Shown: one piece after another, positions 1 through 64,000 of the stretch
Layout: each line of letters begins with the position of its first letter
Numbering within the stretch: position 1 is the first letter of the stretch
Source of the DNA: Cohnella algarum
Lineage (GTDB): Bacteria; Bacillota; Bacilli; Paenibacillales; Paenibacillaceae
Reading direction: 5' to 3'
Length of the DNA: 64,000 bases
NCBI RefSeq assembly: GCF_016937515.1
Contig: NZ_JAFHKM010000002.1
Location: 4,273,001-4,337,000 of the forward strand
Program-made: the position numbers and the translations under genes
The notes under the pieces: model-generated
What the model was told of the DNA's origin: nothing
Seen by the model: the letters and a program-made list of their open reading frames with translations, nothing else
The model's database searches: none

Positions 1-1
1 A

Positions 2-777
2 ACGGGATACTTTTTCGACCAACGGGAAAATCGCGCCGCCATCGCGCCGCTGATGACCGGATGGGGCGCAAGGAGCGGCATCGTCGTGGAGCGCAGAGAA
101 ACGGAGGAAGGCATCCGGGACGTTCCCGTCAATGCCAACGGAAATCCGGTCACGTTCCCTTATTGGGACGGGGCGACCGTGCTCGAATGTTTCGCGCATA
201 CCGGCAGCTTTTCTCTGCATGCCTGCAAATACGGCGCGAAAAAAGCGACCTGTCTCGATATTTCGGCGCATGCGATCGAAACCGCAAAGCGCAACGTCGA
301 GCGGAACGGCTTTTCCGACCGGGTCGAATTCGTGACGGCCGACGCTTTCGAATATTTGCGGCAGCAGGTCAAGGGCCGGGAAGAACGCCTGCAAAGAGCG
401 GCCGGAGGCAAGGCGGATACGTCGAAGCCGCTCGTTTCGGAAGGCCGGACGTGGGACGTCGTCATTCTCGATCCGCCGGCGTTCGCCAAGACGAAGCGGG
501 CCGTGCCCAGCGCCATACGCGGCTATAAGGACATCAATTTGCACGCGATGAAGTTGGTCAACGAAGGCGGCTATTTGGTCACGGCGAGCTGCTCTTATCA
601 TGTGCGGCCGGAGCTGTTCATGGAGACGCTTCTGGAGGCCGCCGCCGACGCCGGCAAAATTCTTCGCTGCATCGAATGGCGAGGGCGGGCAAAGATCATC
701 CGCAGCTCGGCGGTGTCGAAGAAGGTCATTATTTGAAATTCGGCATCTTCGAGGTCCGCACCCGAAAAGCGCTTTGA
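2..777 (+). CDS. rlmI: 23S rRNA (cytosine-C5) methyltransferase RlmI-like, 5' end outside window, apparent 3' frameshift
   Basis: SAM-dependent class I methyltransferase of the RlmI family, which methylates 23S rRNA. The reading frame is already open at base 2 and reads TGYFFDQRENR before the first in-window ATG at 53, so the true start lies upstream. The SAM-binding region (VLECFAHTGSFSLHA) and the catalytic-type motifs (ILDPPAFAK, TASCSYHV) are present. The main frame stops at 736 with an atypical end. The expected family C-terminus (GKDHPQLGGVEEGHYLKFGI) is encoded in another frame and stops at 777. Adding one G in the GAGGGCGGGC stretch (681-690) restores one continuous frame. I read this as a one-base deletion that is either a sequencing error or a recent mutation. 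Confidence 0.85.
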
Positions 778-918
778 GGACGGGCTTCTGGGTCTTCGGA
801 CAGGAAGCGGACTGGGTTTTTTAGACTAATTGTTAAGAAAGTATGAGTCGCGCAACCTGTAACTTTTCTAAAATCTCTCCTGTAATCTGTAAACATAGAT
901 AAAGGAGAGAGGAAGTGA

Positions 919-1140
919 ATGATGATGGATGTGCTGCGATTCGGAAGGCGCTCCGTGCCGCTGCGAAACAAGGCGAAACGGCTCGAAAGCCGTCAGCGAT
1001 TGAACAAACGCATGCGCGAAATGGCGCTCGATCTGGAATTCCGCCGCAAATGGAAGCAAGTGATCGATGTCGAACTGTGGTCGGACGCGGCGATATTCTG
1101 GTTCGAGGACGGCACGAAGCTTTATTTGAATATTTCGTGA
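919..1140 (+). CDS. Small conserved-looking protein of unknown function
   Basis: 73-residue basic protein beginning with three consecutive ATG codons, preceded by a good ribosome binding site (GGAGAGAGGAAG). It is rich in Arg and Lys through the first 45 residues (FGRRSVPLRNKAKRLESRQR, KRMREMALDLEFRRKWKQ) and ends in an aromatic stretch (WSDAAIFWFEDGTKLYLNIS). There is no signal peptide or membrane segment. It sits alone between rlmI and addB and is followed by a terminator-like hairpin, so it is probably its own transcription unit. The codon bias and RBS support a real gene. I do not recognise the family. Confidence 0.6.
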   Translation: MMMDVLRFGRRSVPLRNKAKRLESRQRLNKRMREMALDLEFRRKWKQVIDVELWSDAAIFWFEDGTKLYLNIS

Positions 1141-1189
1141 ATCTTTCCCGATGCGCCCGTTCGCAGCGTTGGGGGAAATTCGGACCTAT

Positions 1190-1226
1190 AAGGGCCTTGG
1201 GGCGTTTTCCCCGCGGTCCTTTTTTG
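1190..1226 (+). terminator. Rho-independent terminator after the small gene
   Basis: AAGGGCC pairs with GGTCCTT (one G-T pair) and GGGG pairs with CCCC around a TTTT loop. A run of six T follows. It lies just downstream of the 919-1140 gene. Confidence 0.6.
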
Positions 1227-1360
1227 CATATCGGATGGCAGATTCCGAATCTGCGAACGCCTGTGCGCCCTTGTCCGCGATATGGTACAATGAATCGGAA
1301 GATGAGAAGTTTCGGAGATTTTCCGCGTATTTTCGGAGCAACGGAAGGAGGCGGCAGCAA

Positions 1361-4300
1361 ATGGCGCTTCGTTTGATAACGGGACGATCGGGCAGCGGCA
1401 AAACGCGTTTCTGCCTCGATGAAATCAGGCAGCGGCTGCGGGAAGACCCGCTGGGTCCGCCGATGATTTTGCTTGTGCCGGAGCAGGCGACGTTTCAGAT
1501 GGAGTACGCGATGGTATCCACGCCGGGGCTGAACGGGTTCATGCGCGCCCAAGTGCTCAGCTTTCGGCGCCTCGCCTTTCGCGTCATGCAGGAGACGGGC
1601 GGGACCGCCGCCGTTCCGATCGATGAAACCGGCAAAGCGATGCTCATCCACAAATCGCTCGAAACCCGAAAAGGTCAATGGAAGCTGCTGCTCGGCGAAA
1701 CCGCGGGCCAAGGACTGGTCGGCAAGCTGAGCGAGCTGTTGACCGAATGGAAACGGTACGGGGTCGACGGGGCAAAGGCGGAGGAGCTGGCGGAAAGCGC
1801 CGCGCGATCGGATCCGGGAGCGGCGCTGCTTGCCGACAAGCTGCACGATTTATCGCTGTTAAGCCGCGACCTGGATCGGGAAATGGCGGGAAAATGGCTG
1901 GACGGCGAAGACGCGCTCCGCTGGCTCGTCGGCGGGGCCGCCGAATCGGCGCTGCTCGCCGACGCGGAAATTTGGCTCGACGGCTTTCACGGCTTTACGC
2001 CGAACGAGTACGAAGCGATCGAGGCGCTGCTGCGCCGCTGCCCCCGAGTGTCGGTCGCGCTTTGCCTCGACCGGCCGAGAGGCGCGGGCGAGCGTCCGGA
2101 CGAGCTGGAGCTGTTCCATCCGACGGCGGAAACGTCCGCCCGGCTCTGCGAACTGGCCGAAGCCGCCGGCGTCGCGATCGAGCGGCCCGTGACGCTCGAT
2201 CGCGACGTTTTGCCGCGATACAAGGCGAGCCCGATGCTCGCGCACCTGGAGCGCTCGTTCGATGCGCGTTTGCGGTGGAACGGGGAGGCCGCATCGCTCT
2301 CGCCCGATCACCCGTTATGCGGCCTGTCGCTTCACGAGGCGGCCAACCGCCGGGCCGAAGCCGAAGGAGCGGCGCGCGACATGCTGCGCCGGGCGCGAGA
2401 AGGCGAATGCCGCTGGCGGGACATGGCGGTCTTCGTCCGCAAGGTGGAAGACTACGCCGATCTGCTCGCGGAAGTGTTCGACGATTACGACATCCCCTAC
2501 TTTCTCGACGGCAAGGTGACGGCGGCGCATCATCCGCTGGCGGAGTTCGTCCGCTCGGCTTTGGAGGCGGTGGCGGGCGGCTGGAAATCCGACGCCGTCT
2601 TCCGCTGCGCGAAAACGGATCTGCTGCATCCGGGCGATAAGGAGCTCCTGAGGGCGGAAGTGGATATGTTGGAGAACTATGCCCTGGCCGCGGGAATCGA
2701 GGGCTGGCGGTGGCACGACGATCGGGCCTGGCAGCCGTTGTTCCGCGGGGATCTGGAGGACGAAACGGAGCCGTCCCGCTACGAACGAGGGATGGAGGAA
2801 ATCCGGCGCATCCGCGATGCCGCGCTGGAGCCGTTGCTCCGGCTGGAGCAACGGGTCAAAAAGGCGAAAACGATGCGCGATTTGGGCTCGGCGCTGTTTT
2901 CGCTGCTGGAGGAAACGCGGGCAGCCGACCGGCTGGAGCGCTGGAGCGCGGAAGACGAGGCCGCGGGCGATCCCGGCAAGGCGCGTCTTCACCGGCCGCT
3001 TTGGGACGGCGTGCTCGGGCTGCTGGACCAGCTCGTCGAATTAATGGGGGACGAGCCGGCCAACCTTCCCCTGTTCGCGGGAATGATCGATGCCGGAATC
3101 GAAGAGATGAAGCTCGGCGCGGTGCCGCCCTCCCTGGATGCGGTGCTCGTCGGCAGTCCGGAGCGGACGAGGTCGGACCGGGTAGCCGTGCTGTATATGC
3201 TCGGAGTCGGCGACGGCGTCATGCCGATGGCCGTCCGCGAGAACGGGCTGCTGTCGGAACCCGAACGGGAGCGCCTGGCGGAGGCCGGGCTGCAGCTCGC
3301 GCCGGGAGCGCGGCGAAGGCTGCTGGACGAACGTTTTTTGGCTTATTTGGCCTTGACGACGCCATCCCGGCATTTGTGGGTCAGCTACCCCGCGTCGGAT
3401 GAAGAGGGGAAAGGCCTGCTGCCGTCGGAGTACATTCGCCGCATCCGGCAGCGCTTCCCCGGTCTGTCCGTCGGGACGTTGCAGGCCGAACCGCAGGAAA
3501 GCGAAGACGAGGAGCGTCAGCTGCGTTACGCCGTCCATCCCGGCAAGGCGCTTACGTTTTTGACGGCGAGGCTGCGGCGCTGGCGGCAGGGCGGCGAGCT
3601 TGCCGGGGGCTGGTGGTCGGTCTACCGCTTTTTCGCGGAGCGGGACGAGTGGCGGCCGAAGCTGCAAAAAATGCTGTCCTCGCTCCATTACCGCAACGAC
3701 GAACCGCCGCTGGGCGCGGCCACGAGCAGGCTGCTTTACGGCGATCGCCTGATCGCCAGCGTCTCGAGAATGGAGCGTTTCGTCGCCTGCCCGTTCCGGC
3801 ATTTCGCTTCGCACGGATTGAAGCTTCGCGAGCGCATGCTGTATCGGGTGGAAGCTCCCGATATCGGCCAGCTGTTTCACGCCGCGCTTCGCCAGACGAC
3901 GGAAAAGCTGCTTGCCGAAGGGCCGGCCGGCCAATCGATGGCCCGCTGGCAGCAGGAAGCGGCCGCGGCCGTCGAGCGGCTGCTGCCCAAGGTGCAGTCC
4001 CGGATTTTGCTGTCATCCCTCCGTCATCAAGCGATGGCCCGCAAGCTGACGGACATCGTCGCCAGGGCTTCGGCCATGCTGGGCGAGCACGCGAGGCTGT
4101 CCCGGTTTCATCCCGTCGGGCTGGAGGTGACGTTCGGCCCCGACGGCATGTTGCCGCCGCTCTCCCTTGACCTCGGAGGCGGACGCTGGATGGACATCGT
4201 CGGGCGGATCGACCGCGTCGATGCCGCGCAGACGGAAGACGGGCTGCTGCTGCGCATTATGGATTACAAATCGAGCCCGACGAAGCTGAAGCTGGAAGAG

Positions 4301-4888
4301 GTCGCGCACGGATTGTCGCTGCAAATGCTGACCTATCTCGACGTTGTCGTCTCGCATGCGCCGAGCTGGCTTGGACGGCCTGCGGAGCCTGCCGGCGTTC
4401 TGTACTTTCACGTACATAATCCGCTTCTGCACAGCTTGAACGGCATGTCCCTCCAGGAAGCGGAACGCGCGATGAAAAAAGAGTTCCGCATGCAGGGTCT
4501 GGTGCTGGCCAACGGGGAAACGGTCCAGCTGATGGACGAGTCGCTGGCGACCGAAGGCAAGTCGGCCGTCATTCCGGTCGACTTCAAAAAGGACGGCACG
4601 TTTTCGGCGCGATCGCAGGTAGCGGATCCGGGGCAGTGGAACGTGCTCCGCAAATCCGTCCGCGGCAGCATACGGACCATCGGCCGCCGGATCGCGGACG
4701 GGGACGTATCGATCGCCCCATACCGGATGGACAAGCGAAGCCCGTGCGAACGGTGCGAATACCGCCCGGTGTGCCAATTCGACATGCTGATCGAAGGCAG
4801 CGGGCATCGCCCGCTGCCCAAGCCGTCCAGCCGGGATCAGCTGTGGCAATGGCTGGAAAACGGATCGGAAGGGGGAGAAAAGACGTGA
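1361..4888 (+). CDS. addB: Helicase-exonuclease AddAB, subunit AddB
   Basis: AddB partners AddA in the RecBCD-like helicase-nuclease that resects double-strand breaks up to Chi. The start chosen is ATG 1361, because it follows GGAGG and gives MALRLITGRSGSGKTRFCLD, a typical N-terminus with a Walker A-like GRSGSGKT. The upstream in-frame ATG at 1151 lacks an RBS. The product is 1175 residues, close to the B. subtilis protein (about 1166). The C-terminal nuclease domain carries GRIDRVD and DYKSS. The four cysteines of the expected iron-sulfur cluster are visible as CPFRHF near residue 810 and CERCEYRPVC near residues 1129-1138. The stop codon overlaps the addA start, implying translational coupling. 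Confidence 0.97.
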   Translation: MALRLITGRSGSGKTRFCLDEIRQRLREDPLGPPMILLVPEQATFQMEYAMVSTPGLNGFMRAQVLSFRRLAFRVMQETGGTAAVPIDETGKAMLIHKSLETRKGQWKLLLGETAGQGLVGKLSELLTEWKRYGVDGAKAEELAESAARSDPGAALLADKLHDLSLLSRDLDREMAGKWLDGEDALRWLVGGAAESALLADAEIWLDGFHGFTPNEYEAIEALLRRCPRVSVALCLDRPRGAGERPDELELFHPTAETSARLCELAEAAGVAIERPVTLDRDVLPRYKASPMLAHLERSFDARLRWNGEAASLSPDHPLCGLSLHEAANRRAEAEGAARDMLRRAREGECRWRDMAVFVRKVEDYADLLAEVFDDYDIPYFLDGKVTAAHHPLAEFVRSALEAVAGGWKSDAVFRCAKTDLLHPGDKELLRAEVDMLENYALAAGIEGWRWHDDRAWQPLFRGDLEDETEPSRYERGMEEIRRIRDAALEPLLRLEQRVKKAKTMRDLGSALFSLLEETRAADRLERWSAEDEAAGDPGKARLHRPLWDGVLGLLDQLVELMGDEPANLPLFAGMIDAGIEEMKLGAVPPSLDAVLVGSPERTRSDRVAVLYMLGVGDGVMPMAVRENGLLSEPERERLAEAGLQLAPGARRRLLDERFLAYLALTTPSRHLWVSYPASDEEGKGLLPSEYIRRIRQRFPGLSVGTLQAEPQESEDEERQLRYAVHPGKALTFLTARLRRWRQGGELAGGWWSVYRFFAERDEWRPKLQKMLSSLHYRNDEPPLGAATSRLLYGDRLIASVSRMERFVACPFRHFASHGLKLRERMLYRVEAPDIGQLFHAALRQTTEKLLAEGPAGQSMARWQQEAAAAVERLLPKVQSRILLSSLRHQAMARKLTDIVARASAMLGEHARLSRFHPVGLEVTFGPDGMLPPLSLDLGGGRWMDIVGRIDRVDAAQTEDGLLLRIMDYKSSPTKLKLEEVAHGLSLQMLTYLDVVVSHAPSWLGRPAEPAGVLYFHVHNPLLHSLNGMSLQEAERAMKKEFRMQGLVLANGETVQLMDESLATEGKSAVIPVDFKKDGTFSARSQVADPGQWNVLRKSVRGSIRTIGRRIADGDVSIAPYRMDKRSPCERCEYRPVCQFDMLIEGSGHRPLPKPSSRDQLWQWLENGSEGGEKT

Positions 4889-7800
4889 GCGTATCCGGGC
4901 GGTTTTTGCAGGCTACCTACGCGAAGCCCGAAGGCGGCCGCTGGACGGACGAGCAATGGGCGGCCATCGCCGCGCGGGGGACCGACATTCTCGTCGCCGC
5001 GGCCGCGGGTTCGGGCAAAACCGCCGTGTTGGTCGAGCGCATCATTTCCCGCATAACGGACGAAACGGACCCTTTGGACGTGGACGCCCTGCTCGTGGCG
5101 ACCTTTACGAAAGCCGCCGCCGCGGAGATGAAGGAACGGATCCGAATCGCGCTGGAGGACGAACTGGAGCAAAAGCCGGAATCCGCGCATTTGAAGCGGC
5201 AGCTCGCCCTGCTCCCCCGGGCGTCGGTCACGACGCTGCACTCCTTTTGCCTGGAGGTGGTCGAGCGGTACGCCCCGCTCATCGGCCTCGATCCGGGGTT
5301 TCGCATCGCAAACGAGACGGAAGCGGAATTGCTCCGGATGGATACGCTCGACGAATTGTTCGAGGAGCGGTACGGGGCCGAAGGCGAGCGGGGAGCGCTC
5401 GCGCGGCTTGCCGATCTGTTCGGCGGAGAACGCAGCGACGAGCCGCTGCACCGGCTCGTGCTCGAATTGCACGAATTCGCCCGAAGCCACCCTTGGCCGG
5501 AGCGATGGCTGCGGGAGGCCGCGGCTTTCATCCGCGAAGCCGGCGAAAACGGCATCGAGGGCGCCCCCTGGATGGAAACCGTGCGCGAAGACGCTTCGCT
5601 CGCGCTGCGGGGCGCGCTCAGCCAGCTCGAGGCCGCCCTTCGGGTCGCGGAGAGCCCCGGCGGGCCGCTGCCTTACGCGGCCGCGCTCCGGGAGGATGCG
5701 GCGGTCGTCGGCCGCTTGCTGGACGCGATCGCGCATGAACCGCCGGAAGCCTGGAACGAGGCGTATTCGGCCTGCGCGTTCGGACGCCTGAAGGCGATTC
5801 GCAAGGATGAGTGCGACCCCGATTTGCAGGAACGCGCGAAGAAGCTTCGGGAAGAGGCGAAAAAGGCGGTGTCGAAGCTCGGAGACGAGTGGTTTGTCCG
5901 TTCGCCGGACCAGTATGCGGAGGAACTGCGCAAGCTCGCCCCGGACATGGAGGCGCTGGCCGAGCTCGCGATCGAATTCGGCCGCAATTACGAGGCAGCC
6001 AAGCGGGCGAAAGGCTTGCTCGATTTCGGCGATCTGGAGCATTACGCGCTGGCCGTTTTGCGGGATCCGGGTTCGAAGCCCGGCGAATCGCTGCCCTCCG
6101 CAGCGGCGCTCGACTACCGGGAACGGTTCGCGGAAATATTGCTGGACGAGTATCAGGATACGAACGAGGTGCAGGAAGCGATCGTGTCGCTGATTGCCCG
6201 CAAGTCGCCCGGCAACGTGTTTATGGTCGGAGACGTGAAGCAAAGCATTTACCGGTTCCGTCTTGCGGAGCCGGGCCTGTTTCTGGCCAAATACAAATCG
6301 TTCGGCGTCTGGAAGCCCCTCGGCGACGGGGAGGCGGAGGAGGCCGCCTTCCCGGAAGGCGGCGCAAGCCTCCGGGGCTTGCGCATCGACCTGGCGCGGA
6401 ATTTCCGCAGCCGTTCGCGGGTTATCGAAGCGGTGAACCACGTTTTTCGCCTGATCATGCGCGAGCCGGCGGGGGAAATGAATTACGATCGGCGGGCCGA
6501 GTTGATTTACGGTGAAGGCTATCCCGAAGAGGGCGGCGAAGCATCCGGCGGCGCATATGCCGTGGAAATGATTCTGCTCCAGCCGGGAAGCCCGGAGGCC
6601 GGGAGCGCGGCGGCCGGGCGCGAAAGCGGAGAGGCGCCGGAGCCGGCCGGGGACGACGAAGAGGGAGCGAGGCAGAGGCAAGAAGAGGAAGAGCTGGAAA
6701 CCGCGCAGCTCGAAGCCCGCTGCATCGCGGACGAAATCCGGCGGCTGACGGGGACGGACGGCAGCGGCCGGCTCCCGTTTGCCGTCTACGACGGCAAAAG
6801 CAAGCTGCACAGGCCCCTCCGGTTTCGCGATATCGTCATTTTGCTGCGAGCGACGTCGGCGGCCGCGCCGGTCGTGCTGGAGGAATTGAAGGCGGCCGGA
6901 ATACCGGCCTTCGCCGACATGTCCTCCGGCTATTTTGCCGCGACGGAAGTCGACGTCATGCTGTCCTTGCTGCAACTGATCGACAACCCGGACCAGGACA
7001 TTCCGCTGGCCGGCGTTCTCCGCTCGCCGCTGGTCGGCTTTACGGCCGAAGAGCTCGCGCAGATCCGGCTGCGCGATCGGTCCGGCTCGTTCTGGCAAGC
7101 CGTTCGGGCCGAGGCCGGCGAAGCGGCCGAATCGGCGGCGGCGTCCCGGGAGGGAGGACCCGACTCCTTGCCGGGCCGGCCGGCGGGCGGGGACGCGCAA
7201 GCCGACGGCCGGCGATCCCGGCTTCGCGCCTTTTTGGCTTCGCTTGATCGCTGGAGAACGCTGGCGAGACGGGAGCCGCTCGCGCGGCTGCTGCTGGCGC
7301 TTTACCGGGAAACGGGCTACTACGACTTTGTCGGCGGGTTGCCCGGAGGCGCGCAGCGGCAGGCGAACTTGCGGGCTCTCGTCGACAGGGCCCGGCAGTA
7401 CGAGCAAAATTCGAGCTACAGGGGGCTGTACCGTTTTCTCCGTTTTTTGGGCAGAATGCGGGACACCGGAGCCGATCTCGGCGCCGCCCGGGCGCTCGGG
7501 GAACAGGACGACGTTGTCCGGCTCGTGTCCATCCACCGCAGCAAAGGCCTGGAGTTTCCCGTCGTCTTTGTCGCCGGTCTGGGCAAGACTTTCAACCGCC
7601 AGGACTTGAACGGGCTGTTTTTGAAGCATAAGCGGCTCGGCTTCGGTCCGAAATTCGTCGATCTCGACACGCGCGCGGCGTATCCGACGCTCCCGCAGCT
7701 CGCGATACGCAGAAGGCTGCGGGCGGAGCTGCTCGCCGAAGAAATGCGCGTGCTATATGTCGCGCTGACGAGACCGAAGGAAAAGCTCTATCTGATCGGC

Positions 7801-8952
7801 ACGACGAAAGACGCGGCCAAGGATGTCGAAAAATGGCGCGAGCTGGCCGCCTTGTCCGGCGGAGGCATGCCCGATTACGCGATCGCCGCGGCAAGCCGGT
7901 ACTTGGACTGGCTCGGTCCGGCGGCGGTTTTGGCCGGGGCGGACTGGAGCGCGGAAGGGACCGGCGGCGAGCGCTCGGGCCGGCCGAACGGCGGGACTCC
8001 GCCGTGGTCTTGCCGGATCGTGTCCGGATCGGCTTATACGCGGAGTCCGGCGTCCCCCGAACCGCTTTCGGGGGACGAGACGCTGTGGAACCGGGTTCAG
8101 CGGCTCGAGCCCGTTCCGGTTCCCGCGACGGCCGCCGGGCTTGCGGCTTACGAGGCGCTGTCGTGGTCCGATCCCCATGCGGGAGCGTCCCGTCTTGCGG
8201 CCAAAACGTCCGTATCCGCCCTGAAGGCGAAACCCGGCTTCCGCCCGGACGCCGAAACGGCCGAATCGACGCCTGCAACGGCGGAGCCGGGCGGCCGCGA
8301 GCCGTTGGAAGATTCCGACGAAGACCGGCTTTCCGTTTACGGCTCCGGGGACGGAACGGACGGGACGTCGGCGGCATCTCCGACGTTCAGGCTCCGGAGG
8401 CCGCGTTTTTTGTCGGACAGGCGGCTGACGCCCGCGGAGCGGGGAACGGCGGTTCATTTGGTCATGCAGCATTTGCCGCTGCGCCTCGGAACGAACGAGG
8501 CCGATATCGCGGAGCTGCTGTCCCGGATGGAGGCGTTGCGGATGATGACCCCGCAGACGAGACAGGCCGTCGACGCGGAGGCGATCGCGGCCTTTTGCCG
8601 GACGCCGCTGTACGAGCGGATTTGCCGGGCGGACCGGGTATGGCGGGAGCTGCCGTTCAGCTACGGGCTCCCGGCCCGAAAAGCCCACGCGGAGCTGGCA
8701 GCTTCCGATTCGGAAGATACCGTTCTGCTGCAAGGCGTGATCGACTGCCTTTTTTCCGAAGGCGACGGTTTCGTGCTGGTCGATTACAAAACCGATTACG
8801 TGCCGGACGGCAGCTTTGCACCGGCGGCCGAAAAACACCGGTTTCAGATGGAGCAATACGCCGAAGCGATCGAAGCGATCGCCGGCCGGCCCGTAACGGA
8901 AGGGTACGTTTATTTCGTGTACGGCGGCGGCGAAGCGGTCCGGCTCATTTGA
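4885..8952 (+). CDS. addA: Helicase-exonuclease AddAB, subunit AddA
   Basis: UvrD-family helicase fused to a C-terminal PD-(D/E)XK nuclease; the motor subunit of AddAB. I chose GTG 4885 because it overlaps the addB stop (GTGA), follows GGGGGAGAAA and gives a standard N-terminus. Walker A is AAAGSGKT near residues 38-45. Helicase motifs LDEYQDTNE, GDVKQSIYRFR and VRLVSIHRSKGLEF follow in order. The nuclease motif VLVDYKTDYV lies near residue 1300. At 1355 residues it is longer than B. subtilis AddA (about 1232). The extra length is mainly low-complexity Ala/Gly/Pro-rich linker, including the stretch around 7920-8400 before the nuclease domain and a shorter acidic stretch around 6590-6700. Confidence 0.97.
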   Translation: MSVSGRFLQATYAKPEGGRWTDEQWAAIAARGTDILVAAAAGSGKTAVLVERIISRITDETDPLDVDALLVATFTKAAAAEMKERIRIALEDELEQKPESAHLKRQLALLPRASVTTLHSFCLEVVERYAPLIGLDPGFRIANETEAELLRMDTLDELFEERYGAEGERGALARLADLFGGERSDEPLHRLVLELHEFARSHPWPERWLREAAAFIREAGENGIEGAPWMETVREDASLALRGALSQLEAALRVAESPGGPLPYAAALREDAAVVGRLLDAIAHEPPEAWNEAYSACAFGRLKAIRKDECDPDLQERAKKLREEAKKAVSKLGDEWFVRSPDQYAEELRKLAPDMEALAELAIEFGRNYEAAKRAKGLLDFGDLEHYALAVLRDPGSKPGESLPSAAALDYRERFAEILLDEYQDTNEVQEAIVSLIARKSPGNVFMVGDVKQSIYRFRLAEPGLFLAKYKSFGVWKPLGDGEAEEAAFPEGGASLRGLRIDLARNFRSRSRVIEAVNHVFRLIMREPAGEMNYDRRAELIYGEGYPEEGGEASGGAYAVEMILLQPGSPEAGSAAAGRESGEAPEPAGDDEEGARQRQEEEELETAQLEARCIADEIRRLTGTDGSGRLPFAVYDGKSKLHRPLRFRDIVILLRATSAAAPVVLEELKAAGIPAFADMSSGYFAATEVDVMLSLLQLIDNPDQDIPLAGVLRSPLVGFTAEELAQIRLRDRSGSFWQAVRAEAGEAAESAAASREGGPDSLPGRPAGGDAQADGRRSRLRAFLASLDRWRTLARREPLARLLLALYRETGYYDFVGGLPGGAQRQANLRALVDRARQYEQNSSYRGLYRFLRFLGRMRDTGADLGAARALGEQDDVVRLVSIHRSKGLEFPVVFVAGLGKTFNRQDLNGLFLKHKRLGFGPKFVDLDTRAAYPTLPQLAIRRRLRAELLAEEMRVLYVALTRPKEKLYLIGTTKDAAKDVEKWRELAALSGGGMPDYAIAAASRYLDWLGPAAVLAGADWSAEGTGGERSGRPNGGTPPWSCRIVSGSAYTRSPASPEPLSGDETLWNRVQRLEPVPVPATAAGLAAYEALSWSDPHAGASRLAAKTSVSALKAKPGFRPDAETAESTPATAEPGGREPLEDSDEDRLSVYGSGDGTDGTSAASPTFRLRRPRFLSDRRLTPAERGTAVHLVMQHLPLRLGTNEADIAELLSRMEALRMMTPQTRQAVDAEAIAAFCRTPLYERICRADRVWRELPFSYGLPARKAHAELAASDSEDTVLLQGVIDCLFSEGDGFVLVDYKTDYVPDGSFAPAAEKHRFQMEQYAEAIEAIAGRPVTEGYVYFVYGGGEAVRLI

Positions 8953-9034
8953 ACGGTGCCGAGCAGGCGCTGTTCCCGCAAGGAATGAGCCGGCATCCGC
9001 GGGCGAAAGCTTCGGAACGGAAAGGAGTACGAAT

Positions 9035-9625
9035 ATGGCCAAAAGATCGTATATGGCGCCGATCGTCGTCATTTTGCTGACGGTCATGGGGATATTGCTC
9101 GTGCTGCTGTATTCCCGGGTCCTGCTGGACGACCAAAGCCGCAAAACCGAGCAGGGAAAACGACTGGCATCCAATTATACGTATTGTCAGTATTATTCTT
9201 CGCTGTTGCAGGAAGGAGCGGAGGCGATGCTCGCCGCGGCCGAGCCGTGGGAGAGGCTGCCGGCGGCCCAATCGTTCGGCAAGCTGACGGTCGTCGGGGC
9301 GGAATGCTCCCCCGCGCTAATCCAGTCCGGAACGCTCTCCGGGCAGGATCAGGCCGCGGCAACGGATGCGGTGACCGTCCCGATTCAAAAAATAAACGAA
9401 ACGGCCGCTTCCATAGGCGGCCACGACGGCCCGCTTGCCGAAGCCGAAACGACGATGCTGCGGCGTCTAGCCGAAGCGGGAGCGAAGCTCGAAGAGACGC
9501 TGGCGTCTTATTCCGTCCCGACGAAGGACGCGAGCTTTCGGCTGATGGCTTCGGGAGCCGATTGGACCGAACCGGCGCAGGAAGCGGCGAAGCAGTTGAA
9601 GGAGCTGGCGGATTCCTTGCCTTGA
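9035..9625 (+). CDS. Membrane-anchored protein of unknown function
   Basis: 196 residues beginning MAKRSYMAPIVVILLTVMGI, followed by more hydrophobic residues, so residues about 7-28 form an N-terminal membrane anchor. The rest is predicted to lie outside the cell. The extracytoplasmic part is Ala/Glu-rich and probably helical (for example LAEAETTMLRRLAEAGAKLE). It contains two cysteines (positions around 50 and 90). The RBS GGAAAGGAG precedes ATG 9035. It lies 82 bp after addA and may be cotranscribed with it. I do not recognise a family. Confidence 0.7.
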   Translation: MAKRSYMAPIVVILLTVMGILLVLLYSRVLLDDQSRKTEQGKRLASNYTYCQYYSSLLQEGAEAMLAAAEPWERLPAAQSFGKLTVVGAECSPALIQSGTLSGQDQAAATDAVTVPIQKINETAASIGGHDGPLAEAETTMLRRLAEAGAKLEETLASYSVPTKDASFRLMASGADWTEPAQEAAKQLKELADSLP

Positions 9626-9729
9626 CGAAACGGAGGGGTCGCAAGCCGCACGCCGAAAGGCTGACCGCGCCGGCATTTCCCGGCGGATTCCGGGTTCGGG
9701 GCCGGCGGGGCGGCATGCCTTCCGCCAGG

Positions 9730-9760
9730 TTGGACGAGCCCCCGGTTTTTCATGTATGAT
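9730..9760 (+). promoter_or_regulatory. Possible sigma-A promoter for the HIT gene
   Basis: TTGGAC at 9730-9735 and TATGAT at 9755-9760, spaced by 19 bp. The spacing is long, so the call is tentative. It lies about 40 bp upstream of the HIT start. Confidence 0.4.
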
Positions 9761-9799
9761 AGTACCATATCCCGTCTTGCATGGAGGTTGTACATACCC

Positions 9800-10159
9800 A
9801 TGGATTGCCTTTTTTGTAAAATCGTCGAAGGCACGATTCCTTCCGCCAAAGTGTACGAGGACGAGCACGTGCTCGCCTTTCGGGACATTCAGCCTCAAGC
9901 GCCCGTTCATACGCTGATCATTCCCAAAAAGCACATCCCGACGATGAACGACGCTGCGCCGGAAGACATGGAGCTGCTCGGCCGGATCTTGCTCGCCGCC
10001 CAGAAAGTCGCTCGCGACGCCGGGCTGGCGGACGACGGGTATCGCTTGATCAACAATTGCGGCCGCGACGCCGGACAAGTCGTCTATCATCTTCATTTTC
10101 ATGTGCTGGGCGGGGAGAAACTCGGTCCGCTTAACGTGAAGGAGCAGCCGGACCGCTGA
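9800..10159 (+). CDS. hit: HIT family nucleotide hydrolase
   Basis: Histidine-triad protein of the HinT type, which hydrolyses purine nucleoside phosphoramidates or related adenylated compounds. The start ATG 9800 gives MDCLFCKIVEGTIPSAKVYE, the normal N-terminus of the family; the longer frame from 9752 overlaps the promoter region. The catalytic triad motif HLHFHVLGG is near residues 99-107, and CLFC at the N-terminus matches the zinc-binding positions of many bacterial members. Length is 119 residues, normal for the family. It is followed by the strong rpsU promoter, so it is probably monocistronic. Confidence 0.95.
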   Translation: MDCLFCKIVEGTIPSAKVYEDEHVLAFRDIQPQAPVHTLIIPKKHIPTMNDAAPEDMELLGRILLAAQKVARDAGLADDGYRLINNCGRDAGQVVYHLHFHVLGGEKLGPLNVKEQPDR

Positions 10160-10183
10160 CCCGACGGGACTTGCGGGCGGAAG

Positions 10184-10213
10184 TTGACACCCCCTTTCTT
10201 CATCACCTATAAT
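10184..10213 (+). promoter_or_regulatory. Strong sigma-A promoter for rpsU-yqeY
   Basis: A perfect TTGACA at 10184-10189 and a perfect TATAAT at 10208-10213, spaced by 18 bp. It lies about 50 bp upstream of the rpsU start. Confidence 0.8.
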
Positions 10214-10263
10214 GAAGTTTGATAACCGTGTGTTGGGGTCTGTTCCGGAGGGAGGGAAAACTG

Positions 10264-10437
10264 GTGTCCGAAACTAAAGTACGTAAAAATGAAACACTCG
10301 ACGCTGCACTCCGCCGTTTCAAGCGTTCCATCGCAAAAGACGGCGTTCTCGCGGAACTGAAAAAACGCAAGCACTACGAGAAACCGAGCGTCAAGCGGAA
10401 GAAGAAATCCGAAGCCGCCCGTAAACGCAAGTTCTAG
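10264..10437 (+). CDS. rpsU: 30S ribosomal protein S21
   Basis: Small-subunit ribosomal protein S21. I chose GTG 10264 because it follows GGAGGGAGGG and gives 57 residues beginning with the family sequence [18 protein letters not shown]; the longer frame from 10219 begins inside the leader. The C-terminus is extremely basic ([14 protein letters not shown]), as expected. The yqeY start lies 14 bp downstream with its RBS (AGGAGG) overlapping the end of rpsU, matching the rpsU-yqeY operon of Bacillus. Confidence 0.97.
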
Positions 10438-10451
10438 GAGGAATCCGCACC

Positions 10452-10895
10452 ATGAGTCTCGCGGAACGTTTGAACGAAGACATGAAGCAGGCGATGAAGA
10501 GCCAGGACAAGTTCCGGCTTTCTACAATTCGAATGGTTCGTGCGTCGATCAAGAATCAGGAGATCGAATTGGGTCGCCCGCTTGAAGATAACGAAGTGCT
10601 CGAAATTTTGGGCCGCGAAGTCAAGCAGCGCAAAGATTCCCTCCAGGAATTTCTCAAAGCGGGCCGGGACGATTTGTCCACGAACTTGACTGCAGAAATT
10701 GATATTATTTCCCAATACCTTCCCGAGCAACTAAACGAAGAAGAAATTAAGGCTATCGTTACGCAGACCATACAAGAGACCGGTGCTTCTTCCAAGGCGG
10801 ACTTAGGGAAACTGATGGGCGCTTTGATGCCCAAGGTAAAGGGACGTGCGGACGGCAAACAGGTCAACCAAATCGTTCAGCAGTTTCTGCAATGA
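10452..10895 (+). CDS. yqeY: GatB/YqeY domain protein
   Basis: 147-residue YqeY protein, related to the C-terminal tRNA-binding domain of GatB; its exact role is not settled. The whole protein matches the family: the N-terminal helical half (LNEDMKQAMKSQDKFRLSTI) and the C-terminal half (SKADLGKLMGALMPKVKGRA, DGKQVNQIVQQFL). It starts directly after rpsU and ends at a clear terminator, so rpsU-yqeY forms a two-gene operon here. Confidence 0.95.
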   Translation: MSLAERLNEDMKQAMKSQDKFRLSTIRMVRASIKNQEIELGRPLEDNEVLEILGREVKQRKDSLQEFLKAGRDDLSTNLTAEIDIISQYLPEQLNEEEIKAIVTQTIQETGASSKADLGKLMGALMPKVKGRADGKQVNQIVQQFLQ

Positions 10896-10910
10896 TTTCT
10901 CGCAAACAAC

Positions 10911-10938
10911 AGGCACTCCCGAGCAGGGGGTGCTTTTT
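10911..10938 (+). terminator. Rho-independent terminator after yqeY
   Basis: GGCACTCCC pairs with GGGGGTGC around a GAGCA loop, followed by TTTTTGCGTTTTTT. It closes the rpsU-yqeY operon. Confidence 0.75.
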
Positions 10939-11139
10939 GCGTTTTTTAGCCTGTTCCCGTGCATCTCGGGAATTTCCGCGTTTTCGGAGCGTTTTTTTGC
11001 CGGATGGCCGAAATTGACCGAAATTTGTCGAAAATGAAACGTTTTCGGGCTTTTTGCGTAAACGACTAGTGTGAAGCAGAAGCTATAGAGGGTGTTTTGC
11101 GAGAGCGTCTGCGACAATCGGCGAAAGGGAGGAATGCGA

Positions 11140-12537
11140 TTGGCTCGCTCGAAAACGATGAACGATTTACAGGGTGCGCGAAGCGGCGGGAAGAGGTGGG
11201 CTTTGTCGCTGCTGATGGCGGTCGTTGCCGTCCTGGGATTCGCTTTGCCGTTCGCCGCGGCGAACGGCGCGGACAGCGGAGAGTCTTCCGGCCCGGGCTC
11301 CGGGAGCGTTTATGTCATTCCGGTCAAAAACACGGTGGAAAGCGGCCTGGCTTCGTTTCTCGATCGGGCTTTGACCGAAGCGGAGGAAGCGGAAGCGTCG
11401 CTCGTCGTGTTGAAAATCGATACGCCCGGAGGCGAATTGCTCAGCGCCGAGGAAATCGGCATCCGGATACGCGATGCGAAAATCCCGACGCTGGCTTACG
11501 TCGAAGGGAATGCGGCGTCGGCCGGGGCGTACATCGCTTTGTCCGCGGACCGGATCGTAATGGCCCCCGGATCGGCGATCGGCGCGGCCATGCTGGTAAA
11601 CGCGAGCGGGCAAGCGGTGGAAAGCCCGAAAGAAGTTTCGTTTTGGAGCAGCAAGATGCGATCGGCCGCCGAAACGAACGGACGGAACGGGGAAATCGCC
11701 ATCGGGATGGTCAACCCGGATCTGACCGTCGAAATGGAAGAAATCGGCCGCACGAAGGAGAAAGGAGAAATCATCTCCTTGTCGGCGGAGGAAGCCCTTA
11801 AAGTCGGTTTCGCGGACGCGGTAGCCGGATCCGTGGACGAAGCCATATCGTGGTCCGGGTTGAACAATTGGTCGACGGTCGAGATCAATCCGACCGCCGC
11901 CGAGCGTCTGGCCAGCTGGCTGACCGGCATTTCGACGCTGCTTCTCATCATCGGCATCGCGGGAATCGTCATCGAAATGATCGTGCCCGGCTTCGGAGTG
12001 CCGGGAATCGCCGGCATCGTGGCGTTCGGCCTTTATTTCTTCGGCCAATATATCGCGGGCTTCGCGGGAATGGAATCGATCGTGTTCTTTATTCTCGGCA
12101 TCGTGCTGCTCGTTCTGGAGATGTTCGTGCCGAGCTTCGGTTTGCTGGGGCTGCTCGGCGCGGCCGGCGTCATCGCCGGCATCGTCATCGGCGCCTACGA
12201 CACCGGCGACGCGTTGACTTCGCTGGGCATCGCGGCGGGGGTGGCGCTGGTCGTCATCGCGATTTTCGTTTACATTTTCCGCAAGCGCGGGATATGGAAC
12301 CGGTTCATTTTGAAAGAGAGCCTGACGACGGAACAAGGATTCGTGCCGAACGGAAACCGGACGGCGTGGATCGGAAAAGAAGGCGTTACGCTATCGCCGC
12401 TCCGGCCGGCGGGAGCCGCCGAGGTGGACGGACAGCGAATCGATGTGGTAAGCTTGGGCCAATTCATCGAGGCCGGACGCCGCATTCGGGTGACGGCGGC
12501 GGACGGAACGCGAATCGTCGTAACCGAAATCGAATAA
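11140..12537 (+). CDS. yqeZ: NfeD family membrane protein with ClpP-class protease domain (YqeZ)
   Basis: Membrane protein of the NfeD/SppA-like group that works with the flotillin FloA encoded next to it. After a cytoplasmic N-terminus there is a signal or anchor segment (ALSLLMAVVAVLGFALPFAA). The periplasmic-side ClpP-like serine protease domain has the Ser-containing GNAASAGAYIALSADRIVM and DTPGGELLSAEEIG. Several membrane segments follow (from LLLIIGIAGIVIEMIVPG), then a soluble C-terminal NfeD OB-fold domain. The start is uncertain: TTG 11140 sits 7 bases after GGGAGG; ATG 11134 is too close to the RBS, and ATG 11158 is also possible. Confidence 0.92.
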   Translation: MARSKTMNDLQGARSGGKRWALSLLMAVVAVLGFALPFAAANGADSGESSGPGSGSVYVIPVKNTVESGLASFLDRALTEAEEAEASLVVLKIDTPGGELLSAEEIGIRIRDAKIPTLAYVEGNAASAGAYIALSADRIVMAPGSAIGAAMLVNASGQAVESPKEVSFWSSKMRSAAETNGRNGEIAIGMVNPDLTVEMEEIGRTKEKGEIISLSAEEALKVGFADAVAGSVDEAISWSGLNNWSTVEINPTAAERLASWLTGISTLLLIIGIAGIVIEMIVPGFGVPGIAGIVAFGLYFFGQYIAGFAGMESIVFFILGIVLLVLEMFVPSFGLLGLLGAAGVIAGIVIGAYDTGDALTSLGIAAGVALVVIAIFVYIFRKRGIWNRFILKESLTTEQGFVPNGNRTAWIGKEGVTLSPLRPAGAAEVDGQRIDVVSLGQFIEAGRRIRVTAADGTRIVVTEIE

Positions 12538-12596
12538 GCTCGTTAACAGGCTCGTGGCATCGCCGGTTTTGAACTCACTTTTTTTGGAGGGATTGT

Positions 12597-13589
12597 ATGG
12601 AACTCGATATTCAACTGTTGGTGATCATCGCGGTCGTCGTTATCGCCCTGGTCGTGTTTTTCAGCTTTTTCCCGTTCATGCTCTGGATTTCGGCGCTCGC
12701 GTCCGGCGTTCGGATCAGCATCATTACGCTTGTCGCGATGCGCCTGCGCCGGGTCGTTCCGAGCCGGATCGTCAATCCGCTCATCAAGGCGACGAAGGCC
12801 GGCCTCGGCTTGTCGATCAACCAGCTCGAAAGCCACTTTCTGGCCGGCGGCAACGTCGACCGGGTCGTCAACGCGCTGATCGCGGCGCAGCGGGCGAACA
12901 TCCCGCTCGAATTCGAGCGCGCCGCCGCGATCGATTTGGCCGGACGCGACGTGCTGCAAGCCGTGCAAATGAGCGTCAACCCGCGGGTGATCGAAACGCC
13001 GTTCGTTTCGGCGGTTGCCAAGGACGGCATCGAAGTCAGGGTTAAAGCCCGCGTGACGGTTCGCGCCAACATCGATCGGCTCGTCGGGGGCGCCGGCGAG
13101 GAAACGATCATCGCGCGCGTCGGGGAAGGCATCGTCAGCACGAACGGTTCTTCCGCTTCCCACAAAGAAGTGCTCGAAAATCCGGACCTGATTTCCAAAA
13201 CCGTGCTCAGCAAAGGGCTTGATGCCGGCACCGCATTCGAGATCCTGTCGATCGACATCGCGGACGTCGATATCGGGAAAAACATCGGCGCCCATCTGCA
13301 AACCGAACAAGCGGAAGCCGACAAGCGCATCGCGCAGGCGAAGGCCGAGGAACGCCGCGCGATGGCCGTCGCCCAGGAGCAGGAGATGACTGCGCGCGTC
13401 GTCGAGATGAAGGCGAAAGTCGTCGAAGCCGAATCCGAGGTGCCGCTCGCCATGGCGGAGGCGCTGCGCAGCGGCAAGCTCGGCGTGATGGATTACATGA
13501 ATTTGAAAAACATCGAAGCCGATACGCACATGCGAGATTCGATCGGCAAATTCGACGACTCCCGAAACGACGGAAATGAAGGGCGCTGA
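12597..13589 (+). CDS. floA: Flotillin-like protein FloA
   Basis: 330-residue flotillin-like scaffold of membrane microdomains. The N-terminus is a hairpin membrane segment ([20 protein letters not shown]), followed by the SPFH/PHB-like domain ([20 protein letters not shown]) and a C-terminal coiled part ([20 protein letters not shown]) ending in a short tail. Length matches B. subtilis FloA (about 331). It lies 59 bp downstream of yqeZ with a strong RBS (GGAGGG), and the pair is almost certainly one operon. Confidence 0.97.
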
Positions 13590-13594
13590 TCGCC

Positions 13595-14161
13595 ATGGAT
13601 CGGCTGATCGACTTCGTTTTCAACAATATTCATTTCATCGTGATCGTCGTCGGGATCATTTACGCGATGTTTTTCCGGAAATCGCCGCTCGAGAAAAATC
13701 CGCCGGGCCGGATGCCCGATTTCGGCGGCGGGAGCGGGCGTCCGCGGCAGATGCAGCCGCCCCGGCCGCGTCCTCAGCCGCAGCAGCCGCCTAGGCAAGC
13801 GCGCGAGGAGACGGCCGGGCACCGGCCGCCGCCTGCGCCGCCGCTCGAGCGGGCGCCTGCGGCTGTCCCGGCCGAGCCGCCGCGGCAGCCGGCGGCGTTT
13901 CCGGCGGCTTCCGAGGCGCCTCGCGCGCCGGAGCGGCAAGCCGAGCCCGCCGCGATAAGCGACGCGCTGCCCGCGAAGGAAGTCCTTCGCGACCGGCCGG
14001 CCGCCGCCGCGCTAAAAGCCGCCGCGAGCGCTTCCATGGCACAGCGGCAAGAGGGCGTCCCGGGAAACAGGCCGGAGCTGTCGCGCGAAGAGCTCAAACG
14101 CGCGATCGTCTGGTCGGAAATACTCGGCCAGCCCCGATCGCGAAAAGCTTATCGCCGCTGA
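13595..14161 (+). CDS. Proline/alanine-rich membrane-anchored protein, function unknown
   Basis: 188 residues. An N-terminal membrane segment (FNNIHFIVIVVGIIYAMFF) is followed by a long low-complexity Pro/Ala/Arg/Gln region (residues about 35-150), with runs such as PRPRPQPQQPPRQA. The C-terminal 25 residues are charged and look conserved (LSREELKRAIVWSEILGQPR). It begins 5 bp after floA, so it is translated from the same message and may belong to the microdomain system. B. subtilis has the small gene yqfB at this position, but I see no clear similarity to it. The disordered middle is typical of GC-rich genomes. Confidence 0.75.
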   Translation: MDRLIDFVFNNIHFIVIVVGIIYAMFFRKSPLEKNPPGRMPDFGGGSGRPRQMQPPRPRPQPQQPPRQAREETAGHRPPPAPPLERAPAAVPAEPPRQPAAFPAASEAPRAPERQAEPAAISDALPAKEVLRDRPAAAALKAAASASMAQRQEGVPGNRPELSREELKRAIVWSEILGQPRSRKAYRR

Positions 14162-14186
14162 TCCCGATGGAGGCACTCACGCGAAA

Positions 14187-14224
14187 AAGGCGGCGCAGAG
14201 GAGAAGATCCCCTGCGCCGCCTTT
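14187..14224 (+). terminator. Terminator hairpin after the floA operon
   Basis: AAAGGCGGCGCAG and CTGCGCCGCCTTT form a long perfect stem with a loop of about 12 bases. The following T-tract is weak on the plus strand, but position and stem strength support a terminator. From here to 14451 I see no further feature except the RBS of the next gene. Confidence 0.65.
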
Positions 14225-14451
14225 ATTCGCGTCTAGGGATAGTGCCAGGGGCGATGCGATTGCGGGATACAGGAATCCTGCATTTTTACAGTACCGCACC
14301 CGGCTGCCTTTGCGCTATCGTTAGGATGCGAGCGTCCGCCGAAATTCGATTGAATCGAATTCAGGCAGGTCATTTTGCCCGAAAGGTTCGGGTCTAAGAA
14401 GGAAGCTTTCATCATTTTCATTGGCGGGCGCAGGCCCGGATAGGAGAGGGT

Positions 14452-16329
14452 ATGGATATGATTCCGGCTTTTCATCGGATGCGCGCCGCGATTCTGGCGG
14501 TAAAGGAGCGGCCGGGGGATCTGGCCGGCGGTCCGCTTTCGCAGGCCGATCGCCAGGCGCTGCGGCAAGCGCCTCATCTGGCCGGTTTGTTGGCCGAAAT
14601 TCGCGAGGAAGCGGGGCGGGCGAAAACGGAGCCCATTCCGGCATTGCCGTTTGCCCGATTCGGCAAGTTCCACGCGGAGGGTACGCGCAAGGAGTTCGAA
14701 ACGCCCTATTTCGAGCGGAGGGGGCGGCTGCTGGCGCTGACGCTTAAGCTGCTGCTTGACGAGGACTCCGCCTGCGTCGAGCCGCTTGAAGAGCTGATCT
14801 GGGAAATTTGCGGCGAGTACAGCTGGGCGGTGCCGGCGCATTTGGCCTACGAACGGGACGAGACGGGCGGTTGTCCGCTGCCGTCGCCGTTCATGGTCGA
14901 TCTGTTCGCCGCCGAGACGGCGCACGCGCTGGCCGAGACGCTGTATCTGATCGGTGACCGGCTCCATCCCTGGATTCGCGAACGGATCCGGCAGGAAACG
15001 GAAAAGCGGATTTTTCGTCCGGTATTCGAAAGCGAAAGCTACTTTTTCTGGTTTTCCATGACCAACAACTGGTCGGCCGTCTGCGGCGGGGCGGTCGGCA
15101 TGGCGGCGCTGCTGCTGATCGACGACAAGGAACGGCTGGCCGCGATGCAGGATCGGGTCGCGACCGCGATGGAAAGCTTTCTCACCGGCTACGGGGAGGA
15201 CGGCTGCTGTCCGGAGGGGCTCGGCTATTGGAATTACGGCTTCGGCTATTTCGTCTATTGGGCGGAAATGCTGTACGCCTACACCGGCGGTGCCGTCGAT
15301 GTCCTGAACGGCGAAAAAATCCGGCGAATCGCCGAATTTCCCGGCGCTGTCGTTCTAACGGCCCCGACCTGCGTCAACTATTCGGATTGCAGTCCGGTTT
15401 ACGTCTCCCACACGGGATTGGCCAGCAGGCTCAGCGCCCGTCTCGGCATCGCCGCCCCGGAAATGAAGGACGTGCCGTCCTTTCATTCGGATCATTGTTA
15501 CCGTTGGCCGCACCAGGTCCGCAACCTGCTGTGGACGCGTCCCGGCTGCATGGGCCGGGAGGGCGGCGTCGGAACCTTTTATTTTCCCAGCACGGAATGG
15601 CTGGTCGACAAACGGCGGACCTCGCGCGGACTTTTCGCTTTTTCCGCCAAGGGCGGGCATAACGGAGAACCCCACAATCATAACGACCTTGGGCATTTTC
15701 TGGTCCATGCGGCGGGAGAAACGCTGCTGGTCGATCTCGGCCCCGGCGTCTATACGCGGGATTATTTCGGCCCCGGCCGGTATCGTTATTTGCACAACGC
15801 TTCGTCCGGACACTCCGTGCCGGTCATAGGCGGCTGCGAGCAGGAGGCGGGGGAAGCGTTTCGCGCCGTTGTCGTCCGCAGGGAAACGGAAGGAGAGCCC
15901 GGAGAAGAGGAGGAAAAGACGATATTCGAGCTGGATTTGACCCAAGCTTACGGCGCGGAAGCAAAGCTCGAAGCGTTTCGCCGAACGTTCGTCTGGGAAT
16001 GCCGGGAAGCGGAGCGTACGGCCAGCCTGACGCTGACGGATTCGTTTTTGTTTGCGAACGGGGCGGAGGAAACGGATCGCCGCGTGACGGAACATTTCAT
16101 CAGTTACGCGGAACCCGCCGTTTCCGACGGAACGATCGTCTGGAAGGGCGAACGGGGAATCGTCGCCATGCAGTTCGAGCCGGCCTTGCTGCGGCCCGAG
16201 ATCGAAGTTCTGGAGACGCGCCGGCATGATGCGAGCCCGGTCCGCGTGTACCGGACGGCGTTGCGCGGAGAAAGGCTGCCGCTATCGTTCGCATGCCGAT
16301 TTACGATGGTTTGCTGCGCGCTGACGTAA
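14452..16329 (+). CDS. Heparinase II/III-like polysaccharide lyase family protein
   Basis: 625-residue protein resembling the heparinase II/III superfamily, whose members cleave uronic-acid polysaccharides by beta-elimination. The N-terminal half is an alpha-helical toroid-like region (LIWEICGEYSWAVPAHLAYE, FFWFSMTNNWSAVCGGAVG). The C-terminal half begins with the conserved core motif GGHNGEPHNHNDLGHFLVHA, followed by LLVDLGPGVYTRDYF, and then a beta-rich domain. There is no signal peptide, so it probably acts inside the cell on imported oligosaccharides. ATG 14452 follows AGGAGAGGG. It has its own terminator and interrupts the usual floA-yqfC order, which suggests insertion into this locus. 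The substrate cannot be read from the sequence. Confidence 0.88.
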   Translation: MDMIPAFHRMRAAILAVKERPGDLAGGPLSQADRQALRQAPHLAGLLAEIREEAGRAKTEPIPALPFARFGKFHAEGTRKEFETPYFERRGRLLALTLKLLLDEDSACVEPLEELIWEICGEYSWAVPAHLAYERDETGGCPLPSPFMVDLFAAETAHALAETLYLIGDRLHPWIRERIRQETEKRIFRPVFESESYFFWFSMTNNWSAVCGGAVGMAALLLIDDKERLAAMQDRVATAMESFLTGYGEDGCCPEGLGYWNYGFGYFVYWAEMLYAYTGGAVDVLNGEKIRRIAEFPGAVVLTAPTCVNYSDCSPVYVSHTGLASRLSARLGIAAPEMKDVPSFHSDHCYRWPHQVRNLLWTRPGCMGREGGVGTFYFPSTEWLVDKRRTSRGLFAFSAKGGHNGEPHNHNDLGHFLVHAAGETLLVDLGPGVYTRDYFGPGRYRYLHNASSGHSVPVIGGCEQEAGEAFRAVVVRRETEGEPGEEEEKTIFELDLTQAYGAEAKLEAFRRTFVWECREAERTASLTLTDSFLFANGAEETDRRVTEHFISYAEPAVSDGTIVWKGERGIVAMQFEPALLRPEIEVLETRRHDASPVRVYRTALRGERLPLSFACRFTMVCCALT

Positions 16330-16362
16330 CGGAAGGCCGGCGCTCCCCGCGTGATTGCAGGA

Positions 16363-16391
16363 AAGTCCGCGAATGCCGCGGACTTTTTTTT
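16363..16391 (+). terminator. Rho-independent terminator after the heparinase-like gene
   Basis: AAGTCCGCG and CGCGGACTT form a strong stem around a short AATGC loop, followed by TTTTTTT. Confidence 0.85.
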
Positions 16392-16495
16392 GCATATAGA
16401 AAGTTTAAGTTCTTCACCGTACGAAATCGTTTTGTTGAGAATGAGGGGACAAGGAGGGGGCCGCCCAAGCGGTATGAAGGCGGAGGGAGCCTATG

Positions 16496-16677
16496 TTGGA
16501 TTTTGTCCAATCAAGAGAGCGGATAACGGGGAAGCCGGGGTCTAGAGTGGATTTTATCCAACGAAGAACATGGAATTCGGGTGAAAACACAAAAAAAGCC
16601 GTGCCCGATTGGACAAAATCCAACGAAGCCGAAATGTTTCGCGAAAAAGCCGATTTTGGTTGGATAAAATCCATCCA
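16496..16677. repeat. Cluster of four short palindromic repeats (GGATTTTRTCCAA type)
   Basis: Four copies of a short palindrome lie at 16496-16510 (TTGGATTTTGTCCAA), 16547-16562 (GTGGATTTTATCCAAC), 16608-16623 (ATTGGACAAAATCCAA) and 16659-16677 (GTTGGATAAAATCCATCC). They are spaced about 50-60 bp apart. Copies 1 and 2 are in one orientation, copies 3 and 4 in the opposite one. Each can form a small hairpin, and two copies continue with CGAAG. The gap 16392-16938 otherwise contains no supported gene; open frames across it are made of the repeats. It could be a REP-like or MITE-derived element. Confidence 0.75.
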
Positions 16678-16938
16678 AGATTCGCCGAGTCCTTCGTCAT
16701 CCCTTCTTCATGTTTGGCGCAATGATGGTTTTCCTATCGACCGTGGAGTTTGGAGAAAGCTTCGGAACGCGGCACAAGCTTTTTTGGAACATCAGGAATC
16801 GCCCTCCGATGGCTAACGGAGCAAGAGTTCGTGATTTTGCCGGATCGCCCGTTTTCGAATGGCAACGTCCTTTATCGTCCGCTTCATAAAAGGCGGCTCC
16901 CTCGCATATGTTGTACCGAACGGGAGGGGGGGCGCTCC

Positions 16939-17247
16939 ATGCCACGAGTCGGGCGCAAGCTGCGCAGATGGACCGCTCGCATCCTGGACCTGCCTCAGGA
17001 TGTCGTTCTCGACTTGCCGAGAGTGACGATGATCGGCGGGCTGCAGCTTACGGTGGAAAATCATCGCGGCGTCCTCCATTTCTCACCTGGTTCGCTTCGT
17101 TTGGCCATGGAGCGGGGGGAGCTGGAGATCACCGGAAACGACCTGGTCATTCGGGCCATCGGGACCGAGGAAGTATTCGTGGAAGGGACGATTACCGGCA
17201 TTCTGCTGCGGTCCGGGACGGGCTCCGGTTCGAATCCTTCGGGTTAA
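16939..17247 (+). CDS. yqfC: Sporulation protein YqfC
   Basis: 102-residue YqfC family protein, a conserved sporulation-associated protein whose mechanism is not known. Core matches are LDLPQDVVLDLPRVTMIGG and LTVENHRGVLHFSPGSLRLA. It ends in a Gly/Ser-rich tail. The start at ATG 16939 follows GGGAGGGGG. The frame is open further upstream but without an RBS. It is 104 bp upstream of yqfD, its usual partner. Confidence 0.93.
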   Translation: MPRVGRKLRRWTARILDLPQDVVLDLPRVTMIGGLQLTVENHRGVLHFSPGSLRLAMERGELEITGNDLVIRAIGTEEVFVEGTITGILLRSGTGSGSNPSG

Positions 17248-17351
17248 TCGACAAACGCAAACGCCCGGGAACGGCCGCGAACGGCTTTTTCCGGGCGGCA
17301 GCTTGCTCCCGTTTGCCTAGATGGGACAAGCATAGAGGGGGATGATCGGCG

Positions 17352-18542
17352 ATGAAGGGAAGCTGGATCCATAACTTGCGGGGGAACGTCAAAATCGAGC
17401 TGGCCGGCGGCGACGCCGAGCGGTTTCTTAACGAGGCGACGGCATCCGGGCTGCAGCTGTGGGATATCGCGTATACGAAAGACGGGAGGCTGGCTTGTCG
17501 GGTCGCCGTTCCCGATTTTTTTCGCTTGAAGCCGCTTTTGAAAAGCAGCGGATGCCGCACGCGGATCGTTCAGCGGCGCGGCGTGCCGTTTCAAATGGCA
17601 AGGCTGTCGCGGCGCAAAACGTTTGCCGTCGGCATGGCGGGCTTCGTCGCCGCCCTGTTCGTTTTGTCCGCCCTCGTGTGGGACGTGCAGGTGGAAGGAA
17701 ACGGAACGATCGCGGAGGAGACGGTGCTCGAAGCTGCGCGCCAGGAAGGGCTGCATCCTTTACAGTGGTCGTTTCGGCTCAAAGACTCCTCCGAGCTTGC
17801 CAAGCGCCTGGCGAGCCGGCTGCCGGATGCGGCCTGGGTCGGCGTGGACAAGGTCGGGACCAAGGTGTCGATCACGATCGTCGAATCCGCCAAGCCGGAG
17901 AAAAAAGAGCCCGAAAGTCCGCGCGATCTCGTCGCCTCTGCCGATGCGGTCATCACGAAAATCGTCGCCGAAAACGGGCGCCCGAAGGTGAAGGCGAACG
18001 AGCGCGTGCGCAAAGGGGACGTGCTCATTTCCGGCATTCTCGGCGAAGGCGAACGGACGAAGGCGGTCGTGTCGAAAGGCGAAGTACGCGGCCTCGTGTG
18101 GCACGAATATAAAATCGTTTCCCCGCTGGAACGCCAAGCGAAGACGCTGACCGGCGAGTACCGCGACCGCTCGTACATCGTCATCGGCAATCGGGCGCTG
18201 CAAATTTCCGGTTACGGCCTGCCTTCTTTCGACAGTTCCGTGACGGTCGGGGAGCTGAGACGGGTGGAGATCGGAAACTGGGCGCTGCCGTTGGGCAAAC
18301 TGACGGAGAGGGAAAAGGAAACGGGTCTCGTCGCGGAAAAGCTGACGCCGGAACAGGCGAAGGAAGCGGGACTCGCGCAGGCAAGGGAGCAAGCGCTTGC
18401 CGCAGCCGGCCGGGGAGCGGTCATCAAGGCGGAAAAACTTTTGCATGAACATACGGACAATGGTAAAGTGGTGTTGAATGTACTTTTTGAAATCGAACAA
18501 TCGATCGCGCTCGAACGTCCAATCATTCAAACGCCGAACTGA
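17352..18542 (+). CDS. yqfD: Sporulation protein YqfD
   Basis: 396-residue single-pass membrane protein of the YqfD family (B. subtilis about 398 residues), needed for efficient spore formation and usually transcribed with yqfC during sporulation. A cytoplasmic N-terminal domain (GNVKIELAGGDAERFLNEA) is followed by one transmembrane segment near residues 92-112 (VGMAGFVAALFVLSALVWDV). The large outer domain contains KVKANERVRKGDVLISGI. ATG 17352 follows AGAGGGGGATGA. The following phoH gene is 16 bp away. Confidence 0.95.
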   Translation: MKGSWIHNLRGNVKIELAGGDAERFLNEATASGLQLWDIAYTKDGRLACRVAVPDFFRLKPLLKSSGCRTRIVQRRGVPFQMARLSRRKTFAVGMAGFVAALFVLSALVWDVQVEGNGTIAEETVLEAARQEGLHPLQWSFRLKDSSELAKRLASRLPDAAWVGVDKVGTKVSITIVESAKPEKKEPESPRDLVASADAVITKIVAENGRPKVKANERVRKGDVLISGILGEGERTKAVVSKGEVRGLVWHEYKIVSPLERQAKTLTGEYRDRSYIVIGNRALQISGYGLPSFDSSVTVGELRRVEIGNWALPLGKLTEREKETGLVAEKLTPEQAKEAGLAQAREQALAAAGRGAVIKAEKLLHEHTDNGKVVLNVLFEIEQSIALERPIIQTPN

Positions 18543-18558
18543 GAGGGAATGAGGCTTT

Positions 18559-19533
18559 TTGTCGGAAAAGAACCAAGTGATCGCAATTCCTCTCCGCAAC
18601 ATGTCGGAGGGCTTCGCGCTATTCGGTCCGCAGGATAAGTTTTTGCGCCTGATTCAGGAAGAGACCCGGGCGGTCATCCACTCCCGGGAGGCGGAAATCG
18701 TGCTGGAAGGCGAGCCGGACGAGGCCCGTACGCTGCAGCAGCTGTTCGAAACGCTGCTCGAGCTGATCCGCAGCGGCCTGCAAATCGGAGAGAGGGACGT
18801 GCGGTATGCCCTCGATCTTGCCAAAGCGGGAAAGGCGGACGAATTGCTCTCCTTGTTCAAGGGAGAGATCGCCTTGACGTTCCGCGGCAAGCCGATCGTG
18901 CCGAAGACGCTCGGACAGCGGCATTACGTCACGATGATCCGCAAAAAGGACATCGTGTTCGGCATCGGACCGGCCGGAACGGGCAAAACGTACCTCGCGG
19001 TCGTATCGGCCGTAGCCGCGCTCAAGCAAGGGCGCGTCAAACGGATTTTGCTCACCCGTCCGGCGGTCGAAGCGGGGGAAAATCTCGGCTTCCTTCCCGG
19101 CGATCTGCAGGAGAAGGTGGACCCGTATTTGCGCCCGCTGTACGACGCGCTCAACGACGTGCTCGGGCCGGAAGGCGTGGCGAAGGCGCTCGAACGCGGC
19201 TTGATCGAAATCGCCCCGCTCGCCTATATGCGCGGACGCACGCTCGACGATTCGTTCGTCATCCTGGACGAAGCGCAAAATACGACGCCCGAACAGATGA
19301 AAATGTTTTTGACGCGGCTCGGCTTCGGTTCCCGGATGGTCATTACGGGCGACGCCACGCAGATCGACTTGCCCAAAGGCAAAAAATCCGGCCTGATCGA
19401 AGCGCAGCGCATTTTGGCGGGCATCGACGATATCGCCATCGTCTTTTTTTCGGAGCAGGACGTCGTGCGCCACGCGCTTGTCCAGAAGATCATTGCGGCC
19501 TACAACAAGGAACAAGAACAGCAGCAACAATAA
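18559..19533 (+). CDS. phoH: PhoH family ATPase
   Basis: 324-residue PhoH-like P-loop ATPase of the YbeZ type, often linked to YbeY and RNA metabolism. Walker A is GPAGTGKT and the Walker B region is DDSFVILDEAQNTTPEQMKM, with GDATQIDLPKGKKSGL downstream. TTG 18559 is used because it follows GAGAGGGAATGAGG and gives the normal N-terminus. There is no PIN domain, unlike the second PhoH protein at 58971-60305. ybeY follows two genes later in the same operon. Confidence 0.95.
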   Translation: MSEKNQVIAIPLRNMSEGFALFGPQDKFLRLIQEETRAVIHSREAEIVLEGEPDEARTLQQLFETLLELIRSGLQIGERDVRYALDLAKAGKADELLSLFKGEIALTFRGKPIVPKTLGQRHYVTMIRKKDIVFGIGPAGTGKTYLAVVSAVAALKQGRVKRILLTRPAVEAGENLGFLPGDLQEKVDPYLRPLYDALNDVLGPEGVAKALERGLIEIAPLAYMRGRTLDDSFVILDEAQNTTPEQMKMFLTRLGFGSRMVITGDATQIDLPKGKKSGLIEAQRILAGIDDIAIVFFSEQDVVRHALVQKIIAAYNKEQEQQQQ

Positions 19534-19557
19534 ACGCCGTAAAGGAGGGAACGCCGG

Positions 19558-21819
19558 ATGAACCGGAAACGAAGCGGCCCGGCGGGAGAAACGCTATCCT
19601 TCTATACGTCGGGCTGGAAGCACAGCGGAGCAGTGCGCGCTATTTTGCTGCTCGCGTTTGTGTTGCTTTTTTATTTCAGCTTATCCTCGCGGCTCGTGCC
19701 GGAAACGTACGATATTACGCTCGGGGCCAGAAGCGAGCACGACATCAAGGCTCCCTATCAGGAAGTGGATCAGAACGCGACGCTCCGGGCACAGGAAGAA
19801 GCCGCCGAAAAAGTCGGCTCCGTCTACACGACCGTCGCGATTCACAACGAGACCCTGCTCGACGAAATTTTGCTCCGGATCGACCAATTGAACCAGGACG
19901 ACCAGGTAACGACGGATAACAAGGTGGAAATTTACCGCGGGGAAATTCCGGGCCGGCTCGATCAATACATCGAGCAGTTCACGCGGAACAATACGGGGAC
20001 GGCGTATTCGGAAAGCCTGCTCGCGGAAATGAAGCGGGTCGTCGAAATCCAGGTGTACATCATCCCGGAAGAAACGTACTACAAGCTGCCCAGGCTGACC
20101 AGCGAGCAAATCTCCGAAATGCGCGTCGTCGGCCGGGAAATCGTGCGCAAGCTGACGGCAGAATCGCTGCGGGACGCGGAGACGGCCCGCGCCCAGGTGG
20201 CGGAGATGATCAATACGAGCACGCTCGAGCAGCGGACGCAGCGGGAGACGCTGCAGGAGCTGGCGCGTTTCGTTATAACCGCCAACCGGTTTTACGACCA
20301 GGAAGCGACGGAAAGCGCCAAGGCGGAAGCGAGGCAAAACACGCCGCAAGTCGTCATCAAGCAAGGCGACGTGATCGTCAAGGCGGGCACGGTCATTACC
20401 GAGGAGCTGTACGATCGCCTGGACAGCATGGGGCTGCTGAAGGAGCAGCGGACGTATTGGCCTCAGCTCGGCGTGCTTCTGCTTTCCTTGCTGTTCGTGC
20501 TGGCGATTTACGGCTATGTGGAGCTGACCGCGGCTTCCGCCTCGCCTTCCGCGCCGTCGCTCAAGCGAACGAATACGCATTGGCTCATGCTGCTGCTCAT
20601 TTTCGCGCTGAACTTGCTGCTCATGCATCTGGTGGCGCTGGCGCGCAGCGACGACTGGCCCTACGTCGGCTATCTGGCCCCCGTCGCCCTCGGCACGATG
20701 CTCGTCACGCTGCTGCTCGACATGCATTTGGGCCTCGTCAGCGCCCTGATGTTCACGGTCATTTCCAGCATCATCATGAACGTCGGCAGCGGGGATGTTT
20801 TCGATTTCCGTTACGGGTTCGTGGCGGCGGTCGTTTCGTTCACGTCGGTGCTGGCGATTCACCGGGCCAGCCAACGGTCGTCGATATTGAAGGCGGGCAT
20901 CATGGTCAGCCTGTTCGGCTCGATCGCGGTCTTCGCGCTCATGCTCGTCGAATCGAATCCCGACCGGCTGCTGCTGATCCAATCGGTCGGCTTCATGTTT
21001 GCCAGCGGCCTGCTGACCGCCGTCCTGGTCATCGGGCTGATGCCGTTTTTCGAAATGACGTTCGGCATTTTGTCCGCGCTCAAGCTGGTCGAACTGTCCA
21101 ATCCGAACCATCCGCTGCTCCGCAAGCTGCTTACCGAAACGCCGGGCACGTACCATCACAGCCTGATGGTCGGCAACTTGTCGGAGGCGGCGGCCGAAGC
21201 GGTCGGCGCGAACGGGCTGTTGTGCCGGGTCGGCTCGTTTTATCACGACGTCGGCAAAACGAAAAGACCGTCCTATTTTATCGAAAATCAAAACGGAGGC
21301 GTCAATCCGCACGACAAGCTCGACCCGAAGGTGAGCGCCTCCATCATCATCGCGCACGCTCGCGACGGCGCCGAAATGCTCAAGCAGCACAAGCTGCCCA
21401 AGCCGATTCGCGACATCGCGGAGCAGCATCACGGCACGAGCTTTTTGAAGTTTTTCTACTACAAGGCGGTCAAGCAGGCGGAGGAACAGGGCACGGAGAA
21501 CCAGTGGACGGAAGACGATTTTCGGTATCCGGGTCCGAAAGCGCAATCGAAGGAGGCGGCGATCGTCGGCATCGCGGACAGCGTCGAGGCGGCGGTGCGC
21601 TCGCTGAACCATCCGACGGTCGAGCAAGTCGAAACGCTGATCCGCAAAATTATCAAGGACCGGCTGGACGACGACCAATTCAACGAATGCGATCTGACGC
21701 TGAAGGAAATGGACAAAATCGCCGAAACGCTCAAAGAAACGGTCATCGGCATGTTCCATTCGCGGATCGAGTATCCGGACGACAAAGCGCTTAAAAATCG
21801 CAAGGAAGCAAAGGAGTAA
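19558..21819 (+). CDS. pgpH: HD-family cyclic-di-AMP phosphodiesterase PgpH (YqfF)
   Basis: 753-residue membrane protein with the 7TM-7TMR_HD arrangement. It has a first membrane helix near residue 25-42 and a large extracellular domain to about residue 295. A group of seven helices runs from QLGVLLLSLLFVLAIYGYV to about residue 500, and a cytoplasmic HD domain follows. Metal-binding HD motifs are YHHSLMVGNLSEAAAE and YHDVGKTKRPSYF. This family degrades c-di-AMP. The RBS AAAGGAGGG precedes ATG 19558. It is slightly longer than the B. subtilis protein. Confidence 0.95.
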   Translation: MNRKRSGPAGETLSFYTSGWKHSGAVRAILLLAFVLLFYFSLSSRLVPETYDITLGARSEHDIKAPYQEVDQNATLRAQEEAAEKVGSVYTTVAIHNETLLDEILLRIDQLNQDDQVTTDNKVEIYRGEIPGRLDQYIEQFTRNNTGTAYSESLLAEMKRVVEIQVYIIPEETYYKLPRLTSEQISEMRVVGREIVRKLTAESLRDAETARAQVAEMINTSTLEQRTQRETLQELARFVITANRFYDQEATESAKAEARQNTPQVVIKQGDVIVKAGTVITEELYDRLDSMGLLKEQRTYWPQLGVLLLSLLFVLAIYGYVELTAASASPSAPSLKRTNTHWLMLLLIFALNLLLMHLVALARSDDWPYVGYLAPVALGTMLVTLLLDMHLGLVSALMFTVISSIIMNVGSGDVFDFRYGFVAAVVSFTSVLAIHRASQRSSILKAGIMVSLFGSIAVFALMLVESNPDRLLLIQSVGFMFASGLLTAVLVIGLMPFFEMTFGILSALKLVELSNPNHPLLRKLLTETPGTYHHSLMVGNLSEAAAEAVGANGLLCRVGSFYHDVGKTKRPSYFIENQNGGVNPHDKLDPKVSASIIIAHARDGAEMLKQHKLPKPIRDIAEQHHGTSFLKFFYYKAVKQAEEQGTENQWTEDDFRYPGPKAQSKEAAIVGIADSVEAAVRSLNHPTVEQVETLIRKIIKDRLDDDQFNECDLTLKEMDKIAETLKETVIGMFHSRIEYPDDKALKNRKEAKE

Positions 21820-21824
21820 GCGGC

Positions 21825-22367
21825 ATGGCACTGACGCTGGAATGGGTGGACGAGAGGGAAGAAGGCGCGGTTTTCGACGACAAGTGGCGGGAGCTGCTCG
21901 ACAGGCTGATGAAAATCGCGGCGGAGACGGAAGGCGTCGAGGACGGAGTCGTGACGCTCACCCTTACGGACGAGGAAGGCATCCGGGAGCTTAACCGGGA
22001 GTATAGAGGTTTGGACAAACCGACCGACGTGCTGAGCTTTCCGATGCGGGAGACGGCGGAACCGGCCATTCGTTACGACGACGATTACGAAACGGTGGAA
22101 ATCGACGGGGAGGAGGAGCCGGCGGGAAGCGAAGCTCCGGACGATTACGATCCGTTCGCGGAACTGCTCGGCGACATCGTCATCTCCGTGCCGCGCATGT
22201 ACGCGCAGGCGGAAGAGTACGGGCACAGTCCGGAGCGGGAGCTCGGATTTCTGTTCGTGCACGGCTTTCTGCATCTGCTCGGTTACGACCATGGCGACGA
22301 AGCGGAGGAAAAAGAAATGTTCGCCAAGCAGGAAGCGGCGCTGGCGAAAGCGGGGCTGACCCGTTGA
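21825..22367 (+). CDS. ybeY: Endoribonuclease YbeY, rRNA maturation
   Basis: 180-residue zinc-dependent endoribonuclease involved in 16S rRNA 3' processing and ribosome quality control. The zinc-binding motif HGFLHLLGYDHG is near residues 145-156. Conserved motifs LNREYRGLDKPTDVLSFPM and LGDIVISVPR are also present. It is about 20 residues longer than usual because of an acidic insert between those two motifs (residues about 83-112, rich in D and E). It starts 5 bp after pgpH and its end overlaps dgkA. Confidence 0.96.
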   Translation: MALTLEWVDEREEGAVFDDKWRELLDRLMKIAAETEGVEDGVVTLTLTDEEGIRELNREYRGLDKPTDVLSFPMRETAEPAIRYDDDYETVEIDGEEEPAGSEAPDDYDPFAELLGDIVISVPRMYAQAEEYGHSPERELGFLFVHGFLHLLGYDHGDEAEEKEMFAKQEAALAKAGLTR

Positions 22368-22738
22368 GCCGAAAACAGTCGGAGCTTTCCTCGTTTCGCA
22401 ACGCGCTGGCCGGCATCGCCCATGCGCTCCGGACCGAGCCCCATATGAGGTTTCATTTCGGGGCGGGCATCGCCGCGTTCGCCGCGGCGGCGCTGCTAAG
22501 GCTGCCCGGCGGGGACTGGCTCTGGCTGCTCGCCGCGGTCGCGGCCGTCTGGACGGCGGAGCTGTTCAACACCGCGATCGAACGGACGGTGGACCTTGCG
22601 TCGCCGGAGCGCCACGAGCTGGCGAAAGCCGCGAAAGACGCGGCGTCCGGCGCCGTTCTCGTCGCGTCGCTGTTCGCCGCCGCGGTCGGGCTGATCGTGC
22701 TCGGGCCGCCGTTATGGCTGGCGGTTTTCGGATCGTGA
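22364..22738 (+). CDS. dgkA: Diacylglycerol/undecaprenol kinase family protein
   Basis: 124-residue integral membrane kinase of the DgkA family; Gram-positive members mainly phosphorylate undecaprenol. The hallmark AELFNTAIERTVDL sequence is present near residues 66-79, followed by ELAKAAKDAASGAVLVAS. Three membrane helices are visible. Translation begins at TTG 22364, overlapping the ybeY stop (TTGA), so the two genes are coupled. Order ybeY-dgkA-cdd-era is that of B. subtilis. Confidence 0.95.
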   Translation: MSRKQSELSSFRNALAGIAHALRTEPHMRFHFGAGIAAFAAAALLRLPGGDWLWLLAAVAAVWTAELFNTAIERTVDLASPERHELAKAAKDAASGAVLVASLFAAAVGLIVLGPPLWLAVFGS

Positions 22739-22783
22739 CGAGGAGAATTATACATAATAGCGCCGACAAGGGAGCGTAAGAAG

Positions 22784-23194
22784 ATGGAATGGAACGGTTG
22801 GACAAAGGAGAAGCTGCTTGAAGCGGCCGCCGAAGCGAGGCTTCGCGCATACGCGCCCTATTCGCGTTTTCGGGTCGGCGCCGCGCTGCTCGACAAGGAC
22901 GGCCGCGCGCACTACGGCTGCAACGTCGAAAACGCCGCCTACGGCCCGACGAACTGCGCCGAGCGGACCGCGCTTTTCCGGGCGGTGGCCGACGGCCACG
23001 CGCCGGGTTCGTTTGCGGCGATCGCCGTGATCGGCGACACGGCCGAACCGATCACGCCTTGCGGCGTCTGCCGGCAAGTGCTGTCCGAGCTCTGTTCTCC
23101 CGATACGCCGGTCGTCATGGGCAATTTGAAAGGCGATATCCGCGTGGCCACGGTGGCGGAGCTGCTGCCGGGCGCTTTTTCCATCGGCGACTAG
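22784..23194 (+). CDS. cdd: Cytidine deaminase
   Basis: 136-residue cytidine deaminase for pyrimidine salvage, converting cytidine or deoxycytidine to uridine or deoxyuridine. The catalytic zinc ligands lie in CAERTA and PCGVCRQVL, and the substrate-binding region is [20 protein letters not shown]. Length equals the B. subtilis enzyme. It lies within the era operon. Confidence 0.97.
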
Positions 23195-23214
23195 AGAGGA
23201 AAGAAGGAATCTCC

Positions 23215-24111
23215 ATGAAGAAAGGGTTCAAGTCGGGCTTCGTCGCGATCGTCGGCAGGCCGAACGTCGGCAAGTCGACGCTGATGAACCAGGTCATCGG
23301 GCAAAAAATCGCGATCATGTCGGACAAGCCTCAAACGACCCGCAACAAAATTCACGGCGTCTACACGACCGATGACGTTCAGATCGTGTTTCTGGACACG
23401 CCGGGCATCCACAAGCCCAAATCGAAGCTGGGCGATTATATGATGAAGGCTGCGGAAAGCGCGCTGGCGGAAGTCGACGCGGTGCTGTTTCTGACCGATG
23501 TCAGCGAGGAGCTCGGCGGCGGGGACCGCTTCATCATCGAACGGCTCAAAAAGGTGGACACCCCCGTCTTCCTCGTGTTGAACAAGATCGACAAGGTGCA
23601 TCCGGAGGCGCTGCTTCCGATTATCGAAACGTATTCCGGCCTGCATTCGTTCGCCGAAATCGTCCCGGTGTCGGCGCTCCAGGGCAATAACGTCGGCACG
23701 TTGCTCGAGCAGTTGTCCAAGTATTTGTCCGAAGGTCCGATGTATTACCCGGCCGACCAGGTAACGGATCATCCCGAGCAGTTCGTTTGCGCCGAGCTCA
23801 TCCGCGAGAAAATTTTGCAGCTCACCCGGGAGGAAATTCCGCATTCGATCGCGGTCGAAATCGAAAGCATGGGCACCGGGGACAACGGGGTCGTCAACAT
23901 CGGCGCGGTCATCTACGTCGAGCGCCCGTCCCAAAAAGGCATCGTCATCGGGAAAAACGGGGCGCTGCTGAAGGAAGTCGGCAAGCAGGCGCGGCTCGAC
24001 ATGGAGCGGCTGCTCGGATCGAAAATCTTTCTCGAACTGTGGGTCAAAGTCAAGGAAGACTGGCGCAACCGCGAATCGGTGCTGCATACGCTGGGATTTC
24101 GCAAAGAGTGA
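23215..24111 (+). CDS. era: GTPase Era
   Basis: 298-residue GTPase that binds the 3' end of 16S rRNA during small-subunit assembly. G motifs are GRPNVGKST (G1), DTPG (G3) and NKID (G4). The C-terminal KH domain contains [22 protein letters not shown] 23215 follows AGAAGGAAT and yields the standard [18 protein letters not shown]-terminus; the longer frame overlaps cdd. It belongs to the cluster with ybeY and cdd. Confidence 0.97.
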
Positions 24112-24227
24112 TCCGCCCCGGGTCCGAACGCGCCCGGAATCAAAAAGTTGTCAGGCATACCCCGGCGGCGAAGTGGCATCCTAACGGTGGAAGCAAGTCA
24201 TTTCCGTCGGGGGAGGATGAGTGCGCG

Positions 24228-24389
24228 GTGCGGAATTTCACGTGGCACGTATTTACACAGACCGGCGATATCGAGGCCTACTTGCTGTATAAGGAGATGG
24301 ACAAGCTTGGAAGGGACGAACACGACCTGGAGCCGCCGTCCCTGCCCGAGGACGGAAATGTCGTACTCGGAGCGGAGCCGTTAGGCTAG
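24228..24389 (+). CDS. yqzL: YqzL family small protein
   Basis: 53-residue protein beginning VRNFTWHVFTQTGDIEAYLL, the characteristic YqzL sequence. It sits between era and recO, where yqzL lies in Bacillus. Translation probably starts at GTG 24228 after GGGAGGATGAG. The family has no known function. The longer overlapping frame from 23787 is a shadow of era. Confidence 0.88.
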   Translation: MRNFTWHVFTQTGDIEAYLLYKEMDKLGRDEHDLEPPSLPEDGNVVLGAEPLG

Positions 24390-24488
24390 CCGTCACTTGC
24401 CATGCGGTTTCGAAGCGAGCGGCTTCTTGCGCCCCGGCGATGGGGAGCGGGAAGCCGCTCGACGGTTTTAAGGACGGGGGAGGAGCCA

Positions 24489-25250
24489 TTGCTGTACCGG
24501 GTGGAAGGCATCGTCATCAGAGGCACGGATTATGGGGAAGGCAACAAAATCATTACGCTGCTGACGGCTTCGCACGGGAAGCAGGGCGTCGTCGTGCGCG
24601 GGGCGCGAAAGCCGAAAAGCCGGCATGCTTCGCTGGCGCAGCCGTTTACGTACGGCGATTTTTCATACTTTAAAACCGGACAGCTCGGCACGCTCAGCAG
24701 CGGCGAATTGATCGAGCCGTTCCGGCCGCTGCGGGAGGATTTGAATTTGGCCGCATACGCCGCTTATGCCGCGGAGCTGTGCGACCGGGCCGTCGGGGAA
24801 GAAGACGCGGGAAGTTATTTGTTCCACCAGCTGAAAGCATGCTTCGAGGCGCTGGCGCAGGGAAAGGATCCGCAAATCGTCATTCGGGCGTTCGAAATGA
24901 AAATCGTGCAAATCGCCGGATACGCTCCGCAGACGGACGAATGCGCCCATTGCGGGCGTCCGGAAGGACCGTTCCGGCTAAGCCCCGCGGCCGGCGGCGT
25001 GCTTTGCTTTGCGTGCCGGAATCGCGACCCGGGCGGGACGGATTTGGACGAGACGGCCTGGAAGCTGCTCAAGCTGTTCGCCGCGCTCGATCTTCGGCGG
25101 CTCGGCAACGTCGACGTGAGCGAGCGCCCGAAACGGCAGCTCGCGCAGGCGATGCGGCTCTGGATGGACCATCATCTCGGCATCAAGCTGAAATCCCGTC
25201 ATTTTCTCGACCAGTGGGAGCGCATCAGCGGGGATCTGCCGGACGTTTGA
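24489..25250 (+). CDS. recO: DNA repair protein RecO
   Basis: 253-residue RecO, which helps load RecA onto SSB-coated DNA. The N-terminal OB fold begins LYRVEGIVIRGTDYGEGNKI. The zinc site is visible as CAHCGRPEG and CFACRNRD. TTG 24489 was chosen because it follows GGAGGAGCCA and gives the family N-terminus and length (B. subtilis about 255). The stop codon overlaps the -35 box of the glyQ T-box promoter. Confidence 0.95.
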   Translation: MLYRVEGIVIRGTDYGEGNKIITLLTASHGKQGVVVRGARKPKSRHASLAQPFTYGDFSYFKTGQLGTLSSGELIEPFRPLREDLNLAAYAAYAAELCDRAVGEEDAGSYLFHQLKACFEALAQGKDPQIVIRAFEMKIVQIAGYAPQTDECAHCGRPEGPFRLSPAAGGVLCFACRNRDPGGTDLDETAWKLLKLFAALDLRRLGNVDVSERPKRQLAQAMRLWMDHHLGIKLKSRHFLDQWERISGDLPDV

Positions 25251-25276
25251 CAGAACCCCGCCCGATTGTGTAAAAT
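25247..25276 (+). promoter_or_regulatory. Sigma-A promoter of the glyQS T-box transcript
   Basis: TTGACA at 25247-25252 and TAAAAT at 25271-25276, spaced by 18 bp. The -35 box overlaps the recO stop codon. Confidence 0.75.
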
Positions 25277-25294
25277 GAATCATCATTGGAATTG

Positions 25295-25550
25295 CTCTCG
25301 ACGAAGGAGAAAGTAACCGGTTGCCGTCGCAACCTATCAGCGAGCCGGGAAGGGTGGAAGCCCGGCGCGACGAATCGGCGAACAGGGCGCTCCGGAGAGG
25401 CGGCCAACGGGCAAAGAGCGGGCTTGCGACACGGCCTCGCGCGCGGATGATGCGCGTGCCGAATCGAAGCCAAGTAGGGTGGAACCGCGGGAATGACGCT
25501 CCCGTCCCTACGTCTGCGGAGGCGGACGTAAGGACGGGGGCTTTTTGCGT
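25295..25550 (+). promoter_or_regulatory. T-box leader controlling glyQS (tRNA-Gly sensing)
   Basis: The leader carries the T-box sequence AAGTAGGGTGGAACCGCGGG (25472-25491), which pairs with the acceptor end of uncharged tRNA. A stem I distal region (GAGCCGGGAAGGGTGGAAGC) lies near 25342-25361. A GGC triplet at 25377-25379 may be the glycine specifier, but I could not confirm the fold. The competing terminator stem (CCCGTCC...GGACGGG, with TACGTC/GACGTA inside) spans 25500-25546 and ends in CTTTTTG. Uncharged tRNA-Gly should favour readthrough into glyQ. Confidence 0.9.
25500..25550 (+). terminator. Conditional terminator of the glycine T-box
   Basis: Long stem from CCCGTCCCTACGTC to GACGTAAGGACGGG, followed by a T-run. 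It lies directly downstream of the T-box antiterminator sequence. Confidence 0.85.
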
Positions 25551-25611
25551 CCCATTCTTCCCTCTCCTCTGCAATCCGACATCGATCGTGACAAAGGAGC
25601 GAGAACGAAAC

Positions 25612-26499
25612 ATGAATTTTCAGCAAATGACGCTGACGCTTCAGCAGTTTTGGGCGGAGCAGAACTGCATCGTCGTGCAGCCTTACGACGTGGAGAAGGG
25701 AGCGGGCACGATGAATCCGATGACCTTCCTGCGCGCCATCGGACCGGAGCCATGGAACGTCGCGTACGTCGAACCGTCGCGCCGGCCGGCGGACGGCCGT
25801 TACGGGGAAAACCCGAACCGCCTGTACCAGCACCATCAGTTTCAGGTCATTATGAAGCCGTCTCCGGACAACATTCAGGAGCTGTACCTGGAGAGCCTCG
25901 CGCGGCTGGGCATCGATCCGCGTCATCACGACATCCGCTTCGTCGAGGACAACTGGGAATCGCCGACGCTGGGCGCCTGGGGGCTCGGCTGGGAAGTTTG
26001 GCTCGACGGCATGGAAGTGACCCAGTTTACGTATTTCCAGCAGGTCGGGGGCATCGACTGCCATCCGGTCGCCGTGGAAATTACGTACGGAATGGAGCGG
26101 CTGGCGTCCTATATCCAGGACAAGGAAAACGTATTCGACCTTGAATGGGTGGACGGCGTCTCGTACGGCGACGTGTTCAAGCATCCGGAGTACGAGCATT
26201 CCAAATATACGTTCGAAGTGTCGGACGTCGCGATGCTGTTTCAGCTTTTTTCGACGTACGAGGCGGAAGCGAACCGGGCGATGGAACAAAATCTCGTTTT
26301 CCCGGCTTACGATTACGTGCTTAAATGCTCGCATACGTTCAACCTGCTGGACGCCCGCGGGGCGATCAGCGTGACGGAGCGGACCGGCTACATTTCGCGC
26401 GTGCGCAATCTGGCGCGCCAAGTGGCCGCGACGTTCCTTCAGGAGCGCGAACGGCTCGGCTTCCCGCTGCTGAAGAAAGGGGTGGAAGCGAATGGCTAA
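25612..26499 (+). CDS. glyQ: Glycyl-tRNA synthetase alpha subunit
   Basis: 295-residue catalytic alpha subunit of the tetrameric bacterial glycyl-tRNA synthetase, activating glycine and charging tRNA-Gly together with GlyS. The family N-terminus [19 protein letters not shown], the motif [19 protein letters not shown] and [14 protein letters not shown] are all present. ATG 25612 follows AAAGGAG; upstream in-frame sequence is T-box leader. glyS overlaps its end by 8 bp. Confidence 0.97.
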
Positions 26500-28579
26500 A
26501 GATTTGCTGCTCGAAATCGGGCTCGAGGAAGTGCCGGCTCGCTTCATGCGCGGCGCGATCGATCAGTTGAAGGACAAGACGGAAAAATGGCTCGCGGACA
26601 GCCGGATTGCGCACGGGCCGGTTCGCGCTTACGCGACGCCGCGGCGCCTGGCGGTGCTGGTCGAAGCCTTGGACGAAAAACAATCCGACGTAAGCGAGGA
26701 AGTAAAGGGGCCGGCCCGCAAAATCGCGGTGGGCGAAGACGGGGCCTGGACGAAAGCCGCGCTCGGCTTCGCCCGCAGCCAGGGCGTCGAGCCCGACGCG
26801 CTGTACTTCAAGGAACTGGGCGGCGTCGAGTACGTGTACGCGAATAAATCGAGCCTCGGGCTCGCGACGGCGGACCTTCTTCCCGAAGCGCTGCCGCAGC
26901 TCGCGGTCTCGCTGAGCTTTCCGAAAAACATGCGCTGGGGAGATCACGAGCTCCGCTACGTCCGGCCGATTCGCTGGCTGGTCGCCCTGTACGGTTCGGA
27001 AGTCGTTCCGTTCGAAATCGCGGGCGTCGCGAGCGGCAACGTGACGCGCGGCCACCGGTTCCTGGGCGGGGATGCCGCGATCGCCGAGCCGAAGCAATAC
27101 GCGGACAAGCTGCGCGAACAGCATGTCATCGCAGATATCGCGGAGCGGCAGCGGGCGATCGAAGCCGGCATCCGGGAGCTCGCGGACAAAAACGGCTGGC
27201 AGATCGCCGTGAAGGAAGATCTGCTGGAGGAAGTGCTTTTCCTGGTCGAAACGCCGCAGGTGCTGTCCGGCTCGTTCGATCCATCGTTTTTGAACATTCC
27301 GCAAGAAGTGCTCATCACGTCGATGCGGGAGCACCAGCGTTATTTCCCGGTGCTGGACGAGAGCGGCAAGCTGCTGCCTCACTTCGTCACGGTGCGCAAC
27401 GGCGACGCGCTTTCGCTGAACACGGTGGCGAAGGGCAACGAGAAGGTGCTGCGCGCCCGCCTGTCGGACGCGAAGTTTTTCTACGAAGAGGATCAAAAAG
27501 TCCAGATCCCGGCTTTTCTCGCCAAGCTGGAAAATATCGTTTATCACGAGGAACTGGGGACCGTCGCGGACAAAGTCGCGCGGACGCGCGCGATCGCCGA
27601 TCGCCTGGCAGAACGGCTTCGCGCGGACGGCCAGACGCGGGCGGACGTCAGCCGGACGGCCGACATTTGCAAATTCGACCTCGTCACGCAAATGGTTTAC
27701 GAGTTCCCGGAGCTTCAGGGCATCATGGGCGAAGACTACGCCCGCAAAGCCGGCGAGCGGGAAGCCGTCGCCAAGGCGATCAACGAGCATTACTCGCCGC
27801 GCAATGCGGGGGACACGCCCCCGGCTTCGCTCGTCGGGGCGATCGTCGGCATTGCCGATAAGATCGACACGATCGTCGGCTGCTTCTCGATCGGCATCGT
27901 GCCGACCGGCTCGCAGGATCCGTACGCGCTGCGCCGGCAAGCGGCGGGCGTCGTTTCCACGCTGCTCGCCCATGAGCTGGAGCTTCCGCTGCCGGAGCTG
28001 TTCCAACTGGCTTTGAGCGTCCACGAAGAGCGCGAGCTGAAGCGCGAAGCGTACGAGATTTTGCGCGATCTGAACGAGTTTTTCGCGCTCCGCGTCAAAA
28101 ACGTGCTGACCGAGCAAAGCATCCGCTACGATGTCGTCGACGCGGTGCTGGGCGCGGGCTGCGACGACGTGCGCCGCACGATTTTGCGGGCGCGGGCGCT
28201 GCAGGCGGCAACGGGAGACGCCGCGGGCAAGGAAGCGTTCCGCCCGGCCGTCGAGGCGTTCAACCGCGTCGGCAATCTGGCCGCCAAGGCGGACGACAGC
28301 CGGCTAATCGACGCGAACCTGTTCGCCGACCCGGCCGAAGGCGCGCTGTACGAAGCGTGGCAAACGGCGCACGGCCGATTTGTCAAGTCGACGATCGAAG
28401 GCAAGCTGGATGCGGCGCTGGAGGCGCTCGCTTCGCTTGCCGAGCCGGTCGGGGCGTTTTTCGAAGCGGTTATGGTCATGGCCGAGGACGAGGCGGTCCG
28501 GCGCAACCGGCTATCGCTGCTCGCCGCGATCGCGGACGATATTCGAACGTTCGCGGATTTCGGCAAGCTGGCGGGCTAA
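26492..28579 (+). CDS. glyS: Glycyl-tRNA synthetase beta subunit
   Basis: 695-residue beta subunit, which binds tRNA-Gly. Recognisable regions are the N-terminal [20 protein letters not shown], the middle [20 protein letters not shown] and the HD-like domain around [19 protein letters not shown], followed by the C-terminal anticodon-binding DALR-type domain. Overlap with glyQ implies coupled translation. Slightly longer than the B. subtilis protein (about 679). Confidence 0.97.
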
Positions 28580-28602
28580 AATATTCGGGGGAGGAATGGG
28601 GG

Positions 28603-29409
28603 ATGGCTTCAAGCAGCGTAACCGTATTCGTCGCTTCCGATTCGGCCGGGGACACCGGAGAGCAAGCGGTGCGGGCGGCGGCCGCGCAGTTTCATCCGCT
28701 GCAGGTGCAAATTCGCCGGATCGGCTTTATCCAGACGATCGAGGCCATCGATATGGTGCTCGACATGGCGCAAAACGACGGCATCGTGCTGTACACGCTC
28801 GTCATTCCGCAATTCAGGGAGCATATGGCGAAGCGGGCCGCGGCGCGAGGCATCCCCGCGGTCGACCTGCTCGGTCCGCTGATCGATTACATGGAGCAGC
28901 GGTTCGGCCGTCCGTCCCGCCACGAGCCCGGGCTTAACCACTTGCTCGACGCCGGTTACTTCCGCAAGGTCGAAGCCGTCGAATTCGCGGTCCGTTACGA
29001 CGACGCGAGAGACGTGACCGGCATCGGCAAAGCCGATATCGTGCTGACCGGCGTTTCCCGGACGTCCAAGACGCCGCTGTCGATGGTGCTGGCCCACAAG
29101 ACGTTCAAGGTGGCCAACGTTCCGCTCGTGCCCGAGCTAGCGCCGCCGAAGGAATTGTTTCAGGTGGACCCGCGCAAAGTGATCGGCCTCACGATTCGGA
29201 CGGACGCCTTGAACGCCATCCGCAAAGAGCGCCTGAAAGCGCTCGGTCTTCCGGATTCCGCTTCCTACGCGACGACCGAGCGGATCGAGCAGGAGCTGAA
29301 GTTCGCGGACGGCATCATGAAACGGATCGGCTGCGTCGTCATCGACGTTTCCAACAAGGCGGTCGAAGAGACGGCAAGCCTCATTTTGGAGCATTTCAAT
29401 AACGAATAG
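28603..29409 (+). CDS. yqfL: Pyruvate,phosphate dikinase / PEP synthase regulatory protein family (YqfL)
   Basis: 268-residue DUF299 protein. Characterised members are bifunctional ADP-dependent kinases/phosphorylases acting on PPDK or PEP synthase. The P-loop-like motif GVSRTSKTPLS lies near residues 149-159, with VFVASDSAGDTGE at the N-terminus. ATG 28603 follows GGGGAGGAATGGG and gives the family length. It begins 23 bp after glyS. In B. subtilis yqfL follows ccpN (yqzB), which is absent here. Confidence 0.92.
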   Translation: MASSSVTVFVASDSAGDTGEQAVRAAAAQFHPLQVQIRRIGFIQTIEAIDMVLDMAQNDGIVLYTLVIPQFREHMAKRAAARGIPAVDLLGPLIDYMEQRFGRPSRHEPGLNHLLDAGYFRKVEAVEFAVRYDDARDVTGIGKADIVLTGVSRTSKTPLSMVLAHKTFKVANVPLVPELAPPKELFQVDPRKVIGLTIRTDALNAIRKERLKALGLPDSASYATTERIEQELKFADGIMKRIGCVVIDVSNKAVEETASLILEHFNNE

Positions 29410-29414
29410 CGCTT

Positions 29415-29455
29415 CCGGCAACCAGCTTTCCGCAAAGCTGGTTGCCGGACGTTTT
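29415..29455 (+). terminator. Strong hairpin terminator after yqfL
   Basis: CCGGCAACCAGCTTT and AAAGCTGGTTGCCGG form a perfect 15-bp stem with a CCGC loop, followed by ACGTTTT. It closes the glyQS-yqfL operon. Confidence 0.85.
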
Positions 29456-29508
29456 GACGGCAAGCGGAATTTTTTACGAATTGTCGACACGCAAAGCGAA
29501 GCAAACTA

Positions 29509-29537
29509 TTGACATCTTCGGCCATAAGGTTTATTAT
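29509..29537 (+). promoter_or_regulatory. Sigma-A promoter for yqxD-dnaG-rpoD
   Basis: TTGACA at 29509-29514 and TATTAT at 29532-29537 with ideal 17-bp spacing. It lies upstream of yqxD and probably drives the macromolecular-synthesis operon. Confidence 0.8.
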
Positions 29538-29608
29538 CTTAAAATTTAATGAGCCAAAGGCAGGATTTTGAACCCTTTTGACGTATATAATATTACGGCA
29601 AACTTTGG

Positions 29609-30100
29609 GTGGATGAGCGGTGGTGTCGGATGCTCCCGATTCGAAATCGGGTGGTGGTGGACGGAGACGCTTGTCCCGTCAAGACGGAAATCGGTCAAAC
29701 CGTGCGGCAATGCGGGGCGACGGCGTTGCTCGTTAGTTCCAACGCCCACGTTCTGGTGCCGGAAGCCGGCGTCGAGGTGGTAACGGTCGATGCCGGTCCG
29801 CAATCCGCAGACCTGTACATCGCGAACGCGCTGAAGCCTTCCGATGTGCTGGTCACGAGCGACTACGGATTGGCCGCATTGGGAATTGCCAAAGGCTCGG
29901 CCGTGCTGACGCCCCGGGGGCGCCGGATCACGGAAGCCGACATCGACGGGCTGCTGGCGCAGCGGCACGAGTCGGCCAGATTGCGACGAGGAGGCTTGCG
30001 CACCAAGGGACCCAAACCTTTTACCAACGAGGATCGCGTCAGATTCCAACAAAAACTGACACAGCTCCTGCTGGGAAGGCAGGAGAACAAGGAACGTTAG
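29609..30100 (+). CDS. yqxD: YaiI/YqxD family protein (DUF188)
   Basis: 163-residue DUF188 protein with a PIN/NYN-like fold; function unproven. The family core VVVDGDACPVKTEI is near residues 14-27, followed by DLYIANALKPSDVLVTSDYG and LTPRGRRITEADIDGLL. The start is uncertain: GTG 29609 or ATG 29630 both fit, the latter giving MLPIRNRVVVDGDACP. It sits upstream of dnaG as in B. subtilis. The last 20 residues are a charged tail. Confidence 0.9.
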   Translation: MDERWCRMLPIRNRVVVDGDACPVKTEIGQTVRQCGATALLVSSNAHVLVPEAGVEVVTVDAGPQSADLYIANALKPSDVLVTSDYGLAALGIAKGSAVLTPRGRRITEADIDGLLAQRHESARLRRGGLRTKGPKPFTNEDRVRFQQKLTQLLLGRQENKER

Positions 30101-30147
30101 CGAATAGGATAATAGATCGGCTCGCACTAAAAGAAGGTGGACGCAAG

Positions 30148-31970
30148 ATGAACAACGGCATGATCCCGCAGCAGGCGATCGACGAAGTATTGAAGCGATT
30201 CGAGATTGGGGAAACGGTCGGGCGTTACGTTCATTTGTCCAAAAGAGGCAAGTATCTGGTCGGGCTGTGTCCGTTTCATTCCGAAAAGACGCCTTCGTTT
30301 ACGGTTACGCCGGAAAAGCAGATTTTCCATTGTTACGGCTGCGGGAAGAGCGGCAACGTCATCAAGTTCATGATGGAAATGGAAAACGAAACGTTCCCTG
30401 AAGCCGTCAAACGAATGGCCGAGGAAGCCGGGGTGCCGGTCACCTGGTCCCCGCATCGGGACGAGTCCTCCCCCGCCAGCGGGAAAAGGAGGTTCTCCAC
30501 GAAGCGCACGCCTACGCCGCCAAATTGTACCACTACGTGCTTCGCAACACGCAAGCGGGAAAGCCGGCCATGGACTATTTGCGCTCGCGGGGAATCCATG
30601 ACAAGCTGATCGAGGAATTCGGCATCGGCTACGCACCGCCGAGATGGGACACGCTGTCCCAGGCGCTGGAGAAGAAAGGCTTCTCGCTTTCCGACATGGA
30701 ACGCGGCGGTCTTCTGTCCAGGCGTCAGGAGGGCGAAGGGTACGTCGACCGGTTCCGGGACCGCATCATGTTTCCGATTCGCGGCGGCGACGGAAATTTC
30801 GCGGCGTTCGCGGGAAGGCTGATGTCGGACGGCCAGCCGAAATATTTGAACTCGCCCGAGACGACGCTGTTCAACAAGAGCCGCACGCTGTACAGGCTGC
30901 ACGAAGCCCGGAGCGCCATTCGCAAAACGCGTCAGGTCGTTTTGTTCGAAGGGTACGTGGATTGCATCAAGGCATGGCAGGCCGGGGTGACCAACGGCGT
31001 GGCCACGATGGGCACGGCGCTGACCGCCGAGCATGCCGCGCTTCTGCGGCGTTTTGCGGACGAAGCGATCGTTTGCTACGACGGCGACGACGCCGGACAA
31101 GCCGCCGCCTACAAGAGCATTCCTTTGCTGGAGGCCGCGGGACTTTCCGTGAGGGTCGGGCTCCTGCCGGGACGCATGGATCCGGATGAATTCATCACGG
31201 AGAAGGGACCGGAAGTGTTTGTCCGGGAAATCATCGAAGGCGCCGTATCGACGATCAAATTTCAACTCATCTATTTAAGGAAATCCCATATACTCCTAGA
31301 AGAAGATGGAAGGATACGGTATTTGCGGGATGCCGCCCGCCTCGTTGCCGGTCAGCCTTCGCCTACGGAGCGGGAATTGGTCCTGAAAGAGCTGGCCCAG
31401 GAGTTCGACGTATCGCTCGACACGCTGAAACAGGAGGTCGCCGAAATCCGCCGCCAGGAGAAAATGGGAACGGCTGGGGATATTCCGGACGGATCGTGGA
31501 ATAATGTATGGAATGAAAAGCGAACTTCATCCCGGCATCCTGCGCTCGCTCCCGCTTACGTGCGGGCGGAACGTCAGCTGCTCTCCTGGATGATGCAGGA
31601 CGGAGAAGCGGCGCTTGCCGTCCGCGATCGGCTAGGGGACGGCTTTCATATAGAGGATCACGCAGCCATTGCTGCTTTCTTATATGCTTATTACGCGCAA
31701 GGCAACGATCCCGATGTCAGCCGGTTTACCGCTTTTTTGCAAGACGACCGCCTTGAGCGCACGGCCAGCGCCATCGCGCTAGAGGAATACCCTTTCGACG
31801 AAAGGGCTATGGAAGATTGTATCCGTACGATCGGTCAGGCCGCGCTTGCCCGCGAAATCGAACAAAAAAAAGAAGAGATGCTTCGAGCGGAGCGGGCCGG
31901 AGACATCATGCTTGCCGTACAAATTGGAACAGAGATTATCGCCCTGGAGAAACAGCGCAAGGATGCTTGA
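30148..31970 (+). CDS. dnaG: DNA primase DnaG, with an apparent one-base deletion
   Basis: DNA primase, which makes RNA primers at the replication fork. The N-terminal zinc-binding domain is intact in the first frame (CPFHSEKTPSFTVTPEKQIF then HCYGCGKSG). The frame breaks near 30470-30480. The rest, including the TOPRIM region (VLFEGYVDCIKAWQAGV, ICYDGDDAGQAAA-type sequence) and the C-terminal DnaB-interaction region, continues in another frame to 31970. Adding one C to the five-C run at 30470-30474 joins the frames as SSPRQREKEVLHEAHAYAAK and gives 607 residues, near the B. subtilis length (603). Because the gene is essential, a sequencing error is the most likely cause. Confidence 0.93.
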
Positions 31971-32000
31971 TGCTTTTATCCGGGGAGGAGGGAGTCGGTA

Positions 32001-33125
32001 ATGGCGAACGATCAACACACCGGGTTGGAAACGGAAGCGACACTGGAGCAGGTAAAAGCCCAGATGCTCGAACAGGGCAAAAAGAAAGGCTCTTTGACCT
32101 ATAAGGACATTATGGAGAAGCTATCTCCTTTCGATCAGGATGCCGATCAAATCGACGAATTTTTCGAGCAGCTGGCCGATCTCGGCATCGAGGTCGCGAA
32201 CGATCACGACGAAATCGGCCGCGGCAGCGACGAGGAAGGCCACGACGATTTCAACTTCGACGACGACCTGTCGCTTCCGCCCGGCATCAAAATCAACGAC
32301 CCTGTCCGGATGTATTTGAAGGAGATCGGACGAGTTCCGCTGCTTGGCGCGGACGATGAAGTCGAATTGGCCAAAAAAATCGAAATCGGCGGCTTCGACG
32401 GAGAAGAAGCGAAAAAGAGACTGGCGGAAGCCAATCTCCGTCTTGTCGTCAGCATTGCGAAACGTTATGTCGGACGAGGCATGCTGTTTCTCGATTTGAT
32501 TCAGGAGGGCAACATGGGCCTGCTGAAGGCCGTCGAGAAATTCGACCATACGAAAGGCTATAAATTCAGCACGTACGCGACGTGGTGGATTCGCCAGGCC
32601 ATTACCCGGGCGATCGCCGACCAGGCACGGACGATCCGGATTCCGGTGCATATGGTCGAAACGATCAACAAGCTGATCCGCGTATCGCGTCAGCTGCTTC
32701 AAGAGCTCGGCCGCGAGCCGACGCCGGAAGAAATCGCGGAGCAGATGGATCTGAGCGTGGACAAAGTGCGAGAAATTATGAAAATCGCGCAAGAGCCGGT
32801 TTCGCTCGAAACGCCGATCGGCGAAGAGGACGATTCCCACCTGGGCGATTTCATCGAAGACCAGGAGGCGCTCGCGCCGGCGGACGCCGCCGCTTACGAA
32901 TTGCTGAAGGAGCAGTTGGAAGACGTGCTGGACACGTTGACCGAACGGGAAGAAAACGTGCTGAGGCTGCGGTTCGGACTGGATGACGGCCGTACCCGGA
33001 CGCTTGAGGAAGTCGGCAAGGTGTTCGGCGTCACCCGCGAGCGGATTCGCCAAATCGAAGCCAAGGCGCTGCGCAAGCTGCGTCATCCGAGCCGGAGCAA
33101 ACGGCTAAAAGATTTCCTGGAATAA
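32001..33125 (+). CDS. rpoD: RNA polymerase primary sigma factor SigA (RpoD)
   Basis: 374-residue housekeeping sigma factor (B. subtilis SigA 371). The N-terminal region 1.1 is acidic in its second half. Region 1.2 starts with [16 protein letters not shown]. Region 2 contains [20 protein letters not shown] and [20 protein letters not shown]. Region 4.2 contains [21 protein letters not shown] 32001 follows GGGGAGGAGGGAG. It follows dnaG by 30 bp, completing the dnaG-rpoD arrangement. Confidence 0.98.
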
Positions 33126-33154
33126 GCCGATACAGGTATTGAGCCTGTTTAGGG

Positions 33155-33188
33155 AGACCTTCTGCCGAGACGGTTGGAGGTCTTTTTG
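33155..33188 (+). terminator. Terminator after rpoD
   Basis: AGACCT and AGGTCT enclose a 17-base loop and are followed by TTTTT. The stem is short, so this may be partial. It argues against the far-upstream start of the next gene. Confidence 0.55.
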
Positions 33189-33203
33189 CACGGAAAGGAG
33201 CCA

Positions 33204-34037
33204 ATGCCTGTGTCGGATGACGAGAAAAAGAAGCTGATCGTAAAAGAAATTGAATCCTGGCGAAGAACGAAGCTGCTCCCGGAACAGTATTGCGATTTCC
33301 TGCAAAATCTGTATTTGGATGATTTGGCGAATCGGCCGAAAAGCTTCGCCGGCGAAGCGGTCCGGAAAATCGGGCAGGCGACGAGCAAACAGTGGCTACT
33401 TGTATTTGGAATATTTGCCTTGATTTGCTTGATTGTGTTTTATTTTAGCGCGTTTCCGCTGCCATTGCAAATCGGTCTCGTCGCCGTCGCTTCGGCCGGA
33501 CTTACGGCGGGGGGAGTCCGCTGGCGGGAGAAGCTGCCGTATCGTTGCTTTCTGTTGCTTGGTTCCGGTATGCTGCTTATGATCGGAGGGGGAGCGGCGA
33601 TTTTGCAGCTTCACGGCTGGACGACCGGAGCCGGACCTTTGCTTCTGCTGATCGTCTGCGCCCTGTCCTGGATCGTTTGCGGCGTCGCGCTCCGGTTCGG
33701 CATGATGCAGTGGTGCGGCTGGATGGCGGTCGTCGTCCTGTACGCCTGGCTGCTGGCCCGCCAAATTTCCGACCCGTCGTGGATTCAAGTCCAGGCGTTT
33801 TGGCTGCCGGCCGCGTTTTTGTTTTTTTGGCTGAGCTGGTTCGTCAGCGTAAAAATCCGTTCCACGGGAACGGTATTGTTCGCGACGGCGCTCGTGCTGT
33901 GGTTTATGCCGGAAGTGTATTCGGCGCTGTACGGCGTCGATTCGCAGTGGATCCAAATCGAAATTGTCGCGAAGATCGCGATCGCGGGCATTTGTCTTTA
34001 CAAATGGAAAAAACAGTGGATGGAATGGGTTGCATAA
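33204..34037 (+). CDS. Polytopic membrane protein of unknown function
   Basis: 277 residues from ATG 33204, which follows AAAGGAG; GTG 33210 is an alternative. A soluble N-terminal part of about 60 residues (SDDEKKKLIVKEIESWRRTK) is followed by about eight hydrophobic segments, for example LLVFGIFALICLIVFYFSAF and CFLLLGSGMLLMIGGGAAIL. It resembles DUF2157-type membrane proteins in layout, but I cannot name a function. It ends 3 bp before trmK and may be cotranscribed with it. Confidence 0.8.
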   Translation: MPVSDDEKKKLIVKEIESWRRTKLLPEQYCDFLQNLYLDDLANRPKSFAGEAVRKIGQATSKQWLLVFGIFALICLIVFYFSAFPLPLQIGLVAVASAGLTAGGVRWREKLPYRCFLLLGSGMLLMIGGGAAILQLHGWTTGAGPLLLLIVCALSWIVCGVALRFGMMQWCGWMAVVVLYAWLLARQISDPSWIQVQAFWLPAAFLFFWLSWFVSVKIRSTGTVLFATALVLWFMPEVYSALYGVDSQWIQIEIVAKIAIAGICLYKWKKQWMEWVA

Positions 34038-34040
34038 TCG

Positions 34041-34859
34041 ATGCCGAACGAACAAATGAAAAACGCGGGCGTTAAATTGTCCGCACGTCTTGCCGCGCTG
34101 GCCGATTTGGTGCCCGAAGGCGCCCGCCTGGCCGATATCGGCACCGATCATGCGCTGCTGCCCGTTTTTTTGGCGGCAACCGGCAAAATTTCTTTCGCCG
34201 TGGCCGGCGACGTCCATGCCGGACCGGTGGAGGCCGCAAGGCGCCAGGTGGCGGAGGCGGGCCTGGACGGGGCGATATCGGTGCGCATGGGGGACGGAAT
34301 GTCCGTGCTCGATCCCGGGGAGGTCGATGCCGTCTGCATCGCCGGCATGGGAGGCAGCCTGATCGTGCGCATCCTGGAAGCGGCCGGAAGCCGCCTGGAC
34401 GGAGTCGATACGCTTGTGCTGTCGCCGCACGTCGCGGAGGATCAGGTGCGCCGATGGCTGCGGGAGCGCGGTTTTGTGCTCGACATCGAAGAGCTGCTGG
34501 AGGAAGACGGGGAAATCTACACGCTTCTTCGCGCAAAACGGGCGGGCGACGGCGCGGATGCGGAGCGGCGGAACGCCGAGCTGTACGGCCTGTCGGTCTC
34601 CTTCGCGTCAAAGGGCGAGCGGTTCGAATTGCCGCCGGACATTGCGTATGCGATGGGGCCGCTGCTGCTGCGGGAGGGCGGCGAGCTGTTCCGGCGCAAG
34701 TGGAGCGGCGAAATCGCGAAGCGCGACCGGATTCTGGAACAACTACGGCTGTCCGAAGCTCCGGAAACGGCGGAGAAGGCAAAGGAATGGGAACGAACGA
34801 CAACGCTTTATCGGGAGGTGCTCGCATGTTTGCCCGCGGAGAAACGGTTATCCAATTGA
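34041..34859 (+). CDS. trmK: tRNA (adenine(22)-N(1))-methyltransferase TrmK
   Basis: 272-residue class I SAM methyltransferase of the TrmK family, modifying A22 in tRNA. The family pattern ARLADIGTDHALLPVFLA is near residues 26-43, followed by AVAGDVHAGPVEAARRQV and AVCIAGMGGSLIVRILE. Located between the membrane protein and the Nif3 gene, matching B. subtilis yqfN-yqfO. Its 3' end overlaps the next gene by 34 bp. Confidence 0.93.
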   Translation: MPNEQMKNAGVKLSARLAALADLVPEGARLADIGTDHALLPVFLAATGKISFAVAGDVHAGPVEAARRQVAEAGLDGAISVRMGDGMSVLDPGEVDAVCIAGMGGSLIVRILEAAGSRLDGVDTLVLSPHVAEDQVRRWLRERGFVLDIEELLEEDGEIYTLLRAKRAGDGADAERRNAELYGLSVSFASKGERFELPPDIAYAMGPLLLREGGELFRRKWSGEIAKRDRILEQLRLSEAPETAEKAKEWERTTTLYREVLACLPAEKRLSN

Positions 34860-35941
34860 TGGAAAAGCTCGCGCCGAAAGCTTACGCGGTTCCGGACGAC
34901 CGCATCGGCCTTCAGGTCGGAACCTTGCAAAAAGAAGTCCGTCGCGTGCTCGTCGCGCTCGACGTTACGCAAGCCGTGGCGGAGGAGGCGGCGGCGATCG
35001 GGGCCGAGCTGATTATCGCGCACCATGCGCTGATTTACCGGCCGCTCAAGACGCTTCGGACGGATACGCCCGAGGGAGCGCTGGCGGCGTCTTTGCTGCG
35101 CGGCGACATTGCGGTGTACGTGGCGCATACGAATCTGGATACGGCCGAAGGCGGCATGAACGATTGGATGGCGGAAGCGCTCGGACTCGAGGTTCGCGGA
35201 GTGCTGGAAGAGGTCCATACCGACAAGCTGTTCAAGCTGGCCGTATTCGTGCCGCGGGAGCATCAGGAGGCGGTCCGGTCGGCGATGTTCGCCGCCGGAG
35301 CCGGCGCAATCGGCAAATACAGCCATTGCAGCTTCAACATCGAAGGCACGGGGACGTTTCTGCCCGGCGAAGGCGCGGATCCTTTTATCGGCAAGCAGGG
35401 CAAGCTCGAAGCCGTAGCCGAGACGCGCATCGAAACGGTCGTGCCGCAAAGCGCGCTGAAAGCGGTGACGCAGGCGATGCTGAAGGCTCATCCCTACGAA
35501 GAAGTCGCTTACGACGTATATCCGATGGACTTGAAGGGCCGCGCGTTCGGCCTCGGGAGAGTCGGGACGCTGGCGCGGCCGGAAACGTTGGACGAATTCG
35601 CGGAACGGGTCAAGCGCGCCTTCGACGTCCCTTTCGTCCGCACGGTCGGCGACGGCTCGCGCTTCGTTCGCAAGGTGGCGGTGCTGGGCGGATCCGGTTC
35701 CCGTTACATTCGCCATGCCAAATTCGCCGGCGCCGACGTGCTCGTCACGGGAGACATCGACTACCACACGGCGCACGACGCCGACGCGATGGGGCTCATG
35801 CTGATCGATCCGGGGCATAACGCGGAAAAAATCATGAAGCCGAAAACGGCGGAATGGCTGCGGCAGCGGCTCGCCGAAAAGGGATATGCGACAGAGGTAT
35901 TCGCTTCCGAGGTGAATACGGAGCCGTTCAAGCTCAAGTGA
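34826..35941 (+). CDS. yqfO: Nif3-like dinuclear metal-centre protein (YqfO)
   Basis: 371-residue Nif3/DUF34 family protein. Metal ligands are visible as AHHALIYRPLK near residue 62 and DIDYHTAHDA near the C-terminus, with AHTNLDTAEGGMND between. The middle insertion (residues about 130-230) is the PII-like domain found in the Bacillus form (LFKLAVFVPREHQEAVRSAM). ATG 34826 follows GGGAGG and gives MFARGETVIQLMEKLAPKAY, the normal N-terminus. Proposed roles of the family are varied and not settled. Confidence 0.93.
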   Translation: MFARGETVIQLMEKLAPKAYAVPDDRIGLQVGTLQKEVRRVLVALDVTQAVAEEAAAIGAELIIAHHALIYRPLKTLRTDTPEGALAASLLRGDIAVYVAHTNLDTAEGGMNDWMAEALGLEVRGVLEEVHTDKLFKLAVFVPREHQEAVRSAMFAAGAGAIGKYSHCSFNIEGTGTFLPGEGADPFIGKQGKLEAVAETRIETVVPQSALKAVTQAMLKAHPYEEVAYDVYPMDLKGRAFGLGRVGTLARPETLDEFAERVKRAFDVPFVRTVGDGSRFVRKVAVLGGSGSRYIRHAKFAGADVLVTGDIDYHTAHDADAMGLMLIDPGHNAEKIMKPKTAEWLRQRLAEKGYATEVFASEVNTEPFKLK

Positions 35942-35967
35942 ATTGGCTTTTCGGCCAAGGATTGCCG

Positions 35968-35996
35968 TTGTGCCGGAAGCCGATTCGCGGTATACT
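35968..35996 (+). promoter_or_regulatory. Putative promoter of rnpB
   Basis: A good -10 box TATACT at 35991-35996, with a weak -35 candidate TTGTGC at 35968-35973 (17-bp spacing). The RNA start would be near 36004, just before the P1 stem. Confidence 0.5.
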
Positions 35997-36006
35997 GGTG
36001 TAACGA

Positions 36007-36423
36007 ATCGGAAAGTTTGACAGACAATCGCTGGCGGCTTAAGGCCGCGAGAGGAAAGTCCGGGCTCCATAGGGCAGGATGCTGGATAACGTCCAGTCGG
36101 CGCGAGCCGAAGGATAGTGCCACAGAAACGGACCGCCGATGGCCGCCTTGCGCGGCACAGGCAAGGGTGGAACCGTGGTGTAAGAGACCACGAGGGGCAC
36201 TGGCGACTTTGCCCCTGGTAAACCCCATCTGGAGCAAGACCGAAGAGGAACGCGGCGGCTTTCGAGGCCGCAGCCCTTGCCCGGGGCGCGTTCGGGTTGG
36301 TCGCTTGAGCCGTGCGGCAACGTACGGCCTAGAAAGATGATTGTCGCTTCCACACGTGGGAGGATCGCAAGGTCCGTCGCACCACCGGAAGTACAGAACC
36401 CGGCTTACGGCAAGCTTTCCGAT
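36007..36423 (+). ncRNA. rnpB: RNase P RNA, Bacillus (B) type
   Basis: Catalytic RNA that matures tRNA 5' ends. The ends pair as the P1 stem (ATCGGAAAGTTT with AAGCTTTCCGAT). Universal core segments are present: GAGAGGAAAGTCCGGGCTCC (36049-36068), AGTGCCACAGAAA, GGTAAACCCC, AGATGATTGTCGCTTCC and the 3' ACAGAACCCGGCTTACGG. Order and spacing fit the Bacillus-type molecule of about 400 nt. It lies between yqfO and a terminator. Confidence 0.96.
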
Positions 36424-36442
36424 CCCAACCATTCAATTTGCG

Positions 36443-36491
36443 AAAGCCGATGCGGCGAGGTAGAGATACCCGCGTGCATCGGCTTTTTTAA
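36443..36491 (+). terminator. Terminator after rnpB
   Basis: AAGCCGATGC and GCATCGGCTT form a 10-bp stem, with a further internal pairing of GCG..TACCCGC, followed by TTTTTT. Confidence 0.8.
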
Positions 36492-36550
36492 CGTTTCAGC
36501 AAGTATAAGTTTCGCGGACATTTTCTAAACCGTCTCCGATGATCCTGAGC

Positions 36551-36758
36551 CGGTTAACCCTATATGGCCGGAGCGAGTTGAGTAAATATTACGCATCTGA
36601 ATCGGTTAAACCTGCTTGGCCGGAGCGAATTGAGTAAATATTACGCATTTGAACCGTTTAAACCTGCTTGGCCGGAGCGAGTTGAGTAAATATTACGCAT
36701 TTGAATCGGTTAAACCTGCTTGGCCGGAGCGAATTGAGTAAATATTACTCATCTCGCC
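36551..36758. repeat. 52-bp tandem repeat, four copies
   Basis: The motif GGCCGGAGCGA occurs at 36566, 36618, 36670 and 36722, an exact 52-bp period. A typical unit runs from CGGTTAAACCTGCTTGGCCG through GAGTAAATATTACGCATTTGAAT. Copies differ by a few substitutions (GAGTTGAG versus GAATTGAG, CGCATT versus CTCATC), and the first copy is the most diverged. The last copy contains GAGTAAATATTACTC, a small inverted repeat. The 36759-36854 stretch that follows has no supported feature. There is no sign of cas genes or unique spacers, so this is not a CRISPR array. Confidence 0.92.
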
Positions 36759-36854
36759 GCCTTCGAACGTACTTACACGATCCGGTTGGGTCGCAGTTGC
36801 TCATCTCGACCCGCCGGTAGCATGCCTTTATCGTTCTGCGGCCTAGCCAGCCGA

Positions 36855-36903
36855 AAAAACCGTTCCCCCGGCATGCGCTATCGCACGCAACGGGGGAACG
36901 GTT
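36855..36903 (-). terminator. Terminator for the bdbC-like gene (minus strand)
   Basis: Read on the minus strand, AACCGTTCCCCCG and CGGGGGAACGGTT form a long stem followed by TTTTTT. It lies just past the stop of the gene at 36916. Confidence 0.8.
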
Positions 36904-36915
36904 CGAATCGGGATC

Positions 36916-37398
36916 TTAATCCTCGATTTCGTCTTCTTCGTCGGCGGCATCGGCCGCCGCTTTTTTTCCGAGGGAGAGCGCGACGATGATCAGGATGAAC
37001 GCGATCAGCGCGAGAAGCGGAATGGTGATGACGCCGAACCAGTCCAAATAATCTTTATCGCAGGGCACGCCGCTCGAGCAGGGAAGCATTTGGGCCAGGC
37101 CCGGAATTTTCTGTTCTGCGTAGTGGTACAGCGAAATGCAGCCGCCGATAACGGCCAGCGGAAGGGCGTAGCCGATCATGCGCCGGTCGTCGCGGATCGC
37201 CGCGCGGCCGAGCAGGATGACGAGCGGGTACATAAAGATCCGCTGGTACCAGCACAGACTGCATGGAATATAGCGCATCACTTCGCTAAGAAAAAGGCTG
37301 CCTCCCGTCGCGACCAGCGACACGACCCATGCAAGATAAAGGCTATACGTCCGAATCCAGGCTATCAAGAAAGTGTCACTCCTCGCTCGTACCATCAT
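36916..37398 (-). CDS. bdbC: Disulfide bond formation protein, DsbB/BdbC type
   Basis: 160-residue membrane thiol:quinone oxidoreductase that re-oxidises a DsbA-like partner. Four membrane helices are visible. The first cysteine pair is in CSLCWYQRIFMYP (residues about 47-50) and the second in PCSSGVPCDKDYLDWFG (residues about 106-113). The C-terminus is a charged tail ending DEEDEIED. Base composition is GC-rich like the chromosome. Its usual partner bdbD lies about 7 kb upstream on the same strand, beyond the mobile region. Upstream bases 37399-37668 are AT-rich and hold no supported gene. Confidence 0.92.
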   Translation of the reverse strand: MMVRARSDTFLIAWIRTYSLYLAWVVSLVATGGSLFLSEVMRYIPCSLCWYQRIFMYPLVILLGRAAIRDDRRMIGYALPLAVIGGCISLYHYAEQKIPGLAQMLPCSSGVPCDKDYLDWFGVITIPLLALIAFILIIVALSLGKKAAADAADEEDEIED

Positions 37399-37668
37399 GT
37401 TGTCCTAATAACGTATTCAGATTGTAAAATAGGCAAATTTCAAAAATTGGTTGTTTCTCAATGTTTTAATCATCACTGGATTTCCTAAAAAATACTATAA
37501 CCTAAAAAGTATTAATTTTATTAGTATAATTGTACAACTTCTCCGCAGCTTTATACAAGTTATTCTTAAAAAATAAACAGCTATCGTCCGAATGAAACAA
37601 TTTACTTATATGTTTGTTTTTGGTTTATTTAAAAGGATAAAGTGAAATAATAAATTAATACTATTCGC

Positions 37669-37938
37669 CTACGACACGTTACCATTTACTTGGACAACTG
37701 AGACGCTTGTATTATTATCGACTTCGAATATATAAGAACCTGCACTTAAATTATTGAAATCCCTGGCAGTACTAAAGCCTACATCTGCATTGAATGTCCC
37801 AATACGTGTAGCAAAATTAATGTCGGTTCCTTTATATAATGAAACTTGAACAGAACCGGTTGCATTTGGAGGCAAAAGTAAATTACCATCAGAATCTCTA
37901 ATTGATGAAACTACAAGGTGGAGATCGTAACCTGTCAT
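37669..37938 (-). pseudogene. AT-rich remnant of a probably secreted protein
   Basis: The reading frame carries a beta-rich stretch including HLVVSSIRDSDGNLLLPPN, SVQVSLYKGTDINFATRIG and YIFEVDNNTSVSVVQVNG, ending in a stop at 37669. It looks like the C-terminal part of an extracellular or surface domain. Upstream it runs directly into the inferred left end of the transposon at about 37951, so the N-terminus appears lost. The first in-frame ATG is 37938 and lacks a clear RBS. The composition is much more AT-rich than the neighbouring core genes. The family is not recognised. Confidence 0.5.
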
Positions 37939-37950
37939 CAGCCACTTTAA

Positions 37951-37985
37951 TTGACGGTAGATTCGGAACCGCCAATGACGGTGGC
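37951..37985. repeat. Candidate left terminal inverted repeat of the transposon
   Basis: TTGACGGTAGATTCGG followed by CAATGACGGTGG. Both share the core TGACGGTRG with the right end (41330-41352, opposite orientation). The arrangement fits repeated transposase-binding sites. Confidence 0.55.
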
Positions 37986-38068
37986 TTTTTGCTTTCCTCA
38001 CCGCCGTTTCGGAGACAATTATATTTCGCCTTTGTTTGTCGGCGTAAAAAAACTGCTCCGAAGAGCAG

Positions 38069-38290
38069 TTAGAACAGCGGTCGGACGCGGTACTTGGCAT
38101 GTCGGTGGAGCCAGAACTTCGAATTTCCAAACTTCACGTACCAGTCCGTATCGAGCTCAAGGTTGGATGGCAAGAAGTGCTTTCCTACTTGAATCATCAC
38201 GGCATCACCACAACGTAGCGAGCAAAGCAACTCTTCTCCATCGTACACGTTCCAACGCTCGGTATCTCCATGAAATCGTATCTCATTCAT
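38069..38290 (-). CDS. DUF5348 family small protein, transposon accessory
   Basis: 73 residues from ATG 38290, which lies 9 bases after GAGGG (an upstream ATG at 38299 is also in frame). The pattern WNVYDGEELLCSLRCGDAVM, FLPSNLELDTDWYVKFG and FWLHRHAKYRVRP matches what I know of the DUF5348 domain, found in Firmicutes mobile elements. It starts 12 bp after the ATPase gene and is probably cotranscribed. Function unknown; it could be a regulator or accessory factor of transposition. Confidence 0.75.
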   Translation of the reverse strand: MNEIRFHGDTERWNVYDGEELLCSLRCGDAVMIQVGKHFLPSNLELDTDWYVKFGNSKFWLHRHAKYRVRPLF

Positions 38291-38302
38291 ATTTGTCATC
38301 CC

Positions 38303-39106
38303 TCACTGTTCCTTAAATTCAGCTAGGATCCTCGTCACATGGACGGTATCAATCATTTTGTCTTTTCGCAGCACTGCATCCAGAAGCGCAGCGGTGCAGA
38401 CGTTATTTATCTCTCGGCATATCCCCCGAGCATGCGCGTATATGGCGTCCATCGCTTCTGTCGTAAACACCGGCCCTGTACTTCCGGCAACCTCCAATTG
38501 GTGGGAGATGTAATCGCGGCACTCCTCGAGCGACAAGCCTTCCAAATGAAAACGCACGTTCATCCGCTGTGTAATCGGCTTGAAGATTCTCAGTTGCAAC
38601 GTGGCCTGTAGTTCCGGCTGTCCAATGAGCAGCAGGGCAAGCGGCGAAATCGAGTCCATACGAAAATTCGTCAAAAAGCGTATTTCTTGCAGCATGTCTC
38701 CTGAAAGCAGGTGCGCTTCATCCACGACAATAACGGCGACCTTCTGCTGGTTCTCGTACAAATCCCATACGAGGTGCTGGAATTGCCGTTTGGCTTCGCT
38801 GCGCAGAAACTTGGGCGGCAAGCCGAAGTGGTGGAGGAGTTCACGGTAAAAGTCCCTTGGTTTCAGATTCGCATCCGACAGATAGATAAACCGGTACTTG
38901 TTCGGATCCAGTTGGTCTTTCAAGTAGCGAACGGCTGTCGACTTGCCGCAGCCAATTTCACCGGTGACGCAGCCAATCGAGCGAGTCATCACCATATACT
39001 GCATCCGTGCTACACATTCTTCGAATCGCTTGGAGCGGTGCAGATGCCGTGTTTCAATCTCCCGGGTGAACGGAACGCGCTCCCACCCGAAGAAACCACG
39101 AATCAT
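38303..39106 (-). CDS. ExeA-like AAA ATPase, transposition regulator (TniB/TnsC-like)
   Basis: 267-residue AAA+ ATPase. The N-terminus IRGFFGWERVPFTREIE is typical of ExeA/TniB proteins. Walker A is GEIGCGKST near residues 49-57, Walker B is VAVIVVDEAHLLSGD, and sensor motif LLLIGQPELQ follows. In Mu, Tn7 and Tn552-type elements such an ATPase selects targets and activates the transposase. The start overlaps the transposase stop by 4 bp (ATGA). Size is very close to the Tn552 ATPase (271 residues). Confidence 0.9.
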   Translation of the reverse strand: MIRGFFGWERVPFTREIETRHLHRSKRFEECVARMQYMVMTRSIGCVTGEIGCGKSTAVRYLKDQLDPNKYRFIYLSDANLKPRDFYRELLHHFGLPPKFLRSEAKRQFQHLVWDLYENQQKVAVIVVDEAHLLSGDMLQEIRFLTNFRMDSISPLALLLIGQPELQATLQLRIFKPITQRMNVRFHLEGLSLEECRDYISHQLEVAGSTGPVFTTEAMDAIYAHARGICREINNVCTAALLDAVLRKDKMIDTVHVTRILAEFKEQ

Positions 39107-40485
39107 GAGCGTTTCACCTCTTTCATCGCTCGCGAAAGCGCAGCGCCTTGCGCTTCGCGGGTCTGCCGTTTCTGTTCTTCCACCAATAATTCCACATAGT
39201 TGAGGCCCGTCTTCGGCGGTTGCATGACGGCCTTCGGTTCATCCTGCTTCGGCCGGTTTTTCGGATCGCGGAGCTTCATTGGCTTCGCGTCTTCATAGCG
39301 CTGGCCGTCCTTCCACACCTGGATGACGGACAGGTCGTGCGGATCGAATCGCACCTGAATCTTCGAGCCGGCAAGCTCTGTCTGGACCTCGAATATCGTG
39401 CCCAGCAGCGAGATGCATCCCGTTTTGTCCACTTTGCGGGATTCCTCCAGCAAGAATACTTCTATGAGTTCATGCGGCGGCAACATGCGAATCGGGTGGT
39501 CGTCTTTTTGGTATCGGTCGACTGGGCGCTGCTTAAAGCTGTTGTGGACTTTCTGGTGGTAAGCAATCTCAAGCCACGCCGAGAAGAATCGATTCAAATC
39601 GTTAAGCGTCTGGATCTTCCCTTGTTCAATCAGGTCGTATGCCTCCGGCACAAAGCTCTGGTCGACAAATCGGAAGAACTTTTCTTGCTTCCCGCGTCCC
39701 ATAGGACGTCCGGGGCGAGTATGCTTAAGCTCTGCCCCCAGTCGCCCGCAAATCCGCTCAAAATGGTGTGAAGAATAGATGGCGCCGTTATCGACATAGA
39801 TCATTTCCGGCACTCCGTTCTTTAAAATCGCCTTCTTCAGGCAATCCTCCAGCCGGGCCACACGTTCCTCGAAATAGAACTGGCCATGCACAACGAAGCG
39901 AGAGTAATCGTCAATGAAAATAACCAGATAGGCCATGACCTTCTTGCCGGGCTTGTCCGGATGCGGAAGGTAAAGGGTATGCTGCACATCGCCTTGCCAC
40001 ATGCTATTTCGGTGCGTGGCTTCAAACCGGCGAAAGTGGCTCCACCCCGTATTCAGTAACGCTTTGCGCGTGACGCCGCGGCGGCGAAGCTGCTTGCTAA
40101 GCGTGCTTTCTTTCAGGGTGCCGGGGGCCACGAATGCCGCCAGTTCCAGAATCGCAATAATCTGCCTGACGCTTCGGCCGGGTTGCTCCTGCTTTAAGGC
40201 AATCGCTTTGGCAAGCACATCCTCGGGGATTTCCCTGGTCGTGAGTTTGTCTGCTCGGACGGAGGGCAACAGCGCCTCCCATCCGCCTTCGCGATACGCT
40301 TTTAAATATCGCTCAAGCGTTCGTAGACTAATTCTCCTTCGCTGTCCCGACGACGTTTCATACTCATGGCTTACAATTTCGCGCATCAACGCCATCTGTT
40401 CTCCGGGATCCAATTTGCGGCTAACCAGTGATGCAATTAAGCCATAACGGAAGTTGGCTTCTTGCTGCCTTGCTTGCTCATCCAT
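39103..40485 (-). CDS. DDE transposase, Mu/Tn552-like, rve integrase core
   Basis: 460-residue transposase. The N-terminal helix-turn-helix part includes RRRISLRTLERYLKAYREGG. The integrase core has first Asp in MWQGDVQHTLYLP, second Asp in MIYVDNGAIYSSHH and the catalytic Glu in RPMGRGKQEKFFRFVDQSF. The C-terminal domain is the Mu-type beta barrel region (TIFEVQTELAGSKIQVRFD). RBS GGAGAGGAG precedes ATG 40485. Intact, no frameshift. Length is near the Tn552 transposase (480). Confidence 0.93.
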   Translation of the reverse strand: MDEQARQQEANFRYGLIASLVSRKLDPGEQMALMREIVSHEYETSSGQRRRISLRTLERYLKAYREGGWEALLPSVRADKLTTREIPEDVLAKAIALKQEQPGRSVRQIIAILELAAFVAPGTLKESTLSKQLRRRGVTRKALLNTGWSHFRRFEATHRNSMWQGDVQHTLYLPHPDKPGKKVMAYLVIFIDDYSRFVVHGQFYFEERVARLEDCLKKAILKNGVPEMIYVDNGAIYSSHHFERICGRLGAELKHTRPGRPMGRGKQEKFFRFVDQSFVPEAYDLIEQGKIQTLNDLNRFFSAWLEIAYHQKVHNSFKQRPVDRYQKDDHPIRMLPPHELIEVFLLEESRKVDKTGCISLLGTIFEVQTELAGSKIQVRFDPHDLSVIQVWKDGQRYEDAKPMKLRDPKNRPKQDEPKAVMQPPKTGLNYVELLVEEQKRQTREAQGAALSRAMKEVKRS

Positions 40486-40657
40486 GCTAAATCTCCTCTC
40501 CCTGTGGTCTATGAGAGTATCGCATAGACGCTAGAAGCCAGGGAGGGCGCATATTTTGTGGGATCAGGAGGGCAACTTGCCGTCCAGGCGATTTTTAAAG
40601 CAATTTTGGAGGCGATTTTCGTTTGCCTTGCTCCTTGGCGGTGGATGCTGAAGGGAT

Positions 40658-41260
40658 TTATAAGCGTGATGCTACAGGTAACCTCGCATTTAGAAACGTC
40701 CAATAGCCCCGTCTGGATGCGCCAGCGGGGATGAATCGGGGTAACAGTTTGTCCAGCCAATCCAATGTATCCATTGGCGTTGGGTTCATCATGGTGGGGT
40801 AAAGGTGGAGCATATCCGTGTCGTCCCCCTGGGCTACGAGTTTCCCAGCAACCCATAGTGCTGCATCCGCTGCGCGGCGCAGATGTCTTGCCCACCAGCG
40901 TTTCAACGTACGGCGGCTATAACGCACGGCAGGAGTTGTTGTGCTTTCTGTCGTCTGCCGCCAAGAGAATCCCTTGTGCTTGCGCTTTAATGCCGCTTCT
41001 CGCACCCAAGTCGCATACCGGGCCCATGGAATCAGGAACTCCGGCAGGAGGGAGATTGTTATTCTACAGGTAGGACAATATCGACGGTAGATCGGGATCT
41101 GGATGACCTCATGCTTCGTCACAATTCCTCGCCAATAACGACCGTGTTTATGGAGAAGCCGACCGCAGTTTTCACAGCAGAGCTGGACGTCAGGAGATTG
41201 ATTTCCGAATGTGCGTAAATAAGCCTTGCAAGAAAGGCCGAAATAAAGTATTTTTGACAT
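40658..41260 (-). CDS. DUF6431 zinc-ribbon protein, transposon-encoded
   Basis: About 200 residues. An N-terminal zinc-ribbon has CCENCGRLLHKHGRYWRGIV and RRYCPTCRITISLLPEFLIP, giving two Cys pairs. The rest is helical and basic (REAALKRKHKGFSWRQTTES, RRTLKRWWARHLRRAAD) and could bind DNA. It lies 172 bp upstream of the transposase, on the same strand, as the first gene of the element. The start is uncertain: ATG 41260 is chosen, but the frame is open to 41326, inside the terminal repeat. Comparison with TniQ/TnsD-type targeting proteins is inference only. Confidence 0.7.
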   Translation of the reverse strand: MSKILYFGLSCKAYLRTFGNQSPDVQLCCENCGRLLHKHGRYWRGIVTKHEVIQIPIYRRYCPTCRITISLLPEFLIPWARYATWVREAALKRKHKGFSWRQTTESTTTPAVRYSRRTLKRWWARHLRRAADAALWVAGKLVAQGDDTDMLHLYPTMMNPTPMDTLDWLDKLLPRFIPAGASRRGYWTFLNARLPVASRL

Positions 41261-41320
41261 GATGAAGTGAATGCTCCCGGGGATCCTCGCCAAAGGTTCG
41301 GGAGCATTTTCCTTTTTAAT

Positions 41321-41372
41321 CGACAATAGCCTAATCCACCGTCATTGTACAGAAGGGATTAGGCTATTGTCG
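41321..41372. repeat. Perfect 17-bp inverted repeat across the right end of the transposon
   Basis: CGACAATAGCCTAATCC at 41321-41337 and its exact reverse complement at 41356-41372, separated by 18 bases. The inner arm overlaps the terminal repeat of the transposon; the outer arm lies in flanking DNA and covers the stop codon region of the next minus-strand ORF. Confidence 0.85.
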
Positions 41373-41619
41373 GCTGTTTATTCGGTTTGGCTCCGCCACA
41401 CCGAATGGCGAATTCATGCCTTTTTCCCGCCATAAAGTCAGGCGGCGAACAGTAACCACTGGGGACGTCGAAACACCTTGAAGTTCCAAATCTTTCAATA
41501 GTAATAGTCCATGTAAAATCAGGATCATCACAGGCTGCTGATGCAGATTCTGAGTAGACAGGAAAAATACTTAAAAACATTGCAAATGCAGCAAACAACA
41601 TTAAAAACTTCTTTTTCAT
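41359..41619 (-). CDS. Small secreted cysteine-containing protein, possibly 3'-truncated
   Basis: 86 residues from ATG 41619, which follows the strong RBS GGAGGAGG. An N-terminal signal peptide is clear (KKKFLMLFAAFAMFLSIFPV, then SESASA before ACDD). The mature part of about 60 residues has four cysteines (ACDD, SRCFD, GYCSP, IRCGG), suggesting an extracellular disulfide-stabilised peptide. The final codons lie inside the outer arm of a perfect inverted repeat at the transposon edge, so the natural C-terminus may be lost. No family recognised. The RBS and first part are AT-rich. Confidence 0.6.
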   Translation of the reverse strand: MKKKFLMLFAAFAMFLSIFPVYSESASAACDDPDFTWTITIERFGTSRCFDVPSGYCSPPDFMAGKRHEFAIRCGGAKPNKQPTIA

Positions 41620-42242
41620 AAAAACTCCTCCTCCCACAAATAAATGTGGATTTAGTAATTGGTGGAATAATATCACCGAAAAAAATAATAACAAATATGG
41701 TAATATCAAAACATAGACTTGAATTCCTATATTTACAAAACAATTATTCAATTTAAATCAAAATTAAACAAAATTCGCTAAACCAGATATGCTGCTATGC
41801 GCTGATAACGGAAAATACTGATACCGAAGTGGTTGAAAGAAACACAGATTGGCTGTGTCCTGGCAGACCTAGACCGGCAACAGGGAACGGTGGGATCGCC
41901 GTCTTTTTGCCCCCTGCGCGCTCACGTCAATGCACAGTGATCTCGATACTGACGGGCTGAATTCCATCTTCGATTCGCTTCAAATATCCCTTTGTGGACC
42001 TCATAAAGGGATCTTCGCGCTAGGATCTTCGCGCTATTGGGTGGGGGAGGCCCTCTTAGCTAGAGCGGTAGGGTCAAAATCGGACAAGGGAATTGGTATA
42101 GATGCTTCACTCCGCGTTCTCTTTCTGTTGCCGCATAAAAAAATGCCCAAATGGGCAGACTGGTTGCTGGACAAGGGAATTGGTACAGATGCGAGCGATG
42201 CGTGGCTCCATGCTGGTGCCCGTTCTTTTTTTGTTTCCGGTC
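41620..42242. other. Gene-poor stretch with repeats, probable insertion-sequence debris
   Basis: No supported gene. 41620-41780 is AT-rich upstream DNA of the small secreted ORF. At 42009-42036 a 14-bp unit, GGATCTTCGCGCTA, appears twice in tandem. GGACAAGGGAATTGGTAYAG occurs as a direct repeat at about 42082 and 42169, followed by ATGC in both copies. These may be terminal or subterminal sequences of the ISL3-type element that begins at 42243, but this was not confirmed. Confidence 0.5.
42136..42157 (-). terminator. Hairpin terminator on the minus strand downstream of the ISL3 transposase
   Basis: Minus-strand TGCCCATTTGGGCA followed by TTTTTTTA. The stem is short but GC-rich and has a good T-run. 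Confidence 0.55.
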
Positions 42243-43412
42243 TTAATGTGATCGTCGCGCTTCAAGTGCAGGCAAACGAAGCTTATTGGCCGTCATGTAT
42301 ACCATGGCGATCAAATTCTCGACATTGCGGTAGCCACGCGCTTTGCGCTTGGATGCTTGAACGAGGCCATTGATGCCCTCCAAAAGCCCGTTGGTCATTT
42401 TGCTGTGGAACCAGCGCAAGATGCCTTCCTCGTGCCGCTTGATCGTTCTCGCCAGATCCACCATTGGCGTTAGCTGGGACCGATTCGCCCACCCCATCCA
42501 CTCCCGCAGGTACACATCCGCGAAGATCTGCGGCGTGCTCCAGAAATCCTGCAACGCCAGCTTCAGGCGATAGGCACGACCGGTTTGCAGGTGCGTACCT
42601 TTTAATCGCGTCAACGTTTCCCGCTGCGCCTCCGTCAGGTTGGATTCGTTCTTCAGCCAAATGTACTGGTATGCTTCAGTTCCCTCGTTTGCTTTTGCTC
42701 GGCAATTCGCACATCGTCTACGGCCTCGTTCACCAGCTTCATGACGTGGAATTTATCAAACGTGATCTCGGCTTTCGGGAAGAAGTCCTCAATCCCCCGT
42801 ATAAACGCCGGAGACATGTCACAGCAGACTTCCTCAATCTGCTCCGCGCTCGCGCCTATTGGCAGCCAGCCGTTCCTTGAAGCGACCCAGCGTGTCCATC
42901 CCTTTGCCTTCTGTCGCAAACAGGACGATCATGGTGTCGGCGTCTACAAACAGCGTGATGTATCGGTGGCCGCGGCGGGAAGACGTTTCGTCGATCGCAA
43001 TCCGCTTTACACGCGTCAAATCCAGTTCGGCCATCGCTTTATCCACGTAGTGATGGAAGATGCGCCACATCCGTGTGTCATGCTCGCGCAGTTCGCGTGC
43101 GGCAGCATTGACCGGCATTTCGGCCATCAGCCGCATGGCCCACGCATCAAACTGCAACGTAAAATGCGATTTCACGCGTGCCCAAGGAACCGGCACTTGC
43201 GTGATCTTCTTACAAGCATGACAATCCGTTCTTGGTACGCGTGCATGCATGTACGTTTTCCAGTCCCAGAAGTCGAGATGGCGCCACTTCTTCGTTTCCG
43301 TATCGTGCGCGGTGCACGCCGCACCGCAAATCGGACAAGCGAAGGTCGATCCGCGTTCGAAGTCGATGAACAAGTGCCAGGTGTTTTCCTTGTCATCGAA
43401 TTCCACGTGCAT
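42243..43412 (-). pseudogene. ISL3 family transposase, N-terminally truncated and frameshifted
   Basis: ISL3-type DDE transposase split over three frames. The zinc-finger part is FACPICGAACTAHDTET; then KRIAIDETSSRRGHRYITLF carries the first catalytic Asp, ITFDKFHVMKLVNEAVDDVR the second, and HSKMTNGLLEGINGLVQASK the catalytic Glu region. An extra base near 42859 and a missing base near 42670 break the frame. The 5' end stops at about 43412 (MHVEFDDKENT), where it abuts an oppositely oriented IS4-type gene, and the usual N-terminal residues are absent. The element looks inactive. Confidence 0.88.
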
Positions 43413-44466
43413 TAACTTCGGCCATCTGTTTGGCGCGATCGGCATTCTGGAAGGCTCCCCACTCAAATGGTTCTGCCTGCCCTTGTTCATGAATTTGTAG
43501 GACGGCGTCAAAACCATCTTCGGCTGGGACGCTTCGTCCGAGCAGCGGCAGGATTCCCACGTGGTACAAATGATCGATCAAGCGTTCCACGCCGCCCGTT
43601 CGTTTGGCGGAGCCTTGCTTCTGCTGGATCGTTACTTCCTGTCCATTCCGGCACTGAAGTGTTTGGGTGAAGGCAATCTCTCCGGCGAGAGCTGGATGTA
43701 CATCGTGACCAAGGCAAAGATGAATGTCGTCGCCTATGAGCGCCCCGTCCGCAAAACCGGCCGGGGACGGCCCGCCCAAGCAGGGAAAGATGCTCAAGCT
43801 CGCCGAGTTATTTCACACGCGGGCAACGGAATTTCAACCGGTCAACGTGACGATTTACGGGAAGGAAGAAACGCTCTCTTGCCTGTGCCTGGACTTGCTC
43901 TGGGGACAGGGCCTGTACCAAGGGCTTCGCTTTGTTTTGGTCAAACAAGGCGACCGCCATTCCATCTCGTCAGCACCGACCTGTCCCTGGAAGGGGCGGA
44001 GATCATCACGCTGTACGGGTATCGATTCAAGATCGAGTGCACCTTTCGCGAAATGAAGCAGGTGATCGGCGCATTCGGCTACCGATTCTGGAGCCGCTCT
44101 ATGCCAAAGCTGAAGCGATACTTGCGCAAAGACGAGCCGCATCCGCTGGAGCAGGTGAAGCGCGAAACGGATCGCTTGCGCATTCGGCAAACCCTGCAAG
44201 CGATTGAGGGCTTCGTCATGTGCAGTGTCATTTCGACAGGTATTATCCAATTGATCACCCTGCGGTTTTCCGGACGGACTCCCGCGCTGTTCTTTCGATA
44301 TCTTCGCACGCCTTCCAAAGCGATTGTCTCGGAAGCGACGGTGACGGCCCATTTACGTCATTCGATTTTTCGGCTATTTGCCCAAAACAGGCATCTTTCC
44401 GTAACCCAAATTATTCGTTCCAAGCAAGATTTGTCCGCTGCTGACGCAGATTCATGGGCTTCTTAA
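43413..44466 (+). pseudogene. IS4 family transposase, 5'-truncated with stop and frameshifts
   Basis: The plus-strand frame enters as GHLFGAIGILEGSPLKWF and hits an in-frame TAG at 43498-43500. It resumes with LLLLDRYFLSIPAL (catalytic Asp), shifts frame near 43771 (extra C) for GKMLKLAELFHTRATEFQ, and shifts back near 43964. The IS4 signature Y-(2)-R-(3)-E-(6)-K is complete in YGYRFKIECTFREMK. The N-terminal third is missing at the junction with the ISL3 gene near 43412. It ends about 40 bp from the bdbD stop codon. Confidence 0.88.
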
Positions 44467-44506
44467 GGTTGAGAACTTTTCACTGTCCAGTTATAAACTT
44501 CCTTGT

Positions 44507-45223
44507 TTATTTTTCCATCTCATTTAAAATTTTATCAATTTCTTTTTTTAAATTATCATAATTTAGTGCTGTGCTATCATCAAGTTTTCGTCCGTTAATT
44601 AAAATAGTAGGTGTTCCAGTAAAACGATTTTCTTTTGCAATTTTAACTTGATTATCCACTTCTTCACTGTATGTTTGGCTATCAATGTCTTGTTTTAACT
44701 TGTCATAATTAATATTTAATTCTTTTTCTTTGGCTAAATTCACCAAGAATTCTGATGTTGCCCATTCGATTCTTTCATCTTGCTGGTGTTCAAAAACAGC
44801 ATCATAAAATTTCCAAAACTCTTCATTACTTTGGTGAAAAACAGCTTGCCCAGCCAAAGCTGCTGTATAAGAATCTGGCAAAAAAATCGTAAAATTTTGA
44901 AATGAAAATGATACTTTTCCAGTGTCGATATACTCAGCTTTTAATTTAGGCATGATCTCTTCACTGAAATATTTGCAGGCAATGCATTTAAAATCACCGA
45001 ATTCGACAATTTTAATTGGAGCTGATTCGGAACCAATTGTTGGAGCTCCATTGTAATTAATTGCTATTGGCTTCGGTTCGGGCTTTAATAAAATGGCGGC
45101 CACGACAAGGGCAATGAAGCAGACGACCGTCGCCCATATGATGATTCTCATTCGTTGCTGTTTTTTTCGTTGTTGCTCCTGGCGTATTTTTTTGGTTGTC
45201 GCCTTCCGTTGCGATTTGTCCAT
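44507..45223 (-). CDS. bdbD: DsbA-like thiol-disulfide oxidoreductase, BdbD type
   Basis: 238-residue membrane-anchored thioredoxin-fold oxidase that introduces disulfides into exported proteins and is re-oxidised by BdbC. A basic cytoplasmic start is followed by one membrane segment (IIIWATVVCFIALVVAAILL). The outer domain contains the active site FGDFKCIACKYFSEE and the cis-Pro loop FTGTPTILINGR. RBS AGAGGAG precedes ATG 45223. The first about 55 codons are host-like in GC, while the rest is strikingly AT-rich, suggesting a recombinant or acquired catalytic domain. Its expected partner is the gene at 36916-37398. Confidence 0.92.
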   Translation of the reverse strand: MDKSQRKATTKKIRQEQQRKKQQRMRIIIWATVVCFIALVVAAILLKPEPKPIAINYNGAPTIGSESAPIKIVEFGDFKCIACKYFSEEIMPKLKAEYIDTGKVSFSFQNFTIFLPDSYTAALAGQAVFHQSNEEFWKFYDAVFEHQQDERIEWATSEFLVNLAKEKELNINYDKLKQDIDSQTYSEEVDNQVKIAKENRFTGTPTILINGRKLDDSTALNYDNLKKEIDKILNEMEK

Positions 45224-45316
45224 ATTCTGCTCCTCTGCTTGTATTAAGTAAGAAACTAACGCATAATTTCAATCTCTAATTGTAACCGATAAAGCTTAAA
45301 AAATCATGAAAAACGT

Positions 45317-45356
45317 CAAAAACCCTCAAATCCGTATATTTGCCCGGATTTGAGGG
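45317..45356 (-). terminator. Terminator of the subtilase gene (minus strand)
   Basis: CCCTCAAATCCG and CGGATTTGAGGG form a 12-bp stem, followed on the minus strand by TTTTTGACG. It lies about 85 bp past the subtilase stop. Confidence 0.8.
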
Positions 45357-45440
45357 CGAAGCTCACGATGATACTTTTCGTTTGTCGACTCGCTTTCCTG
45401 ACTCGCGCCGCTTTCGAGGCGGCTGCCGCGCCGTCGCGGC

Positions 45441-47440
45441 TCAGGACCCCTTTTGCAGCGATCGGCGAACTTCTTCGCGGACTCGGTCGGGGTAAAGCTG
45501 CAAGGAGCCGAAATTTCCGTCCGTCGTCCAGGGAAAGCCTCCGTCGCCTCCGACGGCCCCGCCATTGCCGTAGCCGATGCCGTCAACAGGCGTTCCCGTT
45601 CCGTTGCCGGCGTTTCCGCCGCCGCTTGCGGCATGAACGGCGGCGTCCACGTCGATCTGGCCGTAGCCGAAGTCGTTATCTTTGCCGGCCGGCCCGAGGT
45701 CTCTCGCGGTCGAACGGACGATTTCCGCGATCTCGTCGACGCCGAGTCCGGGGTTGGCCGCCTTGACGAGCGAGACGAGCGCCGCGACGTGCGGCGTCGC
45801 CATCGACGTGCCGGACAGGGCGGCGTACCGGCTGCCCGGATAGGTGCTCGCGATCGAGCTGCCGGGAGCGGCCACGTCGATATAATCGCCGAAGTTGGAA
45901 TATTCGGCTCTCGCTTCGCCCGGATCGGTCGCCGCCACGGCGATCACCTCGGGATAAGCCGCCGGATAACCCGGGCGATCGGTATTGTCGTTGCCGCTGG
46001 CCCCGACGAGCACGACGCCCCGGTCGTACGCGTACTTGACGGCATCGTGCAAAAACTGGGCTTCGGCATAGTTGCCCAAGCTCATATTAATGACGTCCGC
46101 GCCGTGGTCGACGGCCCAGATGATGCCTTCGGCGACGGAATAGGTTGTGCCGGCGCCGGTGCTGTCGAGCGCTTTGACGGGCATGATTTTCGTATACCAG
46201 GTCATGCCGGCGACGCCCTCGCCGTTGTTCACCTGCGCGGCGATGATGCCCGCGACGTGCGTTCCGTGGCCGACGTCGTCATCGGGGGGCTGGAAGGGTC
46301 GACGATGTTGATTCCTTCCACGAGGCGCCCCTGCAGATCCGGATGATCGAGCTGCACGCCGGTATCGACGACGGCCACGACGATTTCGTCTTTCCCGCGG
46401 GTGACGTTCCAGCCCTTCTCGGTGGCGATTTCGGGCAAATTCCACTGATAGTCCCCGTAGAGCGTATCGTTGGGAATGACCGCCGCCGGTTCGGTCCCGT
46501 CGTCCGGTCGGGCGGCGCCCGACGTTTCGTTCGTCAAATACAAGTAATGAGGCTCCATGAACGACGGATTCCATTTGGCAAAGTACGTTTTCAACTGCTC
46601 CATCTTGTACTTTTTGGAACGGAACAAATACGTAGGGCCGCGATGGCGGACGACGGTAATGTGCAGGTCTTTCCTAAGCTGCAGCAGCTGCTTTTCCGAA
46701 AGCGGCCGTTTGAATTTGACGACCAGCTCGTCGACGGCGTAATGGCTGACGTTTCCGTTGTCGTCTCCTTTCCGCACGGTCGTGTCTTTGTTCGTGTTGG
46801 GCAGGACCGATTCTACCCGGTATCTTCCTTCGGCGGGATAGGGAACGACGCGCAGGTTTTTTTCCTGATGCCGCTGCACTTCCTCTACGATGTCGGAGTG
46901 AACGAGAGCCGCCACGCCTTCTCCGGGCTTCGTCCCCGGAACGGCGACGACGAAATTCGTTTCGTTCCCGCTTGCAAAAGAAGGAGAATGATAATTTTTT
47001 CCCTTGAGCAGGGCGGCATTGGCTTTCGCCACGTAAGGAGCGGCCTTGCGCTTCAATTCCGCCGGCGCCGAATCGGCCTCGTACGTCCGGCCATCCGTTT
47101 TCCACCAAACGGAAACGAAATGGCCGTGCGTTTTCGTCATCCGTTCCAGCTTGGCCTGGCGCTCCGAGGCTTTTATTTTATTGCCGCCGGAGAGCAGGAG
47201 CCGCAGATCGCGCTCGCTGTCGAGGCGGCTGAGCCTTTCCGTAGCGAGCTTGTCTTGCGCGATCGTTTTGTGTTTGAAGGACGCTTCTCTTTTTGCGGAC
47301 GGAACGAAAGCCCGTCCCTCGTTCGCCGCCGGGGAGGGGGCGGGAGGCCCCGGATCGTTTCGCGGAGGGACGATCAGCGGCAAGGCGAACAAGACGACGG
47401 CAACGGCAAATAACGGGCCGAACCACGATTTGCGGTTCAT
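45441..47440 (-). CDS. Secreted S8 family serine protease (subtilase), with an apparent one-base deletion
   Basis: Exported subtilisin-like protease. An N-terminal signal or anchor (WFGPLFAVAVVLFALPLIV) is followed by a propeptide of about 250 residues. The catalytic domain has Asp in IVVAVVDTGVQLDHPDLQ, His in DVGHGTHVAGIIAAQ and Ser in LSGTSMATPHVAALVSLVKA. The C-terminus is Gly-rich. The frame breaks between the Asp and His motifs: one more base in the six-G run at 46274-46279 restores DPSSPPDDDVGHGTHV and a 666-residue protein. Likely a sequencing error in a homopolymer, or a recent null mutation. Confidence 0.9.
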
Positions 47441-47665
47441 GCTGCGGCACCTCCTGGTTTCGAATCGCGTATAACGCAGGTTTAACGATAGCTTTCAGCA
47501 CAGGGACAAAATTAATACGATCGATTTTGGCGGGAGCCAGTACCGTTTCATTGGAATTTATGGTACGATGGGGGTAAGTTTCGCCGACGTCAAGCCTGCG
47601 AAACGTTTTTGCTTATGACTACGACAACGAATGTGTCCGTGTGAACCGAAAGGAGCAAGTGAGTG

Positions 47666-48166
47666 ATGCCATCCGCCAAAGCCAGGGGCCTCGCCGAATC
47701 CAGCCGAGACAAGTTGAAAGCGGCCTGCGCCGAACTGGAAGCTTTTTTGAACGCTTATGCGTTGCCGCAATTGAACGAAGAACAGGATGAGAAGCTGAAC
47801 GCTTTTTATGCCGGCATGCTTTCCGACCTTCGTCATTTGCTCGTCTTTTCCGAAGTGTCGTACGAAAAGCTCGGCGCGCTGCTGCGCCGGCCGAATTTCG
47901 ACGCGGAAGCGGCGGAAAAAGCTCTTTACGAGGTGTACCACAATTGCGTGAACGCGTTTTTCTATCCTAAAAACGAAGGCTATTCCGAAGACGGAAGATA
48001 TGCCTATACCGGACAAGACGCGATCCGTTTCCGCTTGAAGCCGGTTCGCGCCGTGCGCGATATCGTGCTGAGCGTTTCGCACGTGTATGAGGAACTGCGC
48101 GACGAGCTATCGTATTACGAAAGCGAATACTTGATTCAACGGCGCTTGCACAATCAACAGAAATAG
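47666..48166 (+). CDS. ypuI: YpuI family protein (DUF3907)
   Basis: 166-residue DUF3907 protein of unknown function, conserved in Bacillales. Helical throughout, with conserved-looking EVYHNCVNAFFYPKNEGYSE and DAIRFRLKPVRAVRDIVLSV. ATG 47666 is chosen; GTG 47663 is equally compatible with the AAAGGAG site. It is divergent from the subtilase gene, with 225 bp between them holding both promoters. Confidence 0.88.
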   Translation: MPSAKARGLAESSRDKLKAACAELEAFLNAYALPQLNEEQDEKLNAFYAGMLSDLRHLLVFSEVSYEKLGALLRRPNFDAEAAEKALYEVYHNCVNAFFYPKNEGYSEDGRYAYTGQDAIRFRLKPVRAVRDIVLSVSHVYEELRDELSYYESEYLIQRRLHNQQK

Positions 48167-48257
48167 GCTTATTGCCGGCGAACTTCCTGCAACCCCCGTC
48201 CTTCCGGCCGCATACCGCATAACGCGATGCGCACACTACTACCGGAGGTGAGGCGCC

Positions 48258-48476
48258 ATGCCAAACGGGGTGTTATGCAGCGTCAGCAATTGCTCGTTCT
48301 GGAACGAGGGCAACCGCTGCGGAGCGCAGGAAATCGCCATCGAAATCGACGCTCACGCGCGTTTGAACGCGGAGAGCGAGGAATTCGCCGACGAGTTTGG
48401 CGAAGAACATCAGGACACGGCCGGAACGTCGGCGGTAACCTGCTGCTTGACGTTCAAGCCGAAAAGCGAAGGCTGA
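48258..48476 (+). CDS. DUF1540 family cysteine-rich protein
   Basis: 72 residues. The DUF1540 pattern is clear: VLCSVSNCSFWNEGNRCGAQ near the N-terminus and AVTCCLTFKPKSEG at the end, a set of cysteines likely to bind metal. ATG 48258 follows GGAGGTGAGGC. Function unknown. An overlapping frame from 48227 is a shadow. Confidence 0.9.
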   Translation: MPNGVLCSVSNCSFWNEGNRCGAQEIAIEIDAHARLNAESEEFADEFGEEHQDTAGTSAVTCCLTFKPKSEG

Positions 48477-48614
48477 CGGCCGCCTCGCGGTAGGCCCAAA
48501 GGCGCGTTTTGCGTTTCCTGCCGGCAAATTCGCCGGTTTCGGCTTTTCACGGCTTTCGGGTTTGATGTACAATGTGAAGAGACAGGCATCATTTTCCGGG
48601 AGCGATACTGCACA

Positions 48615-49370
48615 ATGATCGACATGAAAATTTCGACGGACCCGCGGGTCATCAAGGAATTGCTGTTGTCGCAATGGTTATCCGGAGCGGATCCGCTTGG
48701 AAACGACGCGAGTTCCGCGACATCGATTCGATCGAACGACGACGATCAGATCTTCAGTCAGCTTTTGGCGCAAATGCTCGGTCTGGACTCGTCGGCCGCC
48801 AACGGATTGTACGGGGACAGCCTCGAATGGGCCGGTTCTTCCGGGTCGGTCGGCTTGCTAGGATTTAGCGGTTTTAATCCTTCAGGCAGCACGTCCTGGG
48901 GACTGGGAAGCCTGGGCCTGGGAAGTTTGGCTGACGATTTGGGCCGTACGGGATCGTACGACGCGATCATTCATGAAGCTTCCGCGCGCTACGGCGTGGA
49001 TCCGGCCTTGATCAAAGGCGTGATCCAAACGGAATCCTCTTTTCGCGCCGACGCCGTTTCTTCGTCCGGAGCCAAGGGCTTGATGCAGCTGATGGACGCG
49101 ACCGCGCAAGGGCTTGGCGTAACGGATTCCTTCGACCCGGTGCAAAATATCGACGCCGGAACCCGCTATTTATCGTACCTGCTGCGCAAATATGACGGCA
49201 ACGAAATGACGGCGCTTGCGGCTTATAACGCAGGGCCGGGGCGCGTCGACCGGCTGGGCCTCAGGACGAACGAGGACGTGACGGCACGTTTGCGCGAGCT
49301 TCCCGCCGAAACGCAAGCTTACGTCGCCAAAGTTTTGAATGCGAGAATCGGCTGGACTTCTCCTTTGTAA
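48615..49370 (+). CDS. Lytic transglycosylase, SLT domain
   Basis: 251-residue protein with a C-terminal SLT (lysozyme-like) domain that cleaves peptidoglycan glycan strands. The catalytic Glu is in LIKGVIQTESSFRADAVSS, followed by GAKGLMQLMDATAQGLGV and MTALAAYNAGPGRVDRLG. The N-terminal half is Ser/Gly-rich and probably disordered. No obvious signal peptide is visible, so the export route is unclear. The start may be ATG 48615 or ATG 48624. A strong terminator follows. Confidence 0.92.
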   Translation: MIDMKISTDPRVIKELLLSQWLSGADPLGNDASSATSIRSNDDDQIFSQLLAQMLGLDSSAANGLYGDSLEWAGSSGSVGLLGFSGFNPSGSTSWGLGSLGLGSLADDLGRTGSYDAIIHEASARYGVDPALIKGVIQTESSFRADAVSSSGAKGLMQLMDATAQGLGVTDSFDPVQNIDAGTRYLSYLLRKYDGNEMTALAAYNAGPGRVDRLGLRTNEDVTARLRELPAETQAYVAKVLNARIGWTSPL

Positions 49371-49407
49371 CGAAGAACGCCGCTATTATAAGGTTTTATC
49401 CGACGGG

Positions 49408-49448
49408 GATCAAATAGGGATGACGACATCCCTTTTGATCTTTTTTTT
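49408..49448 (+). terminator. Strong terminator after the transglycosylase gene
   Basis: GATCAAA and TTTGATC, with inner AGGGATG and CATCCCT, form a long stem followed by eight T. Confidence 0.9.
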
Positions 49449-49481
49449 CAGCGATTCAGACGTTTTCGGAGGATATTGCGA

Positions 49482-50645
49482 ATGGAAATGCTTTATTTTG
49501 ACAATGCCGCGACGACCGCTCCCTATGAGCAGGTCGTACGGACGGTCGGCGAGCTGATGACGCGGCATTACGCCAACGCGGCAGCCTTGCACCGCTCGGG
49601 TGCCGAAGCGATGAAGCTGGTGGAACGGGCGCGCGCGAACGTAGCGGGCCTGTTCGGGGCGAAAGCGGAAGAAGTGGTGTTCACGTCCGGCGGCACCGAA
49701 GGCAACAACTACGCGATGAAAGGAACGGTGCTCGCGTCCCGCAAACCGACGAAGCATATTGTCACGACGGCCGTCGAGCATCCTTCCGTTTTTTATTGCG
49801 CCAAACAGCTGGAGGAACAGGGCGTGGCCGTCACGTTTCTTCCCGTGGACCGGCAGGGCTTCGTCCGGGCGGCCGACGTGGCCGATGCTCTGCGCGACGA
49901 TACGGTTCTCGTCAGCGTCATGCACGTTAACAACGAGACCGGCGCCATCCAGCCGATCGAGGAAATCGGCCGTTTGCTGAAAGACCGGCCGCAGGTTCGT
50001 TTTCATGTGGACGGCGTTCAGGCGATCGGAAAGGTTCCGGTCCAATGGAAGGAATGGGGAATCGATCTGTATACCGCATCCTCCCACAAGTTTCACGGGC
50101 CGAAAGGCGCCGGCTTCGTGCTTGCCCGCGAAGGGCTGAAGTTGAGCCCGCTTCTTGCCGGAGGCGGGCAGGAGGACGGCAGGCGCAGCGGAACCCATAA
50201 CGTGCCCGGCATTGTCGGTACGGCGCAAGCGCTCAGGCTTACGATGGAGACGATCGAGGAACGCCGAACGCGCATGTACGGGTTAAGACGGAAATTGATC
50301 GAACGGCTGAAAAGCATTCCCGAACTCGTGCTCAATGTCTTGGAGGACGAGAGCCGATTCGCTCCTCATATCGTAAACGTCTCCTATCCGGGCATGAGGC
50401 CGGAAGTGCTCGTGCATATGCTGGAAAAGCACGGGATTCTGATCTCGACGCAGTCGGCGTGTTCCTCCAAAAGCTTGAAACCGAGCCGGGTGTTGACGGC
50501 TATGGGAATGGACGAGCATCGGGCGTCGGGAAGCATTCGCATCAGCTTCGGGGACGAGCAAACGGAACGGGATATCGATACGCTTGCCGAAAGATTGCGC
50601 CTCGCCGTCGCCAAGCTGAAGCCGCTTGAGAGGAGCTTGACATGA
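49482..50645 (+). CDS. Cysteine desulfurase, NifS/IscS-like, partner of ThiI
   Basis: 387-residue PLP-dependent cysteine desulfurase. FTSGGTEGNNYAMKG, the PLP Lys region YTASSHKFHGPKGAGFV, and the mobile-loop Cys in ISTQSACSSKSLKPS are present. It probably supplies persulfide sulfur to ThiI, whose gene overlaps its stop, matching the B. subtilis nifZ-thiI pair used for 4-thiouridine. ATG 49482 is 9 bases after GGAGG; the in-frame TTG 49476 is too close to the RBS. Confidence 0.95.
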   Translation: MEMLYFDNAATTAPYEQVVRTVGELMTRHYANAAALHRSGAEAMKLVERARANVAGLFGAKAEEVVFTSGGTEGNNYAMKGTVLASRKPTKHIVTTAVEHPSVFYCAKQLEEQGVAVTFLPVDRQGFVRAADVADALRDDTVLVSVMHVNNETGAIQPIEEIGRLLKDRPQVRFHVDGVQAIGKVPVQWKEWGIDLYTASSHKFHGPKGAGFVLAREGLKLSPLLAGGGQEDGRRSGTHNVPGIVGTAQALRLTMETIEERRTRMYGLRRKLIERLKSIPELVLNVLEDESRFAPHIVNVSYPGMRPEVLVHMLEKHGILISTQSACSSKSLKPSRVLTAMGMDEHRASGSIRISFGDEQTERDIDTLAERLRLAVAKLKPLERSLT

Positions 50646-51871
50646 TTTACAACTTAATTTTGGTGAGATTCGGAGAACTGACGATCAAGGGACGCAACCG
50701 GCGGAAGTTCGAATCCCTTATGACGGCCAACATCAAACAATCGCTCGCGGCGTTCCGGGGCTTGTCCTATGAACGATCTTACGGCAGGGTGTTTATCCAC
50801 CTGAACGGAGAAGCATACGAATCCGTCGCCGCCCGCCTTCGCGAAATATTCGGGCTCGCATCGTTCAGTCCGGTGCTGAAAGCGGAAAACGAACTCGCGG
50901 CCATCCAGGCAGCCGCTCTCGCGGTCATGCGGGGGCTGGACGTTCCGCCCAAAACGTTCAAAGTATCGGTAAAACGAACCTGGAAGGACTTCCCGCACGA
51001 TTCGCAGCAAATGAATCACCTTGTCGGCGCTCACGTGCTGCGCAATACGCCGGAGCTGAAGGTAGACGTCCGCCATCCCGACACCGAGCTCAAGGTCGAC
51101 ATCCAGGCGGAGGCAACGTACGTCTATTGCAAGGTCGAGCAAGGCACCGGAGGGTTCCCGATCGGGATGAACGGCAAGGCGATGCTGCTGTTGTCGGGAG
51201 GAATCGACAGTCCCGTAGCCGGATGGATGGCGATGCGAAAAGGGCTGGAAATCGAAGCGGTTCATTTTCACAGCTATCCGTTTACGAGCGAGCAGGCGAC
51301 CGAGAAAGTGATTACGCTGACGCAGCGGTTGGCTCATTACGGCGGCCGGATCAAGCTTCATCTTGTTCCTTTTACCGATATCCAGACGAAACTCGCGCAA
51401 AACGGCCAGGACAATCTGATCATCACGCTTATGCGCAGATCGATGCTGCGCATCGCCGAAAAACTGGCGGAACGCAGCGGCGCGCTTGCGCTCGTGACCG
51501 GCGACAGCCTCGGGCAAGTCGCCAGCCAGACGCTCGGAAGCATGAACGTGATCGGACGAACGATATCCTTGCCGCTGCTGCGCCCGCTGGTCATGATGGA
51601 CAAGCTCGATATTATCCGGCAAGCCGAAAAAATCGGCACCTACGAAACGTCGATCCTGCCGTTCGAGGATTGCTGCACGTTGTTCGTGCCGAAATCTCCG
51701 GCGACCAATCCGAATTTGAAAATCGTCGAGCGGCTGGAGGATGGAATGAAGGCCGATCTGGAGCGCATGATCCGGGAGGCGGTCGAGGGAACGGAGACGG
51801 TGTGGATGAACGCCCAGGGCCGGATCCAGCGAAAAAAAGAAGCCCCCGCCGAGGAGGACCGCTGGTTTTAA
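50642..51871 (+). CDS. thiI: tRNA sulfurtransferase ThiI
   Basis: 409-residue ThiI, which makes 4-thiouridine at tRNA position 8. The N-terminal ferredoxin-like and THUMP domains (VKRTWKDFPHDSQQMNHLVG) are followed by the PP-loop ATP site LLLSGGIDSPVAGWMAMRKG. The C-terminal region has EDCCTLFVPKSPATNPNL. There is no rhodanese domain, as in the short Bacillus form. ATG overlaps the desulfurase stop (ATGA). Confidence 0.97.
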   Translation: MIYNLILVRFGELTIKGRNRRKFESLMTANIKQSLAAFRGLSYERSYGRVFIHLNGEAYESVAARLREIFGLASFSPVLKAENELAAIQAAALAVMRGLDVPPKTFKVSVKRTWKDFPHDSQQMNHLVGAHVLRNTPELKVDVRHPDTELKVDIQAEATYVYCKVEQGTGGFPIGMNGKAMLLLSGGIDSPVAGWMAMRKGLEIEAVHFHSYPFTSEQATEKVITLTQRLAHYGGRIKLHLVPFTDIQTKLAQNGQDNLIITLMRRSMLRIAEKLAERSGALALVTGDSLGQVASQTLGSMNVIGRTISLPLLRPLVMMDKLDIIRQAEKIGTYETSILPFEDCCTLFVPKSPATNPNLKIVERLEDGMKADLERMIREAVEGTETVWMNAQGRIQRKKEAPAEEDRWF

Positions 51872-51954
51872 GCGGGTAACGACGCAGAGCGCCCTTGGGA
51901 CGGGGGCAACGAATAAAAGATGCCGGCCCAATCCGGGCTCGCTCCTCGATCAAA

Positions 51955-51990
51955 ATAACGGCCTCCGGTCCCGGGGCCGTTATTTCGTTT
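51955..51990 (+). terminator. Terminator between thiI and the convergent TerC gene
   Basis: AAATAACGGCC and GGCCGTTATTT form a perfect 11-bp stem, with A-rich and T-rich flanks, so it may act on both strands. Nothing else is supported between 51872 and 52085. Confidence 0.75.
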
Positions 51991-52085
51991 GCAGTTAGGA
52001 AAATTTCGTAAATGGCGGCCTCTCGGGACCGCTGATTCGGACGCCAATCCGAGGCTTGTCCGGGCAAACGAATGCAAATGGCCGC

Positions 52086-52793
52086 TCAATCGGCGTCTCC
52101 GCCCGATAAACGCCCCTGCTGCCTTTTCGCCTTGATGGCGTTCGTCCAAATGCCGCCGACGATGACGATGGCGATCATGAGCGCCACGAATGTCCAGACG
52201 GCGACCGGATTGTCGTGGAACAAGCCGCCCAGCCGGGGCTCGTGCGTGACCATCGTCGAAGCGGTATAGGCGAGGACGGCGGCCCCGATGTACACGATCC
52301 ACGGAAACCTTCCGAGCAGCTTGACGAACAGCGTGCTTCCCCAGACGACGATCGGGATGCTGATGAGCAGGCCGAGGATGACCAGCAGGTCGTTACCGTG
52401 GGCCGCGCCCGCTACCGCGATGACGTTGTCGAGGCCCATCGCCGCGTCGGCGATGACGATCGTGCGGATGGCGCCCCACAAAGAGTCGCTCGCTTGAATG
52501 TCCTCGTGGCTGTCCTCTTGAACGAGCAGCTTGTAGGCGATCCAGAGCAGCACCAGGCCGCCGACCGCTTGCAGAAACGGAATTTTGAGCAAGGTGACGA
52601 CGAGCAGAGTGGCGGCGACCCGAATGACTACCGCCCCGCCGGTCCCGTACCAGATCGCTTTTTTTTGCAGGTGCTTCGGCAAGTTGCGCGCCGCAAGCCC
52701 GATCACGATCGCATTATCCCCCGCAAGCATCAAATCCATAAAGACGATTTGCAATAACGACCCTAAAAACTGAAGACTGAATACTTCCTCCAT
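52086..52793 (-). CDS. TerC family integral membrane protein
   Basis: 235 residues from ATG 52793, which follows GGGAGG. The TerC signature FMDLMLAGDNAIVIGLAARN is at the N-terminus and ADAAMGLDNVIAVAGAAHG in the middle, each with an Asp-Asn pair inside the membrane. About seven hydrophobic helices. Members are linked to metal (manganese) efflux or metalation of exported proteins. A second TerC gene lies divergently 131 bp away. I saw no yybP-ykoY riboswitch in the short gap. Confidence 0.92.
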   Translation of the reverse strand: MEEVFSLQFLGSLLQIVFMDLMLAGDNAIVIGLAARNLPKHLQKKAIWYGTGGAVVIRVAATLLVVTLLKIPFLQAVGGLVLLWIAYKLLVQEDSHEDIQASDSLWGAIRTIVIADAAMGLDNVIAVAGAAHGNDLLVILGLLISIPIVVWGSTLFVKLLGRFPWIVYIGAAVLAYTASTMVTHEPRLGGLFHDNPVAVWTFVALMIAIVIVGGIWTNAIKAKRQQGRLSGGDAD

Positions 52794-52924
52794 GCCGGCT
52801 TCCTCCCTGTTGTCCAACTTCTTGCCTACGTTCCGCCCGACAAAAAGATTCGTTTTCGAACCCAATATTTAATAACATAACCTGAATGGCTTGTACATAC
52901 AACGGGTAAGAGGGGGGATTTCGA

Positions 52925-53590
52925 ATGGGACTGGGCGAAAATATTTTGGTTTTTGCGCAAATCGTTTTGATTAACCTGCTGCTTAGCGGCGACAATGCGG
53001 TCGTCATCGCGATGGCCGGACGGCGTCTGCCCCCTGCGCAGCGCCGTGCGGCGATCTGGTGGGGAAGCGCCGCCGCCATTGCCCTTCGCTGCCTGCTGAC
53101 CGTCGGGGCCGTCGCGCTGCTCCGGATTCCGCTGCTGCAGACCGCCGGATCGCTTTTGCTGTTCGCCATCGCGCTGAAGCTGCTTGTCGACAATAACGGG
53201 CACGAGCAGGAAACGAAGGCGGCGGTTACGCTGAAAGGAGCGGTATGGACGATCGTGACCGCCGATTTCATCATGAGCCTGGACAACGTGCTCGCCGTAG
53301 CTGCGGTCGCAAAGGGGGATGTCGGCCTTCTCGTCATCGGAATTGCGATGAGCATCCCGCTCATCATCTGGGGCAGTTCGTTTATGATCAAAGCGCTGGA
53401 CCGCCTTCCGTTTCTCGTTTACATCGGGGGAGCGCTGCTCGGCTACGCGGCCGGCGAAATGCTGCTCAAAGATCCCTTTTGGCAGCGCTGGCTGCCGCAA
53501 GTTTCCGCCCATGCGCTCGAAGCGCTTCCGTTCGTGACCGTTTCGCTCCTGATCGCTTCGGCTCTCCTCCTGCGCAGAAAGCGAGCGTAA
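52925..53590 (+). CDS. TerC family integral membrane protein, second copy
   Basis: 221 residues. Signature stretches LINLLLSGDNAVVIAMAGRR and ADFIMSLDNVLAVAAVAKGD are present. Overall layout equals the divergent neighbour at 52086-52793, so the two are paralogues that may share regulation from the gap between them. RBS AGAGGGGGG precedes ATG 52925. Confidence 0.92.
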   Translation: MGLGENILVFAQIVLINLLLSGDNAVVIAMAGRRLPPAQRRAAIWWGSAAAIALRCLLTVGAVALLRIPLLQTAGSLLLFAIALKLLVDNNGHEQETKAAVTLKGAVWTIVTADFIMSLDNVLAVAAVAKGDVGLLVIGIAMSIPLIIWGSSFMIKALDRLPFLVYIGGALLGYAAGEMLLKDPFWQRWLPQVSAHALEALPFVTVSLLIASALLLRRKRA

Positions 53591-53749
53591 AGTCGAACCG
53601 GCTAACCTTTGGCGAATCTCGCCAGTTTGCGAAGGGCGATCTTTGTTCGAATTTTAGCTTGCCGCCCTAGTTTTTTCTCCTCAATTCCATTACACTAAAA
53701 AGGAATTCGTTGAATGCATAGAAGTTTTTGAAAGAATTGGGGGGCCATC

Positions 53750-54232
53750 GTGAACAAACAATCCGCCGCGGTCGGCGTTCTGGTGTTGGCTGCGGGGTTG
53801 GTCATTTTGCTGGGGAAGCTTGGCGTTTTTGCTTATATCGGTTCCTTGTTCTGGCCGTTGTTCATTTTGATCGCCGGGGTGCTGCTGCACGTCCTGTATT
53901 TCGGCCGGATCCTGCCCGCGATCGCGCTCGTGCCGGCGGGGATTTTGACGGTCGTGTCCGTCCCGCTGCTGATCGGCCGCTGGTTCGACTGGAGCTTGAT
54001 GAAGTACTTGTGGCCATTGTTCGTATTTGCCGTCGCCGCGGGCCTGTACGAATATTACATATTCGGACCGATGCGCAATCGCGCCATCTGGACCGCGTCG
54101 ATCGTTCTCGGAGCCGTTTCGCTGCTCATGTTCGTCATGTCGCTGCTGTGGACGTGGGGCATTTATCTCATTGCGGTGCTGCTGATCGGTTTCGGGGCCT
54201 ACCTCGTGCTGCGCCGGCCGAAAATTTGGTAG
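53750..54232 (+). CDS. Small polytopic membrane protein, function unknown
   Basis: 160 residues, almost entirely hydrophobic with about five membrane helices, e.g. AVGVLVLAAGLVILLGKLGV and LFWPLFILIAGVLLHVLYFG. The alternation of a helix pair with FWPLF-type motifs resembles the membrane part of LiaF/DUF5668 proteins, but no soluble domain is present. GTG 53750 follows GGGGGGCC. It precedes typA but is separated from it by that gene's promoter. Confidence 0.75.
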   Translation: MNKQSAAVGVLVLAAGLVILLGKLGVFAYIGSLFWPLFILIAGVLLHVLYFGRILPAIALVPAGILTVVSVPLLIGRWFDWSLMKYLWPLFVFAVAAGLYEYYIFGPMRNRAIWTASIVLGAVSLLMFVMSLLWTWGIYLIAVLLIGFGAYLVLRRPKIW

Positions 54233-54236
54233 TCCC

Positions 54237-54264
54237 TTGATTTGCGACGATTTTCGCATATAAT
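54237..54264 (+). promoter_or_regulatory. Sigma-A promoter for typA
   Basis: TTGATT at 54237-54242 and a perfect TATAAT at 54259-54264, 16-bp spacing. A small hairpin AAAACGTCGGCGTTTT lies in the leader just after it (about 54290-54305). Confidence 0.7.
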
Positions 54265-54342
54265 AGAAGGGATGTAGGTATACGTCGACTAAAACGTCGG
54301 CGTTTTATGTTGTGATACAGAGAAAACATGAGGAGTGGAATC

Positions 54343-56184
54343 ATGCATCAAAGAGATCGGATTCGAAATATCGCCATTATCGCGCACGTCGACCACGGGA
54401 AAACGACGCTGGTCGATCAACTGCTGCGCCAATCCGGCACATTTCGGGACAATGAGCAAGTGCAGGAGCGCGCAATGGACTCGAACGATCTGGAGCGGGA
54501 ACGCGGCATTACGATCCTGGCGAAAAACACGGCGGTCCACTATAAAGACTATTTGATCAACATCGTCGATACGCCCGGACACGCCGACTTCGGAGGCGAG
54601 GTCGAGCGAATCATGAAAATGGTCGACGGCGTGCTGCTCGTCGTCGACGCGTTCGAAGGCTGCATGCCGCAAACGAAATTCGTATTGCGCAAGGCGCTGG
54701 AAGCGGGACTTACCCCGATCGTCGTCGTCAACAAAATCGACCGCCCCGCGGCCCGTCCGGCCGAAGTCGTCGACGAAGTGCTCGAGCTGTTCATCGAGCT
54801 CGAAGCGAACGACGATCAACTGGATTTTCCGGTCGTCTACGCCTCCGGCCTCAACGGGATCGCGAGCATGGACGCTTCCGAGCTCGGCACGACGATGGAG
54901 CCCCTTTACGAAACGATCGTCGGGCATATCCCGTCGCCGACCGAGGATACGGAGCAGCCGCTGCAGTTTCTCGTTACGCTGCTCGACTATAACGAATATT
55001 TGGGGCGCATTCCGATCGGCCGGGTGAACCGCGGCAAAATCCGCCAGGGCCAGCCGGTCGCCGTCCTTGACCGCGAAGGCAAAATCCGCCAGGCCCGCAT
55101 CGAAAAGCTGTTCGGCTTCCAAGGGCTGAAGCGCGTGGAAATGGAAGAAGCGGCCGCCGGCGACATCATCGCCATTGCGGGCATAAAGGACGTCAACATC
55201 GGCGAAACGATCGCCGATTTGGCGAATCCGGAGGCGCTGCCGGTACTGAAGATCGACGAGCCGACGCTGCAGATGACGTTCATCGTCAACAACAGCCCGT
55301 TTGCCGGCCGCGAGGGCAAATTCGTCACGTCCCGCAAGCTGCGCGAGCGGCTGTTCAAGGAGCTGGAAACGGACGTCAGCCTCCGCGTGGAAGAAACGGA
55401 CAGCCCGGACGCGTTCATCGTGAGCGGCCGCGGCGAGCTGCACCTCGGCATTTTGATCGAGAATATGCGCCGCGAAGGCTACGAGCTGCAGGTGTCCAAG
55501 CCGGAAGTCATCGTTCGCGAGATCGACGGCGTGAAGAGCGAACCGATCGAGCGCTTGCTGATCGACGTGCCGGAGGAGAGCATGGGCAGCGTCATGGAAA
55601 GCCTGGGCACCCGCAAAGCCGAAATGGTCAATATGATCAACAACGGCAACGGCCAGGTGCGCCTGGAGTTTCTGATCCCCGCCCGCGGGCTGATCGGGTA
55701 CCGGACGAATTTCCTTACGCTGACGCGCGGCTACGGGGTCATGAACCATGCGTTCGACCACTACGGTCCGGTCGTCGGCGGGCAGGTCGGCGGACGCCAC
55801 CAGGGCGTGCTGATCGCCAGCGAAACGGGCACCTCGACGATGTACGGCATGCTGAGCGTCGAGGACCGGGGCATCCTGTTCGTCAATCCGGGCACGGAAA
55901 TTTACGAGGGCATGATCGTCGGCGAGCATACTCGCGATAACGACATCATCGTCAACATCTGCAAGGAAAAGGCCCTCAACAACATCCGGACGGCAACGAA
56001 GGAAGAGACGGTGAAGCTGAAGACGCCTCGCCTCATGTCGATGGAAGAAGCGCTCGAATATTTGAACGACGACGAATATTGCGAAATTACGCCGAAGTCG
56101 ATTCGCCTGCGCAAAAAGTACTTGAACAAAGGCGAGCGCGACCGGTTCGAAAAGCAGCGGAAAATGGCGGAGTCGGGCGTATAA
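54343..56184 (+). CDS. typA: Ribosome-associated GTPase TypA/BipA
   Basis: 613-residue translational GTPase related to EF-G, important for ribosome assembly and stress or cold adaptation. G motifs are [30 protein letters not shown] and [13 protein letters not shown]. The C-terminal BipA-specific domain includes [23 protein letters not shown] 54343 follows AGGAG; the upstream in-frame ATG 54328 overlaps that RBS. Followed by ylaH, as in B. subtilis. Confidence 0.97.
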
Positions 56185-56230
56185 TCCTGTCCCGGCTCGC
56201 CGCTGAACGCAGCCAAAGGGGGAACAAGCC

Positions 56231-56542
56231 GTGCAGACGTGGTTTCAGGAGCATCCGCTCATCTCCTATATCCTGATCCTGGCGTTTACGATTTATATTT
56301 TCAACGCCGTCTTTCGGCCCGGGCGTCTGCCGATTTTGAAGGAAATCCTGGTTTACGTCATGATGGCGCTCGGTTGCCTGGTGCTGCTGGTGCTGCAAAT
56401 CGACAAGCTGCCGATCATTCAGTGCATGGGCGTCGCCGTCATCATGATGCTCATGCTGCGCTTGCGCCAGCTGTACGACAAGCTCCGCAAGCCGAAGGAT
56501 GGCGGGGACAAGCCTTCGGCCGAGGCCTCCGAATCCAGGTAG
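56231..56542 (+). CDS. ylaH: YlaH-like membrane protein
   Basis: 103 residues with three hydrophobic helices (ISYILILAFTIYIFNAVF, EILVYVMMALGCLVLLVLQI, IIQCMGVAVIMMLMLRL) and a charged C-terminal tail. The sequence and its position after typA identify the YlaH family. GTG 56231 follows AAGGGGGAACAAGCC. Function unknown. Confidence 0.88.
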   Translation: MQTWFQEHPLISYILILAFTIYIFNAVFRPGRLPILKEILVYVMMALGCLVLLVLQIDKLPIIQCMGVAVIMMLMLRLRQLYDKLRKPKDGGDKPSAEASESR

Positions 56543-56610
56543 TTGACCATGTAAGCGAAAGCGAATAGCGAATCTCGCATGCGGCCTTGCCGAGCGCGGA
56601 GGGATCGGAA

Positions 56611-56910
56611 ATGCGTCTGAACGATGCGCTGTTCTATTGGCTCCAAACGAAGCTGATGACCGAAATTCGCCCCGACGACGAAGCCGCGCGGGGTTCGCTT
56701 CGCTTTTTTGCGCAAATTTTGTCGGAAGATCACGGGCTGGCGTCGGTTGAAGTCGATTCAAGCGATGCCGCCAAATATCGCGTTTCCTATCGGGCGAAAG
56801 ACGGAACGGCCCGCGAAGTCCGGTTCGACCGCGAAGCGGCCGAGCAGCTCGCGGCCGACCTGTACGGCCATGCTTCGATAGAAGACGGAGAGTCAGAGGT
56901 GAACGAATGA
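56611..56910 (+). CDS. Small acidic protein of unknown function
   Basis: 99 residues, soluble, rich in Asp and Glu toward the end (YGHASIEDGESEVNE). It begins MRLNDALFYWLQTKLMTEIR and looks like an alpha/beta fold. ATG 56611 follows GGAGGGATC. Its stop overlaps the start of the LCP gene by 4 bases, so the two are coupled. I do not recognise a family. Confidence 0.75.
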   Translation: MRLNDALFYWLQTKLMTEIRPDDEAARGSLRFFAQILSEDHGLASVEVDSSDAAKYRVSYRAKDGTAREVRFDREAAEQLAADLYGHASIEDGESEVNE

Positions 56911-58007
56911 ACGCGAACGCACCGTTGCCGCCGCGAGCCCGTCAAACGCCTCCGCGCAAAACGTCGGCAACCCCGAAAAAGAAAAAACCGAAACGGCGCA
57001 AGTGGGTCGTCGCCCTGCTTTCGTTTTTTGCCGTCGTCATTTTGGGCCTGGGCTTGTTCGCCGGGTATTTGTATCTGGAATTGAATAAAACGCTGGACGA
57101 TATCGCGTTGCCGGAAGGGCCGGATTCGAAGCCGATCGCTTCCGCCGACAGCGCCCAGGTGAAGCCGGTTTCGATGGTTTTGCTCGGCCTTGACAGCCGC
57201 GAAGGCACCGGGACGCTGAACACGGACGTGCTGATGGTCGCCGCGTTCAACCCGAAATCGAATACGGCCACGGTCGTGTCGATTCCGCGCGACTCGCTGC
57301 TGGACATCGACGGATACAAGCAGCGGAAGGCGAACGCCTACTATGCCAATTTTTACGCGGGCAAGCGGGATGAAGGGCTAAGCAGCGACGATGCTTATAC
57401 GTACGCCCGAAGCGAAATGCGCGACATGTTCGGCGAGTTTTTCGGCGTGCCGTTCGACTATACCGCCATTATCAATTTCAAAGGATTCTCCGACGTCGTC
57501 GACGCGCTCGGCGGCATCAAAGTCTACGTCGACCAGGATATGTACTATACCGATTCGGCGGACGGAACGAAGATCGACTTGAAGAAAGGCGAGCAAACGC
57601 TCGACGGCGAAGACGCGCTCGGCTTCGTCCGCTACCGGAAGTCCAAGGGCGGCAGAACGCCGGAGTCGAGCGACTTCGCGCGGAACGACCGCCAGGCCCG
57701 CGTGCTGGCCGCCATCACCGACGAAATGAAATCGCTCGGCGGGGTGACGAAGCTCGGGAAGGTGATCAGCGCCGTAGGCGACAACATGACGACCGACATT
57801 CCGCGCGAGCAGATCACCAATCTGTTGAAGGCCTATTACGATCTCGACTCCAGCCAGATCCGGTTTATTCCGCTCGAAGGCAGCTGGAGGAGCCCTTACG
57901 TTTATTTGAACGACAGCAGCGTCGAGAAAGCGAAGGCCGCCCTGGCGGAGGAGCTTTCGCCCGAAGGGCGCCAGGCTGGCGCGGCAACGCCCTCCGCCGC
58001 CGGTTAA
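56907..58007 (+). CDS. LytR-CpsA-Psr (LCP) family protein
   Basis: 366-residue membrane-anchored LCP phosphotransferase, attaching teichoic acid or other glycopolymers to peptidoglycan. A Pro/Lys-rich cytoplasmic tail precedes one membrane helix (WVVALLSFFAVVILGLGLFA). The LCP domain shows VLLGLDSREGTGTLNTDVLM, TVVSIPRDSLLDID and LGFVRYRKSKGGRTPESSDF with the conserved Asp and Arg residues. A disordered Ala/Gly/Pro tail closes it. Confidence 0.94.
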   Translation: MNANAPLPPRARQTPPRKTSATPKKKKPKRRKWVVALLSFFAVVILGLGLFAGYLYLELNKTLDDIALPEGPDSKPIASADSAQVKPVSMVLLGLDSREGTGTLNTDVLMVAAFNPKSNTATVVSIPRDSLLDIDGYKQRKANAYYANFYAGKRDEGLSSDDAYTYARSEMRDMFGEFFGVPFDYTAIINFKGFSDVVDALGGIKVYVDQDMYYTDSADGTKIDLKKGEQTLDGEDALGFVRYRKSKGGRTPESSDFARNDRQARVLAAITDEMKSLGGVTKLGKVISAVGDNMTTDIPREQITNLLKAYYDLDSSQIRFIPLEGSWRSPYVYLNDSSVEKAKAALAEELSPEGRQAGAATPSAAG

Positions 58008-58025
58008 TTCGGGACGGCCGCTTAC

Positions 58026-58055
58026 TTGGAAACGCCTCGGAGCGTGTGGTATAAT
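58026..58055 (+). promoter_or_regulatory. Promoter upstream of a very small ORF
   Basis: TTGGAA at 58026-58031 and a perfect TATAAT at 58050-58055 with 18-bp spacing. Confidence 0.7.
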
Positions 58056-58087
58056 GAGGCCATGAACAGCTGCGAGGAGGTCTGCCA

Positions 58088-58219
58088 ATGGCGGTGCGCG
58101 TCTTCATTCATCCCGACTCGGGAAAGCTTCCCGCCGTTGTCGCAGCTCCGTTGCCTTGCGGTTCGGCCGACCGTTTACATGGACAAGTTTTCGTTAACAT
58201 GCGCAAAAAAGCCCAGTGA
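58088..58219 (+). CDS. Possible 43-residue small protein
   Basis: Small ORF starting at ATG 58088, 5 bases after GAGGAGGT. The product begins MAVRVFIHPDSGKLPAVVAA and ends GQVFVNMRKKAQ. It has its own promoter (TATAAT at 58050) and its stop lies within the first arm of a perfect terminator, so promoter, RBS, ORF and terminator form a compact unit. An alternative is a small regulatory RNA. No family recognised. Confidence 0.6.
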   Translation: MAVRVFIHPDSGKLPAVVAAPLPCGSADRLHGQVFVNMRKKAQ

Positions 58220-58239
58220 ATTTCGCTGGGCTTTTTTGC
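58203..58239 (+). terminator. Bidirectional terminator between the small ORF and ylaJ
   Basis: AAAAAAGCCCAG and CTGGGCTTTTTT form a near-perfect stem with a TGAATTTCG loop; T-runs follow on both strands. Confidence 0.88.
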
Positions 58240-58273
58240 GTCTTTCGGGAAGGTTGACGACCTGGCCGACTTG

Positions 58274-58870
58274 CTAACGGGAGGTGCGGCGATGGCCGTT
58301 TTGAACCGAATTCGTCTCTTGCTGCCGGACGGAATCGTCGATATCCGGGGATGCGGGCGGGATGATGCTGCGCGGCATTTGCGGCACGAGCCGGCCGACG
58401 ATGTCCGCGAGCTCTTCGGCAAATCCGGCGATCGGGCGCCCTTGGTTCGCGTCCTGCCGGATTTCCCGAATCCGCTGGGCGAGGTCGACGTCGGCCGTGA
58501 CCAGCGCGTCTACCCCGTAAGGGTCTTTGCGGAACGCTTCCGCAACGGCGTATTTAACCGTTCCGACCCGCGATCGCTCCATCTTCGGTTCCACGTCGAT
58601 GCCGACGATCGCGTAATTGCCGAACACGACGCAGTTGGCGCCCCTGACGCCCTGAACGCCCGCCGCGAGCTGCTCCAGATGCGCGGCAACCGCCTGCGGA
58701 TCCGTAATCTCCCTTCTCGCCGCGTCGGCCGGCTGTTCGTCCTGCGCTTCGAGACGGTTTGCCGGCGGTTCGGGCGCCGCTTGTTTCGCAGCGCAGCCTG
58801 CGGCCCCTGAAGCCAGGGAAGCGAGCATCAGGCAGACCGCAAGTCGAGATCCGTAACGCTGCCATTGCAT
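58274..58870 (-). CDS. ylaJ: YhcN/YlaJ family sporulation lipoprotein
   Basis: 198-residue lipoprotein. A signal peptide (SRLAVCLMLASLASGAAGC) ends in the lipobox GAAGC. The domain ANCVVFGNYAIVGIDVEPKM plus VGTVKYAVAEAFRKDPYGVD is typical of the YhcN/YlaJ family, found in spore-related membranes. ATG 58870 sits 6 bases after AAGGTG; GTG 58879 overlaps the RBS. Divergent from the PIN-PhoH gene, whereas in B. subtilis ylaJ and ylaK are co-oriented. Confidence 0.88.
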   Translation of the reverse strand: MQWQRYGSRLAVCLMLASLASGAAGCAAKQAAPEPPANRLEAQDEQPADAARREITDPQAVAAHLEQLAAGVQGVRGANCVVFGNYAIVGIDVEPKMERSRVGTVKYAVAEAFRKDPYGVDALVTADVDLAQRIREIRQDANQGRPIAGFAEELADIVGRLVPQMPRSIIPPASPDIDDSVRQQETNSVQNGHRRTSR

Positions 58871-58970
58871 GATTTTCACCTTCTTCGTTTGGTTGCTTTT
58901 CTTATTGTCCCCTGTCGTCCGGCTCCTATGTAAACACGCGAAAATTCGTCGAACCCGGGAGGGACCACCC

Positions 58971-60305
58971 GTGAAAAAAATTTACGTACTCGATACGAAT
59001 GTGCTGCTGCACGATCCGCTGGCGATGTTTTCTTTCGAGGAGAACGTGGTTGTCATCCCGTCGGTCGTACTGGAGGAAATCGACTCCAAAAAACGGCTGG
59101 CCGACGAAATCGGGCGCAACGCCCGCTTCGTATCCCGGGAACTGGACCGCATGCGCGGACTCGGGCATTTGCATAACGGCGTCCCGCTGGAAGGCGGCGG
59201 TCAGCTCAAGGTGGAAATGAATCACCGCCGGTTCGTCCGGGTTCAGGAGCTGTTCGGGGAAATGACGAACGACAACCGCATTTTGGCGGTTGCGCTCAAT
59301 TATCATATGGAGGAGCAGGAGCGCGGGGAAGAAGGAAGCCCCGTCATTCTCGTCAGCAAAGACGTGCTCGTGCGCGTCAAAGCCGACGTGCTCGGCATCC
59401 ATGCCGAGGACTACTTGTCGGACCGCACCGTGTCCCCCTCCGACCAATATACGGGGCACGCGACGCTGCGGGTCCATCCTTCGATCATCGACGAGTTTTA
59501 TACGTACCGTTTCCTCGATATTCAAAGCCTGGGGCCGGGCGTTCATTTGCACCCGAACGAATTCGTCATTTTGCGCGACGAGCTCGGCACTTCCAAATCG
59601 GCGTTGCTGAAGGTCAGCCAGGACGGGCAGCGGCTCGATCCGCTGCACCTCGGCAACGATCCCGTCTGGGGCATCACCGCGCGAAACGCGCAGCAGCGCA
59701 TGGCGCTCGAACTGCTGCTGAACGACGACATCCCGCTCGTTACGCTGACCGGCCGCGCCGGAACGGGGAAGACGCTCATTACCCTTGCCGCGGGCCTCAT
59801 GAAGGTCGAGGACGAGCACAAATTCAAAAAGCTGCTGATCGCCCGTCCCGTCGTGCCGATGGGCAAGGATATCGGGTATTTGCCGGGAGAGAAAGAGGAG
59901 AAGCTGCGTCCGTGGATGCAGCCGATTTACGATAATCTGGAGTTTCTGTTCGATACGAAAAAGTCGGGCGATCTCGACAAAATTTTAATGGGTCTCGGCA
60001 GCATCCAGGTCGAAGCGCTCACGTACATTCGCGGCCGTTCCATTCCGGGGCAGTTCATCATAATCGATGAAGCGCAAAATTTAAGCCGCCACGAGGTGAA
60101 GACGATCGTTTCCCGCGTCGGCGAAAACAGCAAAATCGTGCTGCTGGGCGACCCTGAGCAGATCGACCACCCGTACCTGGACGCGCAGAGCAACGGGCTG
60201 ACGTACTTGGTGGAGCAGTTCAGAGGAGAGGGCATTAGCGGCCACGTCACCCTGGAAAAGGGCGAGCGCTCGCGCCTCGCGCAGCTCGCCGCCGAAAGGC
60301 TGTGA
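58971..60305 (+). CDS. ylaK: PIN domain-PhoH family ATPase (YlaK-like)
   Basis: 444-residue fusion of an N-terminal PIN RNase domain and a PhoH ATPase. PIN acidic residues are visible in KIYVLDTNVLLHDPLAMF, VVLEEIDSKKR and TNDNRILAVAL. The PhoH half has Walker A TGRAGTGKT and PGQFIIIDEAQNLSRHEVKT. It may act as an RNA helicase-nuclease. GTG 58971 follows GGGAGGGA and gives the family N-terminus. It converges on the gene at 60316 with a 10-bp gap. Confidence 0.95.
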   Translation: MKKIYVLDTNVLLHDPLAMFSFEENVVVIPSVVLEEIDSKKRLADEIGRNARFVSRELDRMRGLGHLHNGVPLEGGGQLKVEMNHRRFVRVQELFGEMTNDNRILAVALNYHMEEQERGEEGSPVILVSKDVLVRVKADVLGIHAEDYLSDRTVSPSDQYTGHATLRVHPSIIDEFYTYRFLDIQSLGPGVHLHPNEFVILRDELGTSKSALLKVSQDGQRLDPLHLGNDPVWGITARNAQQRMALELLLNDDIPLVTLTGRAGTGKTLITLAAGLMKVEDEHKFKKLLIARPVVPMGKDIGYLPGEKEEKLRPWMQPIYDNLEFLFDTKKSGDLDKILMGLGSIQVEALTYIRGRSIPGQFIIIDEAQNLSRHEVKTIVSRVGENSKIVLLGDPEQIDHPYLDAQSNGLTYLVEQFRGEGISGHVTLEKGERSRLAQLAAERL

Positions 60306-60315
60306 ACCGGCCGGA

Positions 60316-60810
60316 TTACTCATCCAGCCACTCCGTCCGGCAGCCGTAGGCGCGCGCGATTCGGTCGGCCAGCTCTTGAAGCCCGCCGTCGATCGCGAAC
60401 GCCGTACGGCCGTCCGCCTCGATCGAGCAGACGAGATGCTCCTCCAATTGCCATCGGGCCGGCGCGATCGAGGCGTCCGGCTCCGATTCCGCAAGCCGGA
60501 ACAAAGCCGTCGACGTCAAGTCGAGGTAGGCGTTGCCGGCGCGCGATTCGAAGCCGTAATCGTCGAAAAGGCCGGTCCGGACGACGCCGTTTTCCGGCAG
60601 TTCAAGCAGCGGACGAGGCTCGAACGCGACGTTGTACCGCGTCAGAAATTGTTCGACGGAGGGGAGATGTTCCCGCTTGTCGAAAATGAGCAGCTCCTTG
60701 TGCCGGTCGTATAGCGGAGCGCGCTCGGCGATTCCTTTGACGATCTGGGCATAGAACCCCGGAAGCTTATTTTCCGGAAGCGTCATGCTCAGGCCGAATT
60801 TTTTTTCCAT
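60316..60810 (-). CDS. Soluble protein of unknown function
   Basis: 164 residues from ATG 60810, which follows GGGAGGGAAC. The product begins MEKKFGLSMTLPENKLPGFY and contains HKELLIFDKREHLPSVEQFL and VRTGLFDDYGFESRAGNAYL. It is acidic, without signal or membrane segments. Its position beside ylaK recalls ylaL of B. subtilis, but I cannot confirm the identity. The longer frame to 60948 lacks an RBS. Confidence 0.7.
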   Translation of the reverse strand: MEKKFGLSMTLPENKLPGFYAQIVKGIAERAPLYDRHKELLIFDKREHLPSVEQFLTRYNVAFEPRPLLELPENGVVRTGLFDDYGFESRAGNAYLDLTSTALFRLAESEPDASIAPARWQLEEHLVCSIEADGRTAFAIDGGLQELADRIARAYGCRTEWLDE

Positions 60811-60966
60811 CCGTTTGTTCCCTCCCTTCATGCTTTGAGGCGTATCGGACGGTTCGTCGCCCGAATGGCTCGGCGGCAGGCTGAAGCGTTTGCAAAAAAG
60901 CGAGACATTCCTGATCTTACCTGATATCATAGGAAAATGGCAACACAAGCATGAGGAGTGAGCGGT

Positions 60967-62268
60967 GTGAAGAGTCGCAAATCGAGCGTCGTTCTCGTGC
61001 TGCTGGCAATAGCCGTTCTATTGCTGTCGCTTTGGGATTCCGCTCCCGCCCCGACGACGGAGTCGATTTTGACGAGCGAAGGCGGGGAAGCATCCCCGCC
61101 CGCGGCGGACGAGCAGGAGCCGAACGCGGAGCTCAAAGTCACGGCGGTCGCGAGCAGCTCCGATTTCGCCGCATTGTCCCGCCAGAACGAGTCGTTTCGG
61201 CTCCGCTATCCCGACATCCGCGTCGAGCTCGCCCGAATGGATCCGGCCGAAGCCGACCTGCTGTGGGAACGGGAACTGTGGAGCGCCGAAGACTCGGACC
61301 TGTGGCTCGTGCCGAACGAACGCGTCAAAGCGCTCGCGGTGGCGGGGGAGCTAATGCCGGCCGACGGCGTGTTCGTCGGGGAGGCGATATCGGAACCGTT
61401 CGACGTTCTCCTCTCGCAAGTGCGGTGGAACGGCTACATATGGGGCGTGCCCCGCGATATGGATCCGCATGTCATCGTTTGGAATCGCGAAACCCTTCGC
61501 GAGCTCGGAAACGATGCGGATCCGCTTTCCGTGCCGCTTTCGCTTGCGGAATGGCGGGAACTGGCGTTAAAGCTGGCCGAAACCGGCGGGGACGCGGATT
61601 GGCTTGCGATCGACGATACCGATCCGCTTGCCCTGCTCGCATGGGTCGGATCCGCGGCCAGGCTGCGGGAAGACGCGGTGCTGGACGGGACGAGCTGGAC
61701 CGGAAGCGGGGAAGCCTTCGAGCAGGCGCTTTCGCTGCTGGCGGAATTCCGCGAGGGCGTCCGCACGGGCCCGCAAAACGCCGCCTTCTGGCGAACGTTC
61801 GCGGAAGAGGGCGTGGCGGCGGTCGCCAGGCATTCCGAAGCGCTGCTGGCGCTGGATGCCTTGCCGGAAGCGGCTTCGGACCGCCTTCACTTGGACCGCT
61901 CCTCGTGGGAGCGCGCGTTCGTATGGCCGGGCGGCCAAAGCTTCGTGCTGTCCGCCAAATCGCAGCATGAAGAAGCGGCCCAATTATGGGCCGCCGAAAT
62001 GACGAGCAAAGACAATCAACTGCAAAACTACCGCGATTCGCGCAAGCTGCCCGTCTATCGTTCTCTCTTTTCGGCTGCCGGCAGCGTTCCGATTCCGCTG
62101 CACGAGGCGGGAACGGGCGCGTTTCCGAATATGCCCGCGCTCGCTTCGGGGCCGAACGCCGCCGAACGGCTAAGCGAGCTCGGCGCGGCATGGAACGGCC
62201 TGATGGACGGTTCCGTAACGGTGGAGGACTGGAAACGGCTCGACCCGGGGCTATTTGCCGATTTTTAA
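60967..62268 (+). CDS. Extracellular solute-binding-like protein
   Basis: 433 residues from GTG 60967 after ATGAGGAG. An N-terminal hydrophobic segment (SSVVLVLLAIAVLLLSLWDS) has no lipobox Cys, so it is either anchored or cleaved. The rest resembles family 1 ABC-transporter solute-binding proteins: LWLVPNERVKALAVAGELMP, WNGYIWGVPRDMDPHVIVWN and RKLPVYRSLFS. No permease or ATPase gene is nearby, so it could be an orphan receptor. It overlaps the next convergent gene by 18 bp. Confidence 0.75.
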   Translation: MKSRKSSVVLVLLAIAVLLLSLWDSAPAPTTESILTSEGGEASPPAADEQEPNAELKVTAVASSSDFAALSRQNESFRLRYPDIRVELARMDPAEADLLWERELWSAEDSDLWLVPNERVKALAVAGELMPADGVFVGEAISEPFDVLLSQVRWNGYIWGVPRDMDPHVIVWNRETLRELGNDADPLSVPLSLAEWRELALKLAETGGDADWLAIDDTDPLALLAWVGSAARLREDAVLDGTSWTGSGEAFEQALSLLAEFREGVRTGPQNAAFWRTFAEEGVAAVARHSEALLALDALPEAASDRLHLDRSSWERAFVWPGGQSFVLSAKSQHEEAAQLWAAEMTSKDNQLQNYRDSRKLPVYRSLFSAAGSVPIPLHEAGTGAFPNMPALASGPNAAERLSELGAAWNGLMDGSVTVEDWKRLDPGLFADF

Positions 62269-63342
62269 GCCGACGACCAGTTCCCCCTCTTGAATGTCCA
62301 CCGTGTCCGCCGTCACGTACTTGATCAGCCGTTGCGGATAAAAACCGAGATCGAATTCCCGTTCCAAATCGGCCCTCGTCGTGTCGGGCAGCTCCAAGCC
62401 GTTGAACACGAGCTTGTCGACATGAAACAGAATGGCGTTTTGCGGCTCGTTTTCGAGTGTATAATGGCCTTCGATCCGCACGCTCAGGCTGCCGTTGTCG
62501 CCTTCGAGCACCATTTTTCCCGGTACGAACGAAATCTCGAATTGCTCGAATCGCCCGTCCTCGCTTCGAATGAACTCGTTGAGCTGCTCGTCGGTGACGG
62601 TAATCGTCGCCTTCAGTCCGCTAGTCTTCATGATGCCGGGGTTTTGCTGAATCCAATCCGGCAAGCGGCCCATCGCTTTCGACAGCGCGCGGAAATGTTC
62701 GCGAACTTCGTATAAGCCGACGTTGCGCCAGTAGGCCTGCATTTCGTTCATCAACTGCCGCAAATACGCTTCCTGCCCGCTGCCCGCGAGGGCTTCGTCG
62801 ACTTCTTGCCGCAAAGCCGTTATCCGGTCGCGCTGGGCGATCAGGGCGTTCTCGACCTCGGAAAGCTCCGTCTTGCTCTTCGCAAGGGCCTCGTAGCTCT
62901 GGCGCAGCCGATCGTATTCTTCCTGGTACGCGAGCAGGGCTTCGCGGTCGGAGCGGAAGACGAGCTCCATGAGCTCCCACGTCCGGAGCAGCTCGGAAAG
63001 CGATCCCGCATTCAAAATTCCGGACAACAGAATATCCTTTTGACCCATATAATAAGAGCGCAAGGCGCGGCCGGCCTTTTCCCGGTGGGCCGCAATCTCG
63101 ATTTCCTGCCGGGCCAGTTCCGTTTCGCTATGGATGATGTCTCGCTCGGCTTCGGTTCTCAGGCTTCCGATCCGTTCGATTTCCCGTTCGAGCTCGGTCA
63201 CGGATAAACTTTTTTCCAGCAGTTCCCTCGTTTGTTCGGGGATTTCGGCCGGATCGGCGTAAACGGGAACGAGAGCCCCGGTTCGCGTCAATGCCGCAAG
63301 GAGCAGCAATAACGGCAAGCCAATCCCTATCAATCGTCGCAT
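62251..63342 (-). CDS. Secreted or anchored coiled-coil protein, function unknown
   Basis: 363 residues. A signal sequence (LIGIGLPLLLLLAALTRTGA) is followed by a long coiled coil at residues about 35-190 (LEREIERIGSLRTEAERDII; LRQSYEALAKSKTELSEVEN). The C-terminal domain is beta-rich (KATITVTDEQLNEFIRSEDG; GNGLELPD-type end). The coiled coil resembles those of cell-wall hydrolase regulators, but no hydrolase domain is present. The RBS AAAGGAGG precedes ATG 63342. Confidence 0.75.
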   Translation of the reverse strand: MRRLIGIGLPLLLLLAALTRTGALVPVYADPAEIPEQTRELLEKSLSVTELEREIERIGSLRTEAERDIIHSETELARQEIEIAAHREKAGRALRSYYMGQKDILLSGILNAGSLSELLRTWELMELVFRSDREALLAYQEEYDRLRQSYEALAKSKTELSEVENALIAQRDRITALRQEVDEALAGSGQEAYLRQLMNEMQAYWRNVGLYEVREHFRALSKAMGRLPDWIQQNPGIMKTSGLKATITVTDEQLNEFIRSEDGRFEQFEISFVPGKMVLEGDNGSLSVRIEGHYTLENEPQNAILFHVDKLVFNGLELPDTTRADLEREFDLGFYPQRLIKYVTADTVDIQEGELVVGLKIGK

Positions 63343-63505
63343 CGGGGCCTCCTTTCTGCGGCGGACGAGCGGCGAGGGTAGTTCAACCTATGTCCGAACC
63401 GCCGAATTTAGAAGCGCGTCCGGTATTTGTTCCTTCGCCGAGGGCGGCTTTGTCACGACTTTTATTATAATCGCTTGGCAATGTCAGGGAAAGGAGCCGG
63501 CAGCG

Positions 63506-64000
63506 ATGAAACGGAATCGATCTCGACCGCCTATTGCCGATAAATTCCGGGAACAGCTCCTTCGGAGCGGCCGCGAAGGGCGGACCGCGGACGGAGAGAC
63601 CGTCGTTTGCCTGACGTTTTGCGACTATATGCGGCTTTGCCTGTACGACCCCCATTACGGCTATTATCGAAGCGGCCCCGCGCGCGTCGGAAGGGAGGGC
63701 GACTTTTACACGAGCCCGTTCGTCGGCGATGCGATGGGCAGGCAGCTCGCGAGCTCGCTTCGAAAGCTGGCCGACGAGCATTTCGGCGCCGGCATCGTAA
63801 ACGTTGTCGATTGGGGAGGGGGAACGGGAAGGCTGGTCCGCCAGCTGGCCGAGGCCTGGTCGGACGAAGCCGGCGGCGGAAGGTTTCGGCTGTTCGTCGC
63901 GGAGGATCACCCCGCGCACCGGCGGGAAGCGGAGAGGACGCTTTGCGGCGACCGTGCGCGGCCGATGGCGACCGTGATGGACAGCGCCCAGGCGGAAAGC
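63506..64000 (+). CDS. MidA-type SAM-dependent methyltransferase, 3' end outside window
   Basis: Partial gene, 165 codons visible with no stop. The N-terminal YMRLCLYDPHYGYYRSGP and VGREGDFYTSPFVGDAMG are hallmarks of the COG1565/MidA (NDUFAF7-like) family. The SAM-binding loop is VVDWGGGTGRLVRQLAEAW. Bacterial members act as putative protein arginine methyltransferases, substrate unknown. ATG 63506 follows AAAGGAG. Confidence 0.85.
   Translation, partial: MKRNRSRPPIADKFREQLLRSGREGRTADGETVVCLTFCDYMRLCLYDPHYGYYRSGPARVGREGDFYTSPFVGDAMGRQLASSLRKLADEHFGAGIVNVVDWGGGTGRLVRQLAEAWSDEAGGGRFRLFVAEDHPAHRREAERTLCGDRARPMATVMDSAQAES

Follow-up and report, generated by a model that had tools for sequence, protein, structure and literature searches.

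The 64,000-nucleotide stretch of Cohnella algarum DNA analysed here (the window) carries a complete four-gene transposon of 3,519 bp (37933..41451, minus strand) with TGT...ACA termini. The analysis confirms that it is a genuine mobile element, and its host carries many near-identical copies of it. We read it as an autonomous, cargo-free relative of Tn552 in which the DUF6431 protein would bind the left end of the same element, or its promoter; judged from sequence, this reading has about an even chance of being right. As far as its sequence indicates, DUF6431 is a conserved, unstudied, DNA-binding-like protein, present in relatives from several bacterial groups. TniQ adaptors decide the insertion sites of Tn7-like and CRISPR-associated transposons, and the role of DUF6431 is weighed against theirs below.

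Element borders and target sites

The borders were set by aligning the 16 near-identical copies that the host genome holds, and all 16 share them. Thirteen copies have a full-length transposase match and three are broken; some carry small indels or one insertion. The span 37951..41352 given in the earlier note falls inside these borders. The ends recur at other copies, with 16 left and 16 right ends in the host genome. The window copy is flanked by the target duplication GGTTAC, which reads GTAACC on the plus strand and is the same 6-mer on both sides (left, 41452..41457; right, 37927..37932), and is one of 8 of the 16 copies with perfect 6-bp duplications. The duplication is missing in the other eight, and no exchange of flanking 6-mers between any two of the 16 copies was seen by eye, observations that would suit adjacent deletions and also decay.

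The eight duplicated target sites have no evident common sequence when compared by eye, and in five of them the joined flanks are open-reading across the whole 394 bp. The insertions look untargeted. A second element family in the same genome likewise has DUF6431 first and a transposase that is ~36% identical, and the four copies examined by eye all have target duplications of 6–7 bp; elements of the two families measure 3.0 and 3.5 kb. Tn552 itself duplicates 6–7 bp of its target, and the duplications of both families resemble it in this respect.

Subterminal sites

The motif TGACGGTRGATTMGG, which had been proposed as the terminal repeats, does occur once per end; however, it marks subterminal sites and not the ends themselves, starting 108 nt in from the left terminus and 20 nt in from the right. 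Five TGRCGG sites, to which it contributes, point inward; none of 20,000 mononucleotide shuffles reached this number, for a pattern picked after looking. Three sites lie at the left end on the minus strand: L1 (TGGCGG, 41427..41432), in a region aligned in relatives, L2 (TGGCGG, 41393..41398) and the conserved L3 (TGACGG, 41339..41344), which is within TGACGGTRGATTMGG. The two right-end sites are on the plus strand: R1 (TGACGG, 37952..37957), also within TGACGGTRGATTMGG and kept in eight aligned right ends, one of them with one base changed, and the mostly conserved R2 (TGACGG, 37976..37981).

Gene content and relationship to known elements

All four intact, co-oriented genes described in the earlier note are present on the minus strand, and its compact Mu/Tn552-type transposon is supported as a compact transposon of the TnsB/TniA type, with the rve and Mu C-terminal domains, AAA+ partner gene and TGT...ACA ends with subterminal repeats of that type. 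The DDE transposase (39103..40485, minus strand, 460 aa) matches Pfam rve (5e-15) and Mu-transpos_C (3.4e-9), its PDB matches are TnsB (6e-10), and 44 aligned relatives all share its D166, D232 and E268. The adjacent ExeA/TniB/MuB-like AAA+ ATPase (38303..39106, minus strand, 267 aa; Pfam AAA_22, 2.7e-27) has a Walker A motif beginning at residue 49 and a Walker B motif beginning at residue 125. It is followed by DUF5348 (38069..38299, minus strand, 76 aa; PF17295, 1.4e-9, 38.2 bits against a cut-off of 22.8), for which a Tudor/SH3-like small beta barrel is predicted. A terminator-like hairpin with a T run lies at the end of DUF5348 (38051..38070, minus strand); four such sites were found against 4.1 expected, which is not significant alone.

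The transposase also scores against the NCBIfam IS481 model (E 5.1e-52, 177.2 bits), and a Geobacillus relative is annotated as IS481. The 6-bp target duplication and TGT ends agree with the description of IS481 and related elements in PMC10045372, and the element could be filed under the IS481 family, as an insertion sequence with accessory genes. We regard this filing, which is compatible with the other readings, as unlikely: the score is below the curated cut-off of 224 bits, the element has an ATPase gene among its three or four genes, and the Mu-transpos_C domain, AAA+ partner, subterminal repeats and TnsB matches in the PDB fit TniA/TnsB elements.

Resolvase-bearing Tn552-like elements share with the present one a DDE transposase with Mu-transpos_C and an AAA+ ATPase, the two genes being in the same order, and subterminal repeat arrays are reported for Tn552 in a section of PMC8649781. 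Unlike Tn552, the element has no cargo, no resolvase was found by Pfam among the four genes between its ends, and DUF6431 occupies the upstream slot. In the transposase tree, nine recombinase-bearing Tn552-like proteins, a set that does not include Tn552 itself, formed one group with 100/100 support, and the transposase of the element fell outside it. Tn7-like elements and Tn5053 (TnsB-TnsC-TniQ) likewise have a TnsB-like transposase, an ATPase partner and end repeats, but the present element has no TniQ. The structure 3nrl (RUMGNA_01417 of Ruminococcus gnavus) was also named among the closest known systems.

Linkage of DUF6431 and DUF5348 to the transposase

The earlier note had asked whether the four genes are always linked in homologues, which proved true in large part for DUF6431 and not for DUF5348. 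DUF6431 lies just upstream of 90 of the 94 related transposases that were read (71 of the 75 from other genomes), and this linkage spans Bacillota and Pseudomonadota, with DUF6431 - DDE transposase - AAA+ ATPase as the recurrent gene order. DUF5348 is an optional component, present in 39 of 81 ATPase-bearing loci (24 of the 62 from other genomes), and in two copies of the element it contains the same IS256-like insertion. These features of DUF5348 would suit a passenger gene, but the frequency of DUF6431 and its first place in the gene order would not; at most DUF5348 fits, and it is very improbable that both proteins are passengers.

Properties of the DUF6431 protein and comparison with TniQ

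The DUF6431 protein (40658..41260, minus strand, 200 aa), whose homologues cover 100% of it, matches Pfam PF20020 (1.2e-9, 38.6 bits against a cut-off of 26.6), the sole family match of the window protein at E 0.1. Its predicted layout is a zinc ribbon (about residues 25–75), then a helix-turn-helix (about 82–132) and a helical tail; the AF2 model has a pLDDT of 88.4 and a pTM of 0.60. The order of zinc ribbon and helix-turn-helix is that of the N-terminus of ISL3 transposases, from which DUF6431 differs in that it stands alone as a protein and lacks a DDE domain. The sequence match to this DNA-binding head is weak and inconsistent: the head of one ISL3-type transposase (L096) reached 27.3 bits on PF20020, just above the cut-off of 26.6, and the window's own ISL3 head reached 16.3 bits, below it; hhalign gave a probability of 70% (E 4.2e-5) with one profile (A1) and 11% with a larger one (A2).

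DUF6431 might instead do the job of TniQ, marking or capping the target-bound ATPase filament and licensing insertion without a strong sequence preference; it would then serve a TnsC-like ATPase as an adaptor outside the TniQ family. The constancy of DUF6431 beside the transposase-ATPase pair (90/94) favours this possibility, being comparable with the presence of tnsD/tniQ in Tn7-like clades (73 to 97% in the portion of PMC8649781 concerned), as do the host genome, in which TniQ has no matches, and the predicted zinc ribbon and helix-turn-helix, which suit DNA binding. TniQ is described as near-universal in Tn7-like elements, and TnsE as the sole known non-TniQ selector family, in the review PMC11406308. 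The suggestion of the earlier note that DUF6431 could be a TniQ/TnsD-like selector found no support in that form, however: an hhalign comparison with the TniQ profile found no match (probability 1.1%), and the eight target sites show no visible preference. For 113 DUF6431 members, TniQ was not among the best 25 of 53 families, nor is it among the fold matches listed. The upstream position of the gene also speaks against a TniQ-like role, as do the recombinase-bearing Tn552-like relatives, in which neither DUF6431 nor an annotated TniQ near the transposase was detected. We consider this role possible but rather improbable. Slightly less probable still is the broader proposal that DUF6431 marks an unrecognised, multi-phylum branch of the TnsB/TnsC type, in which a TniQ-unrelated zinc-ribbon/HTH adaptor would activate the ATPase-transposase pair for untargeted insertion, as a minimal three-protein machine.

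Left-end palindrome and leader hairpins

A palindrome with 17-bp perfect arms and an 18-nt loop lies at the inner edge of the left end (41321..41372, minus strand), directly upstream of the DUF6431 gene, and is kept in 13 aligned elements. Inverted repeats of unrelated sequence are found at a similar position in three other lineages (L135, L093/L099 and L081), and a weak one in L086. In the second family, at the short left end of L027, no palindrome is significant, as 92 of 100 shuffles do equally well; thus, a palindrome does not serve DUF6431 as a site in every element. Covariation in the palindrome described first is weak, with two pairs changed on both sides, a number reached in 53 of 500 shuffles. 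The palindrome overlaps a promoter-like site (CCGACA, 18 nt, TACAAT; 41344..41373, minus strand), which is not significant by itself since one such site was found in the region against 2.8 expected from shuffles; its TACAAT-like hexamer is largely kept in aligned elements.

A second hairpin (41270..41308, minus strand) separates a ribosome-binding-like motif, AAGGA, from the start codon of DUF6431. Seventeen leaders were folded and 11 of them form it, eight at z −2.2 to −4.8 and those of L168, L174 and L175 at z −2.1 to −4.3, and its stem sequences are unrelated in L170, L165/L169 and L093/L099. It is missing in five of the 17 (L161, L163, L167, L171 and L027), and that of L135 is no better than shuffles. 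RNAalifold found merely a 4-pair apical stem.

Given that the palindrome overlaps the promoter-like site, DUF6431 may merely be the transcriptional repressor of the operon, acting outside the transposition complex. Solitary DUF6431-like genes with no detected transposase (L218–L221 and L226, those of L218, L219 and L226 being intact) are consistent with such a role. Against it are the lack of a significant palindrome in L027 and the near-constancy of DUF6431 in related elements of two phyla, which in our judgement exceeds what is expected of a dispensable regulator. We therefore consider a pure repressor unlikely. That DUF6431 acts in cis at the left end, where its own gene starts, seems a better prospect from the arrangement of these sites, if somewhat short of an even chance.

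Proposed mechanism

In the reading that we prefer, that of an autonomous Tn552 relative with DUF6431 as a dedicated DNA-binding partner, the transposase would bind the subterminal repeats and join the ends to target DNA. Strand transfer would be replicative because there is no TnsA-like second-strand cutter among the four genes. TnsC, TniB and MuB are established to load on target DNA and recruit their transposases, and the ATPase of the element would presumably do the same while choosing target sites hardly or not at all. DUF6431 would bind the palindrome, which overlaps both the promoter-like site and the end site L3, and such binding would couple expression, and perhaps synapsis, to end occupancy. 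The hairpins in the leader may keep expression lower still or stop transcripts that enter from outside.

The element is small and free of cargo and has many near-identical copies, so that the question it poses is open to simple laboratory assays. The answers would hint at what the proteins of two uncharacterised Pfam families, DUF6431 and DUF5348, do. In this widespread group, the transposase and ATPase are kept and an unrelated DNA-binding-like protein is nearly always added, which would make it a natural test of what such systems need.

Genes, ends and target sites of the element

The element carries four intact genes, co-oriented as an earlier note had claimed, and all lie on the minus strand of the window. 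They encode DUF6431 (200 aa), a DDE transposase (460 aa), an AAA+ ATPase (267 aa) and DUF5348 (76 aa). The transposase matches the rve and Mu-transpos_C domains, and all 44 aligned relatives share its residues D166, D232 and E268. In the PDB, three TnsB chains (E about 6e-10) are its only sequence matches at E ≤ 0.001. The ATPase matches AAA_22 (2.7e-27), a phage DNA transposition protein profile (3.4e-22) and, weakly, TniB; judged by sequence, it is a member of the ExeA/TniB/MuB neighbourhood. A 62-aa frame (window 41119-41307, minus strand), whose ATG lies directly 3' of AAGGA, overlaps the DUF6431 start; this ATG is not kept in every relative.

Searching the host genome at the protein level gave 16 transposase copies, 13 of them full-length and three broken. 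Alignment of all 16 host loci defined the element as window 37933-41451 (3,519 bp, TGT...ACA); left and right ends of the element number 16 each in this genome, none of them solo. The motif previously taken for the terminal repeats does occur at both ends, but it starts 108 nt inside the left terminus and 20 nt inside the right one rather than at them. It is included in five inward TGRCGG sites, a number reached by 0 of 20,000 mononucleotide shuffles with the motif picked after looking. Both ends are partly conserved in relatives (13 left and 8 right ends) whose DNA is elsewhere only about 66-75% identical. Arrays of about 20-bp repeats in Tn552 and other elements are mentioned in PMC8649781.

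Perfect 6-bp target-site duplications (TSDs) flank eight of the 16 copies, the window copy among them (GGTTAC, GCTAAC, CCAGAT, CCATAT, GGATTG, TCTACG, ATATAA and CCCGTT), and the remaining eight have none. L016 and L018, two host copies without a TSD, carry an identical insertion, which we take to be IS256-like, at the same position inside DUF5348; sharing it implies transposition of the element once its DUF5348 had been disrupted, or else spread of the insertion via recombination. The eight duplicated sites have no evident motif in common, and the joined flanks are open in frame throughout at five of them; insertion of the element seems untargeted. According to PMC11406308, Tn5469 is a cargo-free case that is apparently untargeted, and PMC10045372 states that TSDs of 6 bp are made by most members of IS481.

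The host genome also contains a second family of DUF6431 transposons (about 3.0 kb, TGTTGCC...GTAACA, 6-7 bp TSD, without DUF5348). Its five copies, L027-L030 among the stretches read, lie on host contig C2 at about 0.684, 1.596, 3.085, 3.920 and 5.746 Mb, and three of the five have a copy of the window element within about 6 kb, which may reflect tolerated islands. Adjoining the window element is an ISL3-family transposase split into several reading frames (window 42243-43517), a remnant that holds the host genome's only PF14690 match. It adjoins, in turn, apparent pieces of another transposase gene, presumably IS4-like (window 43393-44466).

Left-end control region

A palindrome with 17-bp arms occupies element nucleotides 80-131 and was reached by 0 of 100 shuffles; its loop contains a TACAAT hexamer and the end site L3 (TGACGG). 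It is conserved in 13 elements, with mostly near-invariant stem letters and little compensation. In three other lineages (L135, L093/L099 and L081), an inverted repeat occupies a comparable position but is unrelated to it in sequence; that of L086 is weak, and the left end of L027 has none that is significant by the shuffle test. A second hairpin, between an AAGGA-like motif and the DUF6431 start codon, formed in 11 of 17 leaders folded and was missing in five, and that of L135 was no better than shuffles. The first palindrome could be an operator in the DNA; in RNA it would fold only if transcription ran in from outside, a device of other insertion sequences.

Linkage of DUF6431 to the transposase

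Among 249 class-level genomes, 33 exceeded the cut-off for the DUF6431 profile PF20020 and 24 that for the DUF5348 profile PF17295 (0 of 14 controls for each), and 39 had the transposase at 1e-20; among 299 phylum-level genomes, with the host included again, 70 exceeded the PF20020 cut-off. The loci read, about one to a few per genome, are a subset of all matches. The earlier note had asked whether the four genes are always linked, and this holds nearly throughout for DUF6431 but not for DUF5348. In the main locus set, which includes repeated host copies and was partly selected by DUF6431 matches, DUF6431 lies on the same strand just upstream of 90 of 94 transposase frames above 300 bits. An ATPase follows 81 of the 94, the stretch end cutting 11 of the 13 without one, and DUF5348 is present in 39 of these 81 loci and absent in 42, a few of which are cut or interrupted (among them L139, L160 and L168). 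Outside the host genome, 71 of 75 transposase frames have DUF6431, 62 the ATPase and 24 DUF5348.

The four transposases without DUF6431 are L138, with another, presumably IS21-like, element directly upstream; L153, a fragment; L164, whose contig starts 355 bp ahead of the frame; and L155, on a plasmid of Mycobacterium riyadhense, where a further transposase-like frame lies upstream. Transposase-first sampling agrees with the linkage: DUF6431 is carried by 15 of 17 loci in one sample (upstream; that of L170 is a fragment 1.9 kb away) and by 13 of 20 in another, partly chosen because none had been detected there earlier. In the former, both exceptions are stretches that start near the transposase; the seven in the latter are L142-L145, L138 and the fragments L152 and L153. 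Three of L142-L145 have an upstream gene that we take to be resolvase-like, and one has a downstream frame that we take to be recombinase-like.

Outside Bacillota, the order DUF6431, DDE transposase, ATPase and small gene also occurs on four plasmids of Burkholderiales and Acidithiobacillus. The Pandoraea DUF6431, annotated only as hypothetical, exceeds the PF20020 cut-off at 27.7 bits, and the small gene there has no likeness to DUF5348; the Acidithiobacillus ATPase, missing from the gene table, was found by profile.

Solitary and rearranged DUF6431 genes

Conversely, a transposase lies downstream of 107 of 123 DUF6431 frames. The other 16 include truncated pieces, intact solitary genes, L190 and L096, a PF20020 match that is an ISL3-type transposase. 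Longer stretches were read at ten loci (L218-L227), including four chosen since no transposase had been seen there; five contained transposase and ATPase and the other five DUF6431 alone, so DUF6431 can be retained where the transposase is missing, either as a relic or in another use. The solitary frames are full-size in L218, L219 and L226, where the 9 kb read revealed no related transposase, and short in L220 and L221. The short frames (L180/L220 and L188/L221; 127-137 aa, no transposase), from two Bacillota genomes, lie in similar neighbourhoods that include a gene we take to be Fic-like, and are possibly domesticated regulators. Three Paenibacillus records (L173, L174 and L175) share a nearly identical stretch in which a close relative is represented by no more than its left 1.1 kb, including DUF6431. 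At L190 1453-2226, an apparent internal deletion fuses the DUF6431 start in frame to the ATPase end, with DUF5348 downstream.

Relation to Tn552 and other known systems

PMC11406308 gives TniQ as near-universal among Tn7-like elements and TnsE as the sole known non-TniQ selector family. Among the open-access papers searched, none was found to describe DUF6431 or DUF5348 in the context of transposition.

A tree was built of 45 transposases, including nine with an adjacent site-specific recombinase-like gene and 35 of another group (L155 and those of the DUF6431 type). The nine cluster together with 100/100 support, on a long branch separate from the 35; L155, on a long and uncertain branch, joins the outgroup. 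Among six recombinase-type plasmid records, a recombinase is annotated beside the transposase in five and an integrase-domain gene in Scytonema. The DUF6431 profile found no match in stretches L142-L145, L159 and L228-L232. The slot upstream of the transposase is thus usually held by a recombinase in the Tn552-like group and by DUF6431 in the other.
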